From: Hyphomicrobiales bacterium
GTDB taxonomy: Bacteria; Pseudomonadota; Alphaproteobacteria; Rhizobiales; Rhizobiaceae
Length of the DNA: 64,000 nucleotides
Assembly: GCA_021775455.1 (NCBI GenBank)
Contig: JAJFHU010000045.1
Location: 1-64,000, forward strand
Direction: 5' to 3'
The notes beneath the pieces are model-generated. The model did no database searches. It was not told where the DNA came from and was given only the letters and a program-made list of their open reading frames with translations. A program made the position numbers and the translations under genes. Below, piece by piece: positions 1 to 64,000 of the stretch; position 1 is the stretch's first letter; each line of letters starts with the position of its first letter.

Positions 1-83
1 CGCACTATTCCTTGCCCAACCAGTACATCTACCTGTCGTAGCTTCGTGACAATCTCTTCAGGTTTATGACGCTTATTAGCCAT
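1..83 (-). CDS. IS3-family transposase OrfA, N-terminal fragment
   Basis: The reverse complement from 83 reads MANKRHKPEEIVTKLRQVDV and continues to the window edge. This is the usual opening of the helix-turn-helix OrfA protein of IS3-family elements (IS407/IS511-like). An AGGAGG Shine-Dalgarno motif lies a few bases before the ATG. The gene is cut by the window boundary, so intactness cannot be judged. In the complete element OrfA binds the terminal repeats and is normally fused by frameshift to the OrfB catalytic domain. Confidence 0.75.
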   Translation of the reverse strand, partial: MANKRHKPEEIVTKLRQVDVLVGQGIV

Positions 84-139
84 TCTCAGTCCTCCTGTTA
101 CTAACTTATAGGATGGACCAATTCACAGGGGGAGGGTCA
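1..139 (-). mobile_element. Terminal end of an IS3-type insertion sequence
   Basis: Read on the minus strand, the element starts near position 139 with TGACCCTCCC, an IS3/IS407-like terminal sequence. About 55 nt of leader follow, then an AGGAGG ribosome-binding site and the start of a transposase OrfA-like frame that runs off the window at position 1. Only this end is visible, so the second inverted repeat and the target duplication cannot be checked. The family call rests on the protein start and the terminal TGACC. IS3 elements use a two-frame OrfA/OrfB transposase; only the first 28 codons are here. Confidence 0.7.
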
Positions 140-172
140 AATGCTTTAACAAAGGAAATACGCAAGGAATAC

Positions 173-379
173 ATGCGAAATGGCAGGCGATTTAGGCCAT
201 TTAGAATATTTCGTGCACTTTCCCGAAACTATACTAGATTGCAAGATGTGGAATATATAAATGATTATTTCGGCAAGATTGAACGGAATTTCAGTGGTGA
301 AGACTTATATAGGTATCGCGAAACAACGAAAGATTCCCGAAAAGAATCACACAGTTTGAAAAAGGAAGACATCCGATAG
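173..379 (+). CDS. Short hypothetical protein or fragment next to the IS end
   Basis: An open frame runs from inside the IS terminus to 379; the first ATG outside the element is at 173 and gives about 68 residues rich in Arg, Lys and aromatic residues. I do not recognise a family. Because the frame is open right up to the IS junction, it may be the C-terminal remnant of a gene interrupted by the insertion rather than a full small gene. No clear ribosome-binding site precedes 173. It could also be a chance frame. Confidence 0.25.
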   Translation: MRNGRRFRPFRIFRALSRNYTRLQDVEYINDYFGKIERNFSGEDLYRYRETTKDSRKESHSLKKEDIR

Positions 380-434
380 CCTACGATATCGAGTTGTAAT
401 ACGAACAAGGTGACTTCGCCACATTGTTAGATGA

Positions 435-462
435 TTGATATTTCTACAAAATATGCTATTAT
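435..462 (+). promoter_or_regulatory. Candidate sigma-70-type promoter for the 511 gene
   Basis: TTGATA (435-440) is followed after 16 bp by TATTAT (457-462) in an AT-rich stretch, about 50 bp before the ATG at 511. The hexamers and spacing fit a housekeeping promoter. No transcript evidence is available. Confidence 0.4.
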
Positions 463-510
463 GATATATATTGGTAACAACGTAATTCAAAAACCGACAA
501 AAGCTAAAAC

Positions 511-936
511 ATGAGTATATCCGGAAAAGAAATTTCCAACCTGTCAGTTTCCGAAGTCCAAAATTTGGATGTCGGCAAGGACAAATCTGATGTGTTCGAA
601 AAAAAACTGAAACAAGGCAAGGAAAGCGCACAGGGAAAACCCAACAATGAAGCTGCGGAGTTTCAATCCACTGAAAATAGAGCAAAAGGCAATCAAGGTG
701 ACAAGGATAGCGATTCAGTTACCAAATCACGTGGTCGACCGAAATTGCCGGAAGGTGAGAGCAAAGTTCGAATTTCAATGATGCTGGATCCTTCAACACT
801 CAATTATTTGAAATCTTTGGGACCTGGTTATCAGACCTTGGCAAATGCGGTTTTAGGTGAATCATTGCCTGGAAAAAGACTGGAGCAATTCACGGTTGAT
901 TTGGCACAAGAGATTAAAGCAGCAAAGGGCAACTAA
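511..936 (+). CDS. BrnA-antitoxin-like protein with a charged N-terminal extension
   Basis: This 141-residue protein has two parts. Residues 1 to about 85 are hydrophilic, rich in Lys, Glu, Asn and Ser, probably disordered, and end in an SRGRPK motif like an AT-hook. Residues from about 90 on (KVRISMMLDPSTLNYLKSLG, then PGYQTLANAVL) resemble the C-terminal ribbon-helix-helix segment of BrnA antitoxins, in which a strand is followed by a GPGYQT turn. BrnA normally pairs with the BrnT toxin encoded just upstream, but no BrnT-like frame is seen here. The protein may be an orphan antitoxin or a DNA-binding regulator. No obvious Shine-Dalgarno motif precedes the ATG. Confidence 0.6.
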   Translation: MSISGKEISNLSVSEVQNLDVGKDKSDVFEKKLKQGKESAQGKPNNEAAEFQSTENRAKGNQGDKDSDSVTKSRGRPKLPEGESKVRISMMLDPSTLNYLKSLGPGYQTLANAVLGESLPGKRLEQFTVDLAQEIKAAKGN

Positions 937-1341
937 TCACTAGATTCTGTTAAGTGAATTTTGTCTATCGTGATGCGGAGCTTTTGACGCAGCAATTTGT
1001 TTGGGTGATCTCTAAAACAGCAGCTTTGCTGCATTTCACATTGTTTTCATATCCATTATCTTTCGCAGATTCGCACTGACAGCGCTTGGCATTATTGGAA
1101 TACGGGATTTGTTGCCCAATTGCATTGTGATGCGAGTGGATGCGCCGAATTCGAATCCCGGATGACTAAACTTGCCAACAATTCTTTTTCGCTCACTTGG
1201 TTGATAGCATTCTGATTGTGCGGCTACGAATGTGGCACGCTATTTGCATCCGTTGTTGGGCGATACCAGAAACCATCGCAACTCGGATATGTTGAGTAGG
1301 CACCAACATATAAACGAAAATGTAAAATCAACGGGGCAACG
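937..1341. other. 405-bp non-coding stretch with one recognisable signal
   Basis: No convincing reading frame or RNA gene was found between the BrnA-like gene and the methyltransferase gene. The only signal I can support is the sigma-54 promoter motif at 1233-1248. The about 85 bp between that motif and the ATG at 1342 would be the 5' leader. The remaining upstream bases could hold activator-binding sites, but I see no obvious repeated element. Confidence 0.6.
1233..1248 (+). promoter_or_regulatory. Sigma-54 (RpoN) -24/-12 promoter
   Basis: The sequence TGGCACGCTATTTGCA matches the RpoN consensus TGGCAC-N5-TTGCA at every conserved position. It lies 94 bp upstream of the ATG at 1342 on the same strand in a non-coding region. 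Sigma-54 promoters need an AAA+ enhancer-binding activator; none is encoded in the window, so the inducing signal is unknown. A second, equally good motif lies at 3396-3411. Confidence 0.75.
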
Positions 1342-2190
1342 ATGCATTCCATTCAAGAAACTTCCAAATTACCCGACACTCACAAGGACGATACTTTAGT
1401 TCACAGTGAGGGTTTAATTCGCAATTTGGCAAAGTACCTGATCAGGCTATCCAAGAAACTTGGCGCTGAGTCAGTTTCGTTATCGATCAGCCAACTTGCC
1501 AGGTGGTTAGCTTTTAATGCCCACAAGATTCAACATGTCGTTCAGTTTGGAGCTGAACCAAAACCCGAATGGTTTGATCACAATATTGATCTGTTTCACG
1601 GTTGGCCCAACACAGGTAATCCTGATGTATGGGAACGGGGTATATACAATTTGATGGCCTTGCGTCCCAATGGGAAAGTGCTGGACCTTTGCTGTGGAGA
1701 CGGATTTTATTCCCGATTTTTCTATGCCACAAAGGTAAAATCAATTCTCGCAATAGACTTTAGCGATTCCGCAATTCGGCATGCGAACAAGCTCTATTCC
1801 CATGAGAAGATCAAGTTTGTTACCGGTGACGTAACGAGGGATATTCCAATTGAAAAATTTGACAATGTTGTTTGGGATTCGGCGATGTGCCTGTTTTCTG
1901 ATGAGCAGGTGAAAGATGTTCTGGTCAATCTGAAATCCAGGCTGGGAACTGACGGTATCTTGAGCGGTCACATTGGTTACGAACCCGATCAATATCAACT
2001 GACCAAAACATCTTACAAGTCAATCAGCGATATAGAGAAGCGCTTGTCACCCCACTTCGACAATGTTCGGGTATTCTCCACCCAATATCAAAATCGATTA
2101 AATCTTTATTTCTTCGCGTCCGATGGCGATCTGCCGTTCGACAAAAACTGGACAAATTCCATGCAGGTTAAAAATGCACGGAATCATTGA
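1342..2190 (+). CDS. Class I SAM-dependent methyltransferase
   Basis: The protein has 282 residues. The SAM-binding motif I is seen as LDLCCGDGFYSRFF around residues 114-128, followed by an acidic strand end (AIDFS) and a motif near residue 168 (FDNVVWDSAMCLF), the usual order in class I methyltransferases. The first about 85 residues, with a WFDHNIDLFHGW segment, form a substrate-side extension. The substrate is unknown. It is the first gene behind a sigma-54 promoter, overlaps the next gene and precedes a second methyltransferase and an ABC exporter, which suggests glycan, lipid or secondary-metabolite tailoring. Confidence 0.8.
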   Translation: MHSIQETSKLPDTHKDDTLVHSEGLIRNLAKYLIRLSKKLGAESVSLSISQLARWLAFNAHKIQHVVQFGAEPKPEWFDHNIDLFHGWPNTGNPDVWERGIYNLMALRPNGKVLDLCCGDGFYSRFFYATKVKSILAIDFSDSAIRHANKLYSHEKIKFVTGDVTRDIPIEKFDNVVWDSAMCLFSDEQVKDVLVNLKSRLGTDGILSGHIGYEPDQYQLTKTSYKSISDIEKRLSPHFDNVRVFSTQYQNRLNLYFFASDGDLPFDKNWTNSMQVKNARNH

Positions 2191-3352
2191 AGAGCCAAAA
2201 CTCAAAGAAGTAGCTGCTCCGCCGATTTTTGCGGAAACAAACGTTAAATCTTTTGATGCTGTGTTTGTTGGTGCAAGCCCAATTGTGCTATGCAAAGCCT
2301 TGGAATACGCCAGAGCTGGGCGCACCGTTTGTGTAGTAGACAAAAGCGAGGCATTGGGAGGCGCGTGGGCCACAATGGACTTGTTTGGTGTTGGCAGCAT
2401 TGAGTTCAGCCCACATATCTTCATGCCGGATAAAAAGGCCAACGACACGCTGAAAAGAATGTTTCCCGGGACATTCAGTGAAGTTGAAAACGATGCCAAA
2501 GAGGTGTTTCTCACAAAACGATTTGGTAAGATAACCTTGCCGCTTAAAGACTGTCTTAGTGTTTCGGCTGTTCGAAACTACAAGTATCGGATTGAAGAAA
2601 AGCGGGGGTTGTTGCTGGTTCGTGTAGTAAAATCACTTGCAGGTACGGCGTACGGAACATTGAAACGATGGCGCCATAATCGATGCAAAACCATATATCC
2701 AACAAACGGACTGAATGACTGGATTGAAAAAATCGGCAACGAAATAAAAAAGCATAACGGTGAAATCCTTCTGGGACATGCTGTAACTGCAATAAATGCA
2801 GCTCAGAAAGAAATTTCGATCGGATCAAACAATATTACGGTGGAATTGTCGGGCGGTAATATCCTTCGCTGCGATGAGGTTGGAATTACCAATGCGTTGA
2901 ATCTTGGTGAAATAAATGTCGGAAACGAGTGCTTAAAACTCGATCTGGACAGAAAGAAAACTTTTCACCTGACTATTATTGGTGAAGGTCGAAGCCGAAA
3001 TGAGTTCTGGAGCGTATATGGTGACGAACGTTTTGAAATGCTGAACGACATTACCCAATACTGCCAGAAGATGCCCAACAAAAGTCCCCAAATTGTGATC
3101 ACCGCGCGACTTAATTCGCGAAACGGATTCGATGAGAACGAATTGGAAGAATATGTGAAACGAATGAAAGAATTGGGTTACGTGGATCGCAATTTCAAAA
3201 TCGTCGATTCTCACGTTTGTGAGTTGAATAATACTGTATTGACTTCGCCCGCCAAAAGCCGCCTCAGAAACGTTTTGGGAGGTGCTCTCAATCTCTATGA
3301 AGCTGGTGAAAAGGGTTTTGAGAAATCAATTCGCAATTACTTCCCAAGCTAA
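2174..3352 (+). CDS. FAD/NAD(P)-binding oxidoreductase-like protein
   Basis: The start is put at the ATG at 2174, where an AGGT motif lies just upstream; a frame from 2123 exists but lies deeper inside the methyltransferase gene. The protein has about 392 residues. Near the N-terminus a strand-turn-helix (VFVGASPIVLCKALEYA) ends in an acidic residue (VVDKSEALGGAWAT), as in the Rossmann dinucleotide site of flavin amine oxidase, protoporphyrinogen-oxidase and UDP-galactopyranose-mutase-like proteins. The glycine pattern is imperfect (G-A-S-P-I instead of GxGxxG), so cofactor binding is likely but not certain. It overlaps the preceding gene by 17 nt. The substrate is unknown. Confidence 0.6.
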   Translation: MHGIIEEPKLKEVAAPPIFAETNVKSFDAVFVGASPIVLCKALEYARAGRTVCVVDKSEALGGAWATMDLFGVGSIEFSPHIFMPDKKANDTLKRMFPGTFSEVENDAKEVFLTKRFGKITLPLKDCLSVSAVRNYKYRIEEKRGLLLVRVVKSLAGTAYGTLKRWRHNRCKTIYPTNGLNDWIEKIGNEIKKHNGEILLGHAVTAINAAQKEISIGSNNITVELSGGNILRCDEVGITNALNLGEINVGNECLKLDLDRKKTFHLTIIGEGRSRNEFWSVYGDERFEMLNDITQYCQKMPNKSPQIVITARLNSRNGFDENELEEYVKRMKELGYVDRNFKIVDSHVCELNNTVLTSPAKSRLRNVLGGALNLYEAGEKGFEKSIRNYFPS

Positions 3353-3395
3353 GAATTTTGGCAAATCACCGGGTTTTCCGGAATTCATTTGAAAC

Positions 3396-3411
3396 TGGCA
3401 CGAATATTGCT
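3396..3411 (+). promoter_or_regulatory. Second sigma-54 (RpoN) -24/-12 promoter
   Basis: TGGCACGAATATTGCT fits TGGCAC-N5-TTGCT/A at all key positions. It lies 149 bp upstream of the ATG at 3560 and just downstream of the oxidoreductase stop. The same element before both methyltransferase genes suggests that one RpoN-dependent activator drives the whole block. Confidence 0.75.
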
Positions 3412-3559
3412 TCGAAAGCCTCATTGGTTCTGGAATTATTTTTCGGCCGATCAATCATGATCAAAACACTTCCAACCAATGTTTGACTAGGTCTATTGCC
3501 TGAATATAGGCCTTGTAAAATACAGGTGCGGTTAGTCAATAAATGCGAGGCGTTATAAA

Positions 3560-4426
3560 ATGATACAACAGGCCACTCAAACGAACTTCGAGAGCCAAAT
3601 TGATATGCCGCAAGAGGAAGTCAAAAACTCTACGGACATATCTCAGGTTCATTGGCAAGCCAGCAAGAAAATTGAATTTAATGAGTACCAGATATCGGTT
3701 GATCCGAGATTGTCGGCATCTTCGCTGCAAGAACACGGTATTCGAAAAGACTCCAAACTTGTGAAACTGCTTAAGAACATCTTCTGGTATCCCAAGAAGC
3801 TGCACGATGATCTCTTCGTTGATGGCTTTATCGAGAGAAAATTGGGAGAGCTGATCAAGAAGCATTATGAACCAAACACTTCAATGATAGAGATTGGCTG
3901 CGGTGACATGAGCCTTAGTCGGTATTTCCCTGCAAACACGTATTACAATGCATTGGAAATCTCATTCTCAGGATTTCACTTAAGCAGAAATTTACGGAAA
4001 AATGCAAAGCTCAATCCTATAGTGGCTTCTGCAGAGCGAATTCCTGCCAAGAATAAATCTGTTTCATTCATTTTGACTTCTGAAACCTTGACCAACATCC
4101 CTGATATTAAGTCAACGATGCGCGAAATTCGCAGGATTGCCGCAGACGATGCCAAGTTTGTTGTCAGCATTCCAAATGAAAAATCCTACAAGTATCAGTG
4201 CAAGGGCGACAATCCTCACATGATTCACCAGTGGGATTACGAAGAGTTCGTCAGTATCGCCAAAGAGCACGGGTTTGAATTGGTAGAGGGCTTCCAAATG
4301 GGATACTGGATACCTTTGCCATCGTGGTTGTGGCTTAAACGTGTCTCATATCATCTTCCAATCAGATGTCGAAAAGAAGAGCAGAACGTAAACTTCTTTT
4401 TCGTGTTTAAACGCATTAACGGATAG
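3560..4426 (+). CDS. Class I SAM-dependent methyltransferase (type 11-like)
   Basis: The protein has 288 residues. The SAM-binding motif IEIGCGD lies at residues 110-116, followed by NALEIS, the motif II/III region (ASAERIPAKNKSVSFILTSE) and a typical post-motif strand (AKFVVSIPNE). This is the Methyltransf_11 pattern common in polysaccharide, lipid and natural-product clusters. The N-terminal 100 residues are unassigned. It is the first gene behind the second sigma-54 promoter and lies 97 bp ahead of the ABC exporter gene. The substrate cannot be told from sequence. Confidence 0.8.
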   Translation: MIQQATQTNFESQIDMPQEEVKNSTDISQVHWQASKKIEFNEYQISVDPRLSASSLQEHGIRKDSKLVKLLKNIFWYPKKLHDDLFVDGFIERKLGELIKKHYEPNTSMIEIGCGDMSLSRYFPANTYYNALEISFSGFHLSRNLRKNAKLNPIVASAERIPAKNKSVSFILTSETLTNIPDIKSTMREIRRIAADDAKFVVSIPNEKSYKYQCKGDNPHMIHQWDYEEFVSIAKEHGFELVEGFQMGYWIPLPSWLWLKRVSYHLPIRCRKEEQNVNFFFVFKRING

Positions 4427-4523
4427 ATGACACATTGCATGGTAAAGGATCAGACCCAATACCTTCGATAAGGGCTTTAAGAAAAATTCAAGCGTTTGAC
4501 AGCATCATATTGCAAGTCGGAGC

Positions 4524-6323
4524 GTGGCGTCAGTCAGGAATTTTGGCATGTTAGTTAAGCTATTTCTATCAATTGGTTCAGCCAGGAAACGTCAGCTTGT
4601 TGGAATTTTCCTGCTGATGTTGGTTGGAGCATTGGCAGAAATGATGACCCTTGGTGCAGTTGTGCCATTCATCGCGGTGATGACCGATGTCAATGCAATT
4701 CAAAACTACGAAATATTCAGGTTTCTTGACCCGTACATTTCTGGGTATGAAAATCAATCAATCAGAATGTACGTGGCTGTGGGCTTCGCCATAACTGCTG
4801 TCTTTACCGGGTTCATTCGTGTGTTGCTTACATGGTCTACGCATTCATTTGTGTACGGCGTAGGCAATGATATTGCCACAAGGACCTATGAAAACATTCT
4901 GCGAAAACCATACGATTTTCATATCAAGACAAACAGCAGTAAAATCGTTGGCTCATTCAACAATATTCAGCTTCTGATAGAAAACGTCATTTTCTATGTG
5001 ATGAGGGCAAGTGTTTCAATCGTCATTGCTACCTTCCTCTTGACCGCAATGATATTCATTGCCCCAAAGGTAGTGTTACTTACAATGGCCGGTTTTGTGG
5101 TCGTATTCGCGATCACCCGCTTGCTCACCGGGAAGTATCTCAAGCAGAACAGCCTGTTGATTGCAAATACGCAGGCCAAACGCATTCAGGCAATTCTGGA
5201 AGGTACCGGCGCAATTCGAGATATCATCATTGGTCGAACCAATTCGATATTTTCGCAAAGGTTCCATGAACTCGATAAAGAATATCAAAATGCCTATGCG
5301 CGAAATGAATCCATATCTCGAACACCTCGAATTATCGTGGAAGCAGTCGGTATGGCAGCAATTGCTATTATTGCCCTCTACTTGACCGGGCAGTCAGGAG
5401 GCGCAATTTCAGCACTTCCCATACTGGGTGCGTTGGCTCTGGGAGCGCAACGTTTGTTGCCTCTACTTCAGGACGCATTTGAAGCATGGGCACATTACAC
5501 CGGTTACCAAGACATCATAAACGATGTTCTCCAACATTTGGATCCTGTAGAAGAATTGAAAACACAATCTGTTGCGGGCTCTGTTCACAAGGAATTCCGC
5601 AAGGACATAACTCTTGAAAATCTTACTTTCAAATATGCCAAAGACGATAATCCAGTTCTGAAGAACGCAAGTTTGAAGATATCCAAAGGTTCTGTCGTGG
5701 GCATTGTGGGTGAGACTGGCAGTGGAAAAAGCAGTTTAACAGATTTGGTTTTGGGTCTGTTGGAACCGACAGAAGGCTCAATAAAGATCGACGGCCAAGC
5801 GCTTAAGCATTCCGATCTGGTAGGATGGCATGATCAAGTGGCGCATGTTCCGCAAACTGTATTCCTGCAGGATACATCGATTGCAGAAAACATTGCGTTT
5901 GGAATTTCACCTGATGCGATTGATCATGACCGTCTCCATCAAGTCACCAAACTGGCAAGGTTGGACAATTTCGTGTCTGGATTGCCGGACGGATATCAAA
6001 CTCAAGTGGGTGATCGCGGTGCTAGGTTATCCGGAGGGCAAATTCAAAGAATTGGTATTGCAAGAGCTTTGTACAAGGGAGCAGATGTTCTGGTCTTTGA
6101 CGAAGCAACCAGTGCCCTAGACATGAAAACTGAGGCAAGCGTAATGAATTCATTGCGCGATATTGCAGAAGGGCGCACGATCATCATCGTTGCACATCGG
6201 ATTTCAACATTATCATATTGCGATAAGATAATTGAGATTGTCGATGGAAGAATTGTGGAGAAGAGAAAAGAATATCTTGGCAAATTTAATGAGATGAACC
6301 CCAGGCGTGAAATGGCTTCGTAA
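4524..6323 (+). CDS. ABC exporter/flippase, fused permease and ATPase (PglK/MsbA-like)
   Basis: A 599-residue half-transporter begins at a GTG. Residues 1 to about 330 form the membrane domain with about six hydrophobic spans. The C-terminal nucleotide-binding domain has Walker A GETGSGKSS near residue 396, the signature LSGGQIQR near 502, Walker B VLVFDEATSALD near 522 and the H-loop histidine in IVAHRIS. The opening, with a KRQLVGIFLLML span followed by GALAEMMTLGAVVPFIAV, resembles lipid-linked-oligosaccharide flippases such as PglK. There is no C39-type peptidase domain, so it is not a bacteriocin exporter. Its neighbours suggest export of a methylated glycolipid or metabolite. Confidence 0.85.
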   Translation: MASVRNFGMLVKLFLSIGSARKRQLVGIFLLMLVGALAEMMTLGAVVPFIAVMTDVNAIQNYEIFRFLDPYISGYENQSIRMYVAVGFAITAVFTGFIRVLLTWSTHSFVYGVGNDIATRTYENILRKPYDFHIKTNSSKIVGSFNNIQLLIENVIFYVMRASVSIVIATFLLTAMIFIAPKVVLLTMAGFVVVFAITRLLTGKYLKQNSLLIANTQAKRIQAILEGTGAIRDIIIGRTNSIFSQRFHELDKEYQNAYARNESISRTPRIIVEAVGMAAIAIIALYLTGQSGGAISALPILGALALGAQRLLPLLQDAFEAWAHYTGYQDIINDVLQHLDPVEELKTQSVAGSVHKEFRKDITLENLTFKYAKDDNPVLKNASLKISKGSVVGIVGETGSGKSSLTDLVLGLLEPTEGSIKIDGQALKHSDLVGWHDQVAHVPQTVFLQDTSIAENIAFGISPDAIDHDRLHQVTKLARLDNFVSGLPDGYQTQVGDRGARLSGGQIQRIGIARALYKGADVLVFDEATSALDMKTEASVMNSLRDIAEGRTIIIVAHRISTLSYCDKIIEIVDGRIVEKRKEYLGKFNEMNPRREMAS

Positions 6324-6333
6324 ATGACGACGG

Positions 6334-8196
6334 TTAACCCGCTGAACTCCCTGAGCGAACCTTTAGTTCATCCATCCAAATGCTTGTTGTCAAAATACGA
6401 TAGAGCATATCGCACTCCTGCATTAAGCCGTTGCCGAGCCGCTCGGTAATTTTTTGAACCCTGGAGCGAGACATTATCTCCCAAACAGGGGCATTTTTGT
6501 TGGAAATGAGTTCCTTGATTTGCCATGAGCAATGTTGTTCGAACCAACTTTCAAGCGGAGTGTTGTAGCCAACTTTGTCTCGCCTTTCAGCGATTTCGGA
6601 AAAATTGTTATTGAGCAAGAATGATCTTACGGGGCTTTTGGACTTGCCATCTTTTTGCAACTCAATGTTGCTCTTGAACACCCACTCAACCAATCGATAG
6701 TCCATAAATGGTAAGCGGCTCTCTATTCCATGAGCCATGGAAATCGAATCACCATAATGAAGTAACGCAGGGAGGATGACCGTTGAATGGTCTTTATGTA
6801 GAGACCGTTTAAGAGCGTCATATGATTGTTTTGGCTGGGGAAGTGCTAGCAGTCCTTGCTGCGTTTTCCATTGCTCAATCAATTCATTTTTGAAGACCGA
6901 ATGTCTTCTGCTTTTTATCAGAGTTTCATAAGGCCCTGAAAAGGCCATCCGGAGAAACCATGCCATGCTCCACTTGAACCCGTAGGCCCGCAACATTTCA
7001 CTGCCGTTGGTAACGACATTTCCGACTCTCAGGGAACGAATATCGTCAAGTACGTTAACGGCGGAATGCCAGTGATAACCGGCTAGCAACTCATCGGCAC
7101 CTTGCCCTTCCAACAATACTGGAATGTTTGTTGCCCGCGCTTCCTTCATTATAGACCAAAGAGGCAGAACAGCAGGAGAGAACCCGGGAGCATCCATGTG
7201 GTGGACCACAAGCTTCAATGTATCCCACCAGGTTTCCAAATCGGATTCTACAGGCAACAGTTCGCTGCCAGCTAGTCTTGCGGCTTTCTGTGCCCAACTC
7301 AGTTCACCACCTTCAGCACCAGAGTAAACGGATGTGAAGCATTTCAAACCAGTGGAGTCACTATTCCTGGCACCGCACAAGACTGCAGATGAATCGAGAC
7401 CGCCAGACAGGGTTAGTCCAACATCCACGTCACTACGCAATCGAATTTTAACAGCATCGGAAAATATTTCGTCAAATTCTTCATAATTCGTCGATTTGTC
7501 TCCATCTGTATCGGCTTCTGGGTAGTCCCAGTAACGCCAGATGTTACATTCTTGTTTTGCAACATCATACGTTCCACAATGAGCGGCAGGTAGCGCGTCG
7601 ATATTCTTGTATGCAGTTTGCGCGCCTACATGAATTCGGCTATTTACGACCAATTCGACAATAGCATTTGGATCAATCTCGGTAAGTTTTTGATCCAGCA
7701 CATGTAACGCCTTTGGTTCAGACGCAAACAAAAAACCTCCACGACTTTTTGCAAAATAGAATGGTTTAACGCCAAATCGATCCCGGGAAAAAAAAGCTTT
7801 TTGTTTATTGGGGTCCCAAATTAAAAATGACCACATGCCATTACATTTGTGCTGTACGTTTTCTCCCCATTCTGCGTAACCTTTGAGCAACACCTCGGTA
7901 TCAGTTTGGGTTTGAAATCTGTGCCCCAGGCTCTCTAATTGTTTTTTCAATTCAATATAGTTGTAAATTTCACCATTGAAGACGATCCAATATCCAGAAT
8001 CTTTGTCTTGAAAAGGCTGAATTCCAGAATCTGAAAGGTCGATAATCGCCAGGCGACGATGCCCGAGCAACGCGTTGGGATCGCTCCAGATTAATGAAGC
8101 ATCTGGCCCCCTGTGCGCGAGCGAATTCAATGCGGCTTCAAACACATTCATTGGAAAGGCGGACGTATTCCCAAGAGTCCCTAATACTCCGCACAT
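6334..8196 (-). CDS. asnB: Asparagine synthase (glutamine-hydrolysing)
   Basis: The 620-residue protein starts MCGVLG, so the catalytic Cys2 of the class II glutaminase domain is in place, followed by SLAHRGPDA, GHRRLAIIDLS and FNGEIYNY. The C-terminal synthetase domain has the PP-loop SGGLDSS near residues 262-268. The enzyme transfers glutamine amide nitrogen to aspartate; paralogues in glycan and peptide clusters amidate other carboxylates. A GAGGG ribosome-binding site precedes the start. It converges with the ABC exporter gene (10-bp gap), so it may serve that cluster rather than primary metabolism. Confidence 0.9.
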   Translation of the reverse strand: MCGVLGTLGNTSAFPMNVFEAALNSLAHRGPDASLIWSDPNALLGHRRLAIIDLSDSGIQPFQDKDSGYWIVFNGEIYNYIELKKQLESLGHRFQTQTDTEVLLKGYAEWGENVQHKCNGMWSFLIWDPNKQKAFFSRDRFGVKPFYFAKSRGGFLFASEPKALHVLDQKLTEIDPNAIVELVVNSRIHVGAQTAYKNIDALPAAHCGTYDVAKQECNIWRYWDYPEADTDGDKSTNYEEFDEIFSDAVKIRLRSDVDVGLTLSGGLDSSAVLCGARNSDSTGLKCFTSVYSGAEGGELSWAQKAARLAGSELLPVESDLETWWDTLKLVVHHMDAPGFSPAVLPLWSIMKEARATNIPVLLEGQGADELLAGYHWHSAVNVLDDIRSLRVGNVVTNGSEMLRAYGFKWSMAWFLRMAFSGPYETLIKSRRHSVFKNELIEQWKTQQGLLALPQPKQSYDALKRSLHKDHSTVILPALLHYGDSISMAHGIESRLPFMDYRLVEWVFKSNIELQKDGKSKSPVRSFLLNNNFSEIAERRDKVGYNTPLESWFEQHCSWQIKELISNKNAPVWEIMSRSRVQKITERLGNGLMQECDMLYRILTTSIWMDELKVRSGSSAG

Positions 8197-8489
8197 CGTT
8201 TTACCCTCTATCCCTTAGATAATCAGGCTTCTTTATCGCAAGAAAGCTAACATTGAGCTAAAATTTGACTGGAATGAATCACTAAAATCCGCCTTGAAAT
8301 TACCAGCGCCACCATTTGCCGATTAAAGGCTGAAAGCAGAAGAAATCTTACAGGAGTATCAATGCGAAATCGAGCGCTGACCTTAAGCCAAAATTAACCA
8401 TGTTAAGTAATATTCTGGGTAAATGCCTGCTGTTTCTGTGTTCTTCAGAATTTAGTTGAAATGGCATTGAATAGGGCTGGGGGTGCCTT

Positions 8490-10004
8490 TTGCCTAGTAG
8501 TTTGTATGCACGCGGCCTTGCAGTATTGGTTAGTGTATTTTTGGCAAGTTGCGAGGTTACGCCAGAATCCATTTCCTGGCAGAACAGCGCCCAAATTGCA
8601 TCTGAAACCCTCCAAAACAGTTTGGCTGAACAAGAGCCGGTAACTGAATCCATTGGCCTTTATGAAGCTATGGCCAGAGCGATAAAGTACAATCTTGCTT
8701 ACCGGGTAGAAGCCGCGAAATCCCGGTTGCGCATGGCCCAACTGAATGTGGAGCATTACTCGATGCTTCCATCACTTGTTGCCACTGCTGGTTATACTGA
8801 TCGCAACAATGTTCAAGCTTCCAGTAGTTTTAACCTGGTTACAAACACACCAAACTTCGGCAGTTCCACCTCACAGGAACAGGTCTCAGTCACTAAGGAC
8901 ATGAGGCTCAGCTGGAACATACTGGATTTCGGTTTGTCGTATGTACGTTCATTGCAGGTTGCAGATCGCGCACTCATCGCAGAGGAACTTCAAAGAAAAG
9001 CACTTCATACTCTTCTTGAAGATGTGCAGGATACATATTGGAGAGCTGTGACCTATGACCGGCTTTCACAAAGAATGGATCGGTTGCAATCACGCATTGA
9101 AAAAGCGCTAAAACATAATCGTGCCATATCCTCAAGCGGAAAAACACCGAGGGCCCGAGCTCTGGAGGATGAACTTAAGCTCCTGGAAATCAAGCGAACC
9201 ATCAAAATTCTCAAACGGGAAACGATTACTGCAAAGATCCGGCTGGCGCGTCTAATCAACATCAAGCCAGGAAACAATTTCAAACTGGTTTCCGATCATC
9301 TGCCAAAGACGCCCAAGGAGCTCCCCAATGATCTGGAGCGCATGGTCACCTTGGCAATGCATAACAGGTCCGAGCTTCGCGAAAATTGGTATCAACAACG
9401 GATCAACAAACATGAAGCGAATGCAATTTTTTTGGAATTACTACCTGGTTTACAGGTTTTCTCGAGCACAAATCACGATGCGAATTCCTTCTTGCTAAAC
9501 AACAACTGGCTTGATTGGGGTGCCAAAGCCAGTTGGAATTTGGTCAACGTGTTTCGTTATCCGGCTAAACGTAGGCTGGTTGACAGTCAGGGAGAGGTCT
9601 TGCGGGCTCAGGAATTGGCGTTGGCAATGGCTGTAATGACTCAGGTGCATATCAGTCGTGCCAGATTGCTTCACAAGTATGAAGAACTGGAATCCGCTGA
9701 TGAGATAAAGTCAGTCCAAAACCGCTTGGCTAAACAGTTGCAGATTGAATATAGGGCTAATCGAATTAGTAATCAGGAACTGCTCCGAAAGGAACTTGAT
9801 ACCCTTATTGCAGAAGCCCGATACGACGCCGCTTACTCAAACTTTCAAAGTGCGCACGCAAACCTGCTGGTTTCAATGGGTTGGGATCCGGCAATTCATC
9901 TGGACCAATCTCTTTCGGTATCACAATTGGCTAGTGTATTGAGGTATCGCTGGTCAAAAAAGGGTGATCTGGAAGAGTCGGCGTTTTATGTAGCAGATGG
10001 ATAG
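8490..10004 (+). CDS. TolC-family outer-membrane efflux lipoprotein
   Basis: Translation from TTG at 8490 gives 504 residues with a type II signal peptide: a hydrophobic run ends in the lipobox FLASC, with Cys21 as the lipidation site. The rest is helical with two related halves, each ending in asparagine- and serine-rich strands (TDRNNVQASSSF near residue 100, LQVFSSTNHDANSF near residue 325), as in TolC/OMF channels. No in-frame ATG gives a better signal peptide, which supports TTG. It is the first gene of the adhesin module, 78 bp ahead of the adaptor gene, and would be the outer-membrane pore for the proteins that follow. Confidence 0.85.
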   Translation: MPSSLYARGLAVLVSVFLASCEVTPESISWQNSAQIASETLQNSLAEQEPVTESIGLYEAMARAIKYNLAYRVEAAKSRLRMAQLNVEHYSMLPSLVATAGYTDRNNVQASSSFNLVTNTPNFGSSTSQEQVSVTKDMRLSWNILDFGLSYVRSLQVADRALIAEELQRKALHTLLEDVQDTYWRAVTYDRLSQRMDRLQSRIEKALKHNRAISSSGKTPRARALEDELKLLEIKRTIKILKRETITAKIRLARLINIKPGNNFKLVSDHLPKTPKELPNDLERMVTLAMHNRSELRENWYQQRINKHEANAIFLELLPGLQVFSSTNHDANSFLLNNNWLDWGAKASWNLVNVFRYPAKRRLVDSQGEVLRAQELALAMAVMTQVHISRARLLHKYEELESADEIKSVQNRLAKQLQIEYRANRISNQELLRKELDTLIAEARYDAAYSNFQSAHANLLVSMGWDPAIHLDQSLSVSQLASVLRYRWSKKGDLEESAFYVADG

Positions 10005-10082
10005 TCCTCGGTATTTGGTAATCAATCGTTAGCCATAGAATCCTATAATCCAACCGAATGCGATCAAACATCATGAAAGGGT

Positions 10083-10943
10083 GTGCGGGTATACAAAATG
10101 ACAAGTAATTCTATCCTGAAGAGTAACACTGATGGGATTGGCCGTAATTGCAGGGTTGGTGCCAATCGTTTGTCGCTATTTGCAATGTCATTGTTGCTGG
10201 TCGCCGCGTTGTTGCCAATCTCAAATGTAATTGCGCAATCTAAAAATGCTTCAGATGAAGCAGTAGAAATGGAAGAATCCCAATCTGTTCGCGGTGTGAT
10301 ACGTCCTGAAAAACAGGCAACGTTAGCCACAAAAATTTCCGCTATGGTCAAAAAAGTTGGTTTTGAAGAAGGTGCCAGGTTCAAGAAAGGCGATATGCTG
10401 ATCGCTCTGGATTGTGAAATTTATGAAAATGAACTGGTATCTGCAAAGTCCAAACAACGTGAAATGCAGGTTTTGCTGGATAGTGCATTGTATCTGCAGA
10501 AGCATAACGCCGGTAGCATACAAGAAGTCAATGTCGCTTTGGCTAGAGTAGACGGTGCAACGGCTGAGTCGGAGGTGATCTACTCCCGAATTGATCAATG
10601 CAAAATCAGGGCACCTTTCAATGGTAGTGTTGCAGAGAAAAATATCAGCATTCACGAGATGACTGTACCAGGAAAGCCGCTTATGAACATACTTTCAAGC
10701 GGTGAACACAGCATTGAGCTGATAGTACCATCCACTTGGCTTACATGGTTAAGTCCAGGTGCGCAGTTTCAGTTTTTGGTTGACGAGACCGGTAAATCCT
10801 ACGCTGCCAGCGTGAACCGGGTTGGGTCAGTTGTGGATTCGGTCAGTCAAACTATCAAGGTCTTCGGAAAATTCGGATCGCTGCCCAGCGAAATTTTACC
10901 CGGCATGAGCGGTTCAGCGAATTTTAAACATGACGGCGGCTAG
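10083..10943 (+). CDS. HlyD/RND-type periplasmic adaptor protein
   Basis: This 286-residue protein starts at GTG (10083) or ATG (10098); GAAAGG lies before the GTG. A hydrophobic segment at residues 32-56 (MSLLLVAALLPISNVIAQ) is a signal peptide or anchor. Downstream is a lipoyl/barrel-sandwich half-motif (VRGVIRPEKQATLATKISAMV, KGDMLIALDCEIYENEL), a short helical hairpin, the returning lipoyl half (CKIRAPFNGSVAEKN) and a beta-barrel domain. These are the hallmarks of membrane-fusion adaptors. It is compact for the family. Only 3 bp separate it from the next adaptor gene, so the two are probably cotranslated. Confidence 0.85.
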   Translation: MRVYKMTSNSILKSNTDGIGRNCRVGANRLSLFAMSLLLVAALLPISNVIAQSKNASDEAVEMEESQSVRGVIRPEKQATLATKISAMVKKVGFEEGARFKKGDMLIALDCEIYENELVSAKSKQREMQVLLDSALYLQKHNAGSIQEVNVALARVDGATAESEVIYSRIDQCKIRAPFNGSVAEKNISIHEMTVPGKPLMNILSSGEHSIELIVPSTWLTWLSPGAQFQFLVDETGKSYAASVNRVGSVVDSVSQTIKVFGKFGSLPSEILPGMSGSANFKHDGG

Positions 10944-10946
10944 GAA

Positions 10947-12392
10947 ATGGCTCTCAAGCATCGTGCGGTTGATGATCAAAGGAGAATTTTCAAGAACCGG
11001 CAAACTGAAACTTCAGAGTCGGTCGATCATGATTTTCTGCTTAGGCAGGTAAATGATGATGGCGCTGAAAGCCTCCGAGCATTGTTGGTTGTTGAAGAGG
11101 CTGCCAGAAATGCAACTTCGATTGAAGAGTTGTATTTCCTGTTATCCAATCAAATCAGAAAATTGACCCGCGCCAGACAGGTTTTCGTTTTTCGCGAAGA
11201 CAGAAGATTGAGTGTGGTCAATATCTCCGGATTGCCTGCTGTAGATCGGGTTGCACCAGTCGTTCGTGGAACTGAGGGTATAGTGTCAGATGTCAAAAAC
11301 AATCGCGATATTTCGGAATCACAATTACTGGATCTGCAAAGCTACCCCGCACTGAGATCCGAATTTCTGCGGAGCTATCCTTATTCAAAACTTATGTGGA
11401 TCCCACTTCAGTTGAGTGATGCTCAATTGTTCGGTGGTGTTCTTCTTGCCAGTGAGCAGGAATGGTCAAAGTCAGATTTTGCGATTGCTTCCAGATTGGC
11501 AGCTACGTACTCGCATGCACTGGCGTTCCTGCAAGTTACTCCCAAAACCCGGAAAAAACTGCATGGGAAGAACAGCTTTCGCAAGCGCTTGGCCGGTATC
11601 GTCGGAATTGCTGCATTGGTCGGCATGTTAATACCCATCCCGATGATTGCAATGGCGCCGGTTGAAGTTACAGCAGCAAACCCATTTGTTGTTTCTGCAC
11701 CAATAAATGGCGTCATTGAAGATATTCTGGTCAAGCCGAATGACACCGTTACAGCAGGTCAGCCAATTGTTCGATTTGATCAAACTGCCCTTCGCAATCA
11801 GCTCGAGGTGGCAGAGCGACAAGTTCGTGTGGCCGAGGCAAGTCGAAAAAAAGCAAACCAACTGGCATTTAGCGATAGTCAGGGAAGATATGATCTGAAC
11901 ATTGCCATTGCAGAACATCAATTGAAGATTGCCGAGTTTGAATTTGCGCAAGAGAAATTGCTGCAGGCAACTCTAAGTGCAGATAGAGCCGGAGTAGCTA
12001 TATTCGCAGACCGGCAAGAATTGATTGGGAAACCAACAACGATCGGTGAGCGGATCATGTATATAGCAGATCCAAATCAGGTTGAGTTGGCAATCAGCCT
12101 TGACGTTAATGACTCAATTGCATTGAAGCCGGGGGGGAATGTCAGGGTATTTTTGGATTCTGACCCCCTCACGGCACATGGTGCAATAATAAAATTTGCA
12201 AATTATCAATCTCAAATTGGCGCTAGCAACGCGCTGGTCTTCAAGGTTGTCGCAGACCTTTCTGGGGATGTTCAATCCGTTCCCCGACTGGGAGCCAGAG
12301 GCACTGCACAACTGTTTGGGAGTGACGTTCCCCTGGGTATCTATTTGTTTAGAAGGCCTATTTCCGCGTTGCGGCAATGGATTGGATTATGA
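10947..12392 (+). CDS. GAF-domain/HlyD adaptor fusion, inner-membrane anchored
   Basis: The protein has 481 residues. Residues about 48-195 look like a GAF sensor domain (ATSIEELYFLLSNQIRKL, QVFVFRED, then KLMWIPLQLSDAQLFGGVLLA). A single membrane span lies near residues 213-235 (VGIAALVGMLIPIPMIAMA). The C-terminal half is a HlyD-like adaptor with the lipoyl motif VVSAPINGVIEDILVKPND and a coiled-coil hairpin. The likely topology places GAF in the cytoplasm and HlyD in the periplasm, so the fusion could pass a cytoplasmic signal to the export complex. It overlaps the next gene by 16 nt. Confidence 0.8.
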   Translation: MALKHRAVDDQRRIFKNRQTETSESVDHDFLLRQVNDDGAESLRALLVVEEAARNATSIEELYFLLSNQIRKLTRARQVFVFREDRRLSVVNISGLPAVDRVAPVVRGTEGIVSDVKNNRDISESQLLDLQSYPALRSEFLRSYPYSKLMWIPLQLSDAQLFGGVLLASEQEWSKSDFAIASRLAATYSHALAFLQVTPKTRKKLHGKNSFRKRLAGIVGIAALVGMLIPIPMIAMAPVEVTAANPFVVSAPINGVIEDILVKPNDTVTAGQPIVRFDQTALRNQLEVAERQVRVAEASRKKANQLAFSDSQGRYDLNIAIAEHQLKIAEFEFAQEKLLQATLSADRAGVAIFADRQELIGKPTTIGERIMYIADPNQVELAISLDVNDSIALKPGGNVRVFLDSDPLTAHGAIIKFANYQSQIGASNALVFKVVADLSGDVQSVPRLGARGTAQLFGSDVPLGIYLFRRPISALRQWIGL

Positions 12393-14542
12393 ATGTTGCA
12401 AGCGCCAATCCTGGTAGTCAGGTGGCCGGTGGGTCAGAGAGTCTTCCATCACTACGCCGGGATGTCTTGGTCGAATCCAACGGTACAAATCAATCTGGAT
12501 CCCCAACATGGTTGATTCACGATCCTCTGCAACGACGGTACTTTCAGATTGATTTTCAAACCCGCGAACTTCTAAGCATCTGGAGCGAGGGATTGACTAT
12601 ATCGAACTTGGTCAACCTGGCCAAAACAAGATTGGGGCTGATCGTCCGAAACGAACAAATTGAGCAATTGATCGAGTTTCTTCATGATCGAAATTTAACG
12701 GATTGCGATATTTCTGCGTCCTGGACCCAGATAGAGAGGCAACAGGAGCAGAAAAAGACCAGATCCTTCATTCAGTTTGCTCATACCTATTTGTTCTTCA
12801 AGATACACCTGGTTCAACCTCAGAAAATATTAAAGTACCTTCTTCCGATTGTGCAACCGCTTTATTCACGTTGGGTGGCGTTTGGTGTCGCGATTACAGG
12901 ATTGGCCGGTCTCTACATGGTGTCACGGCAATGGAATGTTTTCTTGAATACATTCAGTGATTTTGTATCGCTTGAAGGTGCATTCTTTCTCCTTATTGCC
13001 TTGCTTTTTCTGAAACTCGCCCATGAACTCGGACATGCGCTAACCGCAGTAAAATTCGGCTGTGATGTACCCAGCATGGGTGTGGCATTCATGATGGCTA
13101 CACCCATTTTGTACACTGATGTTACAGATTCCTGGCGGTTGTCGTCGCGATCACAAAGAATGATGATATCGGGTGCCGGAGTTTTTGTGGAAATCGCAAT
13201 TGCATGCCTTGCCACATTCTGCTGGGTATTTTTGCCTGATGGAACGGCAAAGAGTATAGCATTCATATTGGCAACATCTGCTTGGATCATGAGTCTTGCA
13301 TTTAATCTCAATCCTTGCATGAAATTTGATGGTTACTACCTGGCCTCTGATTTTTTCCGAATAGATAATCTACAACAACGTGCTTTTGCCTTCGGGCGAT
13401 GGAAACTGCGCCAACTTTTGTTTGCTCCAATGCTCCAAGCGCCAGAAATTCTCAATCGAAAAATGACAGTAGGATTGATTTGTTATGCTTGGGTTACCTG
13501 GATCTATCGCCTGATATTGTTCACAACTATAGCCCTGTTTGTTTATCATTTTTGTTTCAAATTGTTGGGAATAGCACTGTTTATTCTTGAAATATGGCTA
13601 CTGATTTTAACACCGATTGCAAAGGAAATTGCATTGTGGAGGAAGATTGAGATGGAGTTTGTCTCACCAAAACGTACAATACTTGCACTTGTTGCCGGGT
13701 TGGCGATAACATTGTTAGCCGCCGTGCCTTGGTCGACCAGAATTCAAGTGCCGGCTATTCTTCAAGTCTCTGATTTGACACAAGTTTACCCGATCTCAGC
13801 TGCCAAGGTGACCAGGGTCTTTGTTCAACGCGGTGAGTATGTAAAGGAAGCGTCTCCAATCATTGAGCTCAGCGTCCCGGATATTGATCACAAAATTGCG
13901 ACAACAAAAATACAAATGGATATTGTAAAACTTCGCCTGGACAGGACTATCGTTGACAACAATGATCGAGAGAATACCCTGGTCCTCACCAACGAACTGG
14001 GTTCACTCAACGCGGCGTACCAGGGTCTCATCGAACAACGAGAAGAACTGATTATTAAAGCCCCCATAAATGGTAGAGTCCTCGAGATAAATCCGGATTT
14101 ACATCCTGGTATGTGGGTCAATCTTGAAACCAGGTTGGCAATATTGTCAGCTCAAAAACAACATGTGGTTCGCGGATATTTGGCTGGCTCCAGTTTGTAT
14201 CGGTTGGATACAGGGGCCACTGGCACTTTTATTCCAGAAGATCCAACCTACCCGTCTTTCCCTGTGGAGCTTACCGCGATTTCTCACTCCGGAACACCCT
14301 CATTGCAGATTCCGGAACTTTCTTCCATGCACGGCGGAGCTGTTGCTGTTAAATTGGACGCCGACAGCATGGCGGTGCCGGTCAACGCACAATATCTTGT
14401 CACGATGACGCCGGCACTGGGTAAAAATCCACCATCCCAAATTGTCCGGGGTGTCGTGAATATCGATGGTGAGGCGGTCAGCTTTCTAAGTCGCACATGG
14501 AAACATGCTACCGGAATTTTGATACGCGAAACTGGATTTTAA
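12377..14542 (+). CDS. PqqD-like / M50 metalloprotease / HlyD fusion membrane protein
   Basis: The protein has 721 residues; it may start at 12377 or at the ATG at 12389. Residues about 25-115 resemble a PqqD-like winged-helix (RRE) domain (LRRDVLVES, HDPLQRRYFQID, LIEFLHDRNL). The membrane region carries the zinc motif HELGH at 216-220 and the second M50 motif NPCMKFDGYY with Asp318, so a site-2-type intramembrane protease active site is intact. After several more spans comes a periplasmic HlyD-like half (ISAAKVTRVFVQRGEYV, then IKAPINGRVLEINPD). It probably acts with the TolC and HlyD proteins on the giant protein, as processor, channel or both. No ATPase domain is present. Confidence 0.8.
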   Translation: MDWIMNVASANPGSQVAGGSESLPSLRRDVLVESNGTNQSGSPTWLIHDPLQRRYFQIDFQTRELLSIWSEGLTISNLVNLAKTRLGLIVRNEQIEQLIEFLHDRNLTDCDISASWTQIERQQEQKKTRSFIQFAHTYLFFKIHLVQPQKILKYLLPIVQPLYSRWVAFGVAITGLAGLYMVSRQWNVFLNTFSDFVSLEGAFFLLIALLFLKLAHELGHALTAVKFGCDVPSMGVAFMMATPILYTDVTDSWRLSSRSQRMMISGAGVFVEIAIACLATFCWVFLPDGTAKSIAFILATSAWIMSLAFNLNPCMKFDGYYLASDFFRIDNLQQRAFAFGRWKLRQLLFAPMLQAPEILNRKMTVGLICYAWVTWIYRLILFTTIALFVYHFCFKLLGIALFILEIWLLILTPIAKEIALWRKIEMEFVSPKRTILALVAGLAITLLAAVPWSTRIQVPAILQVSDLTQVYPISAAKVTRVFVQRGEYVKEASPIIELSVPDIDHKIATTKIQMDIVKLRLDRTIVDNNDRENTLVLTNELGSLNAAYQGLIEQREELIIKAPINGRVLEINPDLHPGMWVNLETRLAILSAQKQHVVRGYLAGSSLYRLDTGATGTFIPEDPTYPSFPVELTAISHSGTPSLQIPELSSMHGGAVAVKLDADSMAVPVNAQYLVTMTPALGKNPPSQIVRGVVNIDGEAVSFLSRTWKHATGILIRETGF

Positions 14543-14701
14543 TTGCGGAAAATCGATATTTCTTCGCGGTATTGATACATGTGTCGCCCGCTTAACCACA
14601 GGTTAACCAGTGATGCCATTCTTTAACATTAAGCATCGCTAAACCTTATTTAATTATAATTCATAGAACTCGGTTGGACTGTGGGAATTATTAGCACTTT
14701 T

Positions 14702-14718
14702 ATGCTGAAATTCAGCAT
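14702..14718. promoter_or_regulatory. Perfect 17-bp palindrome before the giant adhesin gene
   Basis: ATGCTGAAATTCAGCAT is a perfect inverted repeat (8-bp arms, 1-bp centre) lying 26 bp upstream of the ATG at 14745. Its position fits an operator overlapping the promoter or leader. It could also fold as a very small hairpin in RNA, but the one-base loop makes a DNA site more likely. The binding protein is unknown. Confidence 0.5.
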
Positions 14719-14744
14719 TACATCATTCGGTCCAAAGGGAAGTC

Positions 14745-17700
14745 ATGCCGTTGAAGTTTTCGTTTTTGTTGAAGGCTGATACCGGGGATAAGCTGGACGA
14801 GCTTATCACGGCACCTTTGGCATATCAGGAACTGGAAGAGAGAATAGCTTTTGATGCGGCGATGGTCGCAACTGCCGATGCCGTTGCAGAAGATGATACC
14901 AAGGCTGATTCAACAAATGGCGAGTCAACCGAAACAGAAATTCAACAGAATGAATCGGCACACGAATCTGCCCTCGTTGAAGCATTGGCTGGTGCTTCGG
15001 AAAACTATGATGAACAATCCAAGATAGTATTTATCGACGGCGCGATTGATGGAATTGATTTACTGATTTCGGACATTGATCAGAGTTATGAAATTGTTTT
15101 GCTTGAGCTCGATGGTGACGGAATTGAGCAAATTGCCGACATACTCTTGCAGCGGACCGGCGTAGATGCGGTCCATATTATCAGTCATGGCGGTGAAGGT
15201 GAGCTTTCTCTGGGAACAGGTAAACTAACCCTGGAAACCATGAATGGAAAATATGCTGATGAACTGGCGGTAATCGGAAACGCGCTTGATGAGAACGCCG
15301 ATCTTCTCATATACGGCTGTAATTTTGGTGAAGGGGAAAGTGGCATCCAGGCCGCTGCTCGTTTGTCGGAGTTGACCGGTGCAGACGTTGCCGCAAGCAC
15401 GGATGATACGGGTCACGACAGCCTGGAGGGCGACTGGGACCTCGAATTGAAAACCGGTTCAATTGAGGATCAGGTAGCAGTAAGCCTCGTAGCGCAGAAT
15501 GCATGGATTGGATTGCTGGACACAACAACCGGGTTGATCGGCCATTGGACATTTGACGGAAGCGCCAATGATAGTTCCGGCAATAACTATGACGGAACGC
15601 TGGAAAACGGCGCATCAATAGGGGCGTCACCGGCAGTTGGAAGCGGTAACCTCGCACTCGATGGTTTTAATGACAATGTTGATCTTGACGCGCATGTTGC
15701 AAGTTTCAGCGGACTTGCCGAGGGGACAATCGGCGCCTGGATCAATACGACTGTCAACGATGGTGCGGTCTTTTCCCTTTCAGACTCATCTGATCTGAAC
15801 AGTGGCATAAATTTTGGACCCGGCGCCGCAGGCCGTTTGGTGCTTGATATTTTTGAGAATGGTATTCTCATACTGTCGGTTGAATCTGTGAGCACCGTTA
15901 ATGATGGAACCTGGCATCATATTGCCGTTACCGTAAATGCGAGTGGAAACGCATTGTACATTGATGGCGTTGCAGTACCTGTCTTTTACAATCAGGGTAA
16001 TGCTTCTTCCTCTGCTTTCTTCAACAGTGTGTCAGGTTTGGACACACTAAATATTGGACAGGAAGAATATTCCGGCGGCTCCCGGTACAATTTTGACGGG
16101 TCGATAGATGATGTACGGATATATGATCGTGCGTTGACTGCCGCAGATATTGGAGAGCTTGCAGCGCCTGTCAACCAACCTCCAGTGGCGACGGATAACA
16201 CAGTCGGTACGGCGGAAGATACGCCATATGTGTTCGCAACAGGTGATTTCACTTACACCGATGCGGAAAGCGATCCACTTCAGTCGGTGACGATCACCAA
16301 TCTCGCGTTGAATGGCGGAACGCTTACTCATTCATCTGGTGCAGTCACGGTCAACAATGGCGATACGGTAACCCTGGCCCAACTTGCAGACCTCACTTAT
16401 GCGCCAGCGCTCAACTACAACGGGCCAGCAAGCTTTGACTATACGGTCAATGATGCGGACCCCGGTGCAGTTGCTGCTACCATGGATATTAACGTAACAG
16501 CGGTGAATGATGACCCTGTAATTTCGTCAGATGGTGGTGGCAATACAGCATCCATCAATGCGTCAGAGAACCAGACGTCCGTAACAACCGTGACGGCCTC
16601 GGATGTTGATCTGCCATCGGATACCTTGACGTTCTCGATCTATAGTGGGGCAGATGCGGCCCTGTTCTCGATCACTTCAGGCGGGGTGCTTACTTTTGTC
16701 ACTGCTCCTGACTTTGAAGCACCGACGGATTTCAACAGCGACGGAATTTATGAGGTAACTGTAGAAGTTGATGACGGCAATGGCGGCAGGGATAGGCAAG
16801 CTATTTCTGTCACCGTTACCGATGTAAATGATGTACCGATTGTTGATCTTAACGACGATGGCACAACGATTGTCCGAACGTGGTCCGATACTTTTACTGA
16901 GGGTGATAGTCCGGTTGCAATCACAGATGTTGACGCAACCATCATTGATCCGGATGATACAACTTTTACATTCATGGATTTCGTTCTCACTGGATTTTTC
17001 GATACTGGAAACGAGATTGTTAGTATCGGTGGTACTGCTTTCACCTATGGCACTTCGCTAACCACTACAGTTGTCATTGGAGGCACGACTTTTGATGTTG
17101 ATTATGATGGCGCCGAAAGCCTCGGTATTAACCGCAACGGCGGCGGAGAAATGCCTAAGTCTGACCTTGAAACTCTGATCCGTTCAATTACCTATGAAAA
17201 TACTTCAAGCAATCCGACAGTTGGGGATCGCACGTTTGGTTTTATGGTTAATGACGGCGACGGAAATTCCAACAACGCTGTTTCAACGATTACAGTAGTA
17301 GCTGCGAATTCCGTTCCGACAATTACCTCGTCTGGCGGCGGGCCAACCGCATCGGTTAATGTCCTGGAGAACCAGACAGCCGTTATCACGGTAACCGCAT
17401 CCGATCCAGACCTGCCGCCCGACACGCTGACCTTTACGGTCACGGGCGGGGCCGACCAGGGACTGTTCTCGATTACGCCTGGCGGTGTACTGACGTTTAA
17501 TACCGCGCCGGACTTCGAAACCCCGACCGACTTTGATACCAATGGTATCTATGAAGTGACCGTAGAAGTCGATGACGGCAATGGCGGCATTGATACGCAA
17601 GCAATCTCGGTAATGGTAACCAAGGCTAGTGCGATCAACAGCGGCTTGTTGTTGTCGACTACGGGCGACGTTGATTCCCCAAGCGGTGCCCCCGGGTTGG

Positions 17701-20700
17701 ATTCATGGGCTCGCGGTGAACTGCTTTCCTTTGCAGATCCAAACCTGGATCTAGTCGAACCCGGCACAACTGATGGAACTTTTAATTCAGTATTCAGTTT
17801 GAATCTTTTTGGGCGCAACCCCGGCATTGCTACAATTCACTTTGTTACGCAGTCTATTACTGTGGGTGGAGCAAACAGCGTCGACCTCTTCGCCGGAGAC
17901 GTGTTGTTATCCACCGAAGCCAATACGAATCTGACAAGTACCAACACTTTGTCGGTTTCCAAGGAGGATCTGTTTGTTTTCCGCCCCGACACGCCAGGCG
18001 ACTATAGTGCTGGCACCTTCATCATGGTGCTGGAAAGCCCGGCGGGAGCAGAACTAAGAGGAATAACCCTAATTGAACAGAATACTCTGGTCGGGGATAC
18101 AACCCTCCAGGCAGGAGACTTCCTGTTTGTGACGTCAGGTGGTGGGATACACAACTCGGTTCAACTGTTTGAGACCATTGATGCGGGCAGCGGTACGACT
18201 TCAGGCACAATCTCGACGCTGCTGGACGGGAGCGACACCGGGTTGGGGGCCTTCGGCAATACTCTTACTGGTCTTGAACTGATCGAGACCGCTACTTCTC
18301 TCGGCGGTGTCAATTTTAACGCGGGCGAACTCCTCATTACAACCAGTGCTACGTCGGTGGGAAGCAATGCACTTTCTGTTACCGAATACGACGTGGTGAA
18401 ACTCAATATCACCAAGACAACACTGGTCGCAGGCGCGGGCAATGGCGAGGCGACGGCAACTCTGGTGTTTGAGGGCGCTGATGTCGGACTCAGCGACAAC
18501 AAGGAAAAACTCGATGGATTGTCACTGTTTGTGGGCAACTCGGCACCCACCATCACCTCCAGTGGCGGCGGTGCATCGGCTTCTGTTATTGCGGCAGAAA
18601 ACCAAACTGCCGTTACCACGGTAACCGCATCCGATCCAGATCTGCCGCCCGACACGCTGACCTTTACGGTCATTGGTGGGGCCGACCAGGGACTGTTCTC
18701 TATCACGCCTGGCGGTGTACTGACGTTTAATACCGCACCGGACTTCGAAACTCCGACCGACTTTGATACCAATGGCATCTATGAAGTGACCGTGGAAGTC
18801 GATGATGGCAATGGCGGGATTGATACCCAGGCGATCTCGGTTACCGTTACCGATGCTAACGACGTGCCGGTTGCCACGGGCAATACGGTCGCAACGCTGG
18901 AAGATACGCCACTGGTGATTGCAGCGGGTGACTTCACCTACACCGATGCGGAAGGCGATGCGCTTCAGTCCGTGACGATCACCAATCTGGTTCTTAATGG
19001 TGGAACGCTGACCCATTCATCGGGCGCAGTCACGGTCAACAATGGCGATACGGTAACGCTGGCCCAACTTGCAGACCTCACTTACTCTCCGGCACTCAAC
19101 TACAATGGGCCAGCAAGCTTTGATTATACGGTAAATGATGCGGATCCCGGTGCAGTTGCAGCTACCATGGACATTAATGTAACAGCGGTGAATGACGTGC
19201 CGACCGGCTCTCCTGTAATTATTGGGTCGCCTGTCGATGACCAGGTGTTGACGGCGGATACGTCTGGTATTGCAGATGGTGACGGTCTCGGTGCGTTCAG
19301 TTTTCAATGGTTTCGCGATTCAGGTTCTGGGCCAGTGGCGATAGCTGGTGCAACGTTTGACACGTATACGCTTGATGACGCCGATGTTGGAGCTACGATT
19401 ACTGTCGAAGTCGCTTACACTGATGGCCGCGGGACAATGGAAGGCCCTTTGGCTTCGGCACCGACGGCAACTATCACCGATATCAATGATGCACCAATAA
19501 TCACCAGTGACGGAGGAGGCACGACTGCGATCATTGCAGCAGTGGAGAACCAGACGTCAGTTACTACGGTTACCGCTTTTGACGCAGACGTGCCCGCAAA
19601 CACGCTTACCTTTTCGATTAGCGGCGGTGCGGACAGCTCACGGTTTTCAATTGTGCCTTCCACCGGTGTGCTGACGTTCAATACCGCGCCGGAATTCGAA
19701 ACTCCAACCGATGCCGATGCTGACGGTACCTACGAGGTCGAGATCCAGGTTGTTGACGGCAATGGTGGTGTAGACACGCAGGCAATATCAGTAATCATTT
19801 CAGATTCGACTGTTGTGACCTCAACCTTTCAGCAAGGTGCAGCCGGTTATTCGGGAACTGAAGATACCTATGTCAACGACAACAACCCCAGTACCGCCTA
19901 CGGCAACCTCGCAACCGCCACCATTGACCTCGCAGACGATGGTGGTCAGACCAATGGATTGATTCAGTTCGGTTCAGTCTTCGGATCTGGGGCAGGGCAG
20001 ATTCCTTTGGGGGTAACAATTGTCTCTGCGGAATTGATTGTGAATGTCGAAGACACCAGCTCGTCTACGACCCAAATCACGCTGCACCGCATGTTAACCA
20101 CATGGTCCGAGGCTTCGACATGGAATAGCTTGGGCAGCGGCATTCAAACCGATGATGTTGAAGCCATGTCAGCGGTGGATAGTAGTATCGCAAATCCCAA
20201 CCTGAGCGGCCCAAACACCTTTTCTGGCATTGAAGCGACATTGCAGGCCTGGGCTAACGGAGATCCAAACCATGGTTGGGCAATCTTTACAAACAACGAA
20301 GATGGTTGGGATTTTTCCACTTCCGAAACCGCGACGCTTTCAGATCGCCCAATTCTGAAAGTATCCTATTACGACAATTCGTCTCCAACCATCACCTCTG
20401 ACGGCGGAGGCGCAACGGCCAACGTCAACTCGAACGAGAATCAAACAGCAGTCACCACCGTTGTCGCAAATGACCCGGATGTGGGCGATACATTGAACTA
20501 TTCCATTCTTGGTGGGGATGATGCCGCCCTGTTCTCGATTGGCTCTGGTAACGGCATTCTTGCTTTCGATACGGCACCTGACTTCGAAAATCCGGGTGAT
20601 CTTGACAGTAATGGAACTTATCAGGTCATCGTTCAGGTGGACGATGGAAATGGTGGGATTGATATCCAGACCATTACTGTTACCGTTGATGACGTTAATG

Positions 20701-22349
20701 ACGTTCCGGTTGCCACCGGCAATACGGTCGCAACACCGGAGGATTCACCTCTGGTAATTGGCCCAAGCGATTTCAACTACACCGATGCGGAAGGTGATGC
20801 ACTTCAGTCGGTGACAATTACCAATCTTGTTCTCAATGGTGGAACGCTTACTCATTCATCCGGTGCAGTCACGGTCAACAATGGCGATACGGTAACCCTG
20901 GTCCAACTTGCAGACCTGACCTATGCGCCAGCGCTCAATTACAACGGCCCGGCAAGTTTTGACTATACGGTAAATGATGCGGATCCCGGCGTTGTAGCTG
21001 CTACTATGGACATCAATGTGACAGCGGTAAACGATGTGCCGGTTGCCACCGGCAATACGGTTGGAACTCCAGAAGATACCCCATTGGTAATTGGCCCGAG
21101 CGATTTCAGTTTTTCAGATCAGGAAGGTGATGCGCTTCAGTCCGTGACGATTACCAATCTGGTGCTCAATGGTGGAACGCTTACTCATTCATCCGGTGCA
21201 GTCACGGTCAACAATGGCGATACTGTATCGCTGGCCCAACTTGCAGACCTCACTTACTCTCCGGCACTCAACTACAATGGCCCGGCAAGCTTTGACTACA
21301 CGGTAAATGATGCGGATCCCGGCGTTGTTGCTGCTACTATGGACATCAATGTAACAGCGGTGAATGATGACCCTGTAATTTCGTCAGACGGTGGTGGTGC
21401 AGCGGTGCTTGTAAATGCTGATGAGAACCAGACTCTTGTAACAACGGTAACAAGCAGTGACGTAGATGGCGGTACACCTGCCTACTCAGTATCCGGTGGA
21501 GCAGATGCTGCACTTTTCACAATTGATCCGAATACCGGTGCTCTCAATTTTGCATCCAATCCGGATTTCGAAGTGCCAACAGATTTCAATGGTGACGGGC
21601 AATATGAAGTAACAGTGCAGGCCGATGATGGAAATGGTGGGTTCGATACCCAGGCGATTACAGTAAATGTTACAGACGTGCCGGAAACGATCATTACTCC
21701 GGATCCTGTTGATCCTCCAGTTGATCCAGTTGGGCCGGATGACCCAATTGACACAGGTGATACCGATCCTGAGATTTCGGAACCAGAAAATGAAACAGAT
21801 CCGGAAACAGAAATTGCACCTGGTGATGATGAAACCTCAGAAACAGGTGTTTTCGACGGCCTTAAGCTTGAAAAATCATTCTTGCATACAAGCCCGTTAA
21901 TTTCTTGGTTCGTAAACATCGTCAGTGCTTCAGAGCCAGAGGAGGTTGAACAGGTTGAGTTGGGTGATTCACTGTCCAGAAGTTCGATTTTCGGTATCGA
22001 AAAACTAAGTGATTCAGCATTTCAAAGTGCGCTGGCTGACTCAATTGCAGAAATGAAAGATCATACTTACTCGTTTGCATATTCCATGACTGGTTTAACG
22101 ATTGGTGCAGGTTTGGCGCTTACAACTGGTATCGTTTCTTGGACGGTGCGCGGTGGTGCAATCGCCAGTGCGCTTTTATCCTCAATTCCGGTCTGGAGAG
22201 GAATTGATCCGTTGGCTGTCCTGATTGCTGGAAAAGACGATGAGAATGAGCTTGCTGACGAAGAAGAAGCCAACGGCGCGAAGAAGATTGAATCGATCTT
22301 TGAAAAAGCAAGCATCGGAACGTTTGTGGGTAAGAAATTAGCATCATGA
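14745..22349 (+). CDS. Giant repetitive surface protein (DUF4347, LamG, cadherin/Ig-like, DNRLRE)
   Basis: This 2534-residue protein has an AAAGGGA ribosome-binding site. An N-terminal motif LEERIAFDAA (30-39) is like the LEPR-type motif of long secreted proteins. A DUF4347 domain spans about 94-255, with His148 in SHGG and Cys192 in YGCN. A LamG-like domain covers 264-474. Then come six cadherin-like units, four 110-residue repeats (from 480, 1375, 1988 and 2099), an unnamed two-part domain (about 960-1267) and a DNRLRE domain (about 1692-1874). A Pro/Asp/Glu-rich linker (2311-2367) leads to hydrophobic segments (2448-2497) that could anchor the protein. No RTX repeats or LPXTG are seen. Adhesion at the cell surface is inferred from architecture and from the export genes upstream. 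Confidence 0.85.
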   Translation: MPLKFSFLLKADTGDKLDELITAPLAYQELEERIAFDAAMVATADAVAEDDTKADSTNGESTETEIQQNESAHESALVEALAGASENYDEQSKIVFIDGAIDGIDLLISDIDQSYEIVLLELDGDGIEQIADILLQRTGVDAVHIISHGGEGELSLGTGKLTLETMNGKYADELAVIGNALDENADLLIYGCNFGEGESGIQAAARLSELTGADVAASTDDTGHDSLEGDWDLELKTGSIEDQVAVSLVAQNAWIGLLDTTTGLIGHWTFDGSANDSSGNNYDGTLENGASIGASPAVGSGNLALDGFNDNVDLDAHVASFSGLAEGTIGAWINTTVNDGAVFSLSDSSDLNSGINFGPGAAGRLVLDIFENGILILSVESVSTVNDGTWHHIAVTVNASGNALYIDGVAVPVFYNQGNASSSAFFNSVSGLDTLNIGQEEYSGGSRYNFDGSIDDVRIYDRALTAADIGELAAPVNQPPVATDNTVGTAEDTPYVFATGDFTYTDAESDPLQSVTITNLALNGGTLTHSSGAVTVNNGDTVTLAQLADLTYAPALNYNGPASFDYTVNDADPGAVAATMDINVTAVNDDPVISSDGGGNTASINASENQTSVTTVTASDVDLPSDTLTFSIYSGADAALFSITSGGVLTFVTAPDFEAPTDFNSDGIYEVTVEVDDGNGGRDRQAISVTVTDVNDVPIVDLNDDGTTIVRTWSDTFTEGDSPVAITDVDATIIDPDDTTFTFMDFVLTGFFDTGNEIVSIGGTAFTYGTSLTTTVVIGGTTFDVDYDGAESLGINRNGGGEMPKSDLETLIRSITYENTSSNPTVGDRTFGFMVNDGDGNSNNAVSTITVVAANSVPTITSSGGGPTASVNVLENQTAVITVTASDPDLPPDTLTFTVTGGADQGLFSITPGGVLTFNTAPDFETPTDFDTNGIYEVTVEVDDGNGGIDTQAISVMVTKASAINSGLLLSTTGDVDSPSGAPGLDSWARGELLSFADPNLDLVEPGTTDGTFNSVFSLNLFGRNPGIATIHFVTQSITVGGANSVDLFAGDVLLSTEANTNLTSTNTLSVSKEDLFVFRPDTPGDYSAGTFIMVLESPAGAELRGITLIEQNTLVGDTTLQAGDFLFVTSGGGIHNSVQLFETIDAGSGTTSGTISTLLDGSDTGLGAFGNTLTGLELIETATSLGGVNFNAGELLITTSATSVGSNALSVTEYDVVKLNITKTTLVAGAGNGEATATLVFEGADVGLSDNKEKLDGLSLFVGNSAPTITSSGGGASASVIAAENQTAVTTVTASDPDLPPDTLTFTVIGGADQGLFSITPGGVLTFNTAPDFETPTDFDTNGIYEVTVEVDDGNGGIDTQAISVTVTDANDVPVATGNTVATLEDTPLVIAAGDFTYTDAEGDALQSVTITNLVLNGGTLTHSSGAVTVNNGDTVTLAQLADLTYSPALNYNGPASFDYTVNDADPGAVAATMDINVTAVNDVPTGSPVIIGSPVDDQVLTADTSGIADGDGLGAFSFQWFRDSGSGPVAIAGATFDTYTLDDADVGATITVEVAYTDGRGTMEGPLASAPTATITDINDAPIITSDGGGTTAIIAAVENQTSVTTVTAFDADVPANTLTFSISGGADSSRFSIVPSTGVLTFNTAPEFETPTDADADGTYEVEIQVVDGNGGVDTQAISVIISDSTVVTSTFQQGAAGYSGTEDTYVNDNNPSTAYGNLATATIDLADDGGQTNGLIQFGSVFGSGAGQIPLGVTIVSAELIVNVEDTSSSTTQITLHRMLTTWSEASTWNSLGSGIQTDDVEAMSAVDSSIANPNLSGPNTFSGIEATLQAWANGDPNHGWAIFTNNEDGWDFSTSETATLSDRPILKVSYYDNSSPTITSDGGGATANVNSNENQTAVTTVVANDPDVGDTLNYSILGGDDAALFSIGSGNGILAFDTAPDFENPGDLDSNGTYQVIVQVDDGNGGIDIQTITVTVDDVNDVPVATGNTVATPEDSPLVIGPSDFNYTDAEGDALQSVTITNLVLNGGTLTHSSGAVTVNNGDTVTLVQLADLTYAPALNYNGPASFDYTVNDADPGVVAATMDINVTAVNDVPVATGNTVGTPEDTPLVIGPSDFSFSDQEGDALQSVTITNLVLNGGTLTHSSGAVTVNNGDTVSLAQLADLTYSPALNYNGPASFDYTVNDADPGVVAATMDINVTAVNDDPVISSDGGGAAVLVNADENQTLVTTVTSSDVDGGTPAYSVSGGADAALFTIDPNTGALNFASNPDFEVPTDFNGDGQYEVTVQADDGNGGFDTQAITVNVTDVPETIITPDPVDPPVDPVGPDDPIDTGDTDPEISEPENETDPETEIAPGDDETSETGVFDGLKLEKSFLHTSPLISWFVNIVSASEPEEVEQVELGDSLSRSSIFGIEKLSDSAFQSALADSIAEMKDHTYSFAYSMTGLTIGAGLALTTGIVSWTVRGGAIASALLSSIPVWRGIDPLAVLIAGKDDENELADEEEANGAKKIESIFEKASIGTFVGKKLAS
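16182..16511 (+). repeat. Adhesin repeat A, copy 1 (330 bp)
   Basis: Codes for residues 480-589, a Big/cadherin-like unit that starts with PVATDN, contains GGTLTHSSGAVTVNN and ends in NVTAVND. It is the most diverged of the four copies at its start, but closely matches the others at the DNA level through the centre. Confidence 0.85.
18867..19196 (+). repeat. Adhesin repeat A, copy 2 (330 bp)
   Basis: Codes for residues 1375-1484 with the same length and frame as copy 1. Long runs of identical DNA are shared with copies 3 and 4. Confidence 0.85.
20706..21368 (+). repeat. Adhesin repeat A, copies 3 and 4 in tandem
   Basis: Copy 3 is 20706-21035 and copy 4 is 21039-21368, each exactly 330 bp, separated by one valine codon. 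They differ at few positions, so this pair is the likeliest place for slippage or unequal crossing-over within the gene. Confidence 0.85.
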
Positions 22350-25318
22350 AAATTAACTACTCGCCAACTTTCAGGATAAGCGTCGCTTTGGTAACCATAA
22401 CGATTTGTGCAGTTATCAGTGCTTATTTTTTTGGATTGATACCGGATGAAAGCAAAGCAGAACTTGATGCCCGGGCTAAAATTGCAGAGACCTTGACAGT
22501 TCAACTTGCCAGCGCGGCAGGACGTGACGATGTTGAAGCAATCCAGGAGACCATTGACTCACTTCAATTGAGGAACAGTGACGTGTTGTCAGTGGCAATG
22601 CGCAAAGCTGATGGCAAAGTCCTGATTGCATCTGACAATCATTCTATTGACTGGGTTGATCCCGGAGAGGTCGGTTCTACCCCTACCCATGTAAAAGTGC
22701 CATTGCACAATGGTGACAAGCTGTGGGGTCAGGTCGAAATTGCATTTAAACCGTTGTTGATAGACAAAACCTATTTTGGTATCCCGACATCCGTTGTTAA
22801 TTTCACAGTATTCTTGGGAGCAGTTGGTTTTCTTGGTTATTTTTTCTTGCTGGGCAGAGCGTTGAAGGAATTGGACCCTAGTAAAGTAGTTCCAAAGCGC
22901 GTTCATGCCGCATTTGACACACTGGAAGAGGGTGTCGTCATACTTGATGAAAATGAAAACATTCTGCTCGCAAACGCATCTTTTTGCGAGATTATCGGGC
23001 AAAAAAACGAAACACTGTTTGGCAAGAAAATTGAAAGCCTGAGTTGGCGGCAATGGTCAGAAGAAAGCAAAATCAAGGAATTTCCCTGGCGCGTGGCAAT
23101 CAATGAACGCAATTCAATAAAGGCAGTGAGCATGGGATTGCGTATTGCATCAAATGATGCTCGCAGTTTTTTGGTGAATGCGAGTTGTATCACTGATGAC
23201 AAGAAAAATGTTTCTGGCGCAATTGTAACGTTCAGTGATGTAACGCCACTGGAGCGAAAAAACGAAGATTTGATCCAGGCTGTTCAGAAATTGAAATCGA
23301 CTGAATTGGAAATAAATCGCCAAAACCGTGAGTTGTCATATTTGGCTAGCCACGATCCGCTCACTGGGTGCCTAAACCGCAGAGCATTCTTTAGCAAACT
23401 GGAAGAAGTTTACGAGAAGACCTCGAGCCAAGGTCAGCACCTATGTGCTATCATGGTCGACCTTGATCACTTCAAAAGTGTCAATGACAGATTTGGCCAT
23501 TCAGTTGGCGATGACGTAATCAAGGGTGTTGCCCAAGTGCTGGGTTCAACATCCCGAGAAGATGTGTTGGTTGGTCGGTATGGTGGAGAGGAGTTCTGTA
23601 TCTCGGTGAGTGGGGTTGATTCTGTGGAATGTAAGGAATTTGCGGAATCCATCCGCCAGAAAATCTCGCAAGCTTCTTCTTCCTGGTTTCCGGTAAAAGA
23701 AATAGCGACTGCAAGTATTGGAATTGCAATGTTTCCGCATGAAAAATGTTCAGTAATGGACATCGTAGATCTTGCAGACAAAGCGCTCTATCACGCGAAG
23801 GAGTCCGGGCGTAACCGTTCCGTTCTCTGGCAGGATATCGAAAATAGTGGTGGCGTTCTGAATTTGGTTGAGCGAGATTTGGAACAAACTCCCGACAATA
23901 GCAATCCAGCGATGGATCAGGCAACTGCAGGAACTTCGCAACAAATCGCTGCGTTTGGCACCATGGAAGCCGAAGAACAAAAGCTGTTTATCGATAGACT
24001 TTCACATTCCATTAGTCGCGCAGACCGCAGTGGAAATGTAGCGGCAGCATTGTTGGTTTCAATAAATTCAGCCGAAATAGTATCGGAAATGTTCGGAGAA
24101 ACAGCAGCTGAGATGGTACAAAAGAGTATCGTCGATAAACTGGAAGATACTTTACGAAGAACAGATACGGTCGCGCTCTTGGAAAATGGAAACTCCAAAC
24201 CAAGTCTTTCAAAACTCCCCAAAGACAAGATCGCAATTGAGATATCGGATGTAGCAAATGCCGACGTAGTGCTATGGATTGTTAAGCGGGTATTCGAAGC
24301 ACTGCTAGAGCCAATAATGTTGGATGACGAGGCTATCTATCTGAACTGTAGTATGGGTGTGAGCGTTTATCCAAATGACGGCAACGATGCGGAAACGTTG
24401 ATACGTAATGCCAGCGTCGCAGAGAGAAACGCCCGTCAAGGCAGTGAAAAGAATTCTTACCTGTTCTTTTCTGATGAAATGAATGCGAATACGCGAAACC
24501 AAATGGAAGTTGAAGCAGGAATTCGTCACGCATTGGAGCACAATGAGTTTTTACTTTACTACCAGCCAATAGTTGACGTGAATACACTCGAAGTCGCTGG
24601 GGTTGAGGCTTTGTTGCGGTCTTCCAGTTCGAAATTGGTCGACAAATCGGTTGAGTACATCGTCTCTGTTGCTGAGCAGATTGGCCTTATGCCCGAACTG
24701 GGGATGTGGATCATGAAAAATGCCATCTCGCAAATTGGTGCCTGGCATGCGGAAGGAATTCCAATTCCGAAAGTTTCGGTAAACGTTTCGGCTGCACAAT
24801 TCTACAAGGACGACAATGTTGAGGAAATCTTGGACGTGATCACCAATATGGCGATCAAGCCGCAGCATCTCCAGATCGAGATAACTGAAACCTCAGAACT
24901 CCGAGACATCGAAGCGGCAGGTTTGGCATTGAAGCGTTTCCAACAATTGGGAGTGCAAATAGCTTTGGATGATTTTGGTGCAGGGCAATGTTCGTTAACT
25001 TATCTGCAAAAGTTTCGTCCGGATATTCTTAAAATTGATCGCAGCTTCGTCGAGCATTTGGGTTCAAGCAATGCTGATGAATCAGTAGTTGCAGTTTGCT
25101 CTGCACTCTCCAATCGGATGGGAATGCGTTTGGTGGCAGAGGGCGTGGAAACAGAAACTCAACTGGAGCGTATTCGGGACCTCGAGTGTCACGAAGCCCA
25201 GGGCTATTTGTTTGGTCGCCCAATTCCGTCCAAGGAAATGACCGAATGGTTGAGGATGTTTGCTACGAGTGAGCAATCGAGTAATGACGTTCCAGTAGCA
25301 ATGTCCAAATCTGCATAG
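22346..25318 (+). CDS. Membrane PAS-GGDEF-GGDEF-EAL cyclic-di-GMP enzyme
   Basis: The protein has 990 residues. A membrane span near 9-31, a periplasmic region and a second span near 148-172 are followed by a PAS domain (about 190-290) and a GGDEF domain with intact GGEEF at 413-417. A second GGDEF-like domain (about 545-700) lacks the signature. The EAL domain has E754-A-L, DDFGAG from Asp875, an ETSEL motif and EGVETE, so phosphodiesterase residues are present. Both synthesis and breakdown of cyclic di-GMP are therefore possible. Its ATG overlaps the adhesin stop by 4 nt (ATGA), so it is probably translationally coupled to the giant protein and sets its display or retention. Confidence 0.9.
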   Translation: MKINYSPTFRISVALVTITICAVISAYFFGLIPDESKAELDARAKIAETLTVQLASAAGRDDVEAIQETIDSLQLRNSDVLSVAMRKADGKVLIASDNHSIDWVDPGEVGSTPTHVKVPLHNGDKLWGQVEIAFKPLLIDKTYFGIPTSVVNFTVFLGAVGFLGYFFLLGRALKELDPSKVVPKRVHAAFDTLEEGVVILDENENILLANASFCEIIGQKNETLFGKKIESLSWRQWSEESKIKEFPWRVAINERNSIKAVSMGLRIASNDARSFLVNASCITDDKKNVSGAIVTFSDVTPLERKNEDLIQAVQKLKSTELEINRQNRELSYLASHDPLTGCLNRRAFFSKLEEVYEKTSSQGQHLCAIMVDLDHFKSVNDRFGHSVGDDVIKGVAQVLGSTSREDVLVGRYGGEEFCISVSGVDSVECKEFAESIRQKISQASSSWFPVKEIATASIGIAMFPHEKCSVMDIVDLADKALYHAKESGRNRSVLWQDIENSGGVLNLVERDLEQTPDNSNPAMDQATAGTSQQIAAFGTMEAEEQKLFIDRLSHSISRADRSGNVAAALLVSINSAEIVSEMFGETAAEMVQKSIVDKLEDTLRRTDTVALLENGNSKPSLSKLPKDKIAIEISDVANADVVLWIVKRVFEALLEPIMLDDEAIYLNCSMGVSVYPNDGNDAETLIRNASVAERNARQGSEKNSYLFFSDEMNANTRNQMEVEAGIRHALEHNEFLLYYQPIVDVNTLEVAGVEALLRSSSSKLVDKSVEYIVSVAEQIGLMPELGMWIMKNAISQIGAWHAEGIPIPKVSVNVSAAQFYKDDNVEEILDVITNMAIKPQHLQIEITETSELRDIEAAGLALKRFQQLGVQIALDDFGAGQCSLTYLQKFRPDILKIDRSFVEHLGSSNADESVVAVCSALSNRMGMRLVAEGVETETQLERIRDLECHEAQGYLFGRPIPSKEMTEWLRMFATSEQSSNDVPVAMSKSA

Positions 25319-25443
25319 TAAAAATCGCATGAAAATACTCTGATAAACTCATTTCAGATGACCAAAGATCAGCAATTTCAACGCTGACTTTCTTTCAATT
25401 CTGTCCGTCGTGGTGGATACGGATGGTGTCCGTAATTCAACTT
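25319..25443. other. Convergent intergenic region, GGDEF-EAL gene versus luxI
   Basis: Two transcription units end here. I see only a weak inverted repeat (TCAGC/GCTGA near 25370-25388, followed by a pyrimidine-rich stretch) that could act as a terminator on the plus strand. It is not strong enough for a separate call. Confidence 0.3.
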
Positions 25444-26088
25444 TTACTTGTAACGCTCAAATTGCTCTGAACCGTTTGCGCTCTTACTTTGATTATCAAG
25501 AATCAACCTTGAATTGCCCCGCATTTCTTGAAGTCGACGTAATGTTCTTTCATCAAAGCTCGCCACAACTGCAATTGCATCTTCACCATCGAATTCTTTG
25601 GCAAAGCCCAATGGGCGAACTCTAAAATGCAGTTGAACCAAACGCAGAAGCCAAAGTGGATTCATCTCAATAACTATAGAATGAATTTCGTTGGCAAGTC
25701 CCCATTCCACGATAGCTGACAGCAGAGTATTTCCTGCCGGGCTCAACTTTCTACCACCCTTGCGATATTCCTTGCATACGGTAAAACGCGTCCATTCCCA
25801 AATATTCTTGTCTTTTGGAATATCGTCTTCTGACAATTCCGGGTAGACTTCACTTAAGAGATAGGGTGATGTTGTGGGTAACATTCTTTGATATCCGATA
25901 AGTTTGCCTTCCTCATAAAGCAGCATATGCAATGCAATTTCCGTATCAAACTGATCAATTTCCCGCCCATCCGGTTTACGAAGATTATGCCACCCTTTTT
26001 CTTCAACGAAAACTTGATGCCTCAATCTGTAGGCGTCTTCCATTTGGGCTGCATATTTATCCGCGTCCATACCTCTGATCAATAGCAT
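25444..26088 (-). CDS. Acyl-homoserine-lactone synthase (LuxI family)
   Basis: The 214-residue protein has the invariant LuxI residues: Arg23, Phe27 and Trp33 in RLRHQVFVEEKGW, Asp45 and Asp48 in DQFD, Arg68 in GYQRMLP, and Glu98 and Arg101 in WEWTRF. LuxI enzymes make N-acyl-homoserine lactones from S-adenosylmethionine and acyl-ACP. A GGGGAT motif precedes the ATG. The gene lies 78 bp downstream of luxR on the same strand. The acyl chain cannot be predicted. About 20 hydrophilic residues extend the C-terminus. Confidence 0.92.
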   Translation of the reverse strand: MLLIRGMDADKYAAQMEDAYRLRHQVFVEEKGWHNLRKPDGREIDQFDTEIALHMLLYEEGKLIGYQRMLPTTSPYLLSEVYPELSEDDIPKDKNIWEWTRFTVCKEYRKGGRKLSPAGNTLLSAIVEWGLANEIHSIVIEMNPLWLLRLVQLHFRVRPLGFAKEFDGEDAIAVVASFDERTLRRLQEMRGNSRLILDNQSKSANGSEQFERYK

Positions 26089-26150
26089 TTTGTATCCCCT
26101 GCTAGCGTGTCAAAGGCACAGCCTATTGGATTACAAAGATAAACCTATGG

Positions 26151-26160
26151 GGGAAGTCCC
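26151..26160. promoter_or_regulatory. Possible lux-box-like operator before luxI
   Basis: The luxR-luxI gap contains GGGAAGTCCC, an inverted repeat with GGGA/TCCC arms and a 2-bp centre, about 63 bp upstream of the luxI start. LuxR-type receptors bind dyads near -40 of luxI genes. The dyad is short and does not extend further, so the call is tentative. Confidence 0.25.
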
Positions 26161-26166
26161 TACTTG

Positions 26167-26883
26167 TCAGTGGATAATTCCCTGCCGCAAAGCATTGGCA
26201 ACCAATTGAGTTCGATTGATAGAATTGGTTTTCCTCATGCAATTGCACAGGTGCTTTTCGACAGTTTTGTCAGAGATGCCAAGGATCATTCCGATTTCCC
26301 AGTTGGTTTTTCCTTCAGTCACCCATTCCAGGCATGCGCACTCGGCAGGAGTAAGGGGAATAGCTTCTTGTAAACCTGTACATTTTATTAGCTCCAGAGC
26401 CTTGGCAGTTGCCAAAGCACCCACAACCTGGAAAGTAATTGTAGCTTCGGGGCTATGAGATACATTTGTGCCGGCAAAGCTCACCCCAAGTTTTGCACCA
26501 TCAATGCTGATCATTGGTACTGTGACGCCCTGATTCAGTTTGAATTCTCTAGCTTCATTCATCACACGGAAATTTTGGGTTCCCAATTCATTCCACTTCA
26601 GGAGTTTGTCAGTATTCCGCGTGTGGGCAATTGTTGGATCTCGTTCCAGATACATATTGCGAAAATATCTGTCGGACCATTCACTTGGCCACTTGCCAAA
26701 TAACACGTGAGACATTTGCTCGCTTGGCGTTAGGTTCTTTCTTGGCATAAGCCCGGCAAACACAAACTCAACGCCAAACTTACGTACAATATCTACCGTT
26801 AACTCCTGAACTTCCTCGGTTCGAGAGCAGCGGCTGAACATTTCTGTCATCGCAAATATATTGCCTAAGTCATTATTTCGCAT
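26167..26883 (-). CDS. LuxR-family autoinducer-binding transcriptional regulator
   Basis: From the ATG at 26883 the protein has 238 residues; the frame extends to a TTG at 26907 with no ribosome-binding site. The N-terminal domain shows the autoinducer-binding pattern (KWPSEWSDRYFRNMYLERDP), with the conserved Trp, Tyr and Asp. The C-terminal GerE helix-turn-helix is clear (LTPAECACLEWVTEGKTNWE, then ISDKTVEKHL). It is the likely receptor for the signal made by the adjacent LuxI. Quorum control of the neighbouring adhesin and cyclic-di-GMP genes is plausible but not shown. Confidence 0.9.
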   Translation of the reverse strand: MRNNDLGNIFAMTEMFSRCSRTEEVQELTVDIVRKFGVEFVFAGLMPRKNLTPSEQMSHVLFGKWPSEWSDRYFRNMYLERDPTIAHTRNTDKLLKWNELGTQNFRVMNEAREFKLNQGVTVPMISIDGAKLGVSFAGTNVSHSPEATITFQVVGALATAKALELIKCTGLQEAIPLTPAECACLEWVTEGKTNWEIGMILGISDKTVEKHLCNCMRKTNSINRTQLVANALRQGIIH

Positions 26884-27044
26884 TTGCCCAACCCACAAAG
26901 AGAGCAACCAAAAACAACGTATATAATTGTTTTCTTAAAGTGTAAAAAAACTAATTTAAGCATTGACTGTGAAAAATATATAATCTGTATTGATGGCTTC
27001 GATTATATTGGCCTAATGGCTGAGACTTTGTATTGTTCATGAAG

Positions 27045-28073
27045 TTAAACGCCTGCGAAGCTGGGGAATGAGCGAAACTGGAATGGTACTCGCCCTTTGA
27101 TGCGGTCGCGGCTAGGTGTTTCTCCGAAGCGGGATTTATATGCCCGGGTAAACTGGGCGTTCCCGGAAAACCCACAAGCGATAGCAACATCCAGGATCGG
27201 TAACTCCGTTTGTGTAATCAGGCCTCTGGCTCGATCAAGGCGGACATCCAGATAATATCGGACTGGCGTTACACCCGTATGCTTGTGAAATAAACGAACC
27301 AGTTGTCGTTGTGAGATATTCACTTGCATGGCGATACGATTGATGGGCAACAAGTTCTCCAGATTGCCCTCCATGATAATAATGGCTTCCCGGAGCTTGG
27401 CGGGTGCGGAATATCCGACCGGTTCACTTCGGTCAGGTAATTGTCCTTCCTGCCCGCTTCGTAATCTATCGTGGAATATGTAACGAGCAGCGCCATTGGC
27501 AAGCTCGAGACCTTGCTGCATTCGTATGATCTCAAGCGCAAGATCAGACGCTGCCAGACCACCGCAGCAGCTGAGCGTGTTACCGTCGATGACAAAGATA
27601 TCCTCATCCATTGTAACGTCAGGAAACAATTCCCGAAACGCAGCAATATGTTCATAGTGTACCGCTGCGCGCTTTTCCGATAACAGGCCGGCATAAGCCA
27701 TGATGAAGGCTCCCGTGTCGAGACCGCAAACGGTGCTACCGCTCTGCTGGCAGCGATATAACCAGTGGAGCAATTTGGATTCGTTAAACCGCTCGGTATT
27801 CCAGCTTGAGTTTATCACCAGCATGTCAAATGGTAGCTCGAAAGGTTTCGGTATCTCAGAGACCGTGACCTCCATCCCGCTACTGGCTCGAACCATACCA
27901 TTGTTGAGGCCTATGAAATGCCAACGGTATAAGTTGGTATTTCGTAGGTAGTTGGCCGAACGAAACGGATCGATAAACGCCTGCATGGCCATGGCGTTAA
28001 ACCCATCTAGTAACAACATGCCAATTGTGAACGCGTTTGCTTCAGATTGTTCGGTAAAGTTGAAATTCGTCAT
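27045..28073 (-). CDS. GlxA-family AraC-type transcriptional regulator
   Basis: The protein has 342 residues. An N-terminal DJ-1/PfpI-like (type 1 glutamine amidotransferase-like) domain starts FTIGMLLLDGFNAMAMQAFI and contains the CGLDTGAFIMAYAG elbow. A C-terminal AraC double helix-turn-helix ends near residue 330 (ISQRQLVRLFHKHTGVTP, then ACGFSGNAQFTRAYKSRFG). Family members such as CdhR and GbdR respond to carnitine or glycine betaine. The gene diverges from betC across 91 bp, so it is the likely activator of the quaternary-amine operon. Confidence 0.85.
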   Translation of the reverse strand: MTNFNFTEQSEANAFTIGMLLLDGFNAMAMQAFIDPFRSANYLRNTNLYRWHFIGLNNGMVRASSGMEVTVSEIPKPFELPFDMLVINSSWNTERFNESKLLHWLYRCQQSGSTVCGLDTGAFIMAYAGLLSEKRAAVHYEHIAAFRELFPDVTMDEDIFVIDGNTLSCCGGLAASDLALEIIRMQQGLELANGAARYIFHDRLRSGQEGQLPDRSEPVGYSAPAKLREAIIIMEGNLENLLPINRIAMQVNISQRQLVRLFHKHTGVTPVRYYLDVRLDRARGLITQTELPILDVAIACGFSGNAQFTRAYKSRFGETPSRDRIKGRVPFQFRSFPSFAGV

Positions 28074-28164
28074 ATGGCTAAAAATACAAAATAATTGTCG
28101 ATAAAAGTCAAATTAAATTGAATATTGAGAGTACTTTTTTTGAATTAACTATTGGAGACGATGG
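28074..28164. promoter_or_regulatory. Divergent promoter region, glxA-type regulator / choline sulfatase operon
   Basis: This 91-bp AT-rich gap must carry promoters and regulator sites for both directions. A GGAG motif at 28154-28157 serves the betC ATG at 28165. An earlier ATG at 28161 runs into a stop after three codons, which settles the start. I cannot define an AraC-type operator with confidence. Confidence 0.5.
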
Positions 28165-29712
28165 ATGGGTAAGAGCAGACCGAATATTGTGCTGATCATG
28201 GCTGACCAATTGGCACCGCAATTTACCGGTGCCTATGGACACCCGCTGGTAAAAACGCCCCACATGGAGTCGCTTGCTGAACGTGGCATGCGATTTGATG
28301 CAGCATACTGTAATGCACCGCTTTGCGCGCCATCGCGTTTTTCATTCATGTCCGGACAGTTGGTCACCCGAATCGCGGCCTATGACAATGCCAGTGAATT
28401 CCCTGCATCAATCCTGACCTTTGCTCACTATTTGAGGGTAATGGGTTACCGAACCTGTCTTTCCGGTAAAATGCATTTCGTTGGACCCGACCAACTCCAC
28501 GGGTTTGATGAGCGTATAACCACAGATGTTTATCCATCCGATTATGCCTGGACACCGGACTGGGAATTGCCCGATGAACGTATAGACAAATGGTACCACA
28601 ATATGGATTCAGTACGTGAAGCCGGAGTAGGGCACGCAACGTTCCAACTGGATTTTGACGAAGAAGTTTCTTTTGCGGCCAAGCGCAGAATTTTTGATTT
28701 TGCACGTTATCAGGAAGAGCCATTTTGTATGGTTGCTTCATTCATCCACCCGCATGATCCATACGTGGCGCGTCCCGAGTGGTGGAACCTTTACAAGCCC
28801 GAAGAAATCGACATGCCGAAAAATGTCTTCGCGTTGGAGGAGCAGGATGGGTTTTCCAAACGCCTTATGGATGGCATTGAAGCAAGCACTGTAGCTGTAA
28901 CGGACGATGAGGTTCGAAATTCCCGACACGCCTATTATGCCAACACATCCTATTTCGACAGTAAAGTCGGAGAACTCGTAAAGACCCTTGAGGAAGCGGA
29001 GCTTCTCGACAATACGATAGTGATTGTAATCGCAGATCACGGTGACATGCTGGGCGAACGCGGTCTGTGGTACAAAATGAACTTCTTTGAGCACTCTGCT
29101 CGTGTACCGCTGATCATGGCAGGGTCGGGAATTTCGATTGGAACGGCGAGTAATGCATGTTCTCTGGTCGATATACTACCGACCATGCTGGATATCGCAG
29201 CCCTGGATGGTTCAGAAAAACCTGAACTGGGGCAGCCAATTGATGGTCGATCGTTACTGCCGCTTGCGACTGGCAACAATGATGAAGTCGATGAGGCAAT
29301 CGGCGAATATTGCGCAGAGATGACGCCGTGCCCGGTATTCATGATCCGTCGTGGAAAATACAAATACATTCACTGTGATGCAGATAAACCTTTACTCTAT
29401 GATCTGGAAGCGGATCCAGACGAGTTGAAAAATTTGACCAGGTCAAAAGATCATTCGGATCTGGCAAAACAATTTGCCGACGAAGTGCGCGAACGCTGGA
29501 ATTCTGAGGAAATCCGCCAGCATGTAATCACTACACAGAAGCAAAGACGAGCCATTCATGCTGCAATGCAAGCTGGCGAACGGGTTGATTGGGATTACAA
29601 CCCGCCACGTGATGCTTCCCAAGAGTATGTGCGCAATCACATGGACTGGACAGTAGCCGCAGCGAAGACCCGGTTTCCTCATCTGGATGATGGAAGTGGG
29701 GGAAGAAAATGA
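28165..29712 (+). CDS. betC: Choline sulfatase
   Basis: The protein has 515 residues. The N-terminus RPNIVLIMADQLAPQFTGAY binds the active-site metal, and the sulfatase motif CAPSR at 54-58 provides the formylglycine cysteine (Cys54). LSGKMHFVGPDQLHGF and the C-terminal segment WDYNPPRDASQEYVRNHMD match choline sulfatases closely. The enzyme hydrolyses choline-O-sulfate to choline and sulfate in the cytoplasm. It opens a six-gene operon for quaternary amines and overlaps the next gene by 4 nt. No choline or betaine-aldehyde dehydrogenase gene lies in the window. Confidence 0.9.
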   Translation: MGKSRPNIVLIMADQLAPQFTGAYGHPLVKTPHMESLAERGMRFDAAYCNAPLCAPSRFSFMSGQLVTRIAAYDNASEFPASILTFAHYLRVMGYRTCLSGKMHFVGPDQLHGFDERITTDVYPSDYAWTPDWELPDERIDKWYHNMDSVREAGVGHATFQLDFDEEVSFAAKRRIFDFARYQEEPFCMVASFIHPHDPYVARPEWWNLYKPEEIDMPKNVFALEEQDGFSKRLMDGIEASTVAVTDDEVRNSRHAYYANTSYFDSKVGELVKTLEEAELLDNTIVIVIADHGDMLGERGLWYKMNFFEHSARVPLIMAGSGISIGTASNACSLVDILPTMLDIAALDGSEKPELGQPIDGRSLLPLATGNNDEVDEAIGEYCAEMTPCPVFMIRRGKYKYIHCDADKPLLYDLEADPDELKNLTRSKDHSDLAKQFADEVRERWNSEEIRQHVITTQKQRRAIHAAMQAGERVDWDYNPPRDASQEYVRNHMDWTVAAAKTRFPHLDDGSGGRK

Positions 29713-30848
29713 GCACGGCAATTTCACCGGAAGACTTAAGAAGAGTCTCAGGCGGTTATGATGATCACCCAGCTAGATCACTTTCCCTAAACGCAGAAAC
29801 CTACACCGAGGCAGATTGGTACGCTGCTGATTTACAGGTAATAATTTCACGGTCTTGGCAGTGGGTATGTCACATAGAAAAAGTGCGTGAACCCGGTTCG
29901 TACACAACGGTTGAAATTGCAGGAAAGCCAATTGCAATTGTACGCGATTGGGAGGGATGCCTGCGCGCATTCTATAATGTTTGCAAACATCGGGCACACG
30001 AGCTTCTTAGTGGTGATGGTAATACAACACGTATCATGTGCCCCTATCATGCATGGACCTATAAACTGGATGGTCAGTTGGCGCGCGCGCCCCACACAGA
30101 AAACCTGGAAGAATTCAGTGTTGATGACATTTGCCTTGATCAAGTGCAGGTCGAAGAATTTTGCGGATTTGTCTATGTGAACCTGAATCCAATTGCTGCT
30201 TCATTGAGCGAGCAATCGGGTGACCTTGAAACCGAAATCCGCCATTGGGCACCTGACATTGACAAGCTGACATTTGGCCATCGTTTGACCTATGACATCA
30301 AGTCAAACTGGAAAAACGTCGTCGACAATTTCCTGGAATGCTACCACTGCCCAACTGCCCACAAGGATTTTTGTGAGCTTGTCGATATGGATACGTACAA
30401 GGTTACAACCTATGGCATTTATTCCAGCCACATGGCGGATGCGGGCAATTCGCCAAATGCTGCCTATGATGTTTCCAATGCCAAGGTGAAAACCCATGCG
30501 GTCTGGTGGTTGTGGCCAAACACCTGTTTGATGCGCTATCCCGGTCGTTCTTCGATGATAGTATTGAACATCATTCCTGCTGGACCGGATCGAACTCTCG
30601 AAACATATGATTTTTTCCTGGAAACCCCGGAACCCAATGACATGGAAAAAGAGGTTATGCGCTATCTGGATGAAGTTCTGCAAGTCGAGGATATCAATCT
30701 GGTTGAGAGCGTTCAACGGGGTATGAATACACCCGCATTTAGCCAGGGACGTATCGTTCATGATCCAGATGGTTCTGGAAAATCAGAACATGCGGTGCAC
30801 CATTTCCACGGCCTCGTTTTGAATGCTTACAATGAGGTTTTCGCCTAA
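29709..30848 (+). CDS. Rieske oxygenase alpha subunit, carnitine/betaine type (CntA-like)
   Basis: The protein has 379 residues. The Rieske cluster ligands are Cys92-x-His94 and Cys111-x2-His114, and the mononuclear iron site includes His213 and His218 in ECYHCPTAHK. The region after it (VDMDTYKVTTYGIYSSHMA) resembles carnitine oxygenase CntA more than glycine-betaine oxygenase GbcA. CntA cleaves carnitine to trimethylamine and malic semialdehyde; relatives demethylate betaine or stachydrine. It needs a reductase partner, which is not encoded in the window. The substrate is therefore a quaternary amine, exact identity open. Confidence 0.75.
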   Translation: MSTAISPEDLRRVSGGYDDHPARSLSLNAETYTEADWYAADLQVIISRSWQWVCHIEKVREPGSYTTVEIAGKPIAIVRDWEGCLRAFYNVCKHRAHELLSGDGNTTRIMCPYHAWTYKLDGQLARAPHTENLEEFSVDDICLDQVQVEEFCGFVYVNLNPIAASLSEQSGDLETEIRHWAPDIDKLTFGHRLTYDIKSNWKNVVDNFLECYHCPTAHKDFCELVDMDTYKVTTYGIYSSHMADAGNSPNAAYDVSNAKVKTHAVWWLWPNTCLMRYPGRSSMIVLNIIPAGPDRTLETYDFFLETPEPNDMEKEVMRYLDEVLQVEDINLVESVQRGMNTPAFSQGRIVHDPDGSGKSEHAVHHFHGLVLNAYNEVFA

Positions 30849-31627
30849 TGGGTGTTCTTGAGGGAAAAACTGCATTCGTCACCGGTGGAACAGGTGGGAT
30901 TGGGTCGGCTATCTGCGAGCGGTTCGAACGGGAGGGTGCAGACGTCATCGCTGCTGATCTCACAGAAAATGGAGGCTCTGGTACTTTTCATCGGTATGAC
31001 GTGACTGATGAGAACGGTGTCATTGATACTTTCAAGGAACTTGAGAGTAAGTGGGCCAAGCTCGATATTCTGGTCAACGCTGCTGGAATAGAAATTGAAG
31101 AAACCATTGAAAATACAACACTTGAACAATGGAACCGTATCTTTGCAATCAATGTGACTGGAATGTTTCTCACATCAAAATATGCGCTTCCCCTGTTGCG
31201 TGAGGCTGGAAAGGTGAGTCCGGCAGGTGCCAGCGTAATCAATTTTGGTTCCTATGATGGTTACATCGCTGATCCTGGCTTGGCTGCTTATTGCGCCACC
31301 AAAGGTGCTGTGCATGCCTTGACGAGAGCAATGGCCTGCGATCATGGGCCGGAAGGCATTCGGGTAAACGCAATTTGCCCAGGCTATGTTGACACCCCAA
31401 TGCTGCAAAGTTTTTTTGAAGGGGATGGTTCCGGCGGTGATGGTGGAGATATAGAAACCCTGCAACAGGCGGTGCGCGATGTTCATCCGATGCGTACTTA
31501 CGGAAAACCCGCCGATATCGCCAATCTTGTGAATTGGCTGGCTTCCGATGAAGCGCGGTACGCCGCTGGGCAGCTTTGGGTAATTGACGGCGGATTGTCA
31601 GCACAAGTTCAACAGATGAAACTTTAG
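30848..31627 (+). CDS. Short-chain dehydrogenase/reductase (first of two)
   Basis: The protein has 259 residues. A TGGTGGIG cofactor motif lies at residues 12-19, NAAG follows the fourth strand, and the catalytic YxxxK is YCATK. The start codon shares one base with the oxygenase stop (TAATG), so the two are coupled. In this operon the likely role is oxidation of a hydroxyl on a carnitine-like intermediate, for example D-carnitine or malic semialdehyde, but the substrate is not identifiable. The sequence around YxxxK (VADPG or IADPG plus A-x-Y) is shared with the second SDR, so they may be paralogues. Confidence 0.8.
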   Translation: MGVLEGKTAFVTGGTGGIGSAICERFEREGADVIAADLTENGGSGTFHRYDVTDENGVIDTFKELESKWAKLDILVNAAGIEIEETIENTTLEQWNRIFAINVTGMFLTSKYALPLLREAGKVSPAGASVINFGSYDGYIADPGLAAYCATKGAVHALTRAMACDHGPEGIRVNAICPGYVDTPMLQSFFEGDGSGGDGGDIETLQQAVRDVHPMRTYGKPADIANLVNWLASDEARYAAGQLWVIDGGLSAQVQQMKL

Positions 31628-31668
31628 CAAGAGGCGAGGTAGGGCAGAGCCCCGACCGGGAGAAAACA

Positions 31669-32598
31669 ATGGCAAAACCAGTAATTATTACATGTGCACC
31701 GACGGGCGGAATTCATACGCCAACCATGTCGCCACATTTGCCGGTTACGCCAACAGAGATTGCTACTGCTGCAATTGAAGCCGCGGAAGCGGGTGCATCG
31801 ATAATCCACCTCCATGCGCGGGACCCGGAAACTGGAAAGCCTGATCACCGGCCTGAAACATTCATGCAGTTTTTGCCAGTGATCAAGCAATCCACCAATG
31901 CGGTGATAAATGTTTCAACTGGTGGCGGATTAGGGATGACCATGGAGCAGCGTTTGTTGGCAGCTACAACAGCCAGCCCGGAAATGGCATCATTGAACAT
32001 GGGTTCGATGAACTTCGGTATTTTCCCAATGCTTGAAAAGTACTCCGATTGGAAACACGACTGGGAAAAACCATTTCTGGAAATGACCAAGGACTTCATC
32101 TTCCCCAATACCTTCCGAACGATCGAGTATGCCTTGAAGGAACTGGGCGAGGGGCACGGAACGAAGTTTGAATTCGAATGCTATGATTTGGGGCACCTCT
32201 ACAATGTTGCCTGGTTTGTAAACAAGGGGTTGATCAAACCTCCGTTTTTCATCCAGATGGTATTTGGAATTTTGGGTGGAGCAGGGGCTGATTTGGACAA
32301 CCTCATGCACATGCACAACATCGCCGACAAACTTTTTGGTGACAGCTATGAATGGTCTGTACTGGCGGCCGGGCGCCACCAGATGCCGTTTGCTACCCAG
32401 TCTGCAATGCTTGGCGGAAATCTGCGCGTCGGGTTGGAGGATTCGCTTTACATTGGCCCAAAGCAACTCGCCAAATCGAATGCAGAGCAGGTCACGAAAA
32501 TCCGGTCAATTATCGAGAACCTCGGTCTTGCTATTGCAACGCCCGACGAAGCTCGGGAACGTCTCGCGCTAAAGGGCGGCGGCATGGTGAAGTTTTAG
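31669..32598 (+). CDS. BKACE-family 3-keto acid cleavage enzyme (3-dehydrocarnitine type)
   Basis: The protein has 309 residues. It shows the family opening KPVIITCAPTGG, the zinc ligands His47 and His49 in HLHARDP, and the downstream FECYDLGHLYN and FGILGGAGAD segments. BKACE enzymes cleave beta-keto acids with acetyl-CoA. Next to a carnitine-dehydrogenase-like gene the expected reaction is 3-dehydrocarnitine plus acetyl-CoA to acetoacetate plus betainyl-CoA. A GGGAG ribosome-binding site lies before the ATG. No betainyl-CoA thioesterase is recognised nearby. Confidence 0.85.
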   Translation: MAKPVIITCAPTGGIHTPTMSPHLPVTPTEIATAAIEAAEAGASIIHLHARDPETGKPDHRPETFMQFLPVIKQSTNAVINVSTGGGLGMTMEQRLLAATTASPEMASLNMGSMNFGIFPMLEKYSDWKHDWEKPFLEMTKDFIFPNTFRTIEYALKELGEGHGTKFEFECYDLGHLYNVAWFVNKGLIKPPFFIQMVFGILGGAGADLDNLMHMHNIADKLFGDSYEWSVLAAGRHQMPFATQSAMLGGNLRVGLEDSLYIGPKQLAKSNAEQVTKIRSIIENLGLAIATPDEARERLALKGGGMVKF

Positions 32599-32620
32599 CA
32601 GCAGGGGTTCAGGCGATACC

Positions 32621-33361
32621 ATGATATTACAAGACAAAATTGCTTTGGTAACCGGCGGGCGACAGGGAATTGGTCGAGCAATTGCCGATACATTTGTGGA
32701 TGAAGGTGCGTTAGTCCATGTGTGCGGGCGCGGGGGCCGACCTGATGAATTTCCGAAAGAAATCAGTTGGCAACAAATTGATGTTTCCAGTTCTGGACAA
32801 GTTGCCGATTTGGCTTCGGTGGTCGGTCGCTGTGATGTGCTCGTCAACAATGCAGGTGTTCAAATCGTGAAGGCCGTTGCTGATACAACGGATGAGGACT
32901 GGGATACCTTGATGGGAGCCAATGCGAAGGGTGTGTTCAATGTTTGCCGAGCGTTCATTCCCTTGATGAATGATGGCGGTTCTATCATCAATATTGGCTC
33001 AATCTCCGGCAATGTGGCTGATCCAGGTATGGCGCTTTACAACGCCTCCAAAGCTTTCGTGCATGGGTTGACCAGATCAATCGCAGTCGATCACGGTCCG
33101 CATATTCGCTGTAATGCTATTTGCCCCGGCTGGATAGAAACCGGAATGCTGGATGCGGGTTTCGATCTTGCAAATGATCCGGAAAAGGCAAGGCAGGATG
33201 CACTCAACCGCCATGCAATGCGTCGGTTCGGTAAACCGCAAGATGTTGCAAAACTTGCAGTCTGGCTTGCTTCGGATGCGGCAAGTTTCGTAACCGGACA
33301 GTGCTACATAATTGATGGCGGACTGACAGCCGCTTCACCCTTAAATCCAGGACTCTTTTGA
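32621..33361 (+). CDS. Short-chain dehydrogenase/reductase (second of two)
   Basis: The protein has 246 residues. The cofactor motif TGGRQGIG is at residues 11-18, NNAG and a catalytic serine in NIGSISG follow, and the active site is YNASK. It lies between the BKACE and carnitine-dehydrogenase genes and its stop overlaps the next start (TGATG). Substrate unknown; a role on a 3-hydroxy quaternary amine is inferred only from position. Confidence 0.8.
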   Translation: MILQDKIALVTGGRQGIGRAIADTFVDEGALVHVCGRGGRPDEFPKEISWQQIDVSSSGQVADLASVVGRCDVLVNNAGVQIVKAVADTTDEDWDTLMGANAKGVFNVCRAFIPLMNDGGSIINIGSISGNVADPGMALYNASKAFVHGLTRSIAVDHGPHIRCNAICPGWIETGMLDAGFDLANDPEKARQDALNRHAMRRFGKPQDVAKLAVWLASDAASFVTGQCYIIDGGLTAASPLNPGLF

Positions 33362-34290
33362 TGACCGAAATCAAGAATACTGCAGTGCTTGGCGCCGGGG
33401 TGATTGGCGCAAGCTGGTCCGCACTTTTTCTGGCTGCCGGAAAAAACGTGAATGTATTTGATCCTTCACCAACCGCGAAGAAAGACGTCGAAGCCTATAT
33501 TGAAAATGCATGGCCAACTCTCATGGAACTTGGAATTGCAGTTGAAGGAAGAAAGGGAATTCTGGCGTTTTCTGATACTGCTGCAGAGGCGGTCAAGACA
33601 TGCCAGTTCATACAGGAAAATGTTCCCGAGCGCATTGAAATTAAACACTCAACGTATGCCGAAATTGAGCCGCATCTGGAAAAGAATGCAATCGTGTCAT
33701 CATCGGCATCTGGCCTGATGGTGAAAGAAATGCAAAAGGGCTGGAATGACCCATCCCGGTTTATACTTGGGCACCCCTTTAATCCACCGCATCTTATTCC
33801 ATTGGTGGAACTGCTCGGCAATGAACAGACTGCAGATGGTGTGCTGGATATTGCAGAGGCATTTTACAGATCGACTGGCAAAGTCACCATTCGGGTAAAC
33901 AAGGAAGTTCCCGGTCATGTCGCCAACCGTTTGCAAGCAGCACTTTGGCGGGAAGCAATCCATCTTGTGAACGAAGGCGTGGCTTCCGTTGAGGATGTTG
34001 ATACAGCAGTTTGGTCGGGACCGGGATTGCGCTGGGCGGCAATGGGGCCAACAATGCTGTTTCATTTGGGTGCAGGAGAAGGCGGCCTCAGTTCATTTTG
34101 TAATCGTTACACTGACAGTTTCAATCGCTGGTGGGAAAGCTTGGGCGATCTAAGGCTCAACCCGGAAATCACCAAAAAATTATGTGCTGGTATTGATGAA
34201 GAAGCAAAAAGCCTACCGGTAGAGTCATTGTCCGCCAATCGCGACGCGCTAATAACCGCGATGCTCAAGGCAACAAAGGACATCAGGTAG
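33361..34290 (+). CDS. lcdH: L-carnitine dehydrogenase-like 3-hydroxyacyl-CoA dehydrogenase family protein
   Basis: From the ATG at 33361 the protein has 309 residues (a TTG codon precedes it in frame). It has a GAGVIG Rossmann motif at residues 11-16, the HPFNPPHLIPLVE active-site histidine region and a C-terminal 3HCDH helical domain (VANRLQAALWREA). L-carnitine dehydrogenase oxidises carnitine to 3-dehydrocarnitine, the substrate of the BKACE enzyme two genes upstream. Some rhizobial homologues carry a fused thioesterase domain; this one does not. Confidence in the family is high, in the exact substrate moderate. Confidence 0.8.
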   Translation: MTEIKNTAVLGAGVIGASWSALFLAAGKNVNVFDPSPTAKKDVEAYIENAWPTLMELGIAVEGRKGILAFSDTAAEAVKTCQFIQENVPERIEIKHSTYAEIEPHLEKNAIVSSSASGLMVKEMQKGWNDPSRFILGHPFNPPHLIPLVELLGNEQTADGVLDIAEAFYRSTGKVTIRVNKEVPGHVANRLQAALWREAIHLVNEGVASVEDVDTAVWSGPGLRWAAMGPTMLFHLGAGEGGLSSFCNRYTDSFNRWWESLGDLRLNPEITKKLCAGIDEEAKSLPVESLSANRDALITAMLKATKDIR

Positions 34291-34412
34291 TTGTTCTAGG
34301 TAACCGCTTTGAAACCAGGCGCCATTCACAGATTTTCTGCTAATCTTCGAATTAGGCGCTCTGCGATAAAGAGAAAATTACTATTACAGCGCGGTTAATG
34401 GTTCTCATCCCA

Positions 34413-36491
34413 TCACAGTGTGTCATCAAGCTTGATACCGAGACGCTTCTGAAAGTTTCCACTGAAGTTCTGCGTTATGCGATCCGAAATCATGGCGATA
34501 ATCGCCATGCCAATTCCGGCAATCATGCCGACACCGAAATCACCATCTCCAAGGCCAATGTAAATTTGTTGACCCAGATCGTTCGTACCCACAAGTGCTG
34601 TGATCACCAACATGGATATACCAAACATAATTGTCTGGTTTAAACCAAGCATGATGGTTGGAACAGCAAGTGGAAGTTTCACTTGCAGCAAGCGCTGGGA
34701 AGGAGTGGTGCCGATTGCAGTTGCAGCCTCAATCACTGTTTCAGGAAGATTGCGCAACCCATGTTCTGTATACCGAATTGCGGGAACAATGGCGTATGTG
34801 ATTATCGCAAGAAGCGCAGTAAATTCACCGATCTTGAAAATCATCACAAATGGAATGAGGATAACAAACAGTGGCATGGTTTGGAGCGTATCGATAACTG
34901 GTCGAACAACCGCTGAAACTTTGTCACTTTCCGACGCCCAAATGCCTATCGCACTGCCAATCGTGAATGCCAACAGGACACCAACCCCACACAGGTAAAT
35001 TGACAGCAAAGAGGGTTCCCAAATTCCAGTCAGCAACAAGAATGCGAGGCCTGCAGCGGTCCACATTGCCAATTTTGGCCCGCCTGCTTGCCAGGACAAT
35101 GCAGCAAAAATCACAACAATCGCAATCCATGGAGTTCCGGTTAATCCGCTGTAAAGCACCAGTGCTGCAATAACCAGTGCATTGGCCAGCCCGGCCCGTT
35201 CCTGCCATGCGAGAAAGGCGGCGCCCGACAATACAAGCCCAATATAAATGGCGACAACAGTTGGGGTCATTGCAAAACCCCAAGTGAATGGGCTTATGGC
35301 TTGCGAGAAACCAACCTTTATCGGAAGCATGACAAAGAAGAAAGCCGCTGTTTTCATTGCTTCCAGGAATGTACGATACTCAACAAACACCCATTCCAGC
35401 GCCGCATTCATGCTTGGTGCGGGATTGAGTACCCAGCTGTCTGGCCATTCCGACAGGAAGCCAATCCACTGGCCAAGAACAGTGACTGTTAGTGCGGCTA
35501 TCAGGCAAATAATCCAACCCCGCCAGCCAGGTTCATTGTCTGCAGTTCCGACTGTTTGGCTACGCATGGCAAAGCCCCAGGTAATACGATCCAAAGTCAT
35601 CGCCATCAGCGCTATAACAATACCAGCAAGCAAACTTTCTCCAAATTGTGCTTTCCGCATCATAGAAAGCACTTCCCACCCTATGTCATTTGTTCCGCCA
35701 ATGATGGAAGCGATAATTACCATGGAAAGCGAGGCCATTGTCGCCTGATTTACCCCAAGTAGAATCTGCCGTCTGGCAGTGGGCACACGAACACTCCAGA
35801 AAAGTTGCCATGGTGTGGCGCCACTCATGAGACCGGATTCGATAATTTCAGCTGACACACCGCGTAGTCCGACAATGGTATTTCTCACCATCGGCGGGAA
35901 TGCATAAAGTACCGATGCGACCAAACCCACCGTCGTCCCAAATCCAAACAGCAACAAGATTGGCAACAGATAGGCGAAAGCCGGAATTGTCTGCAATAGA
36001 TCGAGCATCGGCATGATTATCCGATAAGCCCTGTCAGAAATAAAACCCCATGTACCCAGTGCAAATCCAATGATAACCGCTAGCGGTATCGAAATCACAA
36101 CAAGTGCAAATGAATTAATCGATTGAGACCAATATCCGAATGATGCCATATAAATTATGCTGATAGCGGAAAAAACGGCAAGTCCCATTCCACCTGCCCG
36201 CCACGCTGTGTATGTGACCAACAATAATGCTGCTGACCAGGGAATTTCATGCAAAACGGTTTTTGCCAGCAATATTGGCCAATCTATGAGCCAGGCAATG
36301 GCTTTGAAAAACCAGCCAAAGGTGTCCACAAACCAGCGCATACCGGTGTTCATCGGATCGGTAAGTGGAAGAACCAGAGCTTCAGGAAATTTTGCCAGCG
36401 GGCCCAATTGATTGCTGAAAATCACGCAACCAGCAACAACAAGAGTGACGACCCACCAAACGACACGTGATCGTTTTTCAGCGTCGGTCAT
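34413..36491 (-). CDS. ProW-type ABC permease, two permease domains fused
   Basis: The protein has 692 residues, about twice a single ProW. Two copies of the binding-protein-dependent permease fold are seen; each has an EAA-type loop (EIIESGLMSGATPWQLF near residue 215 and ETVIEAATAIGTTPSQRLL near residue 595) and a DLLQTIP or DTLQTMP motif. It forms the membrane channel of a glycine betaine/carnitine/choline importer with the ATPase encoded 4 bp upstream. It may act as the complete permease in one chain. It ends convergent to lcdH. Confidence 0.88.
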   Translation of the reverse strand: MTDAEKRSRVVWWVVTLVVAGCVIFSNQLGPLAKFPEALVLPLTDPMNTGMRWFVDTFGWFFKAIAWLIDWPILLAKTVLHEIPWSAALLLVTYTAWRAGGMGLAVFSAISIIYMASFGYWSQSINSFALVVISIPLAVIIGFALGTWGFISDRAYRIIMPMLDLLQTIPAFAYLLPILLLFGFGTTVGLVASVLYAFPPMVRNTIVGLRGVSAEIIESGLMSGATPWQLFWSVRVPTARRQILLGVNQATMASLSMVIIASIIGGTNDIGWEVLSMMRKAQFGESLLAGIVIALMAMTLDRITWGFAMRSQTVGTADNEPGWRGWIICLIAALTVTVLGQWIGFLSEWPDSWVLNPAPSMNAALEWVFVEYRTFLEAMKTAAFFFVMLPIKVGFSQAISPFTWGFAMTPTVVAIYIGLVLSGAAFLAWQERAGLANALVIAALVLYSGLTGTPWIAIVVIFAALSWQAGGPKLAMWTAAGLAFLLLTGIWEPSLLSIYLCGVGVLLAFTIGSAIGIWASESDKVSAVVRPVIDTLQTMPLFVILIPFVMIFKIGEFTALLAIITYAIVPAIRYTEHGLRNLPETVIEAATAIGTTPSQRLLQVKLPLAVPTIMLGLNQTIMFGISMLVITALVGTNDLGQQIYIGLGDGDFGVGMIAGIGMAIIAMISDRITQNFSGNFQKRLGIKLDDTL

Positions 36492-36495
36492 ATCA

Positions 36496-37575
36496 CTAGT
36501 CCTTTACTGCGGAAGAGTCTGCTACACCGCTTGCAAGCGCAAGAATCACTTCGCGGCTCGTCAGGTGGCCCAGTGAACCATCTTCGGCGCGCACAGCCAC
36601 ACCTTTGTCGTGATTGGCTAAATATGGAAGAAGTGAAGCCACGTTCGTCTTGCCTTCCACTTCCTTGATGCCTTTTGGTGGGCGCTTCGAATTGCAAACA
36701 TCACCAGCTGTCAGCACCAACTCCCAAGGCACATCATTTGTAAATTCGCGAACATAATCGTCAACCGGATTCAAAATCAAATCAACCGGACGACCAATCT
36801 GAACAACTTCGCCATCTTTCATGATTGCCATTCGATCCGCGATACGCAGAGCTTCAAGGAAGTCGTGCGTAATAAACACAATTGATTTGTGTAACTCTTG
36901 TTGTAAGCGCAGGAATTCATCCTGCATCTGCCTGCGGATCAAGGGATCCAGTGCACTGAATGGTTCATCCAGAAACCAGACTTCCGGTTCCACAGCGAGA
37001 GAACGTGCAATACCGACACGCTGTTGTTGGCCGCCGGATAATTGACTTGGAAAACTGCTTTCGCGTCCTTCCAGTCCGACCAACTCAATCACACGCTGGG
37101 CTCGTTCCAGGCGCTCTTTTTTCTCTAACCCCTGTAGTTTGAGGGGGAATGCCACATTTTCAAGCACATTCAAATGCGGCATCAAACCAAAGCTTTGAAA
37201 GACCATACCCATTTTGTGCCGACGAATGTCAATGAGTTCATCTTTGGAAGCTTTTAGCAGGTCTTCGCCATCAAGCAGAACCTCACCACCGGTTGGTTCT
37301 ACCAGTCTGGACAAACAGCGAACGATAGTAGACTTACCTGAGCCGGAAAGGCCCATGATGACAAATATCTCGCCTTGCATCACATCAAAGCTGACATCTG
37401 CTGAGGCTACAATTCCACCTTTCTCGCGTATTCGTTGCGCAAGAGCCTTGGAATCACCGCCATTTTGTGAGAGTTGGTCATGGTTTTTCAGATAATTATC
37501 AGCATCTGGGCCGTATAGCTTCCAAACATGCCGACACGAAAGCTTCGGGATTGATTCCGATTGTATTTCGGTCAT
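36496..37575 (-). CDS. ProV-type quaternary-amine ABC transporter ATPase
   Basis: The protein has 359 residues. Walker A GLSGSGKST is near residues 74-82, the signature LSGGQQQRVG near 177-186 and Walker B WFLDEPFSALD follows. The first 60 residues (KLYGPDADNYLKNHDQ) and the arrangement match ProV/OpuAA ATPases. The C-terminal about 85 residues are a reduced CBS-like region. It powers uptake with the adjacent fused permease. Confidence 0.88.
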   Translation of the reverse strand: MTEIQSESIPKLSCRHVWKLYGPDADNYLKNHDQLSQNGGDSKALAQRIREKGGIVASADVSFDVMQGEIFVIMGLSGSGKSTIVRCLSRLVEPTGGEVLLDGEDLLKASKDELIDIRRHKMGMVFQSFGLMPHLNVLENVAFPLKLQGLEKKERLERAQRVIELVGLEGRESSFPSQLSGGQQQRVGIARSLAVEPEVWFLDEPFSALDPLIRRQMQDEFLRLQQELHKSIVFITHDFLEALRIADRMAIMKDGEVVQIGRPVDLILNPVDDYVREFTNDVPWELVLTAGDVCNSKRPPKGIKEVEGKTNVASLLPYLANHDKGVAVRAEDGSLGHLTSREVILALASGVADSSAVKD

Positions 37576-37614
37576 CTGGTCTGATTTCCGTTGAATGCTG
37601 CCTGAAGTAAAATA

Positions 37615-37649
37615 AAACTCAGTGGCAATATATTAAACTGCCACTGAGT
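37615..37649 (-). terminator. Intrinsic terminator or attenuator between binding-protein and ATPase genes
   Basis: A perfect 12-bp stem (37615-37626 with 37638-37649, AACTCAGTGGCA) encloses an 11-nt loop. Read on the minus strand it is followed by TTATTTTA. It lies 10 bp after the binding-protein stop and 39 bp before the ATPase start. Partial termination or mRNA protection here would give more binding protein than ATPase and permease. Confidence 0.75.
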
Positions 37650-37659
37650 TGGAAAGCGT

Positions 37660-38592
37660 TTATTGAGCAGCAGCTACCCAAGGTTGCCAGACTGACTCAT
37701 TGTTCTCGAGCCATTCAGCAACTACTTCCTCAACTTTTCGACCTTTCTGATCGATTTCAAGGATAAGCGCATTTTGAATTTCATTGGTAAGAGACATTTG
37801 CTCTACCAACTTCATGGCTTTCGGAAACTTCTCAGCAAAGTCATCGGTTACAACTTTTTCGATGCGAGCTTGTTGAAAGCCACACGCGGCACCTTTTTTC
37901 TGGCTGCTCTCGTCGCAATCGCCTTCCGCTGAATCCCATTCTACCCAATTCACATCAATTTCAGCAAAAACCCAATGCGGTTGCCACAACATCATCAAAA
38001 TTGGTTGTTCGGCAGCAACGGCACTCTTGAGCTCCGCAAGCATCGCTCCTTCTGAACCACCTGGAATCGGCTTGAATGGCAATTCAACCATCTTGACCAA
38101 ATCCGATGATCGGGTGCCCCAATCAGCAGGATACGTAATCAATCGGCCTTTGGGAAAAGTGTCAGCAGCCGCAAATGCCTGGGCACAATCGTATAGCGCA
38201 CTATAGGCAGGCAAACCCGGGCATTTGTCTTTCATGTAAGGAGGATATACCCAACCTTCACGTGGCTCCAGGCCGAGGCCGCCAACCACAATAATGTCAC
38301 CGCTTTCGACAGCTTTTGGATAAATGTCACCGACATTGTTGGTCCAGACTTCGGGTTGAATATGCAAACTACCTTCGGCCAAAGCAGCAAACTGAGGCAC
38401 GGCCCCAGCGGTTACATACTCAACTTCCTGGCCGATTTTTTCAAACAATGAACCCGCAAAATGGGCAGAAATATGCTGGCCGGTCCATTCATTGATTGCA
38501 ATTTTGATTGGCTCGGCAAACGCGGCACCCTGCATGGCCACGGCTGCGACTGAAGCCAATAGTACTGTTCTGAATGTTTTTTTAGTTTTCAT
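37660..38592 (-). CDS. Quaternary-amine ABC transporter substrate-binding protein
   Basis: The protein has 310 residues with a Sec signal peptide (MKTKKTFRTVLLASVAAVAM, cleavage after AFA). The mature part starts EPIKIAINEWTG and continues as an OpuAC-type binding domain with several tryptophans and tyrosines suited to a cation-pi cage. It delivers glycine betaine, carnitine or choline to the ProVW-like proteins encoded downstream. Its gene is the first of the transporter operon. Confidence 0.85.
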   Translation of the reverse strand: MKTKKTFRTVLLASVAAVAMQGAAFAEPIKIAINEWTGQHISAHFAGSLFEKIGQEVEYVTAGAVPQFAALAEGSLHIQPEVWTNNVGDIYPKAVESGDIIVVGGLGLEPREGWVYPPYMKDKCPGLPAYSALYDCAQAFAAADTFPKGRLITYPADWGTRSSDLVKMVELPFKPIPGGSEGAMLAELKSAVAAEQPILMMLWQPHWVFAEIDVNWVEWDSAEGDCDESSQKKGAACGFQQARIEKVVTDDFAEKFPKAMKLVEQMSLTNEIQNALILEIDQKGRKVEEVVAEWLENNESVWQPWVAAAQ

Positions 38593-38805
38593 CCGTTTTT
38601 CCTCCCGGGATTTAGCTGTCCTAGCTTAATTTTCTTATTTACAGCATCGCTGACTGGACGATATTGGACGTCACATCCACGACATTTGCTAATTTATATA
38701 CGACAATGAATAACATTGGAACCGGGACGATTGAAGGTGAAGTTGTATTAAATTCAAATTTCCTGAGCGTCGACCAAAGTGGTCTTAATATCAGCGGAGA
38801 ATGCG
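38593..38805. other. Intergenic region between transporter and ureide genes
   Basis: These 213 bp separate the binding-protein start (38592, minus) from the allA stop (38806, minus). They must hold the promoter of the transporter operon; a CCCGGGAGGAAAAACGG-type leader with GGGAGG precedes the binding-protein ATG. No palindrome or RNA gene stands out. Confidence 0.4.
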
Positions 38806-39303
38806 TTAGATTTCTCGTTTTGCAATGATGTATGGTTCGCTGAAGAAATGCTCTTCAAGATTACCACCGTCACCATCCCGGTCAACGATGAGGAAATCAG
38901 TGGGTTTTTCCAGTGGTGTCAAAACTGAATGCCAGGTATTTCGCAGATAATTTATACCCTGGCCAGGTCTGGTTAGAAAAGCCAATGGTATGCCGGGACC
39001 GTCATCTGTTTCAGGTGCCACGACAACGAGAAACGAATTTGATTGCAGGGGAATGAAGGCTTGGCTACCCAGGGGATGGCGTTCAACCATTTCCAGAGTC
39101 AATGGTAATTTGTACGGTTTGGCGCGCCCAAGACTAATGATCGAATTCGCGTCTTTATCTATCAGGTCAACTTTTGCCAATGCGTGGTATCGGTCGCACA
39201 TTTCGCTGTTTATTTTGTAGCTCGCATCCCGGTCGAAATCGATCAGGTCGCCATAGGGGGCAAAGGCTTCAGCATCCATCTGTTGAATATGTATGGTTTG
39301 CAT
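38806..39303 (-). CDS. allA: Ureidoglycolate lyase
   Basis: The protein has 165 residues and the AllA pattern: AFAPYGDLIDFD at the N-terminus, ERHPLGSQAFIPL in the middle, and NTWHSVLTPLEKPTDFLIVD with the catalytic-site histidine. The enzyme splits (S)-ureidoglycolate to glyoxylate and urea, the last ureide step. It lies 9 bp after allE on the same strand. Confidence 0.9.
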   Translation of the reverse strand: MQTIHIQQMDAEAFAPYGDLIDFDRDASYKINSEMCDRYHALAKVDLIDKDANSIISLGRAKPYKLPLTLEMVERHPLGSQAFIPLQSNSFLVVVAPETDDGPGIPLAFLTRPGQGINYLRNTWHSVLTPLEKPTDFLIVDRDGDGGNLEEHFFSEPYIIAKREI

Positions 39304-39312
39304 GTTTTCGAA

Positions 39313-40134
39313 TTACCTTAACTTCATGTGACGGTTTACATCCTTGTACAAAAGGTAGCGGAAATTCCCCGGGCCGCCTGCATAACAAGCCTGCGGGCAA
39401 AATGCGCGAAGCCACATAAAGTCGCCGGCCTCTACCTCCACCCAATCCTGATTGAGGCGGTAAACAGCCTTGCCCTCCAGCACATAAAGCCCGTGCTCCA
39501 TAACATGAGTTTCGGCGAATGGAATTACTGCACCGGGCTCGAAGGTAACAATTGTGACGTGCATGTCATAACGCATGTCATTAGGGTCTACAAACCGGGT
39601 GGTTGCCCATTTCCCATCAGAATGTTCCATCGGGGCGGGTTCAATATTTTGTTCATTCGCGATTACCGGTTCGGGAATCTCAATTCCCTCAACATGCTCA
39701 TATGCTTTTCGGATCCAGTGAAACCGGACAGGTTCTGTCCCCGTATTTATGATTCCCCATTTGCTGCCGGGCGGGATAAATGCATAACCGCCCTCTTGCA
39801 TGACATGCTCATTGCCAGCCAATGTCACGGTCAATTTTCCTTCAAGAACAAACAGAACCGCCTCCGCGTTTTGGTCGGGTTCCGGTTGCTTGCTTCCTCC
39901 GCCAGGTGAGACCTCCATCAAATACTGCGAGAACGTTTCTGCAAACCCGGATAGCGGTCGCGCAAGTACCCACGCTCTTGAATTTTCCCAATGCGGCAAC
40001 CGGCTGATAACAATATCCTGCATCACGCCGCGAGGGATCACAGCATAAGCATCTGTAAACACTGCGCGACCGGTGAGCAATTCGGTTTGCTTCGGCAAAC
40101 CGCCGTGTGGTGCGAAATAACTAGGGGTACTCAT
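39313..40134 (-). CDS. allE: (S)-ureidoglycine aminohydrolase
   Basis: The protein has 273 residues and is a bicupin: one cupin at about 65-150 (GKLTVTLAGNEHVMQEGGYA) and a second at about 185-260 (PFAETHVMEHGLYVLEGKAV) that carries the metal-binding His and Glu residues. The N-terminal YFAPHGGLP and TDAYAVIPRGVMQDIV are typical of AllE/YlbA. It releases ammonia from ureidoglycine to give ureidoglycolate, the AllA substrate. It lies 11 bp after the PuuE-UraD gene. Confidence 0.9.
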   Translation of the reverse strand: MSTPSYFAPHGGLPKQTELLTGRAVFTDAYAVIPRGVMQDIVISRLPHWENSRAWVLARPLSGFAETFSQYLMEVSPGGGSKQPEPDQNAEAVLFVLEGKLTVTLAGNEHVMQEGGYAFIPPGSKWGIINTGTEPVRFHWIRKAYEHVEGIEIPEPVIANEQNIEPAPMEHSDGKWATTRFVDPNDMRYDMHVTIVTFEPGAVIPFAETHVMEHGLYVLEGKAVYRLNQDWVEVEAGDFMWLRAFCPQACYAGGPGNFRYLLYKDVNRHMKLR

Positions 40135-40145
40135 GGTCTGTTACC

Positions 40146-41588
40146 TCAATCCTTTGGCAGTAGTTCATCGAGCCGCAACCGGGCGATGCGCTCAACTTGT
40201 TTGCATGCGGTTTTAAATTCTTGATCGCGAAAGTTGTCTATCCGCGTTTCGAAGGCTTCAAGTATTTGGTCCTTTGAAAGGCCCTTGACCGCAATAATGA
40301 ATGGAAAGCCAAACTTTGAAACATAAGTTTCATTGAGTTCAGTAAACCGTTCCAGCTCCTTGTCTGTTAATGAGTCCAGTCCGGCATTTGCCTGTTCGCT
40401 CTCGGATTCTTTGGTAAGACGCTTGGCTGCCGCAAGTTTGCCAGCGAGGTCCGGATGGGCATTCAAAACATCGAGACGCTCATTTTCGCTGGCAGTCCGA
40501 AACTCGGCCGCCATCGCAGAATGCAGTCCAACCGCCGTGTCGTTGGCGCAGCCTAACTCTGCCTCAAATGCGCGTTCTGCGATCCAGGGGGAGTGTTCAA
40601 AAATTCCGCCATATGCATCAACAAACGCCTGTTTGGTCATTTGTGATGGGCGCTCAGATTGAGCTGGTGCCGGATGAGTCTTGTGCCAGTGGTCTGCAAT
40701 ATCAATTCGCCTCGCAAACCAGACATCTTTGTGGTTCGCTGCATAATCAAGGAAACGGGCAAGAGCAGCAGCGCGTCCAGGGCGACCAATCAGACGGCAA
40801 TGAAGACCGATATTCATCATTTTGGCGCTACCAGTCTCACCTTCGGCGTAAAGCGTGTCGAACGTATCCTTCAGATAGGTGAAAAACTGATCGCCGGAAT
40901 TAAAACCTTGTGGCGTTGAAAAACGCATGTCATTGCAATCGAGCGTGTATGGAATGATTAGCTGATCCTTGGCCTTGTAGTGATGCCAATAAGGCAGATC
41001 ATCCGCATAGCTATCCGATACATAATCGAAGCCGCCTTCTTCGCAGACCAAATCAACCGTGTTGATCGAGCATCGGCCTGTGTACCAACCACGCGGACGT
41101 TCACCGGTTACCGCAGTATGAATTTTGATTGCCTCATCTATGTCGGCAGCTTCTTCTTTTTTGCTAAAATCCTTGTACTCAATCCACTTCAGGCCGTGGG
41201 ATGCGATTTCCCATTCGGCGTTTTGCATTGCTTCAACTTGTGCTGGTGAGCGTTGTAACGCCGTTGCCACGCCGTAAACGGTAACCGGGATATTTCGTTC
41301 AGTGAACATTCTATGCAAACGCCAAAAGCCAGCGCGCACGCCGTATTCGTATATCGACTCCATGTTCCAGTGACGTTGATCCGGCCATGCTGTGGCGCCG
41401 ACGATCTCGGACAAAAAAGCTTCCGAACCCGCGTCACCGTGCAGAATGTTGTTTTCGCCACCCTCTTCGTAGTTGATGACAATCTGAACAGCGATCTTCG
41501 CATCACCAGGCCATTTAGGATCCGGTAGTGTTTGGCCATAGCCATGCATGTCTCGGGGGTAGCGGTTTGGCAGTTTGTCATTCTCCAT
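40146..41588 (-). CDS. Bifunctional allantoinase (PuuE) and OHCU decarboxylase (UraD) fusion
   Basis: The likely start at 41588 (MENDKLPNRYPRD) gives about 480 residues; the frame extends upstream to 41621. Residues 1 to about 300 form a PuuE-type polysaccharide-deacetylase-fold allantoinase (YGVATALQRSPAQVEAM, ASHGLKW, GWYTGRCS, IGLHCRLIGRPGR). After a linker the last about 165 residues are UraD (HSPWIAERAF, LNAHPDLAGKL, NETYVSKFGFPFIIAVKG), including the catalytic histidine in HPDL. The fusion joins OHCU to (S)-allantoin and allantoin to allantoate. It lies 83 bp downstream of the LysR gene. Confidence 0.92.
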   Translation of the reverse strand: MENDKLPNRYPRDMHGYGQTLPDPKWPGDAKIAVQIVINYEEGGENNILHGDAGSEAFLSEIVGATAWPDQRHWNMESIYEYGVRAGFWRLHRMFTERNIPVTVYGVATALQRSPAQVEAMQNAEWEIASHGLKWIEYKDFSKKEEAADIDEAIKIHTAVTGERPRGWYTGRCSINTVDLVCEEGGFDYVSDSYADDLPYWHHYKAKDQLIIPYTLDCNDMRFSTPQGFNSGDQFFTYLKDTFDTLYAEGETGSAKMMNIGLHCRLIGRPGRAAALARFLDYAANHKDVWFARRIDIADHWHKTHPAPAQSERPSQMTKQAFVDAYGGIFEHSPWIAERAFEAELGCANDTAVGLHSAMAAEFRTASENERLDVLNAHPDLAGKLAAAKRLTKESESEQANAGLDSLTDKELERFTELNETYVSKFGFPFIIAVKGLSKDQILEAFETRIDNFRDQEFKTACKQVERIARLRLDELLPKD

Positions 41589-41671
41589 TACTTTAATCTT
41601 TCTGCACCTTAATGGAAACATCCCGGTAATTTATCTGAATATATTTGAAGGATCATCATGGCTATCTGTAA

Positions 41672-42574
41672 CTATCCCAATTGTTTTTTGCACCGTTCGA
41701 CCATGAATTCTATAAAAAGCCGGATCTTGGGATCTTGAAGTCTCTTGTGAGGATATATGCACGAGAAAGGGAGATTGGTCGGCGGGGTTTCTTGCGCTAC
41801 TCTAACAAGATTGCCTTCTTTCAGATGGTTCGAAATTTCAAACACCGGTTTGTTGATGATGCCGTTCCCGGACAAAGCCCAGGCGGTTAATACATCTCCA
41901 TCGTCTGATTCCAGTGGGCTTGTGAATTCATACCGTTTGACTTCCTCATCAACCCGAAGACTCCAAAAAAATTCAGTCGAGCCGGGAAACCGAAGCAACA
42001 AACATTTGTGATCGGATTCTCGAAGATCCTTCCCGTTTTTTGGCATACCATGCTCTTCAACGTATTTTGGTGATGCACAAAGGACACGCTCAAAATCGTG
42101 AATTGGCATTATCCGAAGTTCTGAATCAATCAAGCTGCCAAGCACAAATGCAGCGTCCAAACCTTCATTGGTAACATCAACCTTTCTGTCAGAAAGACGG
42201 AGGCGAACGTTGATATCTGGATATTTTTCCTGAAACTGCGGAACCAGCGGCGCAATTAGTATCTTTCCAATCCCAAGTGGCGCTGACACGAAAATGGTAC
42301 CTTTGGGGTTGGAGGTTATTTCGCTGATGCTGCCTTCAACTTCGTAAATGGTATCGAGAATTTTAATGGCACCTTTGTAGAAAAGCTCGCCCTGCTGTGT
42401 TGGCCGCAGATTCCGGGTGTTCCTGTAAAAGAGACGAACACCGAGGTGTTTTTCAAGTTCGGATATTCGACTACTTGAGACTGCTGGGGAAACACGTAAA
42501 TCCCGGCCGGCAGCTGACATGCTTCCCAATTCATAAACGCGAACAAATGTCTTTAGGTTGTTTACGTAAGACAT
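41672..42574 (-). CDS. LysR-family transcriptional regulator
   Basis: The start is set at 42574 (MSYVNNLKTFVRVYELGSMS); the frame extends five codons upstream. The 300-residue protein has the LysR winged helix (AAGRDLRVSPAVSSSRISEL, then LGVRLFYRNTR) and a substrate-binding domain of usual length. It lies head-to-head with puuD across 104 bp and directly upstream of the ureide genes, so it is the likely regulator of purine catabolism, with a purine or ureide as co-inducer by inference. Confidence 0.88.
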   Translation of the reverse strand: MSYVNNLKTFVRVYELGSMSAAGRDLRVSPAVSSSRISELEKHLGVRLFYRNTRNLRPTQQGELFYKGAIKILDTIYEVEGSISEITSNPKGTIFVSAPLGIGKILIAPLVPQFQEKYPDINVRLRLSDRKVDVTNEGLDAAFVLGSLIDSELRIMPIHDFERVLCASPKYVEEHGMPKNGKDLRESDHKCLLLRFPGSTEFFWSLRVDEEVKRYEFTSPLESDDGDVLTAWALSGNGIINKPVFEISNHLKEGNLVRVAQETPPTNLPFSCIYPHKRLQDPKIRLFIEFMVERCKKQLG

Positions 42575-42632
42575 GCCTTGGAGTATCATTATATAAAATA
42601 TTTTGAAAGTCTTTTTATTTTATGGATATTTT

Positions 42633-42645
42633 ATCTAACAAAGAT
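42633..42645. promoter_or_regulatory. Possible LysR-type operator between LysR gene and puuD
   Basis: ATCTAACAAAGAT, an inverted repeat of ATCT/AGAT with 5 bp between, lies in the 104-bp divergent gap. LysR proteins commonly bind such ATC-Nx-GAT dyads. A TTGAAA element near 42603 followed by AT-rich DNA could be the puuD -35 box. Both are weak. Confidence 0.3.
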
Positions 42646-42678
42646 TACTGACAGTATGATTCCAATAGGGACAAAGCC

Positions 42679-43914
42679 GTGTATGAATACGCAATAATCT
42701 GGGATTGGTTGGCATTTGCCGCGCGTTGGGTTCATGTGATCACCGGCATTGCGTGGATTGGATCTTCATTCTATTTCATTGCGCTTGATCTCGGTTTGCA
42801 CAAGCATTCCAAACTGCCAAAGGGTGCCGCTGGAGACGAGTGGCAGGTACATGGCGGAGGGTTTTATCACATTCAAAAATACATGGTTGCTCCAGCGTCC
42901 ATGCCGGAACATCTGACATGGTTCAAATGGGAAGCTTACAGCACCTGGTTGTCCGGCTTTGTGCTTCTGTGTCTTGTCTATTACGCCGGTGCTGAACTTT
43001 ACCTGGTTGACCGGAACGTGCTGGATGTCTCCCCAATGGCTGCCATTGCCATTTCGATTGGATCCATCGGGCTTGGCTGGGTAGTCTATGATTTGATTTG
43101 CAAATCTCCATTAGGTACAAACAACACTACCTTGATGGTCCTGTTGTACTTTGTGCTTGTGGCGATGGCTTGGGGTTACACCCAACTCTTCACCGGCCGA
43201 GCTGCATTTCTGCACTTGGGAGCTTTCACCGGCACAATCATGTCGGCAAACGTGTTCTTCACCATTATTCCCAATCAGAAAAAAGTTGTGGCGGACTTAA
43301 TCGCCGGCAGGACGCCGGATCCAGCGCTTGGCTTGCAGGCAAAACAACGTTCCACGCACAACAATTATTTGACACTGCCGGTCTTGTTCCTGATGCTTTC
43401 AATTCATTCACCACTGGCATTTGGAACTGAGTACAATTGGATCATCGCGTCGCTGGTATTCTTGATGGGCGTTACAATTCGTCATTACTTCAATTCCAAA
43501 CATGCTCGCGCAGGAGACCCAACCTGGACCTGGCTCGCAACTGCACTCCTGTTTGTAATTATCATGTGGCTTTCGACGGTGCCGAAGGTTCTGAGTGGAG
43601 ATTTGGATGAATCTTCAATGACAACGCATGAGCAGAAATTTGCGCAAACTGAGCAGTTCGAAAATGTAAGGGATACTGTTTTGGGCCGATGTTCCATGTG
43701 CCATGCTGTGGAACCCTCATGGGAGGGAATTCTGACCGCACCGAAGGGTGTTGTCCTGGAAACAGATGCTCAAATAGCACGGAATGCGAGGGAGATATAT
43801 CTACAGGCTGGTCGTAGCCATGCCATGCCACCGGCAAATGTTACAGCTATCAGTCAAGAAGAACGTGAGATCATTGCACAATGGTATCAATCCGCAATTT
43901 CCGGGGGATCCTGA
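42679..43914 (+). CDS. puuD: Urate hydroxylase PuuD, membrane protein with cytochrome c domain
   Basis: Translation starts at GTG with AGGGA just upstream and gives 411 residues. About eight membrane spans cover residues 10-310, with PuuD-type motifs WVHVITGIAWIGSSFYF and HGGGFYHIQKYMVAP. A C-terminal cytochrome c domain has the haem motif CSMCH (Cys338-His342) and a distal methionine candidate in HAMPP. PuuD oxidises urate to 5-hydroxyisourate and passes electrons to the respiratory chain instead of making peroxide. It begins the plus-strand purine operon. Confidence 0.92.
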   Translation: MYEYAIIWDWLAFAARWVHVITGIAWIGSSFYFIALDLGLHKHSKLPKGAAGDEWQVHGGGFYHIQKYMVAPASMPEHLTWFKWEAYSTWLSGFVLLCLVYYAGAELYLVDRNVLDVSPMAAIAISIGSIGLGWVVYDLICKSPLGTNNTTLMVLLYFVLVAMAWGYTQLFTGRAAFLHLGAFTGTIMSANVFFTIIPNQKKVVADLIAGRTPDPALGLQAKQRSTHNNYLTLPVLFLMLSIHSPLAFGTEYNWIIASLVFLMGVTIRHYFNSKHARAGDPTWTWLATALLFVIIMWLSTVPKVLSGDLDESSMTTHEQKFAQTEQFENVRDTVLGRCSMCHAVEPSWEGILTAPKGVVLETDAQIARNAREIYLQAGRSHAMPPANVTAISQEEREIIAQWYQSAISGGS

Positions 43915-44082
43915 TTATTCATGCAAAGAGGGAAATCCAATATTTATCAAATTATTTTTGAAACACTTGCGGGAGGGGCTGCATTCTAATTGGACTGGAT
44001 ACGGTGAATAATTGATCGAACTTATTCATGTGGTGGGCTTGCCAAGGAATGGATGCGCACCGATGATGCCTCAGGAGGAGGA

Positions 44083-44424
44083 ATGGGCCGTTTAACTACC
44101 CATGTACTGGATACCGCATCGGGGAAACCCGCTGCCGGATTGTCTATTTCACTTTCCCGGCTTGATGGTGATACCCGGCAGTTGCTGAAAACTGTCAAAA
44201 CCAATTCTGATGGTCGCTGTGATGGGCCACTCCTGGATGGGGATGAATTCACCGCAGGAGAATATGAACTGGATTTCGATGTAGCTGCGTACTTCGGTCG
44301 GCAGGAGGAAAATCCATTTTTGGGAACTGTTCCCATACGCTTTGGTGTTTCTGATTCAACACAGCACTACCATGTGCCGCTTCTGGTTTCGCCCTTCAGC
44401 TTTTCAACGTACCGGGGAAGTTAG
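44083..44424 (+). CDS. uraH: 5-hydroxyisourate hydrolase (transthyretin-like)
   Basis: The start at 44083 ([20 protein letters not shown]) has the ribosome-binding site AGGAGGAGGA, so the longer frame from 44053 is rejected. The 113-residue protein has the HVLD N-terminal signature with the catalytic histidine, the central [12 protein letters not shown] region and the terminal YRGS tetrapeptide of active HIU hydrolases. It turns 5-hydroxyisourate into OHCU between PuuD and UraD. xdhA follows after 6 bp. Confidence 0.95.
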
Positions 44425-44430
44425 AAAGCT

Positions 44431-45903
44431 ATGGCCAAAATCCGCAACCAGATACGCTTCCGATTGAACGATCAATTGATCGAGCTGGATGATATCACTC
44501 CGGCGCTCACCTTGCTGGATTTCTTGCGTCTGGATCAAAAATTGTGCGGAACGAAGGAGGGTTGCGCTGAAGGCGACTGCGGAGCGTGCACTGTGTTGGT
44601 CGGTCGTTTGAGCGGCGGAGAACTGGTCTATGAGTCGGTCAATGCCTGCATTCGATTTGTCGGTTCACTGGATGCATGCCATGTGGTGACGGTCGAGCAT
44701 CTGAAAAGTAAGGATGGTAAACTTCATCCGGTTCAGCAAGCCATGGTTGACAATCATGCAAGCCAGTGTGGTTTCTGCACTCCAGGTTTTGTGATGTCGC
44801 TGTACGGCCTGTGGATGACCAACCCCAAGCCATCAAACAACGATATAGAAACTGCCCTTCAGGGTAATCTTTGCCGGTGCACGGGGTATGAGCCGATCAT
44901 CCATGCGGCACAATCAATTTCAAAAAATGGCAAGGTGGATGATGATCCGCTAATTCTTGAACGCCAATCCGTAAAACGACAGCTTGTCGAATTGAGCGAT
45001 GGTGCACGAGTGGAAATCCATTACAGTGATGAATTGTTGATTGTTCCCTCGAGCGTTGAAGATCTGGCGGACGCCAGACAAAACCATCCCGATTCCACCA
45101 TTGTAGCAGGTTCTACAGATGTCGGGCTCTGGGTTACTAAAATGATGCGAAATATTTCACCGGCAATCTTCATTTCCCACCTTGAAGAATTGCATGGAAT
45201 TAATACCAAAAATGACAGCATCAATGTTGGGGCTTGCGTCACTTATACCGAAATGCAGGGCCTGATCAGTAGCCATCTGCCCCAGTTGAAAGAGTACTGG
45301 AACCGGATCGGTGGTGAACAGGTCCGCAATATGGGTACAATCGGTGGAAATGTTGCCAATGGTTCGCCTATTGGTGATACCCCACCCATTCTCATTGCGC
45401 TCGGCGCTACCGTAACATTGCGATGTGGAAAGAAGCAGCGATCAGTGTTGCTTCAAGAATTCTTTATCGACTACGGCAAGCAGGACAGAGAACCAGGTGA
45501 TTTTGTCGAGAGCATCAATATACCGCTTCCTGCGAAAGGCGATGTCTTTGCTGCCTACAAAGTTTCGAAACGGCGCGATGAAGATATTTCAGCTGTATGC
45601 AGTGCCTTTAAACTCCGCATTTCGGATGGAGTTGTGAGCGACGCGATAATTGCTTTCGGTGGAATGGCCGGGATCCCAAAACGAGCGTCAGATGTTGAAG
45701 CTGAATTGATTGGGAAACCCTGGAACGAAGAAAATGTTTCAAAAGCAAAGGCCAGTTTTGACAAGGACTTCACCCCATTGTCCGATTGGCGCGCATCTGC
45801 CGAATATCGAGCGCTCATTGCAAAGAACCTGCTTCAGCGATTTTTCCTTGAGTCTACTGACGGTAATTCAGTGACTCGTCTCAATCGTGACAAAGCGGCT
45901 TGA
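44431..45903 (+). CDS. xdhA: Xanthine dehydrogenase small subunit (2Fe-2S and FAD domains)
   Basis: The protein has 490 residues. The plant-type ferredoxin cluster uses Cys39, Cys45, Cys50 and Cys53; the second 2Fe-2S site is CGFC followed by CRCTGYEP. The FAD domain has VAGSTDVGLWV and GTIGGNVANGSPIGD. It is the electron-transfer subunit of a bacterial xanthine dehydrogenase that turns hypoxanthine and xanthine into urate. xdhB starts 7 bp later. Confidence 0.93.
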   Translation: MAKIRNQIRFRLNDQLIELDDITPALTLLDFLRLDQKLCGTKEGCAEGDCGACTVLVGRLSGGELVYESVNACIRFVGSLDACHVVTVEHLKSKDGKLHPVQQAMVDNHASQCGFCTPGFVMSLYGLWMTNPKPSNNDIETALQGNLCRCTGYEPIIHAAQSISKNGKVDDDPLILERQSVKRQLVELSDGARVEIHYSDELLIVPSSVEDLADARQNHPDSTIVAGSTDVGLWVTKMMRNISPAIFISHLEELHGINTKNDSINVGACVTYTEMQGLISSHLPQLKEYWNRIGGEQVRNMGTIGGNVANGSPIGDTPPILIALGATVTLRCGKKQRSVLLQEFFIDYGKQDREPGDFVESINIPLPAKGDVFAAYKVSKRRDEDISAVCSAFKLRISDGVVSDAIIAFGGMAGIPKRASDVEAELIGKPWNEENVSKAKASFDKDFTPLSDWRASAEYRALIAKNLLQRFFLESTDGNSVTRLNRDKAA

Positions 45904-45910
45904 GGTGAAC

Positions 45911-48244
45911 ATGAACAGGCAGGCAAATATTACAGACAAAATGGTCAGTCCGGTTAACAGGGACGTATTTCATGACTCTGCCCACAAGCATGTCAGCGGT
46001 GAAGCGGTTTACATCGATGACATGGTCGAGCCAGCCGGATTGCTGCATGTCTATTTGGGCTTGTCACAAATCGCAAATGGCTCAATCAAATCATTGGATT
46101 TGTCCAAGGTACAATCCGCATCCGGCGTCTTGGGTGTGCTTGCGTCGGACGATATTCCGGGCAGCAATGATGTAAGTCCAACGGGTAAACACGATGATCC
46201 GGTATTTGCGCAGAAGATAGAGTTTCACGGTCAACCCATTTTTGCAGTTATTGCAGAGACGAGGGAGGCGGCCCGCAATGCCGCTGCTCTTGCAAAAGTG
46301 GAGTACGATACCGAGCCCCATATTACGGATGTTGCAGCGGCACGCGAAGCAAATTACCCCTTCGTTACTGAACCCCTGACCTTGAAACGGGGTGATGCCA
46401 GTACCGGATTAAAGGTGGCAAAAAATCGCCTGAATGGCCAAATGCGGGTAGGTGGTCAGGATCATTTCTATCTGGAAGGTCATATCGCGATGGCGATACC
46501 GGGTGAAGATGATGATGTGACGGTATACTCATCCACTCAACACCCAAGTGAAGTACAGCATATGGTAGCTCATGTGCTGAACGTTTCTTCTAATGCGGTC
46601 ACGGTGAACATTCGCCGGATGGGTGGTGCCTTTGGCGGCAAGGAAACGCAGTCAAACCTGTTTGCCGCAGTTGCAGCGGTAGCGGCGAAGAAGTTCAATC
46701 GGGCAATAAAAATTCGTCCAGACCGCGATGATGACATGGTTGCAACGGGAAAGCGTCATGACTTTTTGGTGGATTACGATGTCGGGTTTGAAGATAACGG
46801 ACGGATTTCAGCAGTAGATGCAACCTTTGCTGCTCGATGTGGAAACTCAGCAGACCTTTCTGGCCCGGTAACGGACCGGGCACTGTTTCATGCGGATAAT
46901 TGCTATTACTATCCCAACGTTCTTTTGAAATCTCAGCCCTTCAAAACAAACACTGTGTCAAATACAGCGTTTCGTGGATTTGGCGGACCGCAGGGTATGG
47001 TAGGTGGCGAGCGCATCATCGAGGAAATCGCTTACGCACTTGGCAAGGACCCTCTGGAAATTCGAAAGGTCAATTTTTATGGGGGCGATGGGCGAGATGT
47101 TACGCCCTATCACCAGCAGGTTAGCGACAACATTGTTGGCCGACTTGTTGAAGAACTTGAAGCTTCCAGTGACTATCAAAAACGCCGTAAGGCTGTTTTG
47201 GAACACAATGCGAAACAGAGTGTAGTCCGCAAGGGAATTTCACTGACACCAGTCAAGTTTGGTATCTCATTTACAGCCACCTGGTACAATCAGGCCGGTG
47301 CCCTGGTTCACATTTACAATGATGGTTCTATCCATCTGAACCACGGTGGCACTGAAATGGGGCAGGGTTTGAACACCAAGGTTGCCCAAGTACTGGCTGA
47401 CGAATTTCAGGTGGCCCTCGACAGTATCAAGATCACTGCGACGCATACGGGCAAGGTTCCCAACACCTCTGCAACTGCTGCTTCTTCCGGATCCGACCTT
47501 AATGGCATGGCGGCGGCCAACGCGGCGCAACAAATCAAAGCACGGCTCGTGAATTTTGCGTGCGAAAAATATGGCGTGAAACCCGATCAGGTTCGGTTTG
47601 AGCAAAATAAAGTGCGGTTCGGCAAGGAAACTTTGGAATTTCCGGATTTTATCAAGGCAGCTTATATGGCGCGGGTGCAATTATCTGCCGCAGGCTTTTA
47701 CAAAACACCAGATATTCACTGGGATCGTGAGGCCGGAACAGGCAGGCCGTTTTACTATTTTGCCTACGGTGCCGCTGTTTCGGAGGTCAGCATTGATACC
47801 TTGACCGGCGAGTATCACGTAGACCGCGCCGACATTCTTCATGATGTTGGTCGCTCGCTTAATCCCGCTATCGACAAGGGTCAGATTGAAGGGGGCTTTG
47901 TACAGGGAATGGGCTGGCTGACAACTGAGGAACTGTGGTGGGATGATGAGGGACGCCTTAAAACTCATGCTCCCTCTACCTACAAGATACCTCTTGCCTC
48001 TGATCGACCGCGCATATTCAATGTTGCTCTGGCGGATTGGTCAGAAAATCGGGAGATGACAATTCGCCGTTCAAAGGCAGTTGGCGAACCACCACTGATG
48101 TTGGCGATATCGGTTCTGGAAGCCTTGTCGATGGCCGTCGCTTCTGTTGCCAACTACAAAGAATGCCCGCGTCTTGATGCCCCGGCAACTCCTGAATGCG
48201 TATTGATGGCAGTCGAAAGGCTGAAGGGGGCGGAACATGTATAA
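45911..48244 (+). CDS. xdhB: Xanthine dehydrogenase large (molybdopterin) subunit
   Basis: The start at 45911 (MNRQANITDKM) follows GAGGTG; an upstream in-frame ATG at 45887 lies inside xdhA. The 777-residue protein has molybdenum-cofactor motifs GGAFGGKE and RGFGGPQG, substrate-site Arg/Glu regions and the C-terminal catalytic glutamate in VGEPPLML. It hydroxylates xanthine to urate with XdhA. It overlaps xdhC by 8 nt. Confidence 0.93.
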   Translation: MNRQANITDKMVSPVNRDVFHDSAHKHVSGEAVYIDDMVEPAGLLHVYLGLSQIANGSIKSLDLSKVQSASGVLGVLASDDIPGSNDVSPTGKHDDPVFAQKIEFHGQPIFAVIAETREAARNAAALAKVEYDTEPHITDVAAAREANYPFVTEPLTLKRGDASTGLKVAKNRLNGQMRVGGQDHFYLEGHIAMAIPGEDDDVTVYSSTQHPSEVQHMVAHVLNVSSNAVTVNIRRMGGAFGGKETQSNLFAAVAAVAAKKFNRAIKIRPDRDDDMVATGKRHDFLVDYDVGFEDNGRISAVDATFAARCGNSADLSGPVTDRALFHADNCYYYPNVLLKSQPFKTNTVSNTAFRGFGGPQGMVGGERIIEEIAYALGKDPLEIRKVNFYGGDGRDVTPYHQQVSDNIVGRLVEELEASSDYQKRRKAVLEHNAKQSVVRKGISLTPVKFGISFTATWYNQAGALVHIYNDGSIHLNHGGTEMGQGLNTKVAQVLADEFQVALDSIKITATHTGKVPNTSATAASSGSDLNGMAAANAAQQIKARLVNFACEKYGVKPDQVRFEQNKVRFGKETLEFPDFIKAAYMARVQLSAAGFYKTPDIHWDREAGTGRPFYYFAYGAAVSEVSIDTLTGEYHVDRADILHDVGRSLNPAIDKGQIEGGFVQGMGWLTTEELWWDDEGRLKTHAPSTYKIPLASDRPRIFNVALADWSENREMTIRRSKAVGEPPLMLAISVLEALSMAVASVANYKECPRLDAPATPECVLMAVERLKGAEHV

Positions 48245-49109
48245 GATCAGACACGATCTGGAAAAGTTTCTGCAATCCGCAGGTGCATTTGCGCTTGTGG
48301 AAATTGAAATGGTGCACGGATCAACGCCGCGCGAAAAGGGTGCTTGGATGCTGGTCTCCAACGACAGAACTTTTCGAACCATTGGTGGTGGTCAACTAGA
48401 AAACATGGCTATTGAGAAGGCGCGCAAACTCCTCAGTGCACCGGATGGAAAATCGGTCGAAATGCGAATTCCGCTCGGACCCCACATTGGGCAATGTTGT
48501 GGCGGGTTGGTGAATCTACGAATTGCGCGATTAGGCAATTCCGAAATCGCTGACTTGGCCAACCGTTTCAAATTGGAGATGGATGAATTGCCGGATGTTC
48601 TGATTTTCGGCGCGGGACATGTAGGTAAAGCACTCGCCCAGGCGTTGTCTTTGCTGCCTGTTAAGCCGATACTGATTGATACCCGGGTGGAAGAACTAAT
48701 GTCTGCGCCAAAGCATGTGGATACACGTCAGGTTGCAATACCAGAAGCTGAAGTGCGTAATGCACGCAACGGCAGTGCTTTCGTTATTCTCACCCATGAC
48801 CACTCGCTCGATTTTCTCATTGCAAGGGAAGCATTGGCTCGCAGAGATGCGGCCTATGTTGGGATGATTGGTTCCCGCACAAAACGGGCCACGTTCCGCA
48901 ATTGGCTCCGCCGCGAAAATGGAAATGAGGTCGGCATGGATCAACTGGTATGTCCGATTGGGGACGGACCGGTTTCAGACAAACGCCCAGAAGTTATTGC
49001 GGCACTCGTTGTTGCAGAAATTGTTTCGTGTCTGGATGCAAGAGCCAACAAATGCCAAAGCGCTAAAATTCAACTTGAAAACATCAAAATTACCGGGGTA
49101 GGTGGATGA
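48237..49109 (+). CDS. xdhC: Xanthine dehydrogenase maturation factor XdhC
   Basis: The protein has 290 residues. It has the XdhC/CoxI N-terminal segment with IEMVHGSTPREKGAWMLV, the IGGGQLE motif, GPHIGQCCGGLV, and a C-terminal Rossmann domain (VLIFGAGHVGKALAQAL). XdhC binds and sulfurates the molybdenum cofactor before insertion into XdhB. It overlaps xdhB by 8 nt and the next ABC ATPase gene by 4 nt, so enzyme and transporter are one operon. Confidence 0.92.
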   Translation: MYKIRHDLEKFLQSAGAFALVEIEMVHGSTPREKGAWMLVSNDRTFRTIGGGQLENMAIEKARKLLSAPDGKSVEMRIPLGPHIGQCCGGLVNLRIARLGNSEIADLANRFKLEMDELPDVLIFGAGHVGKALAQALSLLPVKPILIDTRVEELMSAPKHVDTRQVAIPEAEVRNARNGSAFVILTHDHSLDFLIAREALARRDAAYVGMIGSRTKRATFRNWLRRENGNEVGMDQLVCPIGDGPVSDKRPEVIAALVVAEIVSCLDARANKCQSAKIQLENIKITGVGG

Positions 49110-50665
49110 ACAACCAACCAGACAATCGCGTTGAACTGCGTGGTATCACCAAGGCCTTTCCGGGAGTTCTGGCCAATGATGATGTGAGTTTTAAAATAGC
49201 GCCGGGAGAAATTCACGCCCTGTTGGGTGAAAATGGTGCTGGCAAGTCAACTCTGGTCAAGATGATCTACGGCATTATGCAACCAGATGCCGGTGAAATC
49301 ATTTGGGAAGGGTCCCCGGTAATCGTCACCAATCCAAAGGCCGCCCGCAAGATGGGCGTGGGCATGGTGTTTCAGCATTTCTCCTTATTTGAGGCGATGA
49401 CAGTTCTGGAGAATATTGCGTTGGGAATGGACAGCAGTATCTCACAATCTGAGTTGGAAGGTAAAATTCGCGATGTGATGCACAAATATGGATTAAAACT
49501 AGATCCGCATCGAATTGTCAGCACTTTAAGTGTTGGGGAGCGGCAACGCATCGAGATTGTAAGAGCCCTGCTGCTTGATCCAAAACTCTTGATTATGGAT
49601 GAACCGACTTCAGTCTTGACGCCGCAGGAAGTAAATCAGCTGTTTGGAACATTACGGCAGCTGTCCTCAACTGGGTGTTCCATCCTTTACATCTCCCACA
49701 AACTCCATGAAATCAAGGAACTGTGTGAGCAGGCAACCATTCTAAGAGGCGGCCGGGTCGTGGGTGACTGCGATCCGCGAAAAGAAACCTCTACCAGTAT
49801 GGCGGAAATGATGATCGGCGGGAACCTCAAACAGGTATCCAAGGGCGATGATCGCAGTTTTGGCCCAGTGAAGATTGCCGTTGATGGTTTAACTCAAGCT
49901 GGTGATGGAAATTTTGGGATGGCATTGGACAATATTTCCTTTTCCGTGCGCTCTGGGGAAATTTTCGGAATCGCTGGTGTGGCCGGTAACGGCCAAAACG
50001 AGTTGATGCTTGCATTGAGCGGGGAAACTCAATCCAACAGCGGCAATGCGATCCGACTGGACGATAGACCGGTTGGAGAAATTGGATGCCTGCAGAGAAG
50101 GTCTGAGGGGCTGTGCGCAGTGCCAGAAGAGCGCAATGGCCATGCCGCGGTCCTCGAATTCAGCCTGACCGAAAATTCTATCCTGACTGCCCGGGACCGA
50201 ATGGGTTTGTCAAAGAATGGCCTGATCAGCAATTCAAACGCTGTGTCTTACACTGATCAGGTAATTTCAACGTTTGGCGTTAAGGCAACCGGAGCTGAAT
50301 CTACCGCTGGATCATTGTCTGGCGGTAATCTTCAAAAATTCATTGTCGGGCGGGAGATCATGCAAAATCCTGAAGTGCTTGTCGTTTCTCAACCAACCTG
50401 GGGGGTTGATGCTGGTGCGGCCGCAACCATCCACCAAGCGCTGTTTGATCTTGCGAACAATGGCTCGGCGATCATTGTCATTTCCCAGGATCTCGATGAA
50501 TTGCTCGCAATTTGCGACAACATTGCGGTGATTAACGAGGGCATGTTGTCCAAAACACTGAAAGTAGGTGAGGCATCAATAGATGAAATTGGCCTTCTCA
50601 TGGGCGGTGTCCACGGTGACCCCTTCGCCACTGCTGAAATGACGGAGGCTGTCCATGCTCATTGA
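49106..50665 (+). CDS. BMP-type nucleoside/nucleobase ABC transporter ATPase (double domain)
   Basis: The protein has 519 residues with two ATP-binding domains. The first has Walker A GENGAGKST, signature LSVGERQRIEI and Walker B LLIMDEPTSVLTP. The second has a degenerate Walker A (GVAGNGQNE) and signature LSGGNLQKF, as in RbsA/YufO-type ATPases. With the two following permeases and the BMP-type binding protein it forms an importer for purine nucleosides or bases. Its place directly behind xdhC supports a purine substrate. Confidence 0.9.
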   Translation: MNNQPDNRVELRGITKAFPGVLANDDVSFKIAPGEIHALLGENGAGKSTLVKMIYGIMQPDAGEIIWEGSPVIVTNPKAARKMGVGMVFQHFSLFEAMTVLENIALGMDSSISQSELEGKIRDVMHKYGLKLDPHRIVSTLSVGERQRIEIVRALLLDPKLLIMDEPTSVLTPQEVNQLFGTLRQLSSTGCSILYISHKLHEIKELCEQATILRGGRVVGDCDPRKETSTSMAEMMIGGNLKQVSKGDDRSFGPVKIAVDGLTQAGDGNFGMALDNISFSVRSGEIFGIAGVAGNGQNELMLALSGETQSNSGNAIRLDDRPVGEIGCLQRRSEGLCAVPEERNGHAAVLEFSLTENSILTARDRMGLSKNGLISNSNAVSYTDQVISTFGVKATGAESTAGSLSGGNLQKFIVGREIMQNPEVLVVSQPTWGVDAGAAATIHQALFDLANNGSAIIVISQDLDELLAICDNIAVINEGMLSKTLKVGEASIDEIGLLMGGVHGDPFATAEMTEAVHAH

Positions 50666-51737
50666 ACTTGAACGACGAAAGCAGCCAAGTCGTACCATGT
50701 TATACCTCACGCCGGTCATTGCCGTTCTGTCAACTATGTTTGCAGGGGCAGTCATATTCACTTTGATTGGTCACGATGGCATTGGCGCGGTGCGCGAAAT
50801 CTTCATCACACCGCTGATAGATCCCTACAAGTGGCAGGATCTCGGCATCAAGGCAGCTCCACTCATTCTGATAGCGTGCGGTCTGGCATTCGGTTTTCGG
50901 GCCAATGTCTGGAATATTGGTGCCGAAGGGCAGTATGTTATTGGCGGACTTGCTGGAACCGGCATTGCCTTGGCAACCTGGGGAATGGAAGGCTGGTGGA
51001 TATTGCCATTGATGTGCCTGGCCGGAATGGTTGGTGGCGCTCTCTACGCGGCAATACCGGCATTCTTGAAAACCCGATTGCAGGTAAATGAAATCTTGTC
51101 CAGTCTGATGCTGACTTACGTGTCGATCCAGTTGCTTTACTATTTGATGAGAGGGCCGTGGAAAGACCCTGATGGGTTCAACTTCCCGCAAACGCGCCTG
51201 TTCACGGATTCCCAGATATTGCCGGAGATTATTCCTGGAACCATTGTGCATCTGGGCGTGCCACTGGCCCTAATCATTGTTTTGATTGCGTGGATTGTGC
51301 TGGATAAGTCGGTTTTCGGCTTCCAGATACGCGTTGTGGGTGCAGCACCTGCTGCTGCTCGATATGGCGGCTTTAGTGCCAAAAAGACAATTTGGGCTGC
51401 AATGCTGATAGGCGGTGGATTTGCTGGATTGGCGGGGATTTTTGAAGCTGCTGGTCCATTCGGCCAGATGGTGCCGCAATTCCCTACTGGATACGGATTT
51501 ACAGCAATCATCGTGGCGTTTCTTGGAAGGCTCCATCCAATCGGAATAATATTGGCAGGAATAATACTCGCAGTATCATATGTCGGCGGTGAAATTGCAC
51601 AAACATCGCTGGGGTTACCAAACGCAGCTGCCGGAATTTTCCAGGCCATGATGTTATTCTTTCTGTTGGCGACGGACATTCTTGTACGTTACCGCCTCAA
51701 ATTTTCATCCACCGTGACGTCAGGAGATGCATCATGA
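50655..51737 (+). CDS. BMP-type ABC transporter permease (YufP-like)
   Basis: The protein has 360 residues and about nine to ten membrane spans, with the family motif NVWNIGAEGQYVIGGLAG and GGFAGLAGIFEAAGPFGQM. It overlaps the ATPase gene by 11 nt and the next permease by 4 nt. It is one half of the membrane channel for the predicted purine or nucleoside importer. Confidence 0.9.
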   Translation: MLIELERRKQPSRTMLYLTPVIAVLSTMFAGAVIFTLIGHDGIGAVREIFITPLIDPYKWQDLGIKAAPLILIACGLAFGFRANVWNIGAEGQYVIGGLAGTGIALATWGMEGWWILPLMCLAGMVGGALYAAIPAFLKTRLQVNEILSSLMLTYVSIQLLYYLMRGPWKDPDGFNFPQTRLFTDSQILPEIIPGTIVHLGVPLALIIVLIAWIVLDKSVFGFQIRVVGAAPAAARYGGFSAKKTIWAAMLIGGGFAGLAGIFEAAGPFGQMVPQFPTGYGFTAIIVAFLGRLHPIGIILAGIILAVSYVGGEIAQTSLGLPNAAAGIFQAMMLFFLLATDILVRYRLKFSSTVTSGDAS

Positions 51738-52657
51738 ATGATACAATCCTGATATCCATACTGATGACCATCGTTGGCGCTTCGACTCCAATATTGCTTG
51801 CGGCAATTGGTGAACTGATTGTCGAGAAAAGCGGAGTTCTCAATCTAGGCATCGAAGGCATGATGCTGATCGGGGCCGTAACTGGTTTTGCTGTGGCAAC
51901 AACTACCGGGCAACCGGTATTGGCAATCCTTGTTGCGATGTTGGCAGCAATGGCAGCTTCATTCCTGTTCGGCTATCTGACATTGACACTAACAGCCAAT
52001 CAGGTTGCAACGGGTCTCGCCCTGACGATTTTTGGAATTGGTTTGTCCTCGCTAATGGGAGAATCCTATGTAGGTAAGACAACAGAAGTTTTCGGTTCCT
52101 GGTTCCCAAGCGGGTTGGCGGAACACCCGCAACTACGGGTAATTTTTGGCTATAGTCCGATTGTGTATTTCTCATTGATAATGACTGTCGCAGTAAGTTA
52201 TTTCCTGCGTAAAACGCGCGCCGGATTAATACTGCGCGCTGTTGGAGAATCCGATATTTCCGCCCATTCAATAGGATATTCTGTAATAGGAGTGCGCTAT
52301 GCCGCAGTTTTGTTTGGCGGGGCGATGGCAGGAATTGCGGGATGCTATTATTCACTTGTTCTAACGCCGCTGTGGTCTGAAGAACTGACTGCAGGACGAG
52401 GCTGGATAGCACTTGCTCTAGTAGTGTTTTCTGCCTGGCGTCCCGGAAGATTACTGCTCGGCGCCTATCTATTTGGAGCTGTCATGACATTGGAGCTTCA
52501 CGCAAAAGCTGCGGGATTTTCCTATGTCGCACCGGAAATGCTGGCAGCGATGCCTTATCTGGCGACCATTGCTGTGCTGGCATTGATCTCATTGAAAAAA
52601 TCAGGCGCGTCTGCAGCACCGGCGTGCCTCACAAAACCATTTAAACCAAACGCTTAA
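51734..52657 (+). CDS. BMP-type ABC transporter permease (YufQ-like)
   Basis: The protein has 307 residues, mostly hydrophobic. The motifs ILLAAIGELIVEKSGVLNLG and IEGMMLIGAV are typical of the second permease of BMP-type importers, and GWIALALVVFSAWRPGRLLLG lies near the C-terminus. It pairs with the preceding permease. Confidence 0.9.
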   Translation: MNDTILISILMTIVGASTPILLAAIGELIVEKSGVLNLGIEGMMLIGAVTGFAVATTTGQPVLAILVAMLAAMAASFLFGYLTLTLTANQVATGLALTIFGIGLSSLMGESYVGKTTEVFGSWFPSGLAEHPQLRVIFGYSPIVYFSLIMTVAVSYFLRKTRAGLILRAVGESDISAHSIGYSVIGVRYAAVLFGGAMAGIAGCYYSLVLTPLWSEELTAGRGWIALALVVFSAWRPGRLLLGAYLFGAVMTLELHAKAAGFSYVAPEMLAAMPYLATIAVLALISLKKSGASAAPACLTKPFKPNA

Positions 52658-52678
52658 AATTCAACATCGGGAGGAATT

Positions 52679-53755
52679 ATGATGAAGAAGTTTACAAGAA
52701 GAAGTGTTCTAAAGTCCGCAGCCGTGGCTGGTACGCTGCCACTGCTTGGTAAATCCGCTTTTGCGGCTGACCCACTAAAGGTTGCATTTGTATATTTGGG
52801 GCCGATTGGTGACCATGGTTGGACCTATGCCCATGAACAGGGACGCGTCGCAGCAGTTGAAAAGTTTGGCGGAGCCATTGAGGCTACCTACGTCGAAAAT
52901 GTAGATGAGGGACCGGATTCCGAACGTGTGGTCAGGCGCCTTGTTGAAGAAGGTAATGATCTGATTTTTACCACATCTTTCGGATATATGAACCCGACCT
53001 TGAAGGTTGCAAAACGCAACAAGGAAGTGAAATTCGAGCACGCTACCGGTTATCAACAGGCTCCAAACATGTCGACCTACAATCTGCGTTTCTACGAAGG
53101 CAGGGCGGTATGTGGAACGATTGCTGGACATATGTCCAAGAGCGCAACAGCCGGATACATTGCTTCATTTCCAATTCCAGAAGTTGTAATGGGAATCAAT
53201 GCTTTCACCCTGGCTGCACGGCGGGTTAACCCCGATTTCAAAACGAATGTTCTATGGGTATCCAGTTGGTACGACCCGGCAAAAGAAGCAGATGCAGCCA
53301 AAGCATTGATCGACCAGGGTGCAGATATCATCTCACAGCATACGGACAGTCCGGCAGCACTTCAGGCTTGCGAGCAACGCAACCTGATGGCATTTGGCCA
53401 AGCTTGGGATATGTCATCCTTTGCCCCGAATGCACACTTGACGGCAATACGAAACAACTGGGGTGTTTACTACATTGACCGGATTCAAAAAGTTCTGGAC
53501 GAAAAGTGGGAAAGTGGAGACACTTGGTGGGGATTCCAACAAGGTGCAATCGAGATGACTCCTTACAATAAACGTATCCCTGCAGATGTAGTAGCAGCGG
53601 CTGAAGCCGTCAGGACTGGCCTTGCAGATGGTAGCGGCAACGCATTTTCCGGCCCTATCAAGGATCAGGCTGGTGAAGTACGCCTTGAAGAAGGCGCTTT
53701 GACTGATGGTGATCTCCACAAGATGGAGTGGTATGTTGAAGGGGTCCAAAGCTAA
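52679..53755 (+). CDS. BMP-family substrate-binding protein with Tat-type signal
   Basis: The protein has 358 residues and a GGGAGGAATT ribosome-binding site. The signal peptide carries a twin-arginine motif (TRRSVLKSA) and ends after KSAFA. The mature part (DPLKVAFVYLGPIGDHGWTY) is a basic-membrane-protein (PnrA/BMP) domain, the family that binds nucleosides and nucleobases. No lipobox cysteine is present, so it should be soluble in the periplasm. It is the last gene of the transporter set and is followed by a hairpin. Confidence 0.88.
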   Translation: MMKKFTRRSVLKSAAVAGTLPLLGKSAFAADPLKVAFVYLGPIGDHGWTYAHEQGRVAAVEKFGGAIEATYVENVDEGPDSERVVRRLVEEGNDLIFTTSFGYMNPTLKVAKRNKEVKFEHATGYQQAPNMSTYNLRFYEGRAVCGTIAGHMSKSATAGYIASFPIPEVVMGINAFTLAARRVNPDFKTNVLWVSSWYDPAKEADAAKALIDQGADIISQHTDSPAALQACEQRNLMAFGQAWDMSSFAPNAHLTAIRNNWGVYYIDRIQKVLDEKWESGDTWWGFQQGAIEMTPYNKRIPADVVAAAEAVRTGLADGSGNAFSGPIKDQAGEVRLEEGALTDGDLHKMEWYVEGVQS

Positions 53756-53793
53756 GGCTGGGCTTCAACACTACACACAACAAGAACACTCAG

Positions 53794-53812
53794 CGGGGGC
53801 ACTCAGCCCTCG
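53794..53812 (+). terminator. Hairpin after the BMP binding-protein gene
   Basis: CGGGGGC and GCCCTCG pair (7 bp with one G-U) around a 5-nt loop, 39 bp after the stop codon and before guaD. No run of T follows, so it is more likely a stabilising or attenuating structure than a full terminator. Confidence 0.45.
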
Positions 53813-53844
53813 CATGAGAATATATGCGCGGGCTTGTAACCATC

Positions 53845-55140
53845 ATGAGCATCACAATAATTCGTGGCCGTATCCTGAATTTTATTGAAGAGCCCAAGGC
53901 TCATGATGATGAGTCTTGCTATAGCTACATTGAAGATGGCGCAGTCGCTGTTGAAGGCGGAAAAATTATTGCCTGTGAAGAGTACGATGCTATCCGCAAA
54001 CAGTATCAAGAAGTGCAGACTGATGATCACCGGCCAAATCTGATTTTACCCGGCTTCATCGACACACATCTCCATTTTCCACAAACCCAGGTTATCGGTT
54101 CATTCGGTGCAAAGTTGCTCGACTGGCTCAACAACTACACATTTGTTGAAGAACAAAAATATGCTGATCCTGCCCATTGCAAACGTATGGCGGGATACTT
54201 TTTCGATTTTCTTTTGAAACACGGAACAACAACCGCCGTTGCTTTTTGTTCAGTTCACAAAGCATCGGCGGAAGCGTTTTTCACTGAGGCAGAACGTCGA
54301 AATTTGCGAATGATTGCAGGCAAGGTAATGATGGACCGCAATGCGCCTGAAGCGCTCTGCGATACACCGCAATCGAGTTACGACGACAGCAAGGCGCTGA
54401 TTGAGAAATGGCATGGACGGGGCAGGGCACACTATGCAATTTCTCCGAGGTTTGCAATCACATCTACTCCAACTCAACTGGAAATGGCGCAGGCTTTGGT
54501 GCGGGAGCATCCAGATTGTTACATGCAGACACATTTATCTGAAAATCACGACGAGATTGAATACGCCAGGGAGCTTTATCAGTCGGCGCGGGATTATCTC
54601 GATGTATATGAGATGTACGATTTACTCGGGCCTAAAAGCCTGTTCGGCCACTGCATCCATCTATCAGAACGCGAATGCGAAGCGATGGCGGAAACCGGAT
54701 CGGTTGCAGTGTTCTGTCCGACCTCAAACCTGTTTTTGGGAAGCGGTCTTTTCGACATGGATGGGTTGCAGGCAAAGGGTGTGCGCACTGCAATAGCGAC
54801 TGACATTGGAGGGGGCACCAGCTACTCCATGCTCAAGACGCTGGATGAAGCTTACAAAATACTTCAGCTACGCAACCAGATTCTCAATCCGCTGAAGTCA
54901 TTCTTTATGATGACCCTTGGCAATGCTCGCGCACTGTCGCTTGAAGCGCAGATTGGAACTCTGGATGCGGGAAGTGAGGCGGACATTGTGGTCCTCGATT
55001 CCAGTGCCACGGATGCAATGGCATTACGCATGGAGACTGTCGAAACGCTGAGCGAAGAATTGTTCATGTTGCAAACGATGGGGGACGATCGCGCTGTCTC
55101 AACGGTATATATTGCTGGGCGGATGCAGGATATTATCTGA
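53845..55140 (+). CDS. guaD: Guanine deaminase
   Basis: The start is either 53845 (MSITIIRGRILNF) or 53824; neither has a strong ribosome-binding site. The protein of about 431 residues is an amidohydrolase with the zinc motif GFIDTHLHFPQTQ (His75, His77), QTHLSENHDE, GHCIHLSE and the final metal aspartate in ATDIGGGTS. These match guanine deaminase. It turns guanine into xanthine for XdhABC. It ends one base from the convergent 8-oxoguanine deaminase gene. Confidence 0.9.
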   Translation: MSITIIRGRILNFIEEPKAHDDESCYSYIEDGAVAVEGGKIIACEEYDAIRKQYQEVQTDDHRPNLILPGFIDTHLHFPQTQVIGSFGAKLLDWLNNYTFVEEQKYADPAHCKRMAGYFFDFLLKHGTTTAVAFCSVHKASAEAFFTEAERRNLRMIAGKVMMDRNAPEALCDTPQSSYDDSKALIEKWHGRGRAHYAISPRFAITSTPTQLEMAQALVREHPDCYMQTHLSENHDEIEYARELYQSARDYLDVYEMYDLLGPKSLFGHCIHLSERECEAMAETGSVAVFCPTSNLFLGSGLFDMDGLQAKGVRTAIATDIGGGTSYSMLKTLDEAYKILQLRNQILNPLKSFFMMTLGNARALSLEAQIGTLDAGSEADIVVLDSSATDAMALRMETVETLSEELFMLQTMGDDRAVSTVYIAGRMQDII

Positions 55141-56487
55141 TTACAAACTGTCCGCCAGCCGGTGCGCAAGATGATTTTGTTTTTCAATCACGGCGCCGAT
55201 TTCAACTTCCTCAAGGTTGCCAGATTTGACGACGCATTTTCCCTCTACGACAAGATCACGCACATTCATGGGGCCGCACAACACCAATGCAGCAACGGGA
55301 TCCCAGCTACCGGCTGCTTCCAGTCCTGAAATGTCCCATATGGCAATGTCAGCACGTTTGCCGACTTCGAACGATCCACAGTCATCACGGCCCAGCACGT
55401 TTGCCCCTCCAAGTGTTGCTATCTCCAGCACCTCTCGGGCACTCATGGCATCTGCACCATTTTGCACCCGTTGCAGCAACATGGCCTGACGCGCTTCTGA
55501 AATCATGTGTCCAGCGTCATTGGATGCTGAACCATCAACTCCCAATCCAACTTTTACGCCAGCATCGCGCATGGCTCGAACCGGGGCAATTCCAGAACCG
55601 AGCCTGCAATTGGAACAGGGGCAATGGGCGACACCGGTTCGGGTCTTGGAGAAAAGATCAATCTCTCGCGTATCCAGTTTCACGCAATGGGCATGCCACA
55701 CATCATCACCGATCCATCCTAATTCTTCTGCAAACTGCCCTGGTCGGCAGCCAAATCTTTCCAGGCTATAGGCAATGTCTTCTTCATTTTCGGCAAGATG
55801 GGTGTGCAGCATCACTTTCTTGTCCCGTGCCAGCAGTGCGGCCTCCCGCATCAGGTCTTGGCTAACGGTAAAGGGAGAACACGGGGCAATGCCAACCCTA
55901 AGCATGGAACCAGGATTGGCGTCATGGTAATCATCAACAACTCTAATGCAGTCTTCGAGAATATCATTTTCATTTTCGACCACGCTGTCCGGCGGTAATC
56001 CACCATTGCTTTCCCCAATGCTCATTGATCCGCGTGTCGGATGGAAGCGAATTCCAATGGACTTTGCCGCTTCTATTGTATCATCCAGCTTCGCACCATT
56101 TGGATACAAATAGAGATGGTCGCTACTCATGCTGCATCCAGAATGGGCAAGTTCCGCCAATCCAATCTGGGCAGAAACGAAAAATTCCTCAGGTCCGAAT
56201 TTTTCCCAAATTGGATAAAGAGTCTTAAGCCAGCCGAACAAGAGTGCATCCTGGCCGCCCGGCACTACCCGGGTAAGGCTCTGGTACAAGTGGTGATGCG
56301 TGTTCACCAATCCAGGTGTCACAACACAACCAGCAGCGTCAATAATTTCGTCTGCAGTGTCTGGATGGTCTTTGCCAACCGCCTCTATGACGCCATCACG
56401 AGCGAACAGGTGACCTTGTTTGATTTCGCTCCGACCCTCATCCATGGTGACGAGAACTTCAGCGTTTTTGATCAATAAGGTGGCCAT
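55141..56487 (-). CDS. 8-oxoguanine deaminase
   Basis: The 448-residue amidohydrolase has LVNTHHHLYQSLTRV, SSDHLYLYPNG, LHTHLAENEED, WHAHCVKLD and VGLGVDGSASND, the pattern of 8-oxoguanine deaminases and related hydroxyatrazine-type enzymes. The likely reaction is 8-oxoguanine to urate and ammonia, which feeds PuuD directly. It is convergent with guaD. Confidence 0.8.
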   Translation of the reverse strand: MATLLIKNAEVLVTMDEGRSEIKQGHLFARDGVIEAVGKDHPDTADEIIDAAGCVVTPGLVNTHHHLYQSLTRVVPGGQDALLFGWLKTLYPIWEKFGPEEFFVSAQIGLAELAHSGCSMSSDHLYLYPNGAKLDDTIEAAKSIGIRFHPTRGSMSIGESNGGLPPDSVVENENDILEDCIRVVDDYHDANPGSMLRVGIAPCSPFTVSQDLMREAALLARDKKVMLHTHLAENEEDIAYSLERFGCRPGQFAEELGWIGDDVWHAHCVKLDTREIDLFSKTRTGVAHCPCSNCRLGSGIAPVRAMRDAGVKVGLGVDGSASNDAGHMISEARQAMLLQRVQNGADAMSAREVLEIATLGGANVLGRDDCGSFEVGKRADIAIWDISGLEAAGSWDPVAALVLCGPMNVRDLVVEGKCVVKSGNLEEVEIGAVIEKQNHLAHRLADSL

Positions 56488-56554
56488 GCATTTTGCTTTC
56501 TGCCGGGTTTGTTGAAATCGTCAACAGCAAGCAAATTTTACATCATCTTGCGAA

Positions 56555-57700
56555 TTACAAACAGGCTTCAATTAGTGTCCTGGTGTTATCGGCGGTCATT
56601 TCAACAGGATTTCCACCGGTACTTGGATCGGCTAGTGCATCTTTCACCAACCGGTCAATGTCCGGATTGGTCACACCGAGTTCTGTAAGGTTCTTTGGGA
56701 TGCCAAGCATGGTGTTCAACTCACCAACAAACTCAAAGAATCCATCAAATCCACCTTCTATTCCAAGATAATGTGACGCGTGGATTAAAACACTTTCGGC
56801 AGCGTCGCGGTTAAATTTCAGAACTTCCTGCATGACAACAGCATTTGTCGTACCGTGGTGTGTATGATGATGTGCGCCGATCGGGTGTGAAAGTGCATGA
56901 ATGGCGCCTAAGCCTTTTTGAAAGGCTGTTGCACCCATGGCTGCAGCACTCATCATGTGAGCGCGGGCTTCAATATCCGTTCCATCCTTGAATGCACGAG
57001 GGAGATTTTCCTTTACGAGTCGCATGCCCTCCAGAGCCATCCCTTGTGACATTGGGTGGTAGTGCGGTGAGCAAAATGCCTCGAGACAGTGCGCAAATGC
57101 GTCCATGCCAGTTCCTGCCGTTATAAATGGAGGCATACCTACGGTTAGTTCCGGATCGCAAATCACGACAGAGGGAAGAATTTTAGGATGAAAGATAATT
57201 TTCTTTTCGTGGGTTTCAGTGTTGGTAATAACACTCGCTCGCCCAACCTCTGAACCTGTTCCCGCAGTAGTTGGAACCGCAACAATTGGATCAATCGCAC
57301 CCACGTCAGCTCTGGTCCACCAGTCTCCCACATCCTCAAAGTCCCAAATAGGGCGCTTTTGACCAGCCATGAAGGCAAGTACCTTTCCCAGATCAAGGCC
57401 GGAACCGCCTCCAAAGGCTACGACACCATTATGCCCGCCTTCGTGATAGGCCTTCAGTCCATCTTCAACATTCTTGCCATTTGGGTTTGGATCAACGTCG
57501 GCGAATATAGCTCGGCCCAGTCCAGCGGCATCTAAAAGATCAAGGGTGTTTTGGGTAATTTCCATGTTTGCCAGTCCCTTGTCGGTGACCAACAGGGGTT
57601 TGGATATTCCTGCAGCACTACATGCGTCGGCAATTTCGGAAATGCGTCCTGCGCCAAAACGTATGGCAGTGGGGTAAGACCAGTTTGCAGTTATAGTCAT
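56555..57700 (-). CDS. Iron-containing alcohol dehydrogenase
   Basis: The 381-residue protein has the type III ADH pattern: GGGSGLDLGK, PTTAGTGSEVGRASVI, and the metal-ligand region HALSHPIGAHHHTHHG. It oxidises or reduces a small alcohol or aldehyde with NAD(P). It lies 4 bp after the aldehyde dehydrogenase gene, so the two probably form a two-step alcohol-to-acid route. The substrate is unknown. Confidence 0.88.
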   Translation of the reverse strand: MTITANWSYPTAIRFGAGRISEIADACSAAGISKPLLVTDKGLANMEITQNTLDLLDAAGLGRAIFADVDPNPNGKNVEDGLKAYHEGGHNGVVAFGGGSGLDLGKVLAFMAGQKRPIWDFEDVGDWWTRADVGAIDPIVAVPTTAGTGSEVGRASVITNTETHEKKIIFHPKILPSVVICDPELTVGMPPFITAGTGMDAFAHCLEAFCSPHYHPMSQGMALEGMRLVKENLPRAFKDGTDIEARAHMMSAAAMGATAFQKGLGAIHALSHPIGAHHHTHHGTTNAVVMQEVLKFNRDAAESVLIHASHYLGIEGGFDGFFEFVGELNTMLGIPKNLTELGVTNPDIDRLVKDALADPSTGGNPVEMTADNTRTLIEACL

Positions 57701-57704
57701 GGGC

Positions 57705-59081
57705 TTAACTCTTCTTCAAATGATAAGATTTTGGTCGGGTTAGGGCATGAAAACCGAGTACGGACAATCCGGCTCCGCGCCCGGTATCTTTGCATCCGGT
57801 CCAGCACAGGGCCGGATCAAGATAGTCGCACCGGTTCATGAAAACGGTTCCGGTTTCAATGCGCGCGCCGATGGCTTCAGCACGAGATGCATCTTTGGTC
57901 CATAAAGATGCTGTCAGGCCAAATTGGCTGTCATTCATCAGCGCAATGGCTTCCTGATCATTCTTGACGCTCATGATGCCAACAACAGGTCCAAAGCTTT
58001 CATCCCGCATGACACGCATATCATGATTGACGTTGGTTAGGATTTGCGGCGTCAAGTATGCCGCGCCATCATCCTCGGCAAAGGTATCGATATGGGCTTT
58101 GGCACCATCCGCGACCGCTTCGGCAATCTGTTCCCGCACTTCCTTTGCAAATCTCACATTCGCCATTGGGCCGATCGTAACTTCCGGATCAAACGGATTG
58201 CCAAGCTTGTATGTGTTGACCAGGGCGACTGCTTTTTCGACAAATGCATTAAAAAGACTTTCATGCACATAGATACGTTCTATCCCGCAACAACACTGGC
58301 CGGCATTGAACATCGCACCATCTATCAATGTATCAACGGCTGCATCCAGATCAGCATCTTCCATGACGTAGCCTGGATCCTTGCCACCGAGTTCAGTGGA
58401 TACCGCAGTAAAAGTACCGGCGGCAGCGCGTTCCATCGCCTTTCCGCCCCCCACTGATCCGGTAAAATTGACAAAATCGAATAAACCTTCGCCGATCAGG
58501 GTAGAGGTTGTGTCATGATCAAGAAAAACATTCTGAAACACATCAGCCGGTGCACCTGCCTCGGTAAATGCCTCGACCATGCGTTCTCCCACCAGTAGCG
58601 TTTGGGTAGCATGCTTCAGTATAACTGTGTTACCGGCAATCAAGGCCGGTGCAACCGTATTGATGGCTGTCATGTAGGGGTAGTTCCAGGGCGCAACAAC
58701 AAAGACGACACCCTGCGGTTCGCGCTTGATCTTCCGCACGAACTGATTACTGACTTCGACTTCGATGGGTGCCAGCGCCTTTTCCGCAATTCTTGCCATG
58801 TATTCAGCGCGTTCCTGAAATCCGCCAAATTCACCTCCATAACGAACTGGTCTACCCATTTGGTGTGCCAGTTCTTCAGCCATGCGGTCAGTGGTTTCGC
58901 CTACTTTGGCAACACCTGCACGAACCAGTTCGATGCGCTCAACCAGCGGGCGGGCAGCCCATTCGGTTTGCGCTTGCCGAGCTGCTTTGGCAACGGCACG
59001 TGCGGCATCCAGTGACAGCGTTTCGCGTGTAGCGTAAACTGAACCATCGATGGGGGAAATGCATTCAAGCAATTTACTCAT
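57705..59081 (-). CDS. Aldehyde dehydrogenase family protein
   Basis: The start at 59081 (MSKLLECISPIDGSVYATRE) follows an AGAGG site; a longer frame begins at 59102 inside the preceding gene. The 458-residue protein has VVAPWNYPYMTAINTVAPAL, FTGSVGGGKAM, the general-base glutamate in ELGGKDP and the catalytic cysteine in NAGQCCCGIER. It oxidises an aldehyde to the acid. Its place between a glutamine-synthetase-like ligase and an alcohol dehydrogenase suggests a gamma-glutamylated aldehyde. Confidence 0.88.
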   Translation of the reverse strand: MSKLLECISPIDGSVYATRETLSLDAARAVAKAARQAQTEWAARPLVERIELVRAGVAKVGETTDRMAEELAHQMGRPVRYGGEFGGFQERAEYMARIAEKALAPIEVEVSNQFVRKIKREPQGVVFVVAPWNYPYMTAINTVAPALIAGNTVILKHATQTLLVGERMVEAFTEAGAPADVFQNVFLDHDTTSTLIGEGLFDFVNFTGSVGGGKAMERAAAGTFTAVSTELGGKDPGYVMEDADLDAAVDTLIDGAMFNAGQCCCGIERIYVHESLFNAFVEKAVALVNTYKLGNPFDPEVTIGPMANVRFAKEVREQIAEAVADGAKAHIDTFAEDDGAAYLTPQILTNVNHDMRVMRDESFGPVVGIMSVKNDQEAIALMNDSQFGLTASLWTKDASRAEAIGARIETGTVFMNRCDYLDPALCWTGCKDTGRGAGLSVLGFHALTRPKSYHLKKS

Positions 59082-59098
59082 ACTTTTACCTCTAAAAC

Positions 59099-60466
59099 TC
59101 AAGCCCGCTCAAAACCGCGCGCCACTTCCCAATCGGTGACGACTCGGTCAAATTCTTCCTGTTCCCACTCTGCACATCTGGTGTAATGCGCAACGACTTC
59201 ATCCCCAAACGCTTCCTTCAGCATCGCTGATTTGCGGAGGGTTTCGGTTGCATCCCTTAGCGTTGAGGGAATTGCTTTTGCCTTCTTGGCATCATAGACG
59301 TCTCCTGTGGTGGGAGCGGGTAGTTCAGGCTTGTCCTCAAGCCCCTTGATACCGGCAGCCAGCTGTGCCGCCAGTGCGAGATATGGATTAATGTCTGAAC
59401 CACCAATGCGGCATTCCATGCGAATACCTTTGGTGCCTTCACCGCAAAGACGGAAACCGGCAGTGCGATTGTCAATTGACCAGACGACTTTGGTGGGCGC
59501 GAATGTACCCTTGGCAAATCGTTTGTAGGAATTCACATACGGTGCCAAAAAGAATGTGTAATCGGGCGCGTATTTTATGAGACCCGCGCAATAGTTGCGC
59601 ATGGTTTGGGACATACCCAGCGCGTCATTCTTGTCATGGAATGCTGGTTCGCCGTTCTTGGTCCACAGGGATTGGTGAACATGAGAAGAGGAGCCAACCT
59701 TTTTGTGATCCCACTTTGGCAGGAATGAAGCTGCCCGGCCATGTTGCCAGGCGATTTCCTTGGTCGCGTGCTTGGCAATCGTATGATAGTCCGCACAAGA
59801 CATAGCATCCGCATATCTGATGTTGAGTTCTTCCTGACCGGCTTCGGCTTCCCCTTTCGAATTTTCTATGGGGATCCCTGCATTAAAGAGATGGTTGCGC
59901 AGTGGGCGCATTATCTCTTCTTCCTTTGTTGTCTGAAGGATGTTGTAGTCCTCATTGTAACCACTGATCGGTATAAGATCGCGGAAACCAGACTTGCGAA
60001 TTTCATCGTAACTATTTTCAAACAGGAAGAATTCCAGTTCGGTCGCCATCATGGCCGAGAGGCTCATCGCTTCCAGTCTTGCAACCTGCTTTTTTAGAAT
60101 GCTCCGGGGCGTATGCGGGACTTCTTCGTGCGTATGATGATCAAGAATGTCACAAAGCACCATGGCAGTGCCTTCAAGCCAGGGCATCAACCGAATAGTT
60201 GAAAGATCTGGCTTCATGACGTAGTCGCCATAACCAGATTCCCAACTTGTCGATGCATAACCATCTGGTGTCTCCATTTCCAGATCGGTCGCAAGCAGAT
60301 AGTTGCAGCAGTGCGTTTCTTCAAATGAATGGTCGAGGAAATTCTGTGCGTGAAAACGTTTGCCCATCATGCGTCCTTGCATGTCAACCAGACAAACCAG
60401 AACCGTATCAATTGTGCCATCCTTTACGGATGACTTGAGTTCATCAAAAGACAGTGTACCGGACAT
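59099..60466 (-). CDS. Glutamine-synthetase-like gamma-glutamyl-amine ligase
   Basis: The 455-residue protein has the GS fold: an N-terminal beta-grasp with LVDMQGRMMGKR, the catalytic segment ATELEFFLFE, ENSKGEAEAGQEELN, GSSSHVHQSLW and the C-terminal NRTAGFRLCG plus RIGGSDINPYLALAAQLAAG. It resembles GlnT/PuuA-type enzymes rather than the housekeeping GlnA, and lacks the GlnA adenylylation loop as far as I can see. The likely reaction is ATP-dependent joining of glutamate to an amine. It follows the TRAP operon hairpin. Confidence 0.8.
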   Translation of the reverse strand: MSGTLSFDELKSSVKDGTIDTVLVCLVDMQGRMMGKRFHAQNFLDHSFEETHCCNYLLATDLEMETPDGYASTSWESGYGDYVMKPDLSTIRLMPWLEGTAMVLCDILDHHTHEEVPHTPRSILKKQVARLEAMSLSAMMATELEFFLFENSYDEIRKSGFRDLIPISGYNEDYNILQTTKEEEIMRPLRNHLFNAGIPIENSKGEAEAGQEELNIRYADAMSCADYHTIAKHATKEIAWQHGRAASFLPKWDHKKVGSSSHVHQSLWTKNGEPAFHDKNDALGMSQTMRNYCAGLIKYAPDYTFFLAPYVNSYKRFAKGTFAPTKVVWSIDNRTAGFRLCGEGTKGIRMECRIGGSDINPYLALAAQLAAGIKGLEDKPELPAPTTGDVYDAKKAKAIPSTLRDATETLRKSAMLKEAFGDEVVAHYTRCAEWEQEEFDRVVTDWEVARGFERA

Positions 60467-60501
60467 TACTTTATCTCATTAATAAGGTTTACAAGGATGA
60501 T

Positions 60502-60526
60502 GAAGCACCGGAATGTCCGGTGCTTC
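60502..60526 (-). terminator. Strong hairpin between TRAP binding-protein and ligase genes
   Basis: GAAGCACCGGA (60502-60512) pairs perfectly with TCCGGTGCTTC (60516-60526) around a 3-nt loop. On the minus strand it lies 18 bp after the dctP stop; no T-run follows on that strand (ATCATCCTTG), so attenuation or RNA protection is likelier than full termination. On the plus strand GTTTTCG follows. Confidence 0.65.
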
Positions 60527-60544
60527 GTTTTCGTTCAGCTTCAT

Positions 60545-61579
60545 TTAGCCGTAGCGGTAAGGCCGACCTGCCTTCACCATGTCGGCATTGTATTTCTTGA
60601 AGATATCGACGACTCGGCGCTTTGTGTCCGACTCGGCGGCGATTTCTTCCCAGAACACCTGTGCGGCATCCTCGACAGTTTTCCACTCTTCGTCCGGTAT
60701 GGAAGTCAATTCCATCTTCGGTCCGTTGACGCGAAGATCTGCCTCACCGCCCCAGTACCACCACTGACGGTAATAGTGTGACTGATCACAACATACGCGG
60801 AACAGTGTTTGCAGATCCTCCGGCAGCTCGTTCCAGCGATCCATGTTGGCAAAGAAGGATCCAGCCCACGCACCAGAGATGTTGTTGGTCAGGAAGTAGT
60901 TGGTCACATCTGCCCATCCAACGGTGTAATCCTCGGTAATGCCGGACCATGCGATCCCATCAAGCTCACCGGTTTGCACCGCAACTTCGATGTCTTCCCA
61001 GGGCAAAGTCACGGGTACAACTCCAAATTGGGTCAGGAAGCGACCAGCCGTCGGGAAGGTAAAGACCCGCTTGCCCTGCAGATCAGCCAGACTGCGGATC
61101 GGATCTTTGGTGGCAAAGTGACATGGATCCCATGAGCCGGCAGAAATGTGCTTCACACCAACCTTGGAATACTCCTCGTCCCAGATTTCATTGAGGCCAT
61201 ACTGGTTAAACAACACCGGCACGTCCAGCGAATAGCGGGAGCCAAACGGGAAGTAGCCACCGAACACTGTGACTTCAGTTGGCGACGCCATGGAGTCATC
61301 ATCTGACTGCACTGCATCAATCGTGCCCTTCTGCATCGCACGGAACAATTCACCGGTTGGAACCAACTGGTCGCCAAAGAATAGCTCAATCTGCATACGG
61401 TCACCAGCAATCTTGTTAAACATCTCAATCGCCGGTGTGATGACATGGGCAGCCAACGCAGCACCAGCATAGGTTTGCATGCGCCACTTGATTGTCGACT
61501 GCGCGATTGCCGGTGTGGCAAGTGCTGCCGCTGGTGCGGCAATTGCTGCACCTTTGATAAACTTACGTCTGGTAGTCAT
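60545..61579 (-). CDS. TRAP transporter substrate-binding protein DctP, Tat-type signal
   Basis: The 344-residue protein has a twin-arginine signal (TTRRKFIKGA, end near TPAIA). The mature protein starts QSTIKWRMQTYAG and has the conserved substrate-carboxylate segment with LQGKRVFTFPTAGRFLTQFG. It matches the large-substrate branch of DctP proteins, whose ligands include keto acids and amino-acid-like compounds. It is encoded 61 bp after dctM. Confidence 0.9.
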   Translation of the reverse strand: MTTRRKFIKGAAIAAPAAALATPAIAQSTIKWRMQTYAGAALAAHVITPAIEMFNKIAGDRMQIELFFGDQLVPTGELFRAMQKGTIDAVQSDDDSMASPTEVTVFGGYFPFGSRYSLDVPVLFNQYGLNEIWDEEYSKVGVKHISAGSWDPCHFATKDPIRSLADLQGKRVFTFPTAGRFLTQFGVVPVTLPWEDIEVAVQTGELDGIAWSGITEDYTVGWADVTNYFLTNNISGAWAGSFFANMDRWNELPEDLQTLFRVCCDQSHYYRQWWYWGGEADLRVNGPKMELTSIPDEEWKTVEDAAQVFWEEIAAESDTKRRVVDIFKKYNADMVKAGRPYRYG

Positions 61580-61640
61580 GACACTTCTCCTTCAAGTTGA
61601 TTTTCGTTTTTATAATGTTTGCTCCTTCATGGAGTTCTCG

Positions 61641-62963
61641 TTATTTCCCGTACACATGGTCTGGTAACCAAAGCGCGATTTGCGGGAAGACCATGATCAA
61701 GATCAAAGCCAACAGCATCACGCATACAAATGGAAAGATGGAACCATAAATGTCTCGCAGAGTGATTTCAGGAGGTGCCATCGCCCGCATTAAAAACAAA
61801 TTGTAGCCAAATGGTGGGGTCATGTAAGCAATCTGCGTGGTGATTGTATAAAGCACCCCATACCAGATCAAATCGAAACCAAGAGCCCCAACCAACGGTA
61901 CATAAAGCGGCGCGACTATGACCAGCATCGCCGTATCATCCAAAAAAGTTCCCATCAGCAGGAATGACAACTGCATCAGGATCAAGATCAGCCAGGGGTC
62001 AAGGCCGAGTTGCTCCGTGAACAGATTATCAATTGCCCGAACAGCACCAAGCCCATCAAAGACTGCCCCGAACCCAAGTGCAGCAAGAATGATCCACATG
62101 AACATGCAGGAAATGGCGAGCGTCTGTCGAACCGAAACTTCAAACACTTCACGATTCATCCTCCGTTTGAGAACGGCTGCCAAAAACGCTGTCATCGCAC
62201 CAATGGCAGAACTCTCCACCAAAGAGGTCCAGCCATTCACAAATGGCACCATCATGGCCGCAAAGATTGCAATTGGAAGAACTCCTGCACGAAGTAAGCG
62301 CAATTTCTCACTCATGGAAACATCGCGCTCTTCCTTGGCCAGTGCCGGACCAAGTTCCGGTTGTATCCTGCACCGGATGTAGATGTAGAGAATGAACAGG
62401 GCTGCCATCATCAGACCCGGCATGACGCCTGCCAACCACAACTGGCCCACCGGTTGCCGCGCAATCATGGCATACAGCACAAGCACAACAGATGGCGGAA
62501 CAAGAATACCCAGTGATGATCCCGCCTGAATTACACCGGTCACCATGCGCTTGTCGTAACCGCGACGTAATAACTCCGGCAGCGCGATGGTCGCACCAAT
62601 TGCCATACCGGCAACCGAAAGCCCGTTCATCGCAGAAACCAGAACCATCAGTCCGATTGTTCCAATCGCTAGGCCACCGTTTACCGGACCCATCCAGACA
62701 TGAAACATCTTGTAAAGGTCATCAGCAATCCTGGATTCAGAAAGTATGTACCCCATGAAAATAAACATTGGCAGTGTTAAAAGCGGGTACCACTTCATCA
62801 GTTTCATGGCTGAAGAAAATGGAATGTCTGATCCGCCTGTTCCCCAAAGTGAGAGCGCTGCGATGGCCGCAATTGCTCCGATAGCCCCAAACACGCGTTG
62901 ACCGGTAAACAGCATAATCATCATGGTTGAAAACATGAAAATGGCGATCATTTCCTGGGACAT
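61641..62963 (-). CDS. TRAP transporter large permease DctM
   Basis: The 440-residue protein has about 11-12 membrane spans, including the DctM motifs GNGxSVAGMAIGATIALPELLRR-like region (seen as MNGLSVAGMAIGATIALPEL), IQAGSSLGILVPPSV and the LDDTAMLVIVAPLY segment. It is the ion-coupled translocation subunit of the TRAP system. It overlaps the dctQ stop by one base. Confidence 0.92.
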   Translation of the reverse strand: MSQEMIAIFMFSTMMIMLFTGQRVFGAIGAIAAIAALSLWGTGGSDIPFSSAMKLMKWYPLLTLPMFIFMGYILSESRIADDLYKMFHVWMGPVNGGLAIGTIGLMVLVSAMNGLSVAGMAIGATIALPELLRRGYDKRMVTGVIQAGSSLGILVPPSVVLVLYAMIARQPVGQLWLAGVMPGLMMAALFILYIYIRCRIQPELGPALAKEERDVSMSEKLRLLRAGVLPIAIFAAMMVPFVNGWTSLVESSAIGAMTAFLAAVLKRRMNREVFEVSVRQTLAISCMFMWIILAALGFGAVFDGLGAVRAIDNLFTEQLGLDPWLILILMQLSFLLMGTFLDDTAMLVIVAPLYVPLVGALGFDLIWYGVLYTITTQIAYMTPPFGYNLFLMRAMAPPEITLRDIYGSIFPFVCVMLLALILIMVFPQIALWLPDHVYGK

Positions 62964-63529
62964 TAAAGTTCAGTCCCCCGGATTTTCGCTATGTCTTTGA
63001 TTAGTTCAGATATTGCCTGCAGAAGCATCATGAATATGCCAAAACACATAATTATCTTGATCGGCCAGATATAGGGACGCCAAGCAGTGGAGCTACGCTC
63101 CAGCCTTCCAATTTCTTCAGAGCCTGTAATAAGCCCCGTAAAAAAGCTAACCGGTTCATCAGAATAATGCCCGAGTGAATATGCAGTTGAGGCAATCGCG
63201 CCATAAAGCAATACGCCAAGGTAAAAGAGAAGGAAAAATACCGTAAATGCGTCTACCTGTGCTTTACGCCGGTCGCTCCATTCGCCATAAAACAGATCCA
63301 TGCGAACGTTTGAACCCAACTGGATTGAATAGGGCCCGCCAAGAATGTAGTAGGCAACCATGGCGAATTGCGCAATTTCGAGTGTCCACAACGATGGGAA
63401 GAAGAATGTCTTTGAAATCGAAGACCAAAGCAAAATCCCAACCATGACAAAAATGCCATACATGATAATGCGACCAACACGGTAGTTGATTTGGTCCACT
63501 GTCCTGACATAAGCAGAGGCGAATTTCAT
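62963..63529 (-). CDS. TRAP transporter small permease DctQ
   Basis: The 188-residue protein has four predicted spans with the DctQ-type WTLEIAQFAMVAYYILGGPY and NVRMDLFY segments. It completes the TRAP transporter with the two proteins encoded downstream. Its ATG overlaps the preceding stop by one base, which joins it to the amidohydrolase gene upstream. Confidence 0.9.
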   Translation of the reverse strand: MKFASAYVRTVDQINYRVGRIIMYGIFVMVGILLWSSISKTFFFPSLWTLEIAQFAMVAYYILGGPYSIQLGSNVRMDLFYGEWSDRRKAQVDAFTVFFLLFYLGVLLYGAIASTAYSLGHYSDEPVSFFTGLITGSEEIGRLERSSTAWRPYIWPIKIIMCFGIFMMLLQAISELIKDIAKIRGTEL

Positions 63530-64000
63530 CAGGCATGCCTCCTGGTTGCGTAGTCGCTCTCAAGATTCGACAGCGCCTCCCCGATCAGTCGGTGCAACAT
63601 TTCCGCCGTAGTCTTGCAATCTTTTGGAGTTGAGATCAGGTCGCTCCGGATTTCAATCATTACGTTTGGAATGCCATTCGCTACACCGTGAACCTGGGCT
63701 GTATGGGTAACTCCATCTTCAGGACCATATGGCTCGTTTCGTTTGGTAACAAGATCGGTATGATTGTGCGCGATACTCAGCATGCCATCGGCAAGGGTGC
63801 TGTCCGTATCATGCAGAATTCCAAGTTCAACTTCGCGTTTCTGTCCGAAATAGACTGCGGTAAAGCTGTGGATTGTCACGAGAACTGAATTCGCAGGAAG
63901 TCTAACTAAAGCATCTTCAACGCAACGTTTAAACGGTTCATAAACATTCTCAATACGATATCGCCGTTCCGAGCCTGACAGGTTCTGGTTTCCCGGGATA
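63529..64000 (-). CDS. N-formylglutamate amidohydrolase-like protein, C-terminal part
   Basis: The frame is open from the window edge (64000) to the stop at 63529-63531, about 156 codons. Near the edge it reads IPGNQNLSGSERRYRIENV, then VLVTIHSFTAVYFGQKREVE and GVANGIPNVMIEIRSDLI, as in the N-formylglutamate amidohydrolase family (PF05013-type), including the His of TIHSFT and a Glu of MIEIR. The N-terminus lies beyond the window. Family members hydrolyse N-acylated or gamma-linked glutamates; here it may release a gamma-glutamyl product. It is first in the visible operon. Confidence 0.8.
   Translation of the reverse strand, partial: IPGNQNLSGSERRYRIENVYEPFKRCVEDALVRLPANSVLVTIHSFTAVYFGQKREVELGILHDTDSTLADGMLSIAHNHTDLVTKRNEPYGPEDGVTHTAQVHGVANGIPNVMIEIRSDLISTPKDCKTTAEMLHRLIGEALSNLESDYATRRHA

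Follow-up and report, generated by a model that had tools for sequence, protein, structure and literature searches.

A gene cluster at the end of the window, which is the whole 64,000-nucleotide stretch of Hyphomicrobiales DNA that was analyzed (positions 1 to 64,000 of contig JAJFHU010000045.1), very probably encodes the published eto-type system for ethanolamine uptake and catabolism, in which ethanolamine would be imported, joined to glutamate, oxidized twice, and finally split to glycine and glutamate. The assignment is based here on gene content, gene order, homology, and conservation, while ethanolamine binding and induction are taken from published relatives. That system is already in the literature together with its TRAP importer, and the cluster is one more instance of it, with no new mechanism.

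Using the ORF list and Pfam, we found seven co-directional genes on the minus strand between positions 56555 and 64314, the last of which crosses the window edge. Read from 64314 down to 56555, they encode an FGase-family hydrolase, the TRAP proteins DctQ, DctM, and DctP, a GS-like ligase, an aldehyde dehydrogenase (ALDH), and an iron-type alcohol dehydrogenase (Fe-ADH) (Table 1). All of them are intact ORFs, that of the hydrolase being complete on the contig only (261 aa; Pfam FGase 130 bits for the whole protein and 61 bits for the in-window part), and the Pfam family calls for Fe-ADH, Aldedh, Gln-synt_C, DctP, DctM, DctQ, and FGase were above cut-off. The gene spacing is operon-like. The hydrolase and DctQ genes overlap by 1 base, as do those of DctQ and DctM, and the ALDH and Fe-ADH genes lie 4 bases apart; between the ligase and ALDH genes there is a 14-base gap or a 4-base overlap, depending on whether ATG 59084 or TTG 59102 is chosen as the ALDH start, and the two remaining intergenic gaps are 61 and 78 bases. 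Just outside the window, at contig positions 64395 to 65303, a divergent gene encodes a regulator of the RpiR type, in which HTH_6 and SIS domains were recognized. ORFs and Pfam thus confirmed the enzymes and TRAP genes named in the original prediction (GS-like ligase, iron-type alcohol dehydrogenase, aldehyde dehydrogenase, and an FGase-like enzyme).

Table 1. Genes of the putative eto-type operon. Identities are to the same-place genes in L068, the Roseobacter sp. MED193 record.
Feature	Position	Strand	Evidence
Fe-ADH, gamma-glutamylethanolamide dehydrogenase (GETADH homologue)	56555..57700	-	Pfam Fe-ADH 160 bits; 72% identity
ALDH, gamma-glutamylacetaldehydeamide dehydrogenase (GAADDH homologue)	57705..59084	-	Pfam Aldedh 385 bits; 77%
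GS-like ligase, ethanolamine gamma-glutamylase (ETAGA homologue)	59099..60466	-	Gln-synt_C 328 bits; 73%
TRAP solute-binding protein, EtoX homologue (putative ethanolamine binding)	60545..61579	-	Pfam DctP 71 bits; 88%
TRAP large permease DctM (EtoW homologue)	61641..62963	-	Pfam DctM 226 bits; 66% over 505 aligned columns
TRAP small permease DctQ (EtoV homologue)	62963..63529	-	Pfam DctQ 56 bits; 60%
FGase-family hydrolase, gamma-glutamylglycine amidohydrolase (GGAH homologue)	63529..64000 in window, to 64314 on contig	-	48%

Beyond the alcohol dehydrogenase, the next gene encodes the 8-oxoguanine deaminase of a purine cluster. Across the best 80 of 584 confirmed relatives, the fetched stretches held no homologue of this deaminase, and it was therefore placed outside the system. 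The adjoining purine cluster (window positions 49106-56487) contains, by eye, a BmpA-type nucleoside ABC transporter, together with a guanine deaminase (662 bits; cut-off 351) and the 8-oxoguanine deaminase (693 bits; cut-off 532). Outside the window, at C40:65340-69296 (L009:5340-9296), there is a proteasome-type peptidase (35 bits; cut-off 22) that is no part of the operon, and its neighbors resemble, by eye, a transglutaminase-like protein, an alpha-E protein, and a circularly permuted ATP-grasp protein.

According to the available part of PMC10132767, the eto operon of Phaeobacter sp. MED193 (MED193_10021-10056) begins with RpiR, gamma-glutamylglycine amidohydrolase, EtoV, EtoW, and EtoX, followed by ethanolamine gamma-glutamylase, gamma-glutamylacetaldehydeamide dehydrogenase, and gamma-glutamylethanolamide dehydrogenase. 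By tblastn, all eight genes had matches in the Roseobacter sp. MED193 record, in identical order and orientation, with 49% identity for RpiR and the values in Table 1 for the others; this record was equated with MED193_10021-10056 because the strain name and the order of the genes agree, rather than on the strength of an annotation. The same part of PMC10132767 reports that MED193 EtoX binds ethanolamine with a Kd of 7.9 uM and showed no binding to four named analogues, and its Table 2 marks five proteins of the operon as increased on phosphorylethanolamine. EtoX is also up in the column for phosphate starvation (-P, 2.14, marked +), so that, as far as that table goes, induction of EtoX in MED193 is not specific to ethanolamine. 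The eto genes are there called closely related to ones with demonstrated function in Chromohalobacter salexigens and Agrobacterium tumefaciens C58.

Translated to the operon studied here, the TRAP system EtoVWX would import ethanolamine, and the GS-like ligase would join it to glutamate, with ATP being spent. The Fe-ADH would then oxidize gamma-glutamylethanolamide to gamma-glutamylacetaldehydeamide, the ALDH would oxidize this further to gamma-glutamylglycine, and the FGase-family hydrolase would split the product into glycine and glutamate; the position of the divergent RpiR-type gene suggests that its product may regulate the operon. Each of the oxidation and hydrolysis steps is a prediction, both here and in the available parts of PMC10132767 and PMC6529630. 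The route of glutamylation, oxidation to the acid, and removal of glutamate that had been proposed at the outset agrees with the MED193 eto pathway as given in the available text of PMC10132767.

Relatives were sampled with the DctP protein, and the best 80 of 584 confirmed ones were kept, so that the rates given here apply to the closest relatives only. The gene-order count used 66 of these 80, in which DctP is flanked by 5 kb or more on each side, and 14 were left out for a shorter flank on one side; a gene was scored as absent when the fetched stretch gave no tblastn match at 1e-15. All eight genes had the same order and orientation in 59 of the 66 named relatives (among the best 80 of 584), and the completeness of the arrangement in so many of them rules out a chance association. 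At least one of the eight was absent in 7 of the 66 (L013, L015, L028, L058, L066, L075, and L081; among the same best 80 of 584). Variation was also seen in DctM, which aligned over approximately 500 columns instead of 440 in the MED193 record (L068:7419-8918) and in L051, L077, and L088 (Phaeobacter/Leisingera-type), while the best-matching piece covered only approximately 228 columns in L025, L026, L069, L074, and L078. These length differences suggest an insertion in the large permease.

Among 61 near genomes, 24 had a near full-length DctP with at least 62% identity, and one more carried a partial copy (G015). The ligase was searched for in 34 of the 61, comprising the 25 genomes with a close or partial EtoX and nine of the same genus without it. 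A GS-like match at E<=1e-60 was obtained in 25/25 genomes with EtoX (only 35% identity in G042) and in 0/9 without it; this contrast is weak when taken alone, since the nine negatives all come from the genus of the window and just one (G006) is >90% complete. Importer and ligase were adjacent in 21 of the 25 genomes and apart in G008, G042, G048, and G059. With 4/25 non-adjacent and 7/66 incomplete, linkage of the TRAP system to these enzymes is not universal.

When DctP was compared with solved structures, the PDB entry 4uab stood out, with 264 of 318 aligned residues identical (83%) and 637 bits, the next match reaching 76 bits. We take 4uab to be Csal_0678 of C. salexigens with ethanolamine bound. 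In an alignment with 4yzz, Phe173 of DctP takes the place of the carboxylate-binding Arg found in ordinary TRAP binding proteins, the aligned residue of 4yzz presumably being the canonical Arg that holds the carboxylate. Position 173 was Phe in 80/80 relatives in the tblastn alignments (best 80 of 584). As described in the available part of PMC4646407, the ethanolamine binder Csal_0678 is without the canonical TRAP Arg, and Phe is the commonest replacement of this residue across TRAP binding proteins; ethanolamine is called a surprising TRAP ligand, given its positive charge, in the available part of PMC5812351. Because the Arg is replaced by Phe here, uptake of a carboxylate by this TRAP system is disfavored.

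The catalytic domain of glutamine synthetase is complete in the GS-like ligase, but Gln-synt_N scored only 19.6, under the Pfam cut-off of 33.4. Its score of 188 against gamma-glutamylputrescine synthetase (NF045547; cut-off 650) rules out that identity. The closest solved structures were 5dm3 (327 of 454 aligned columns identical, 72%) and 11zs, and we take 5dm3 to be the GS-like protein of C. salexigens. The FGase-family hydrolase is the least conserved of the enzymes, with 40 to 54% identity among relatives (best 80 of 584), and its sole PDB match was 2odf (Atu2144).

Together, the 88% identity of DctP to MED193 EtoX and its 83% identity to 4uab narrow the substrate from an amino alcohol to ethanolamine, which is, by homology, the most likely substrate of the operon. 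Of the substrates proposed in the original prediction, ethanolamine or propanolamine derivatives, ethanolamine is therefore the one favored and the propanolamine type is disfavored. The same similarity to an ethanolamine-binding protein, in an arrangement like that of MED193 (PMC10132767, available part), is consistent with the further proposal that the TRAP system imports the pathway substrate. It could be argued that the same enzymes serve another small amino alcohol, such as 1-amino-2-propanol or 3-aminopropanol, with ethanolamine as a side substrate, since the chain length cannot be read from the enzyme families and the ligase reaches neither curated NCBIfam equivalog. However, ethanolamine is bound by the protein that occupies the EtoX position in MED193, and proteins of the same operon rise on phosphorylethanolamine in the available data for that strain, and we consider such a substrate very unlikely.

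Even less credible, and in our judgment close to negligible, is a reading that takes the GS-like protein for an ordinary glutamine synthetase, places the FGase-family protein in histidine breakdown (HutG), and treats the neighboring genes as unrelated. By Pfam, the two proteins do belong to those broad families. The ligase, however, remained below the cut-offs of both NCBIfam glutamine synthetase models (TIGR00653, GlnA, 251 of 429; TIGR03105, 235 of 470), and the genome holds, on C31, another protein with a higher Gln-synt_C score (461 bits). Likewise, a second FGase-family protein on contig 14 (C14) scored 258 bits against 130 bits for the operon copy, which marks the latter as the divergent one. 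These scores, the FGase paralogue, and the eight-gene linkage kept in 59 of 66 relatives (among the best 80 of 584) argue against the glutamine synthetase and HutG assignment and favor the eto-type operon.

The relatives in which importer and enzymes are apart bear on another possibility, namely, that the two are separable modules and that in some lineages their parts are used for ethanolamine from other sources or for a different amine, which we regard as unlikely. In G008, a member of the window's genus, the TRAP system (L013:2585-10035, in G008:C15 coordinates; DctP 98% identical) occurs without the glutamylation enzymes, next to a penicillin-amidase-family hydrolase and an adenine-deaminase-like protein. 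The GS-like ligase of this genome (83%) is on another contig, away from the other eto genes and adjoining, by eye, a branched-chain-type ABC transporter, and the best alcohol dehydrogenase match (65% identity) is on a third contig; an FGase of the operon's kind was not found in G008, in a search that had no positive control of its own. G004, of the same genus, carries the complete eto arrangement (L097) as well as a second four-enzyme module of FGase, GS-like ligase, ALDH, and Fe-ADH without TRAP genes (L094:8538-13272), downstream of genes that by eye resemble a dipeptide-type ABC transporter. In L015:3277-11921, FGase and TRAP genes are present, the ligase and dehydrogenases being absent from the fetched stretch, and the neighbors encode a molybdopterin-binding protein, a 2Fe-2S protein, and an MTTB-family methyltransferase. 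No shared replacement pathway was found beside etoX in the incomplete relatives L013, L015, and L081 (nine ORFs, Pfam), and the ORF lists of L028, L057, L058, L059, and L066 revealed no common replacement on the etoX side.

In the window's own genome (99.99% complete), no match to EutB was found at E<=0.001, while E. coli, among 14 control genomes, was positive; the cobalamin-dependent ethanolamine ammonia-lyase route therefore appears to be absent. The glycine decarboxylase P protein is present in this genome, and glycine decarboxylase is a plausible sink for the glycine produced. The genome joins bacteria, many of them marine, that probably use ethanolamine, a phospholipid head group, as a source of nitrogen and carbon, with glutamylation, rather than a cobalamin-dependent lyase, as the probable route. 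The eto pathway and its oceanic weight have already been described (PMC10132767, available part). What is added here is one further instance, along with a survey of gene order among its closest relatives.

Among the known systems, the Puu pathway for gamma-glutamyl putrescine follows the same logic of glutamylation, oxidation, and hydrolysis but has another substrate, oxidase, and hydrolase; as a gamma-glutamylputrescine synthetase, the ligase here scored 188 against a cut-off of 650. The same four chemical steps as here are proposed for the GlnA4 cluster of Streptomyces coelicolor (SCO1610-SCO1615) in the available part of PMC6529630, where an FGase-family protein is named as the likely gamma-glutamylglycine hydrolase. 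That part of the source speaks of no TRAP transporter, and it describes a permease gene that is present in the cluster conserved in Streptomyces but absent in S. coelicolor. The C. salexigens pathway (Csal_0678; 4uab/4xf5; 5dm3), compared by its proteins, shows 83% identity for the binding protein and 72% for the ligase over the aligned columns. Closest in arrangement is the eto operon of Phaeobacter sp. MED193, as given in the available text of PMC10132767. Its eight genes correspond one to one to those found here, with order and orientation unchanged, its DctP is 88% identical, and it differs from the operon described here by sequence divergence only, with the MED193 DctM aligning over 505 columns compared to the 440 aa of the protein here.
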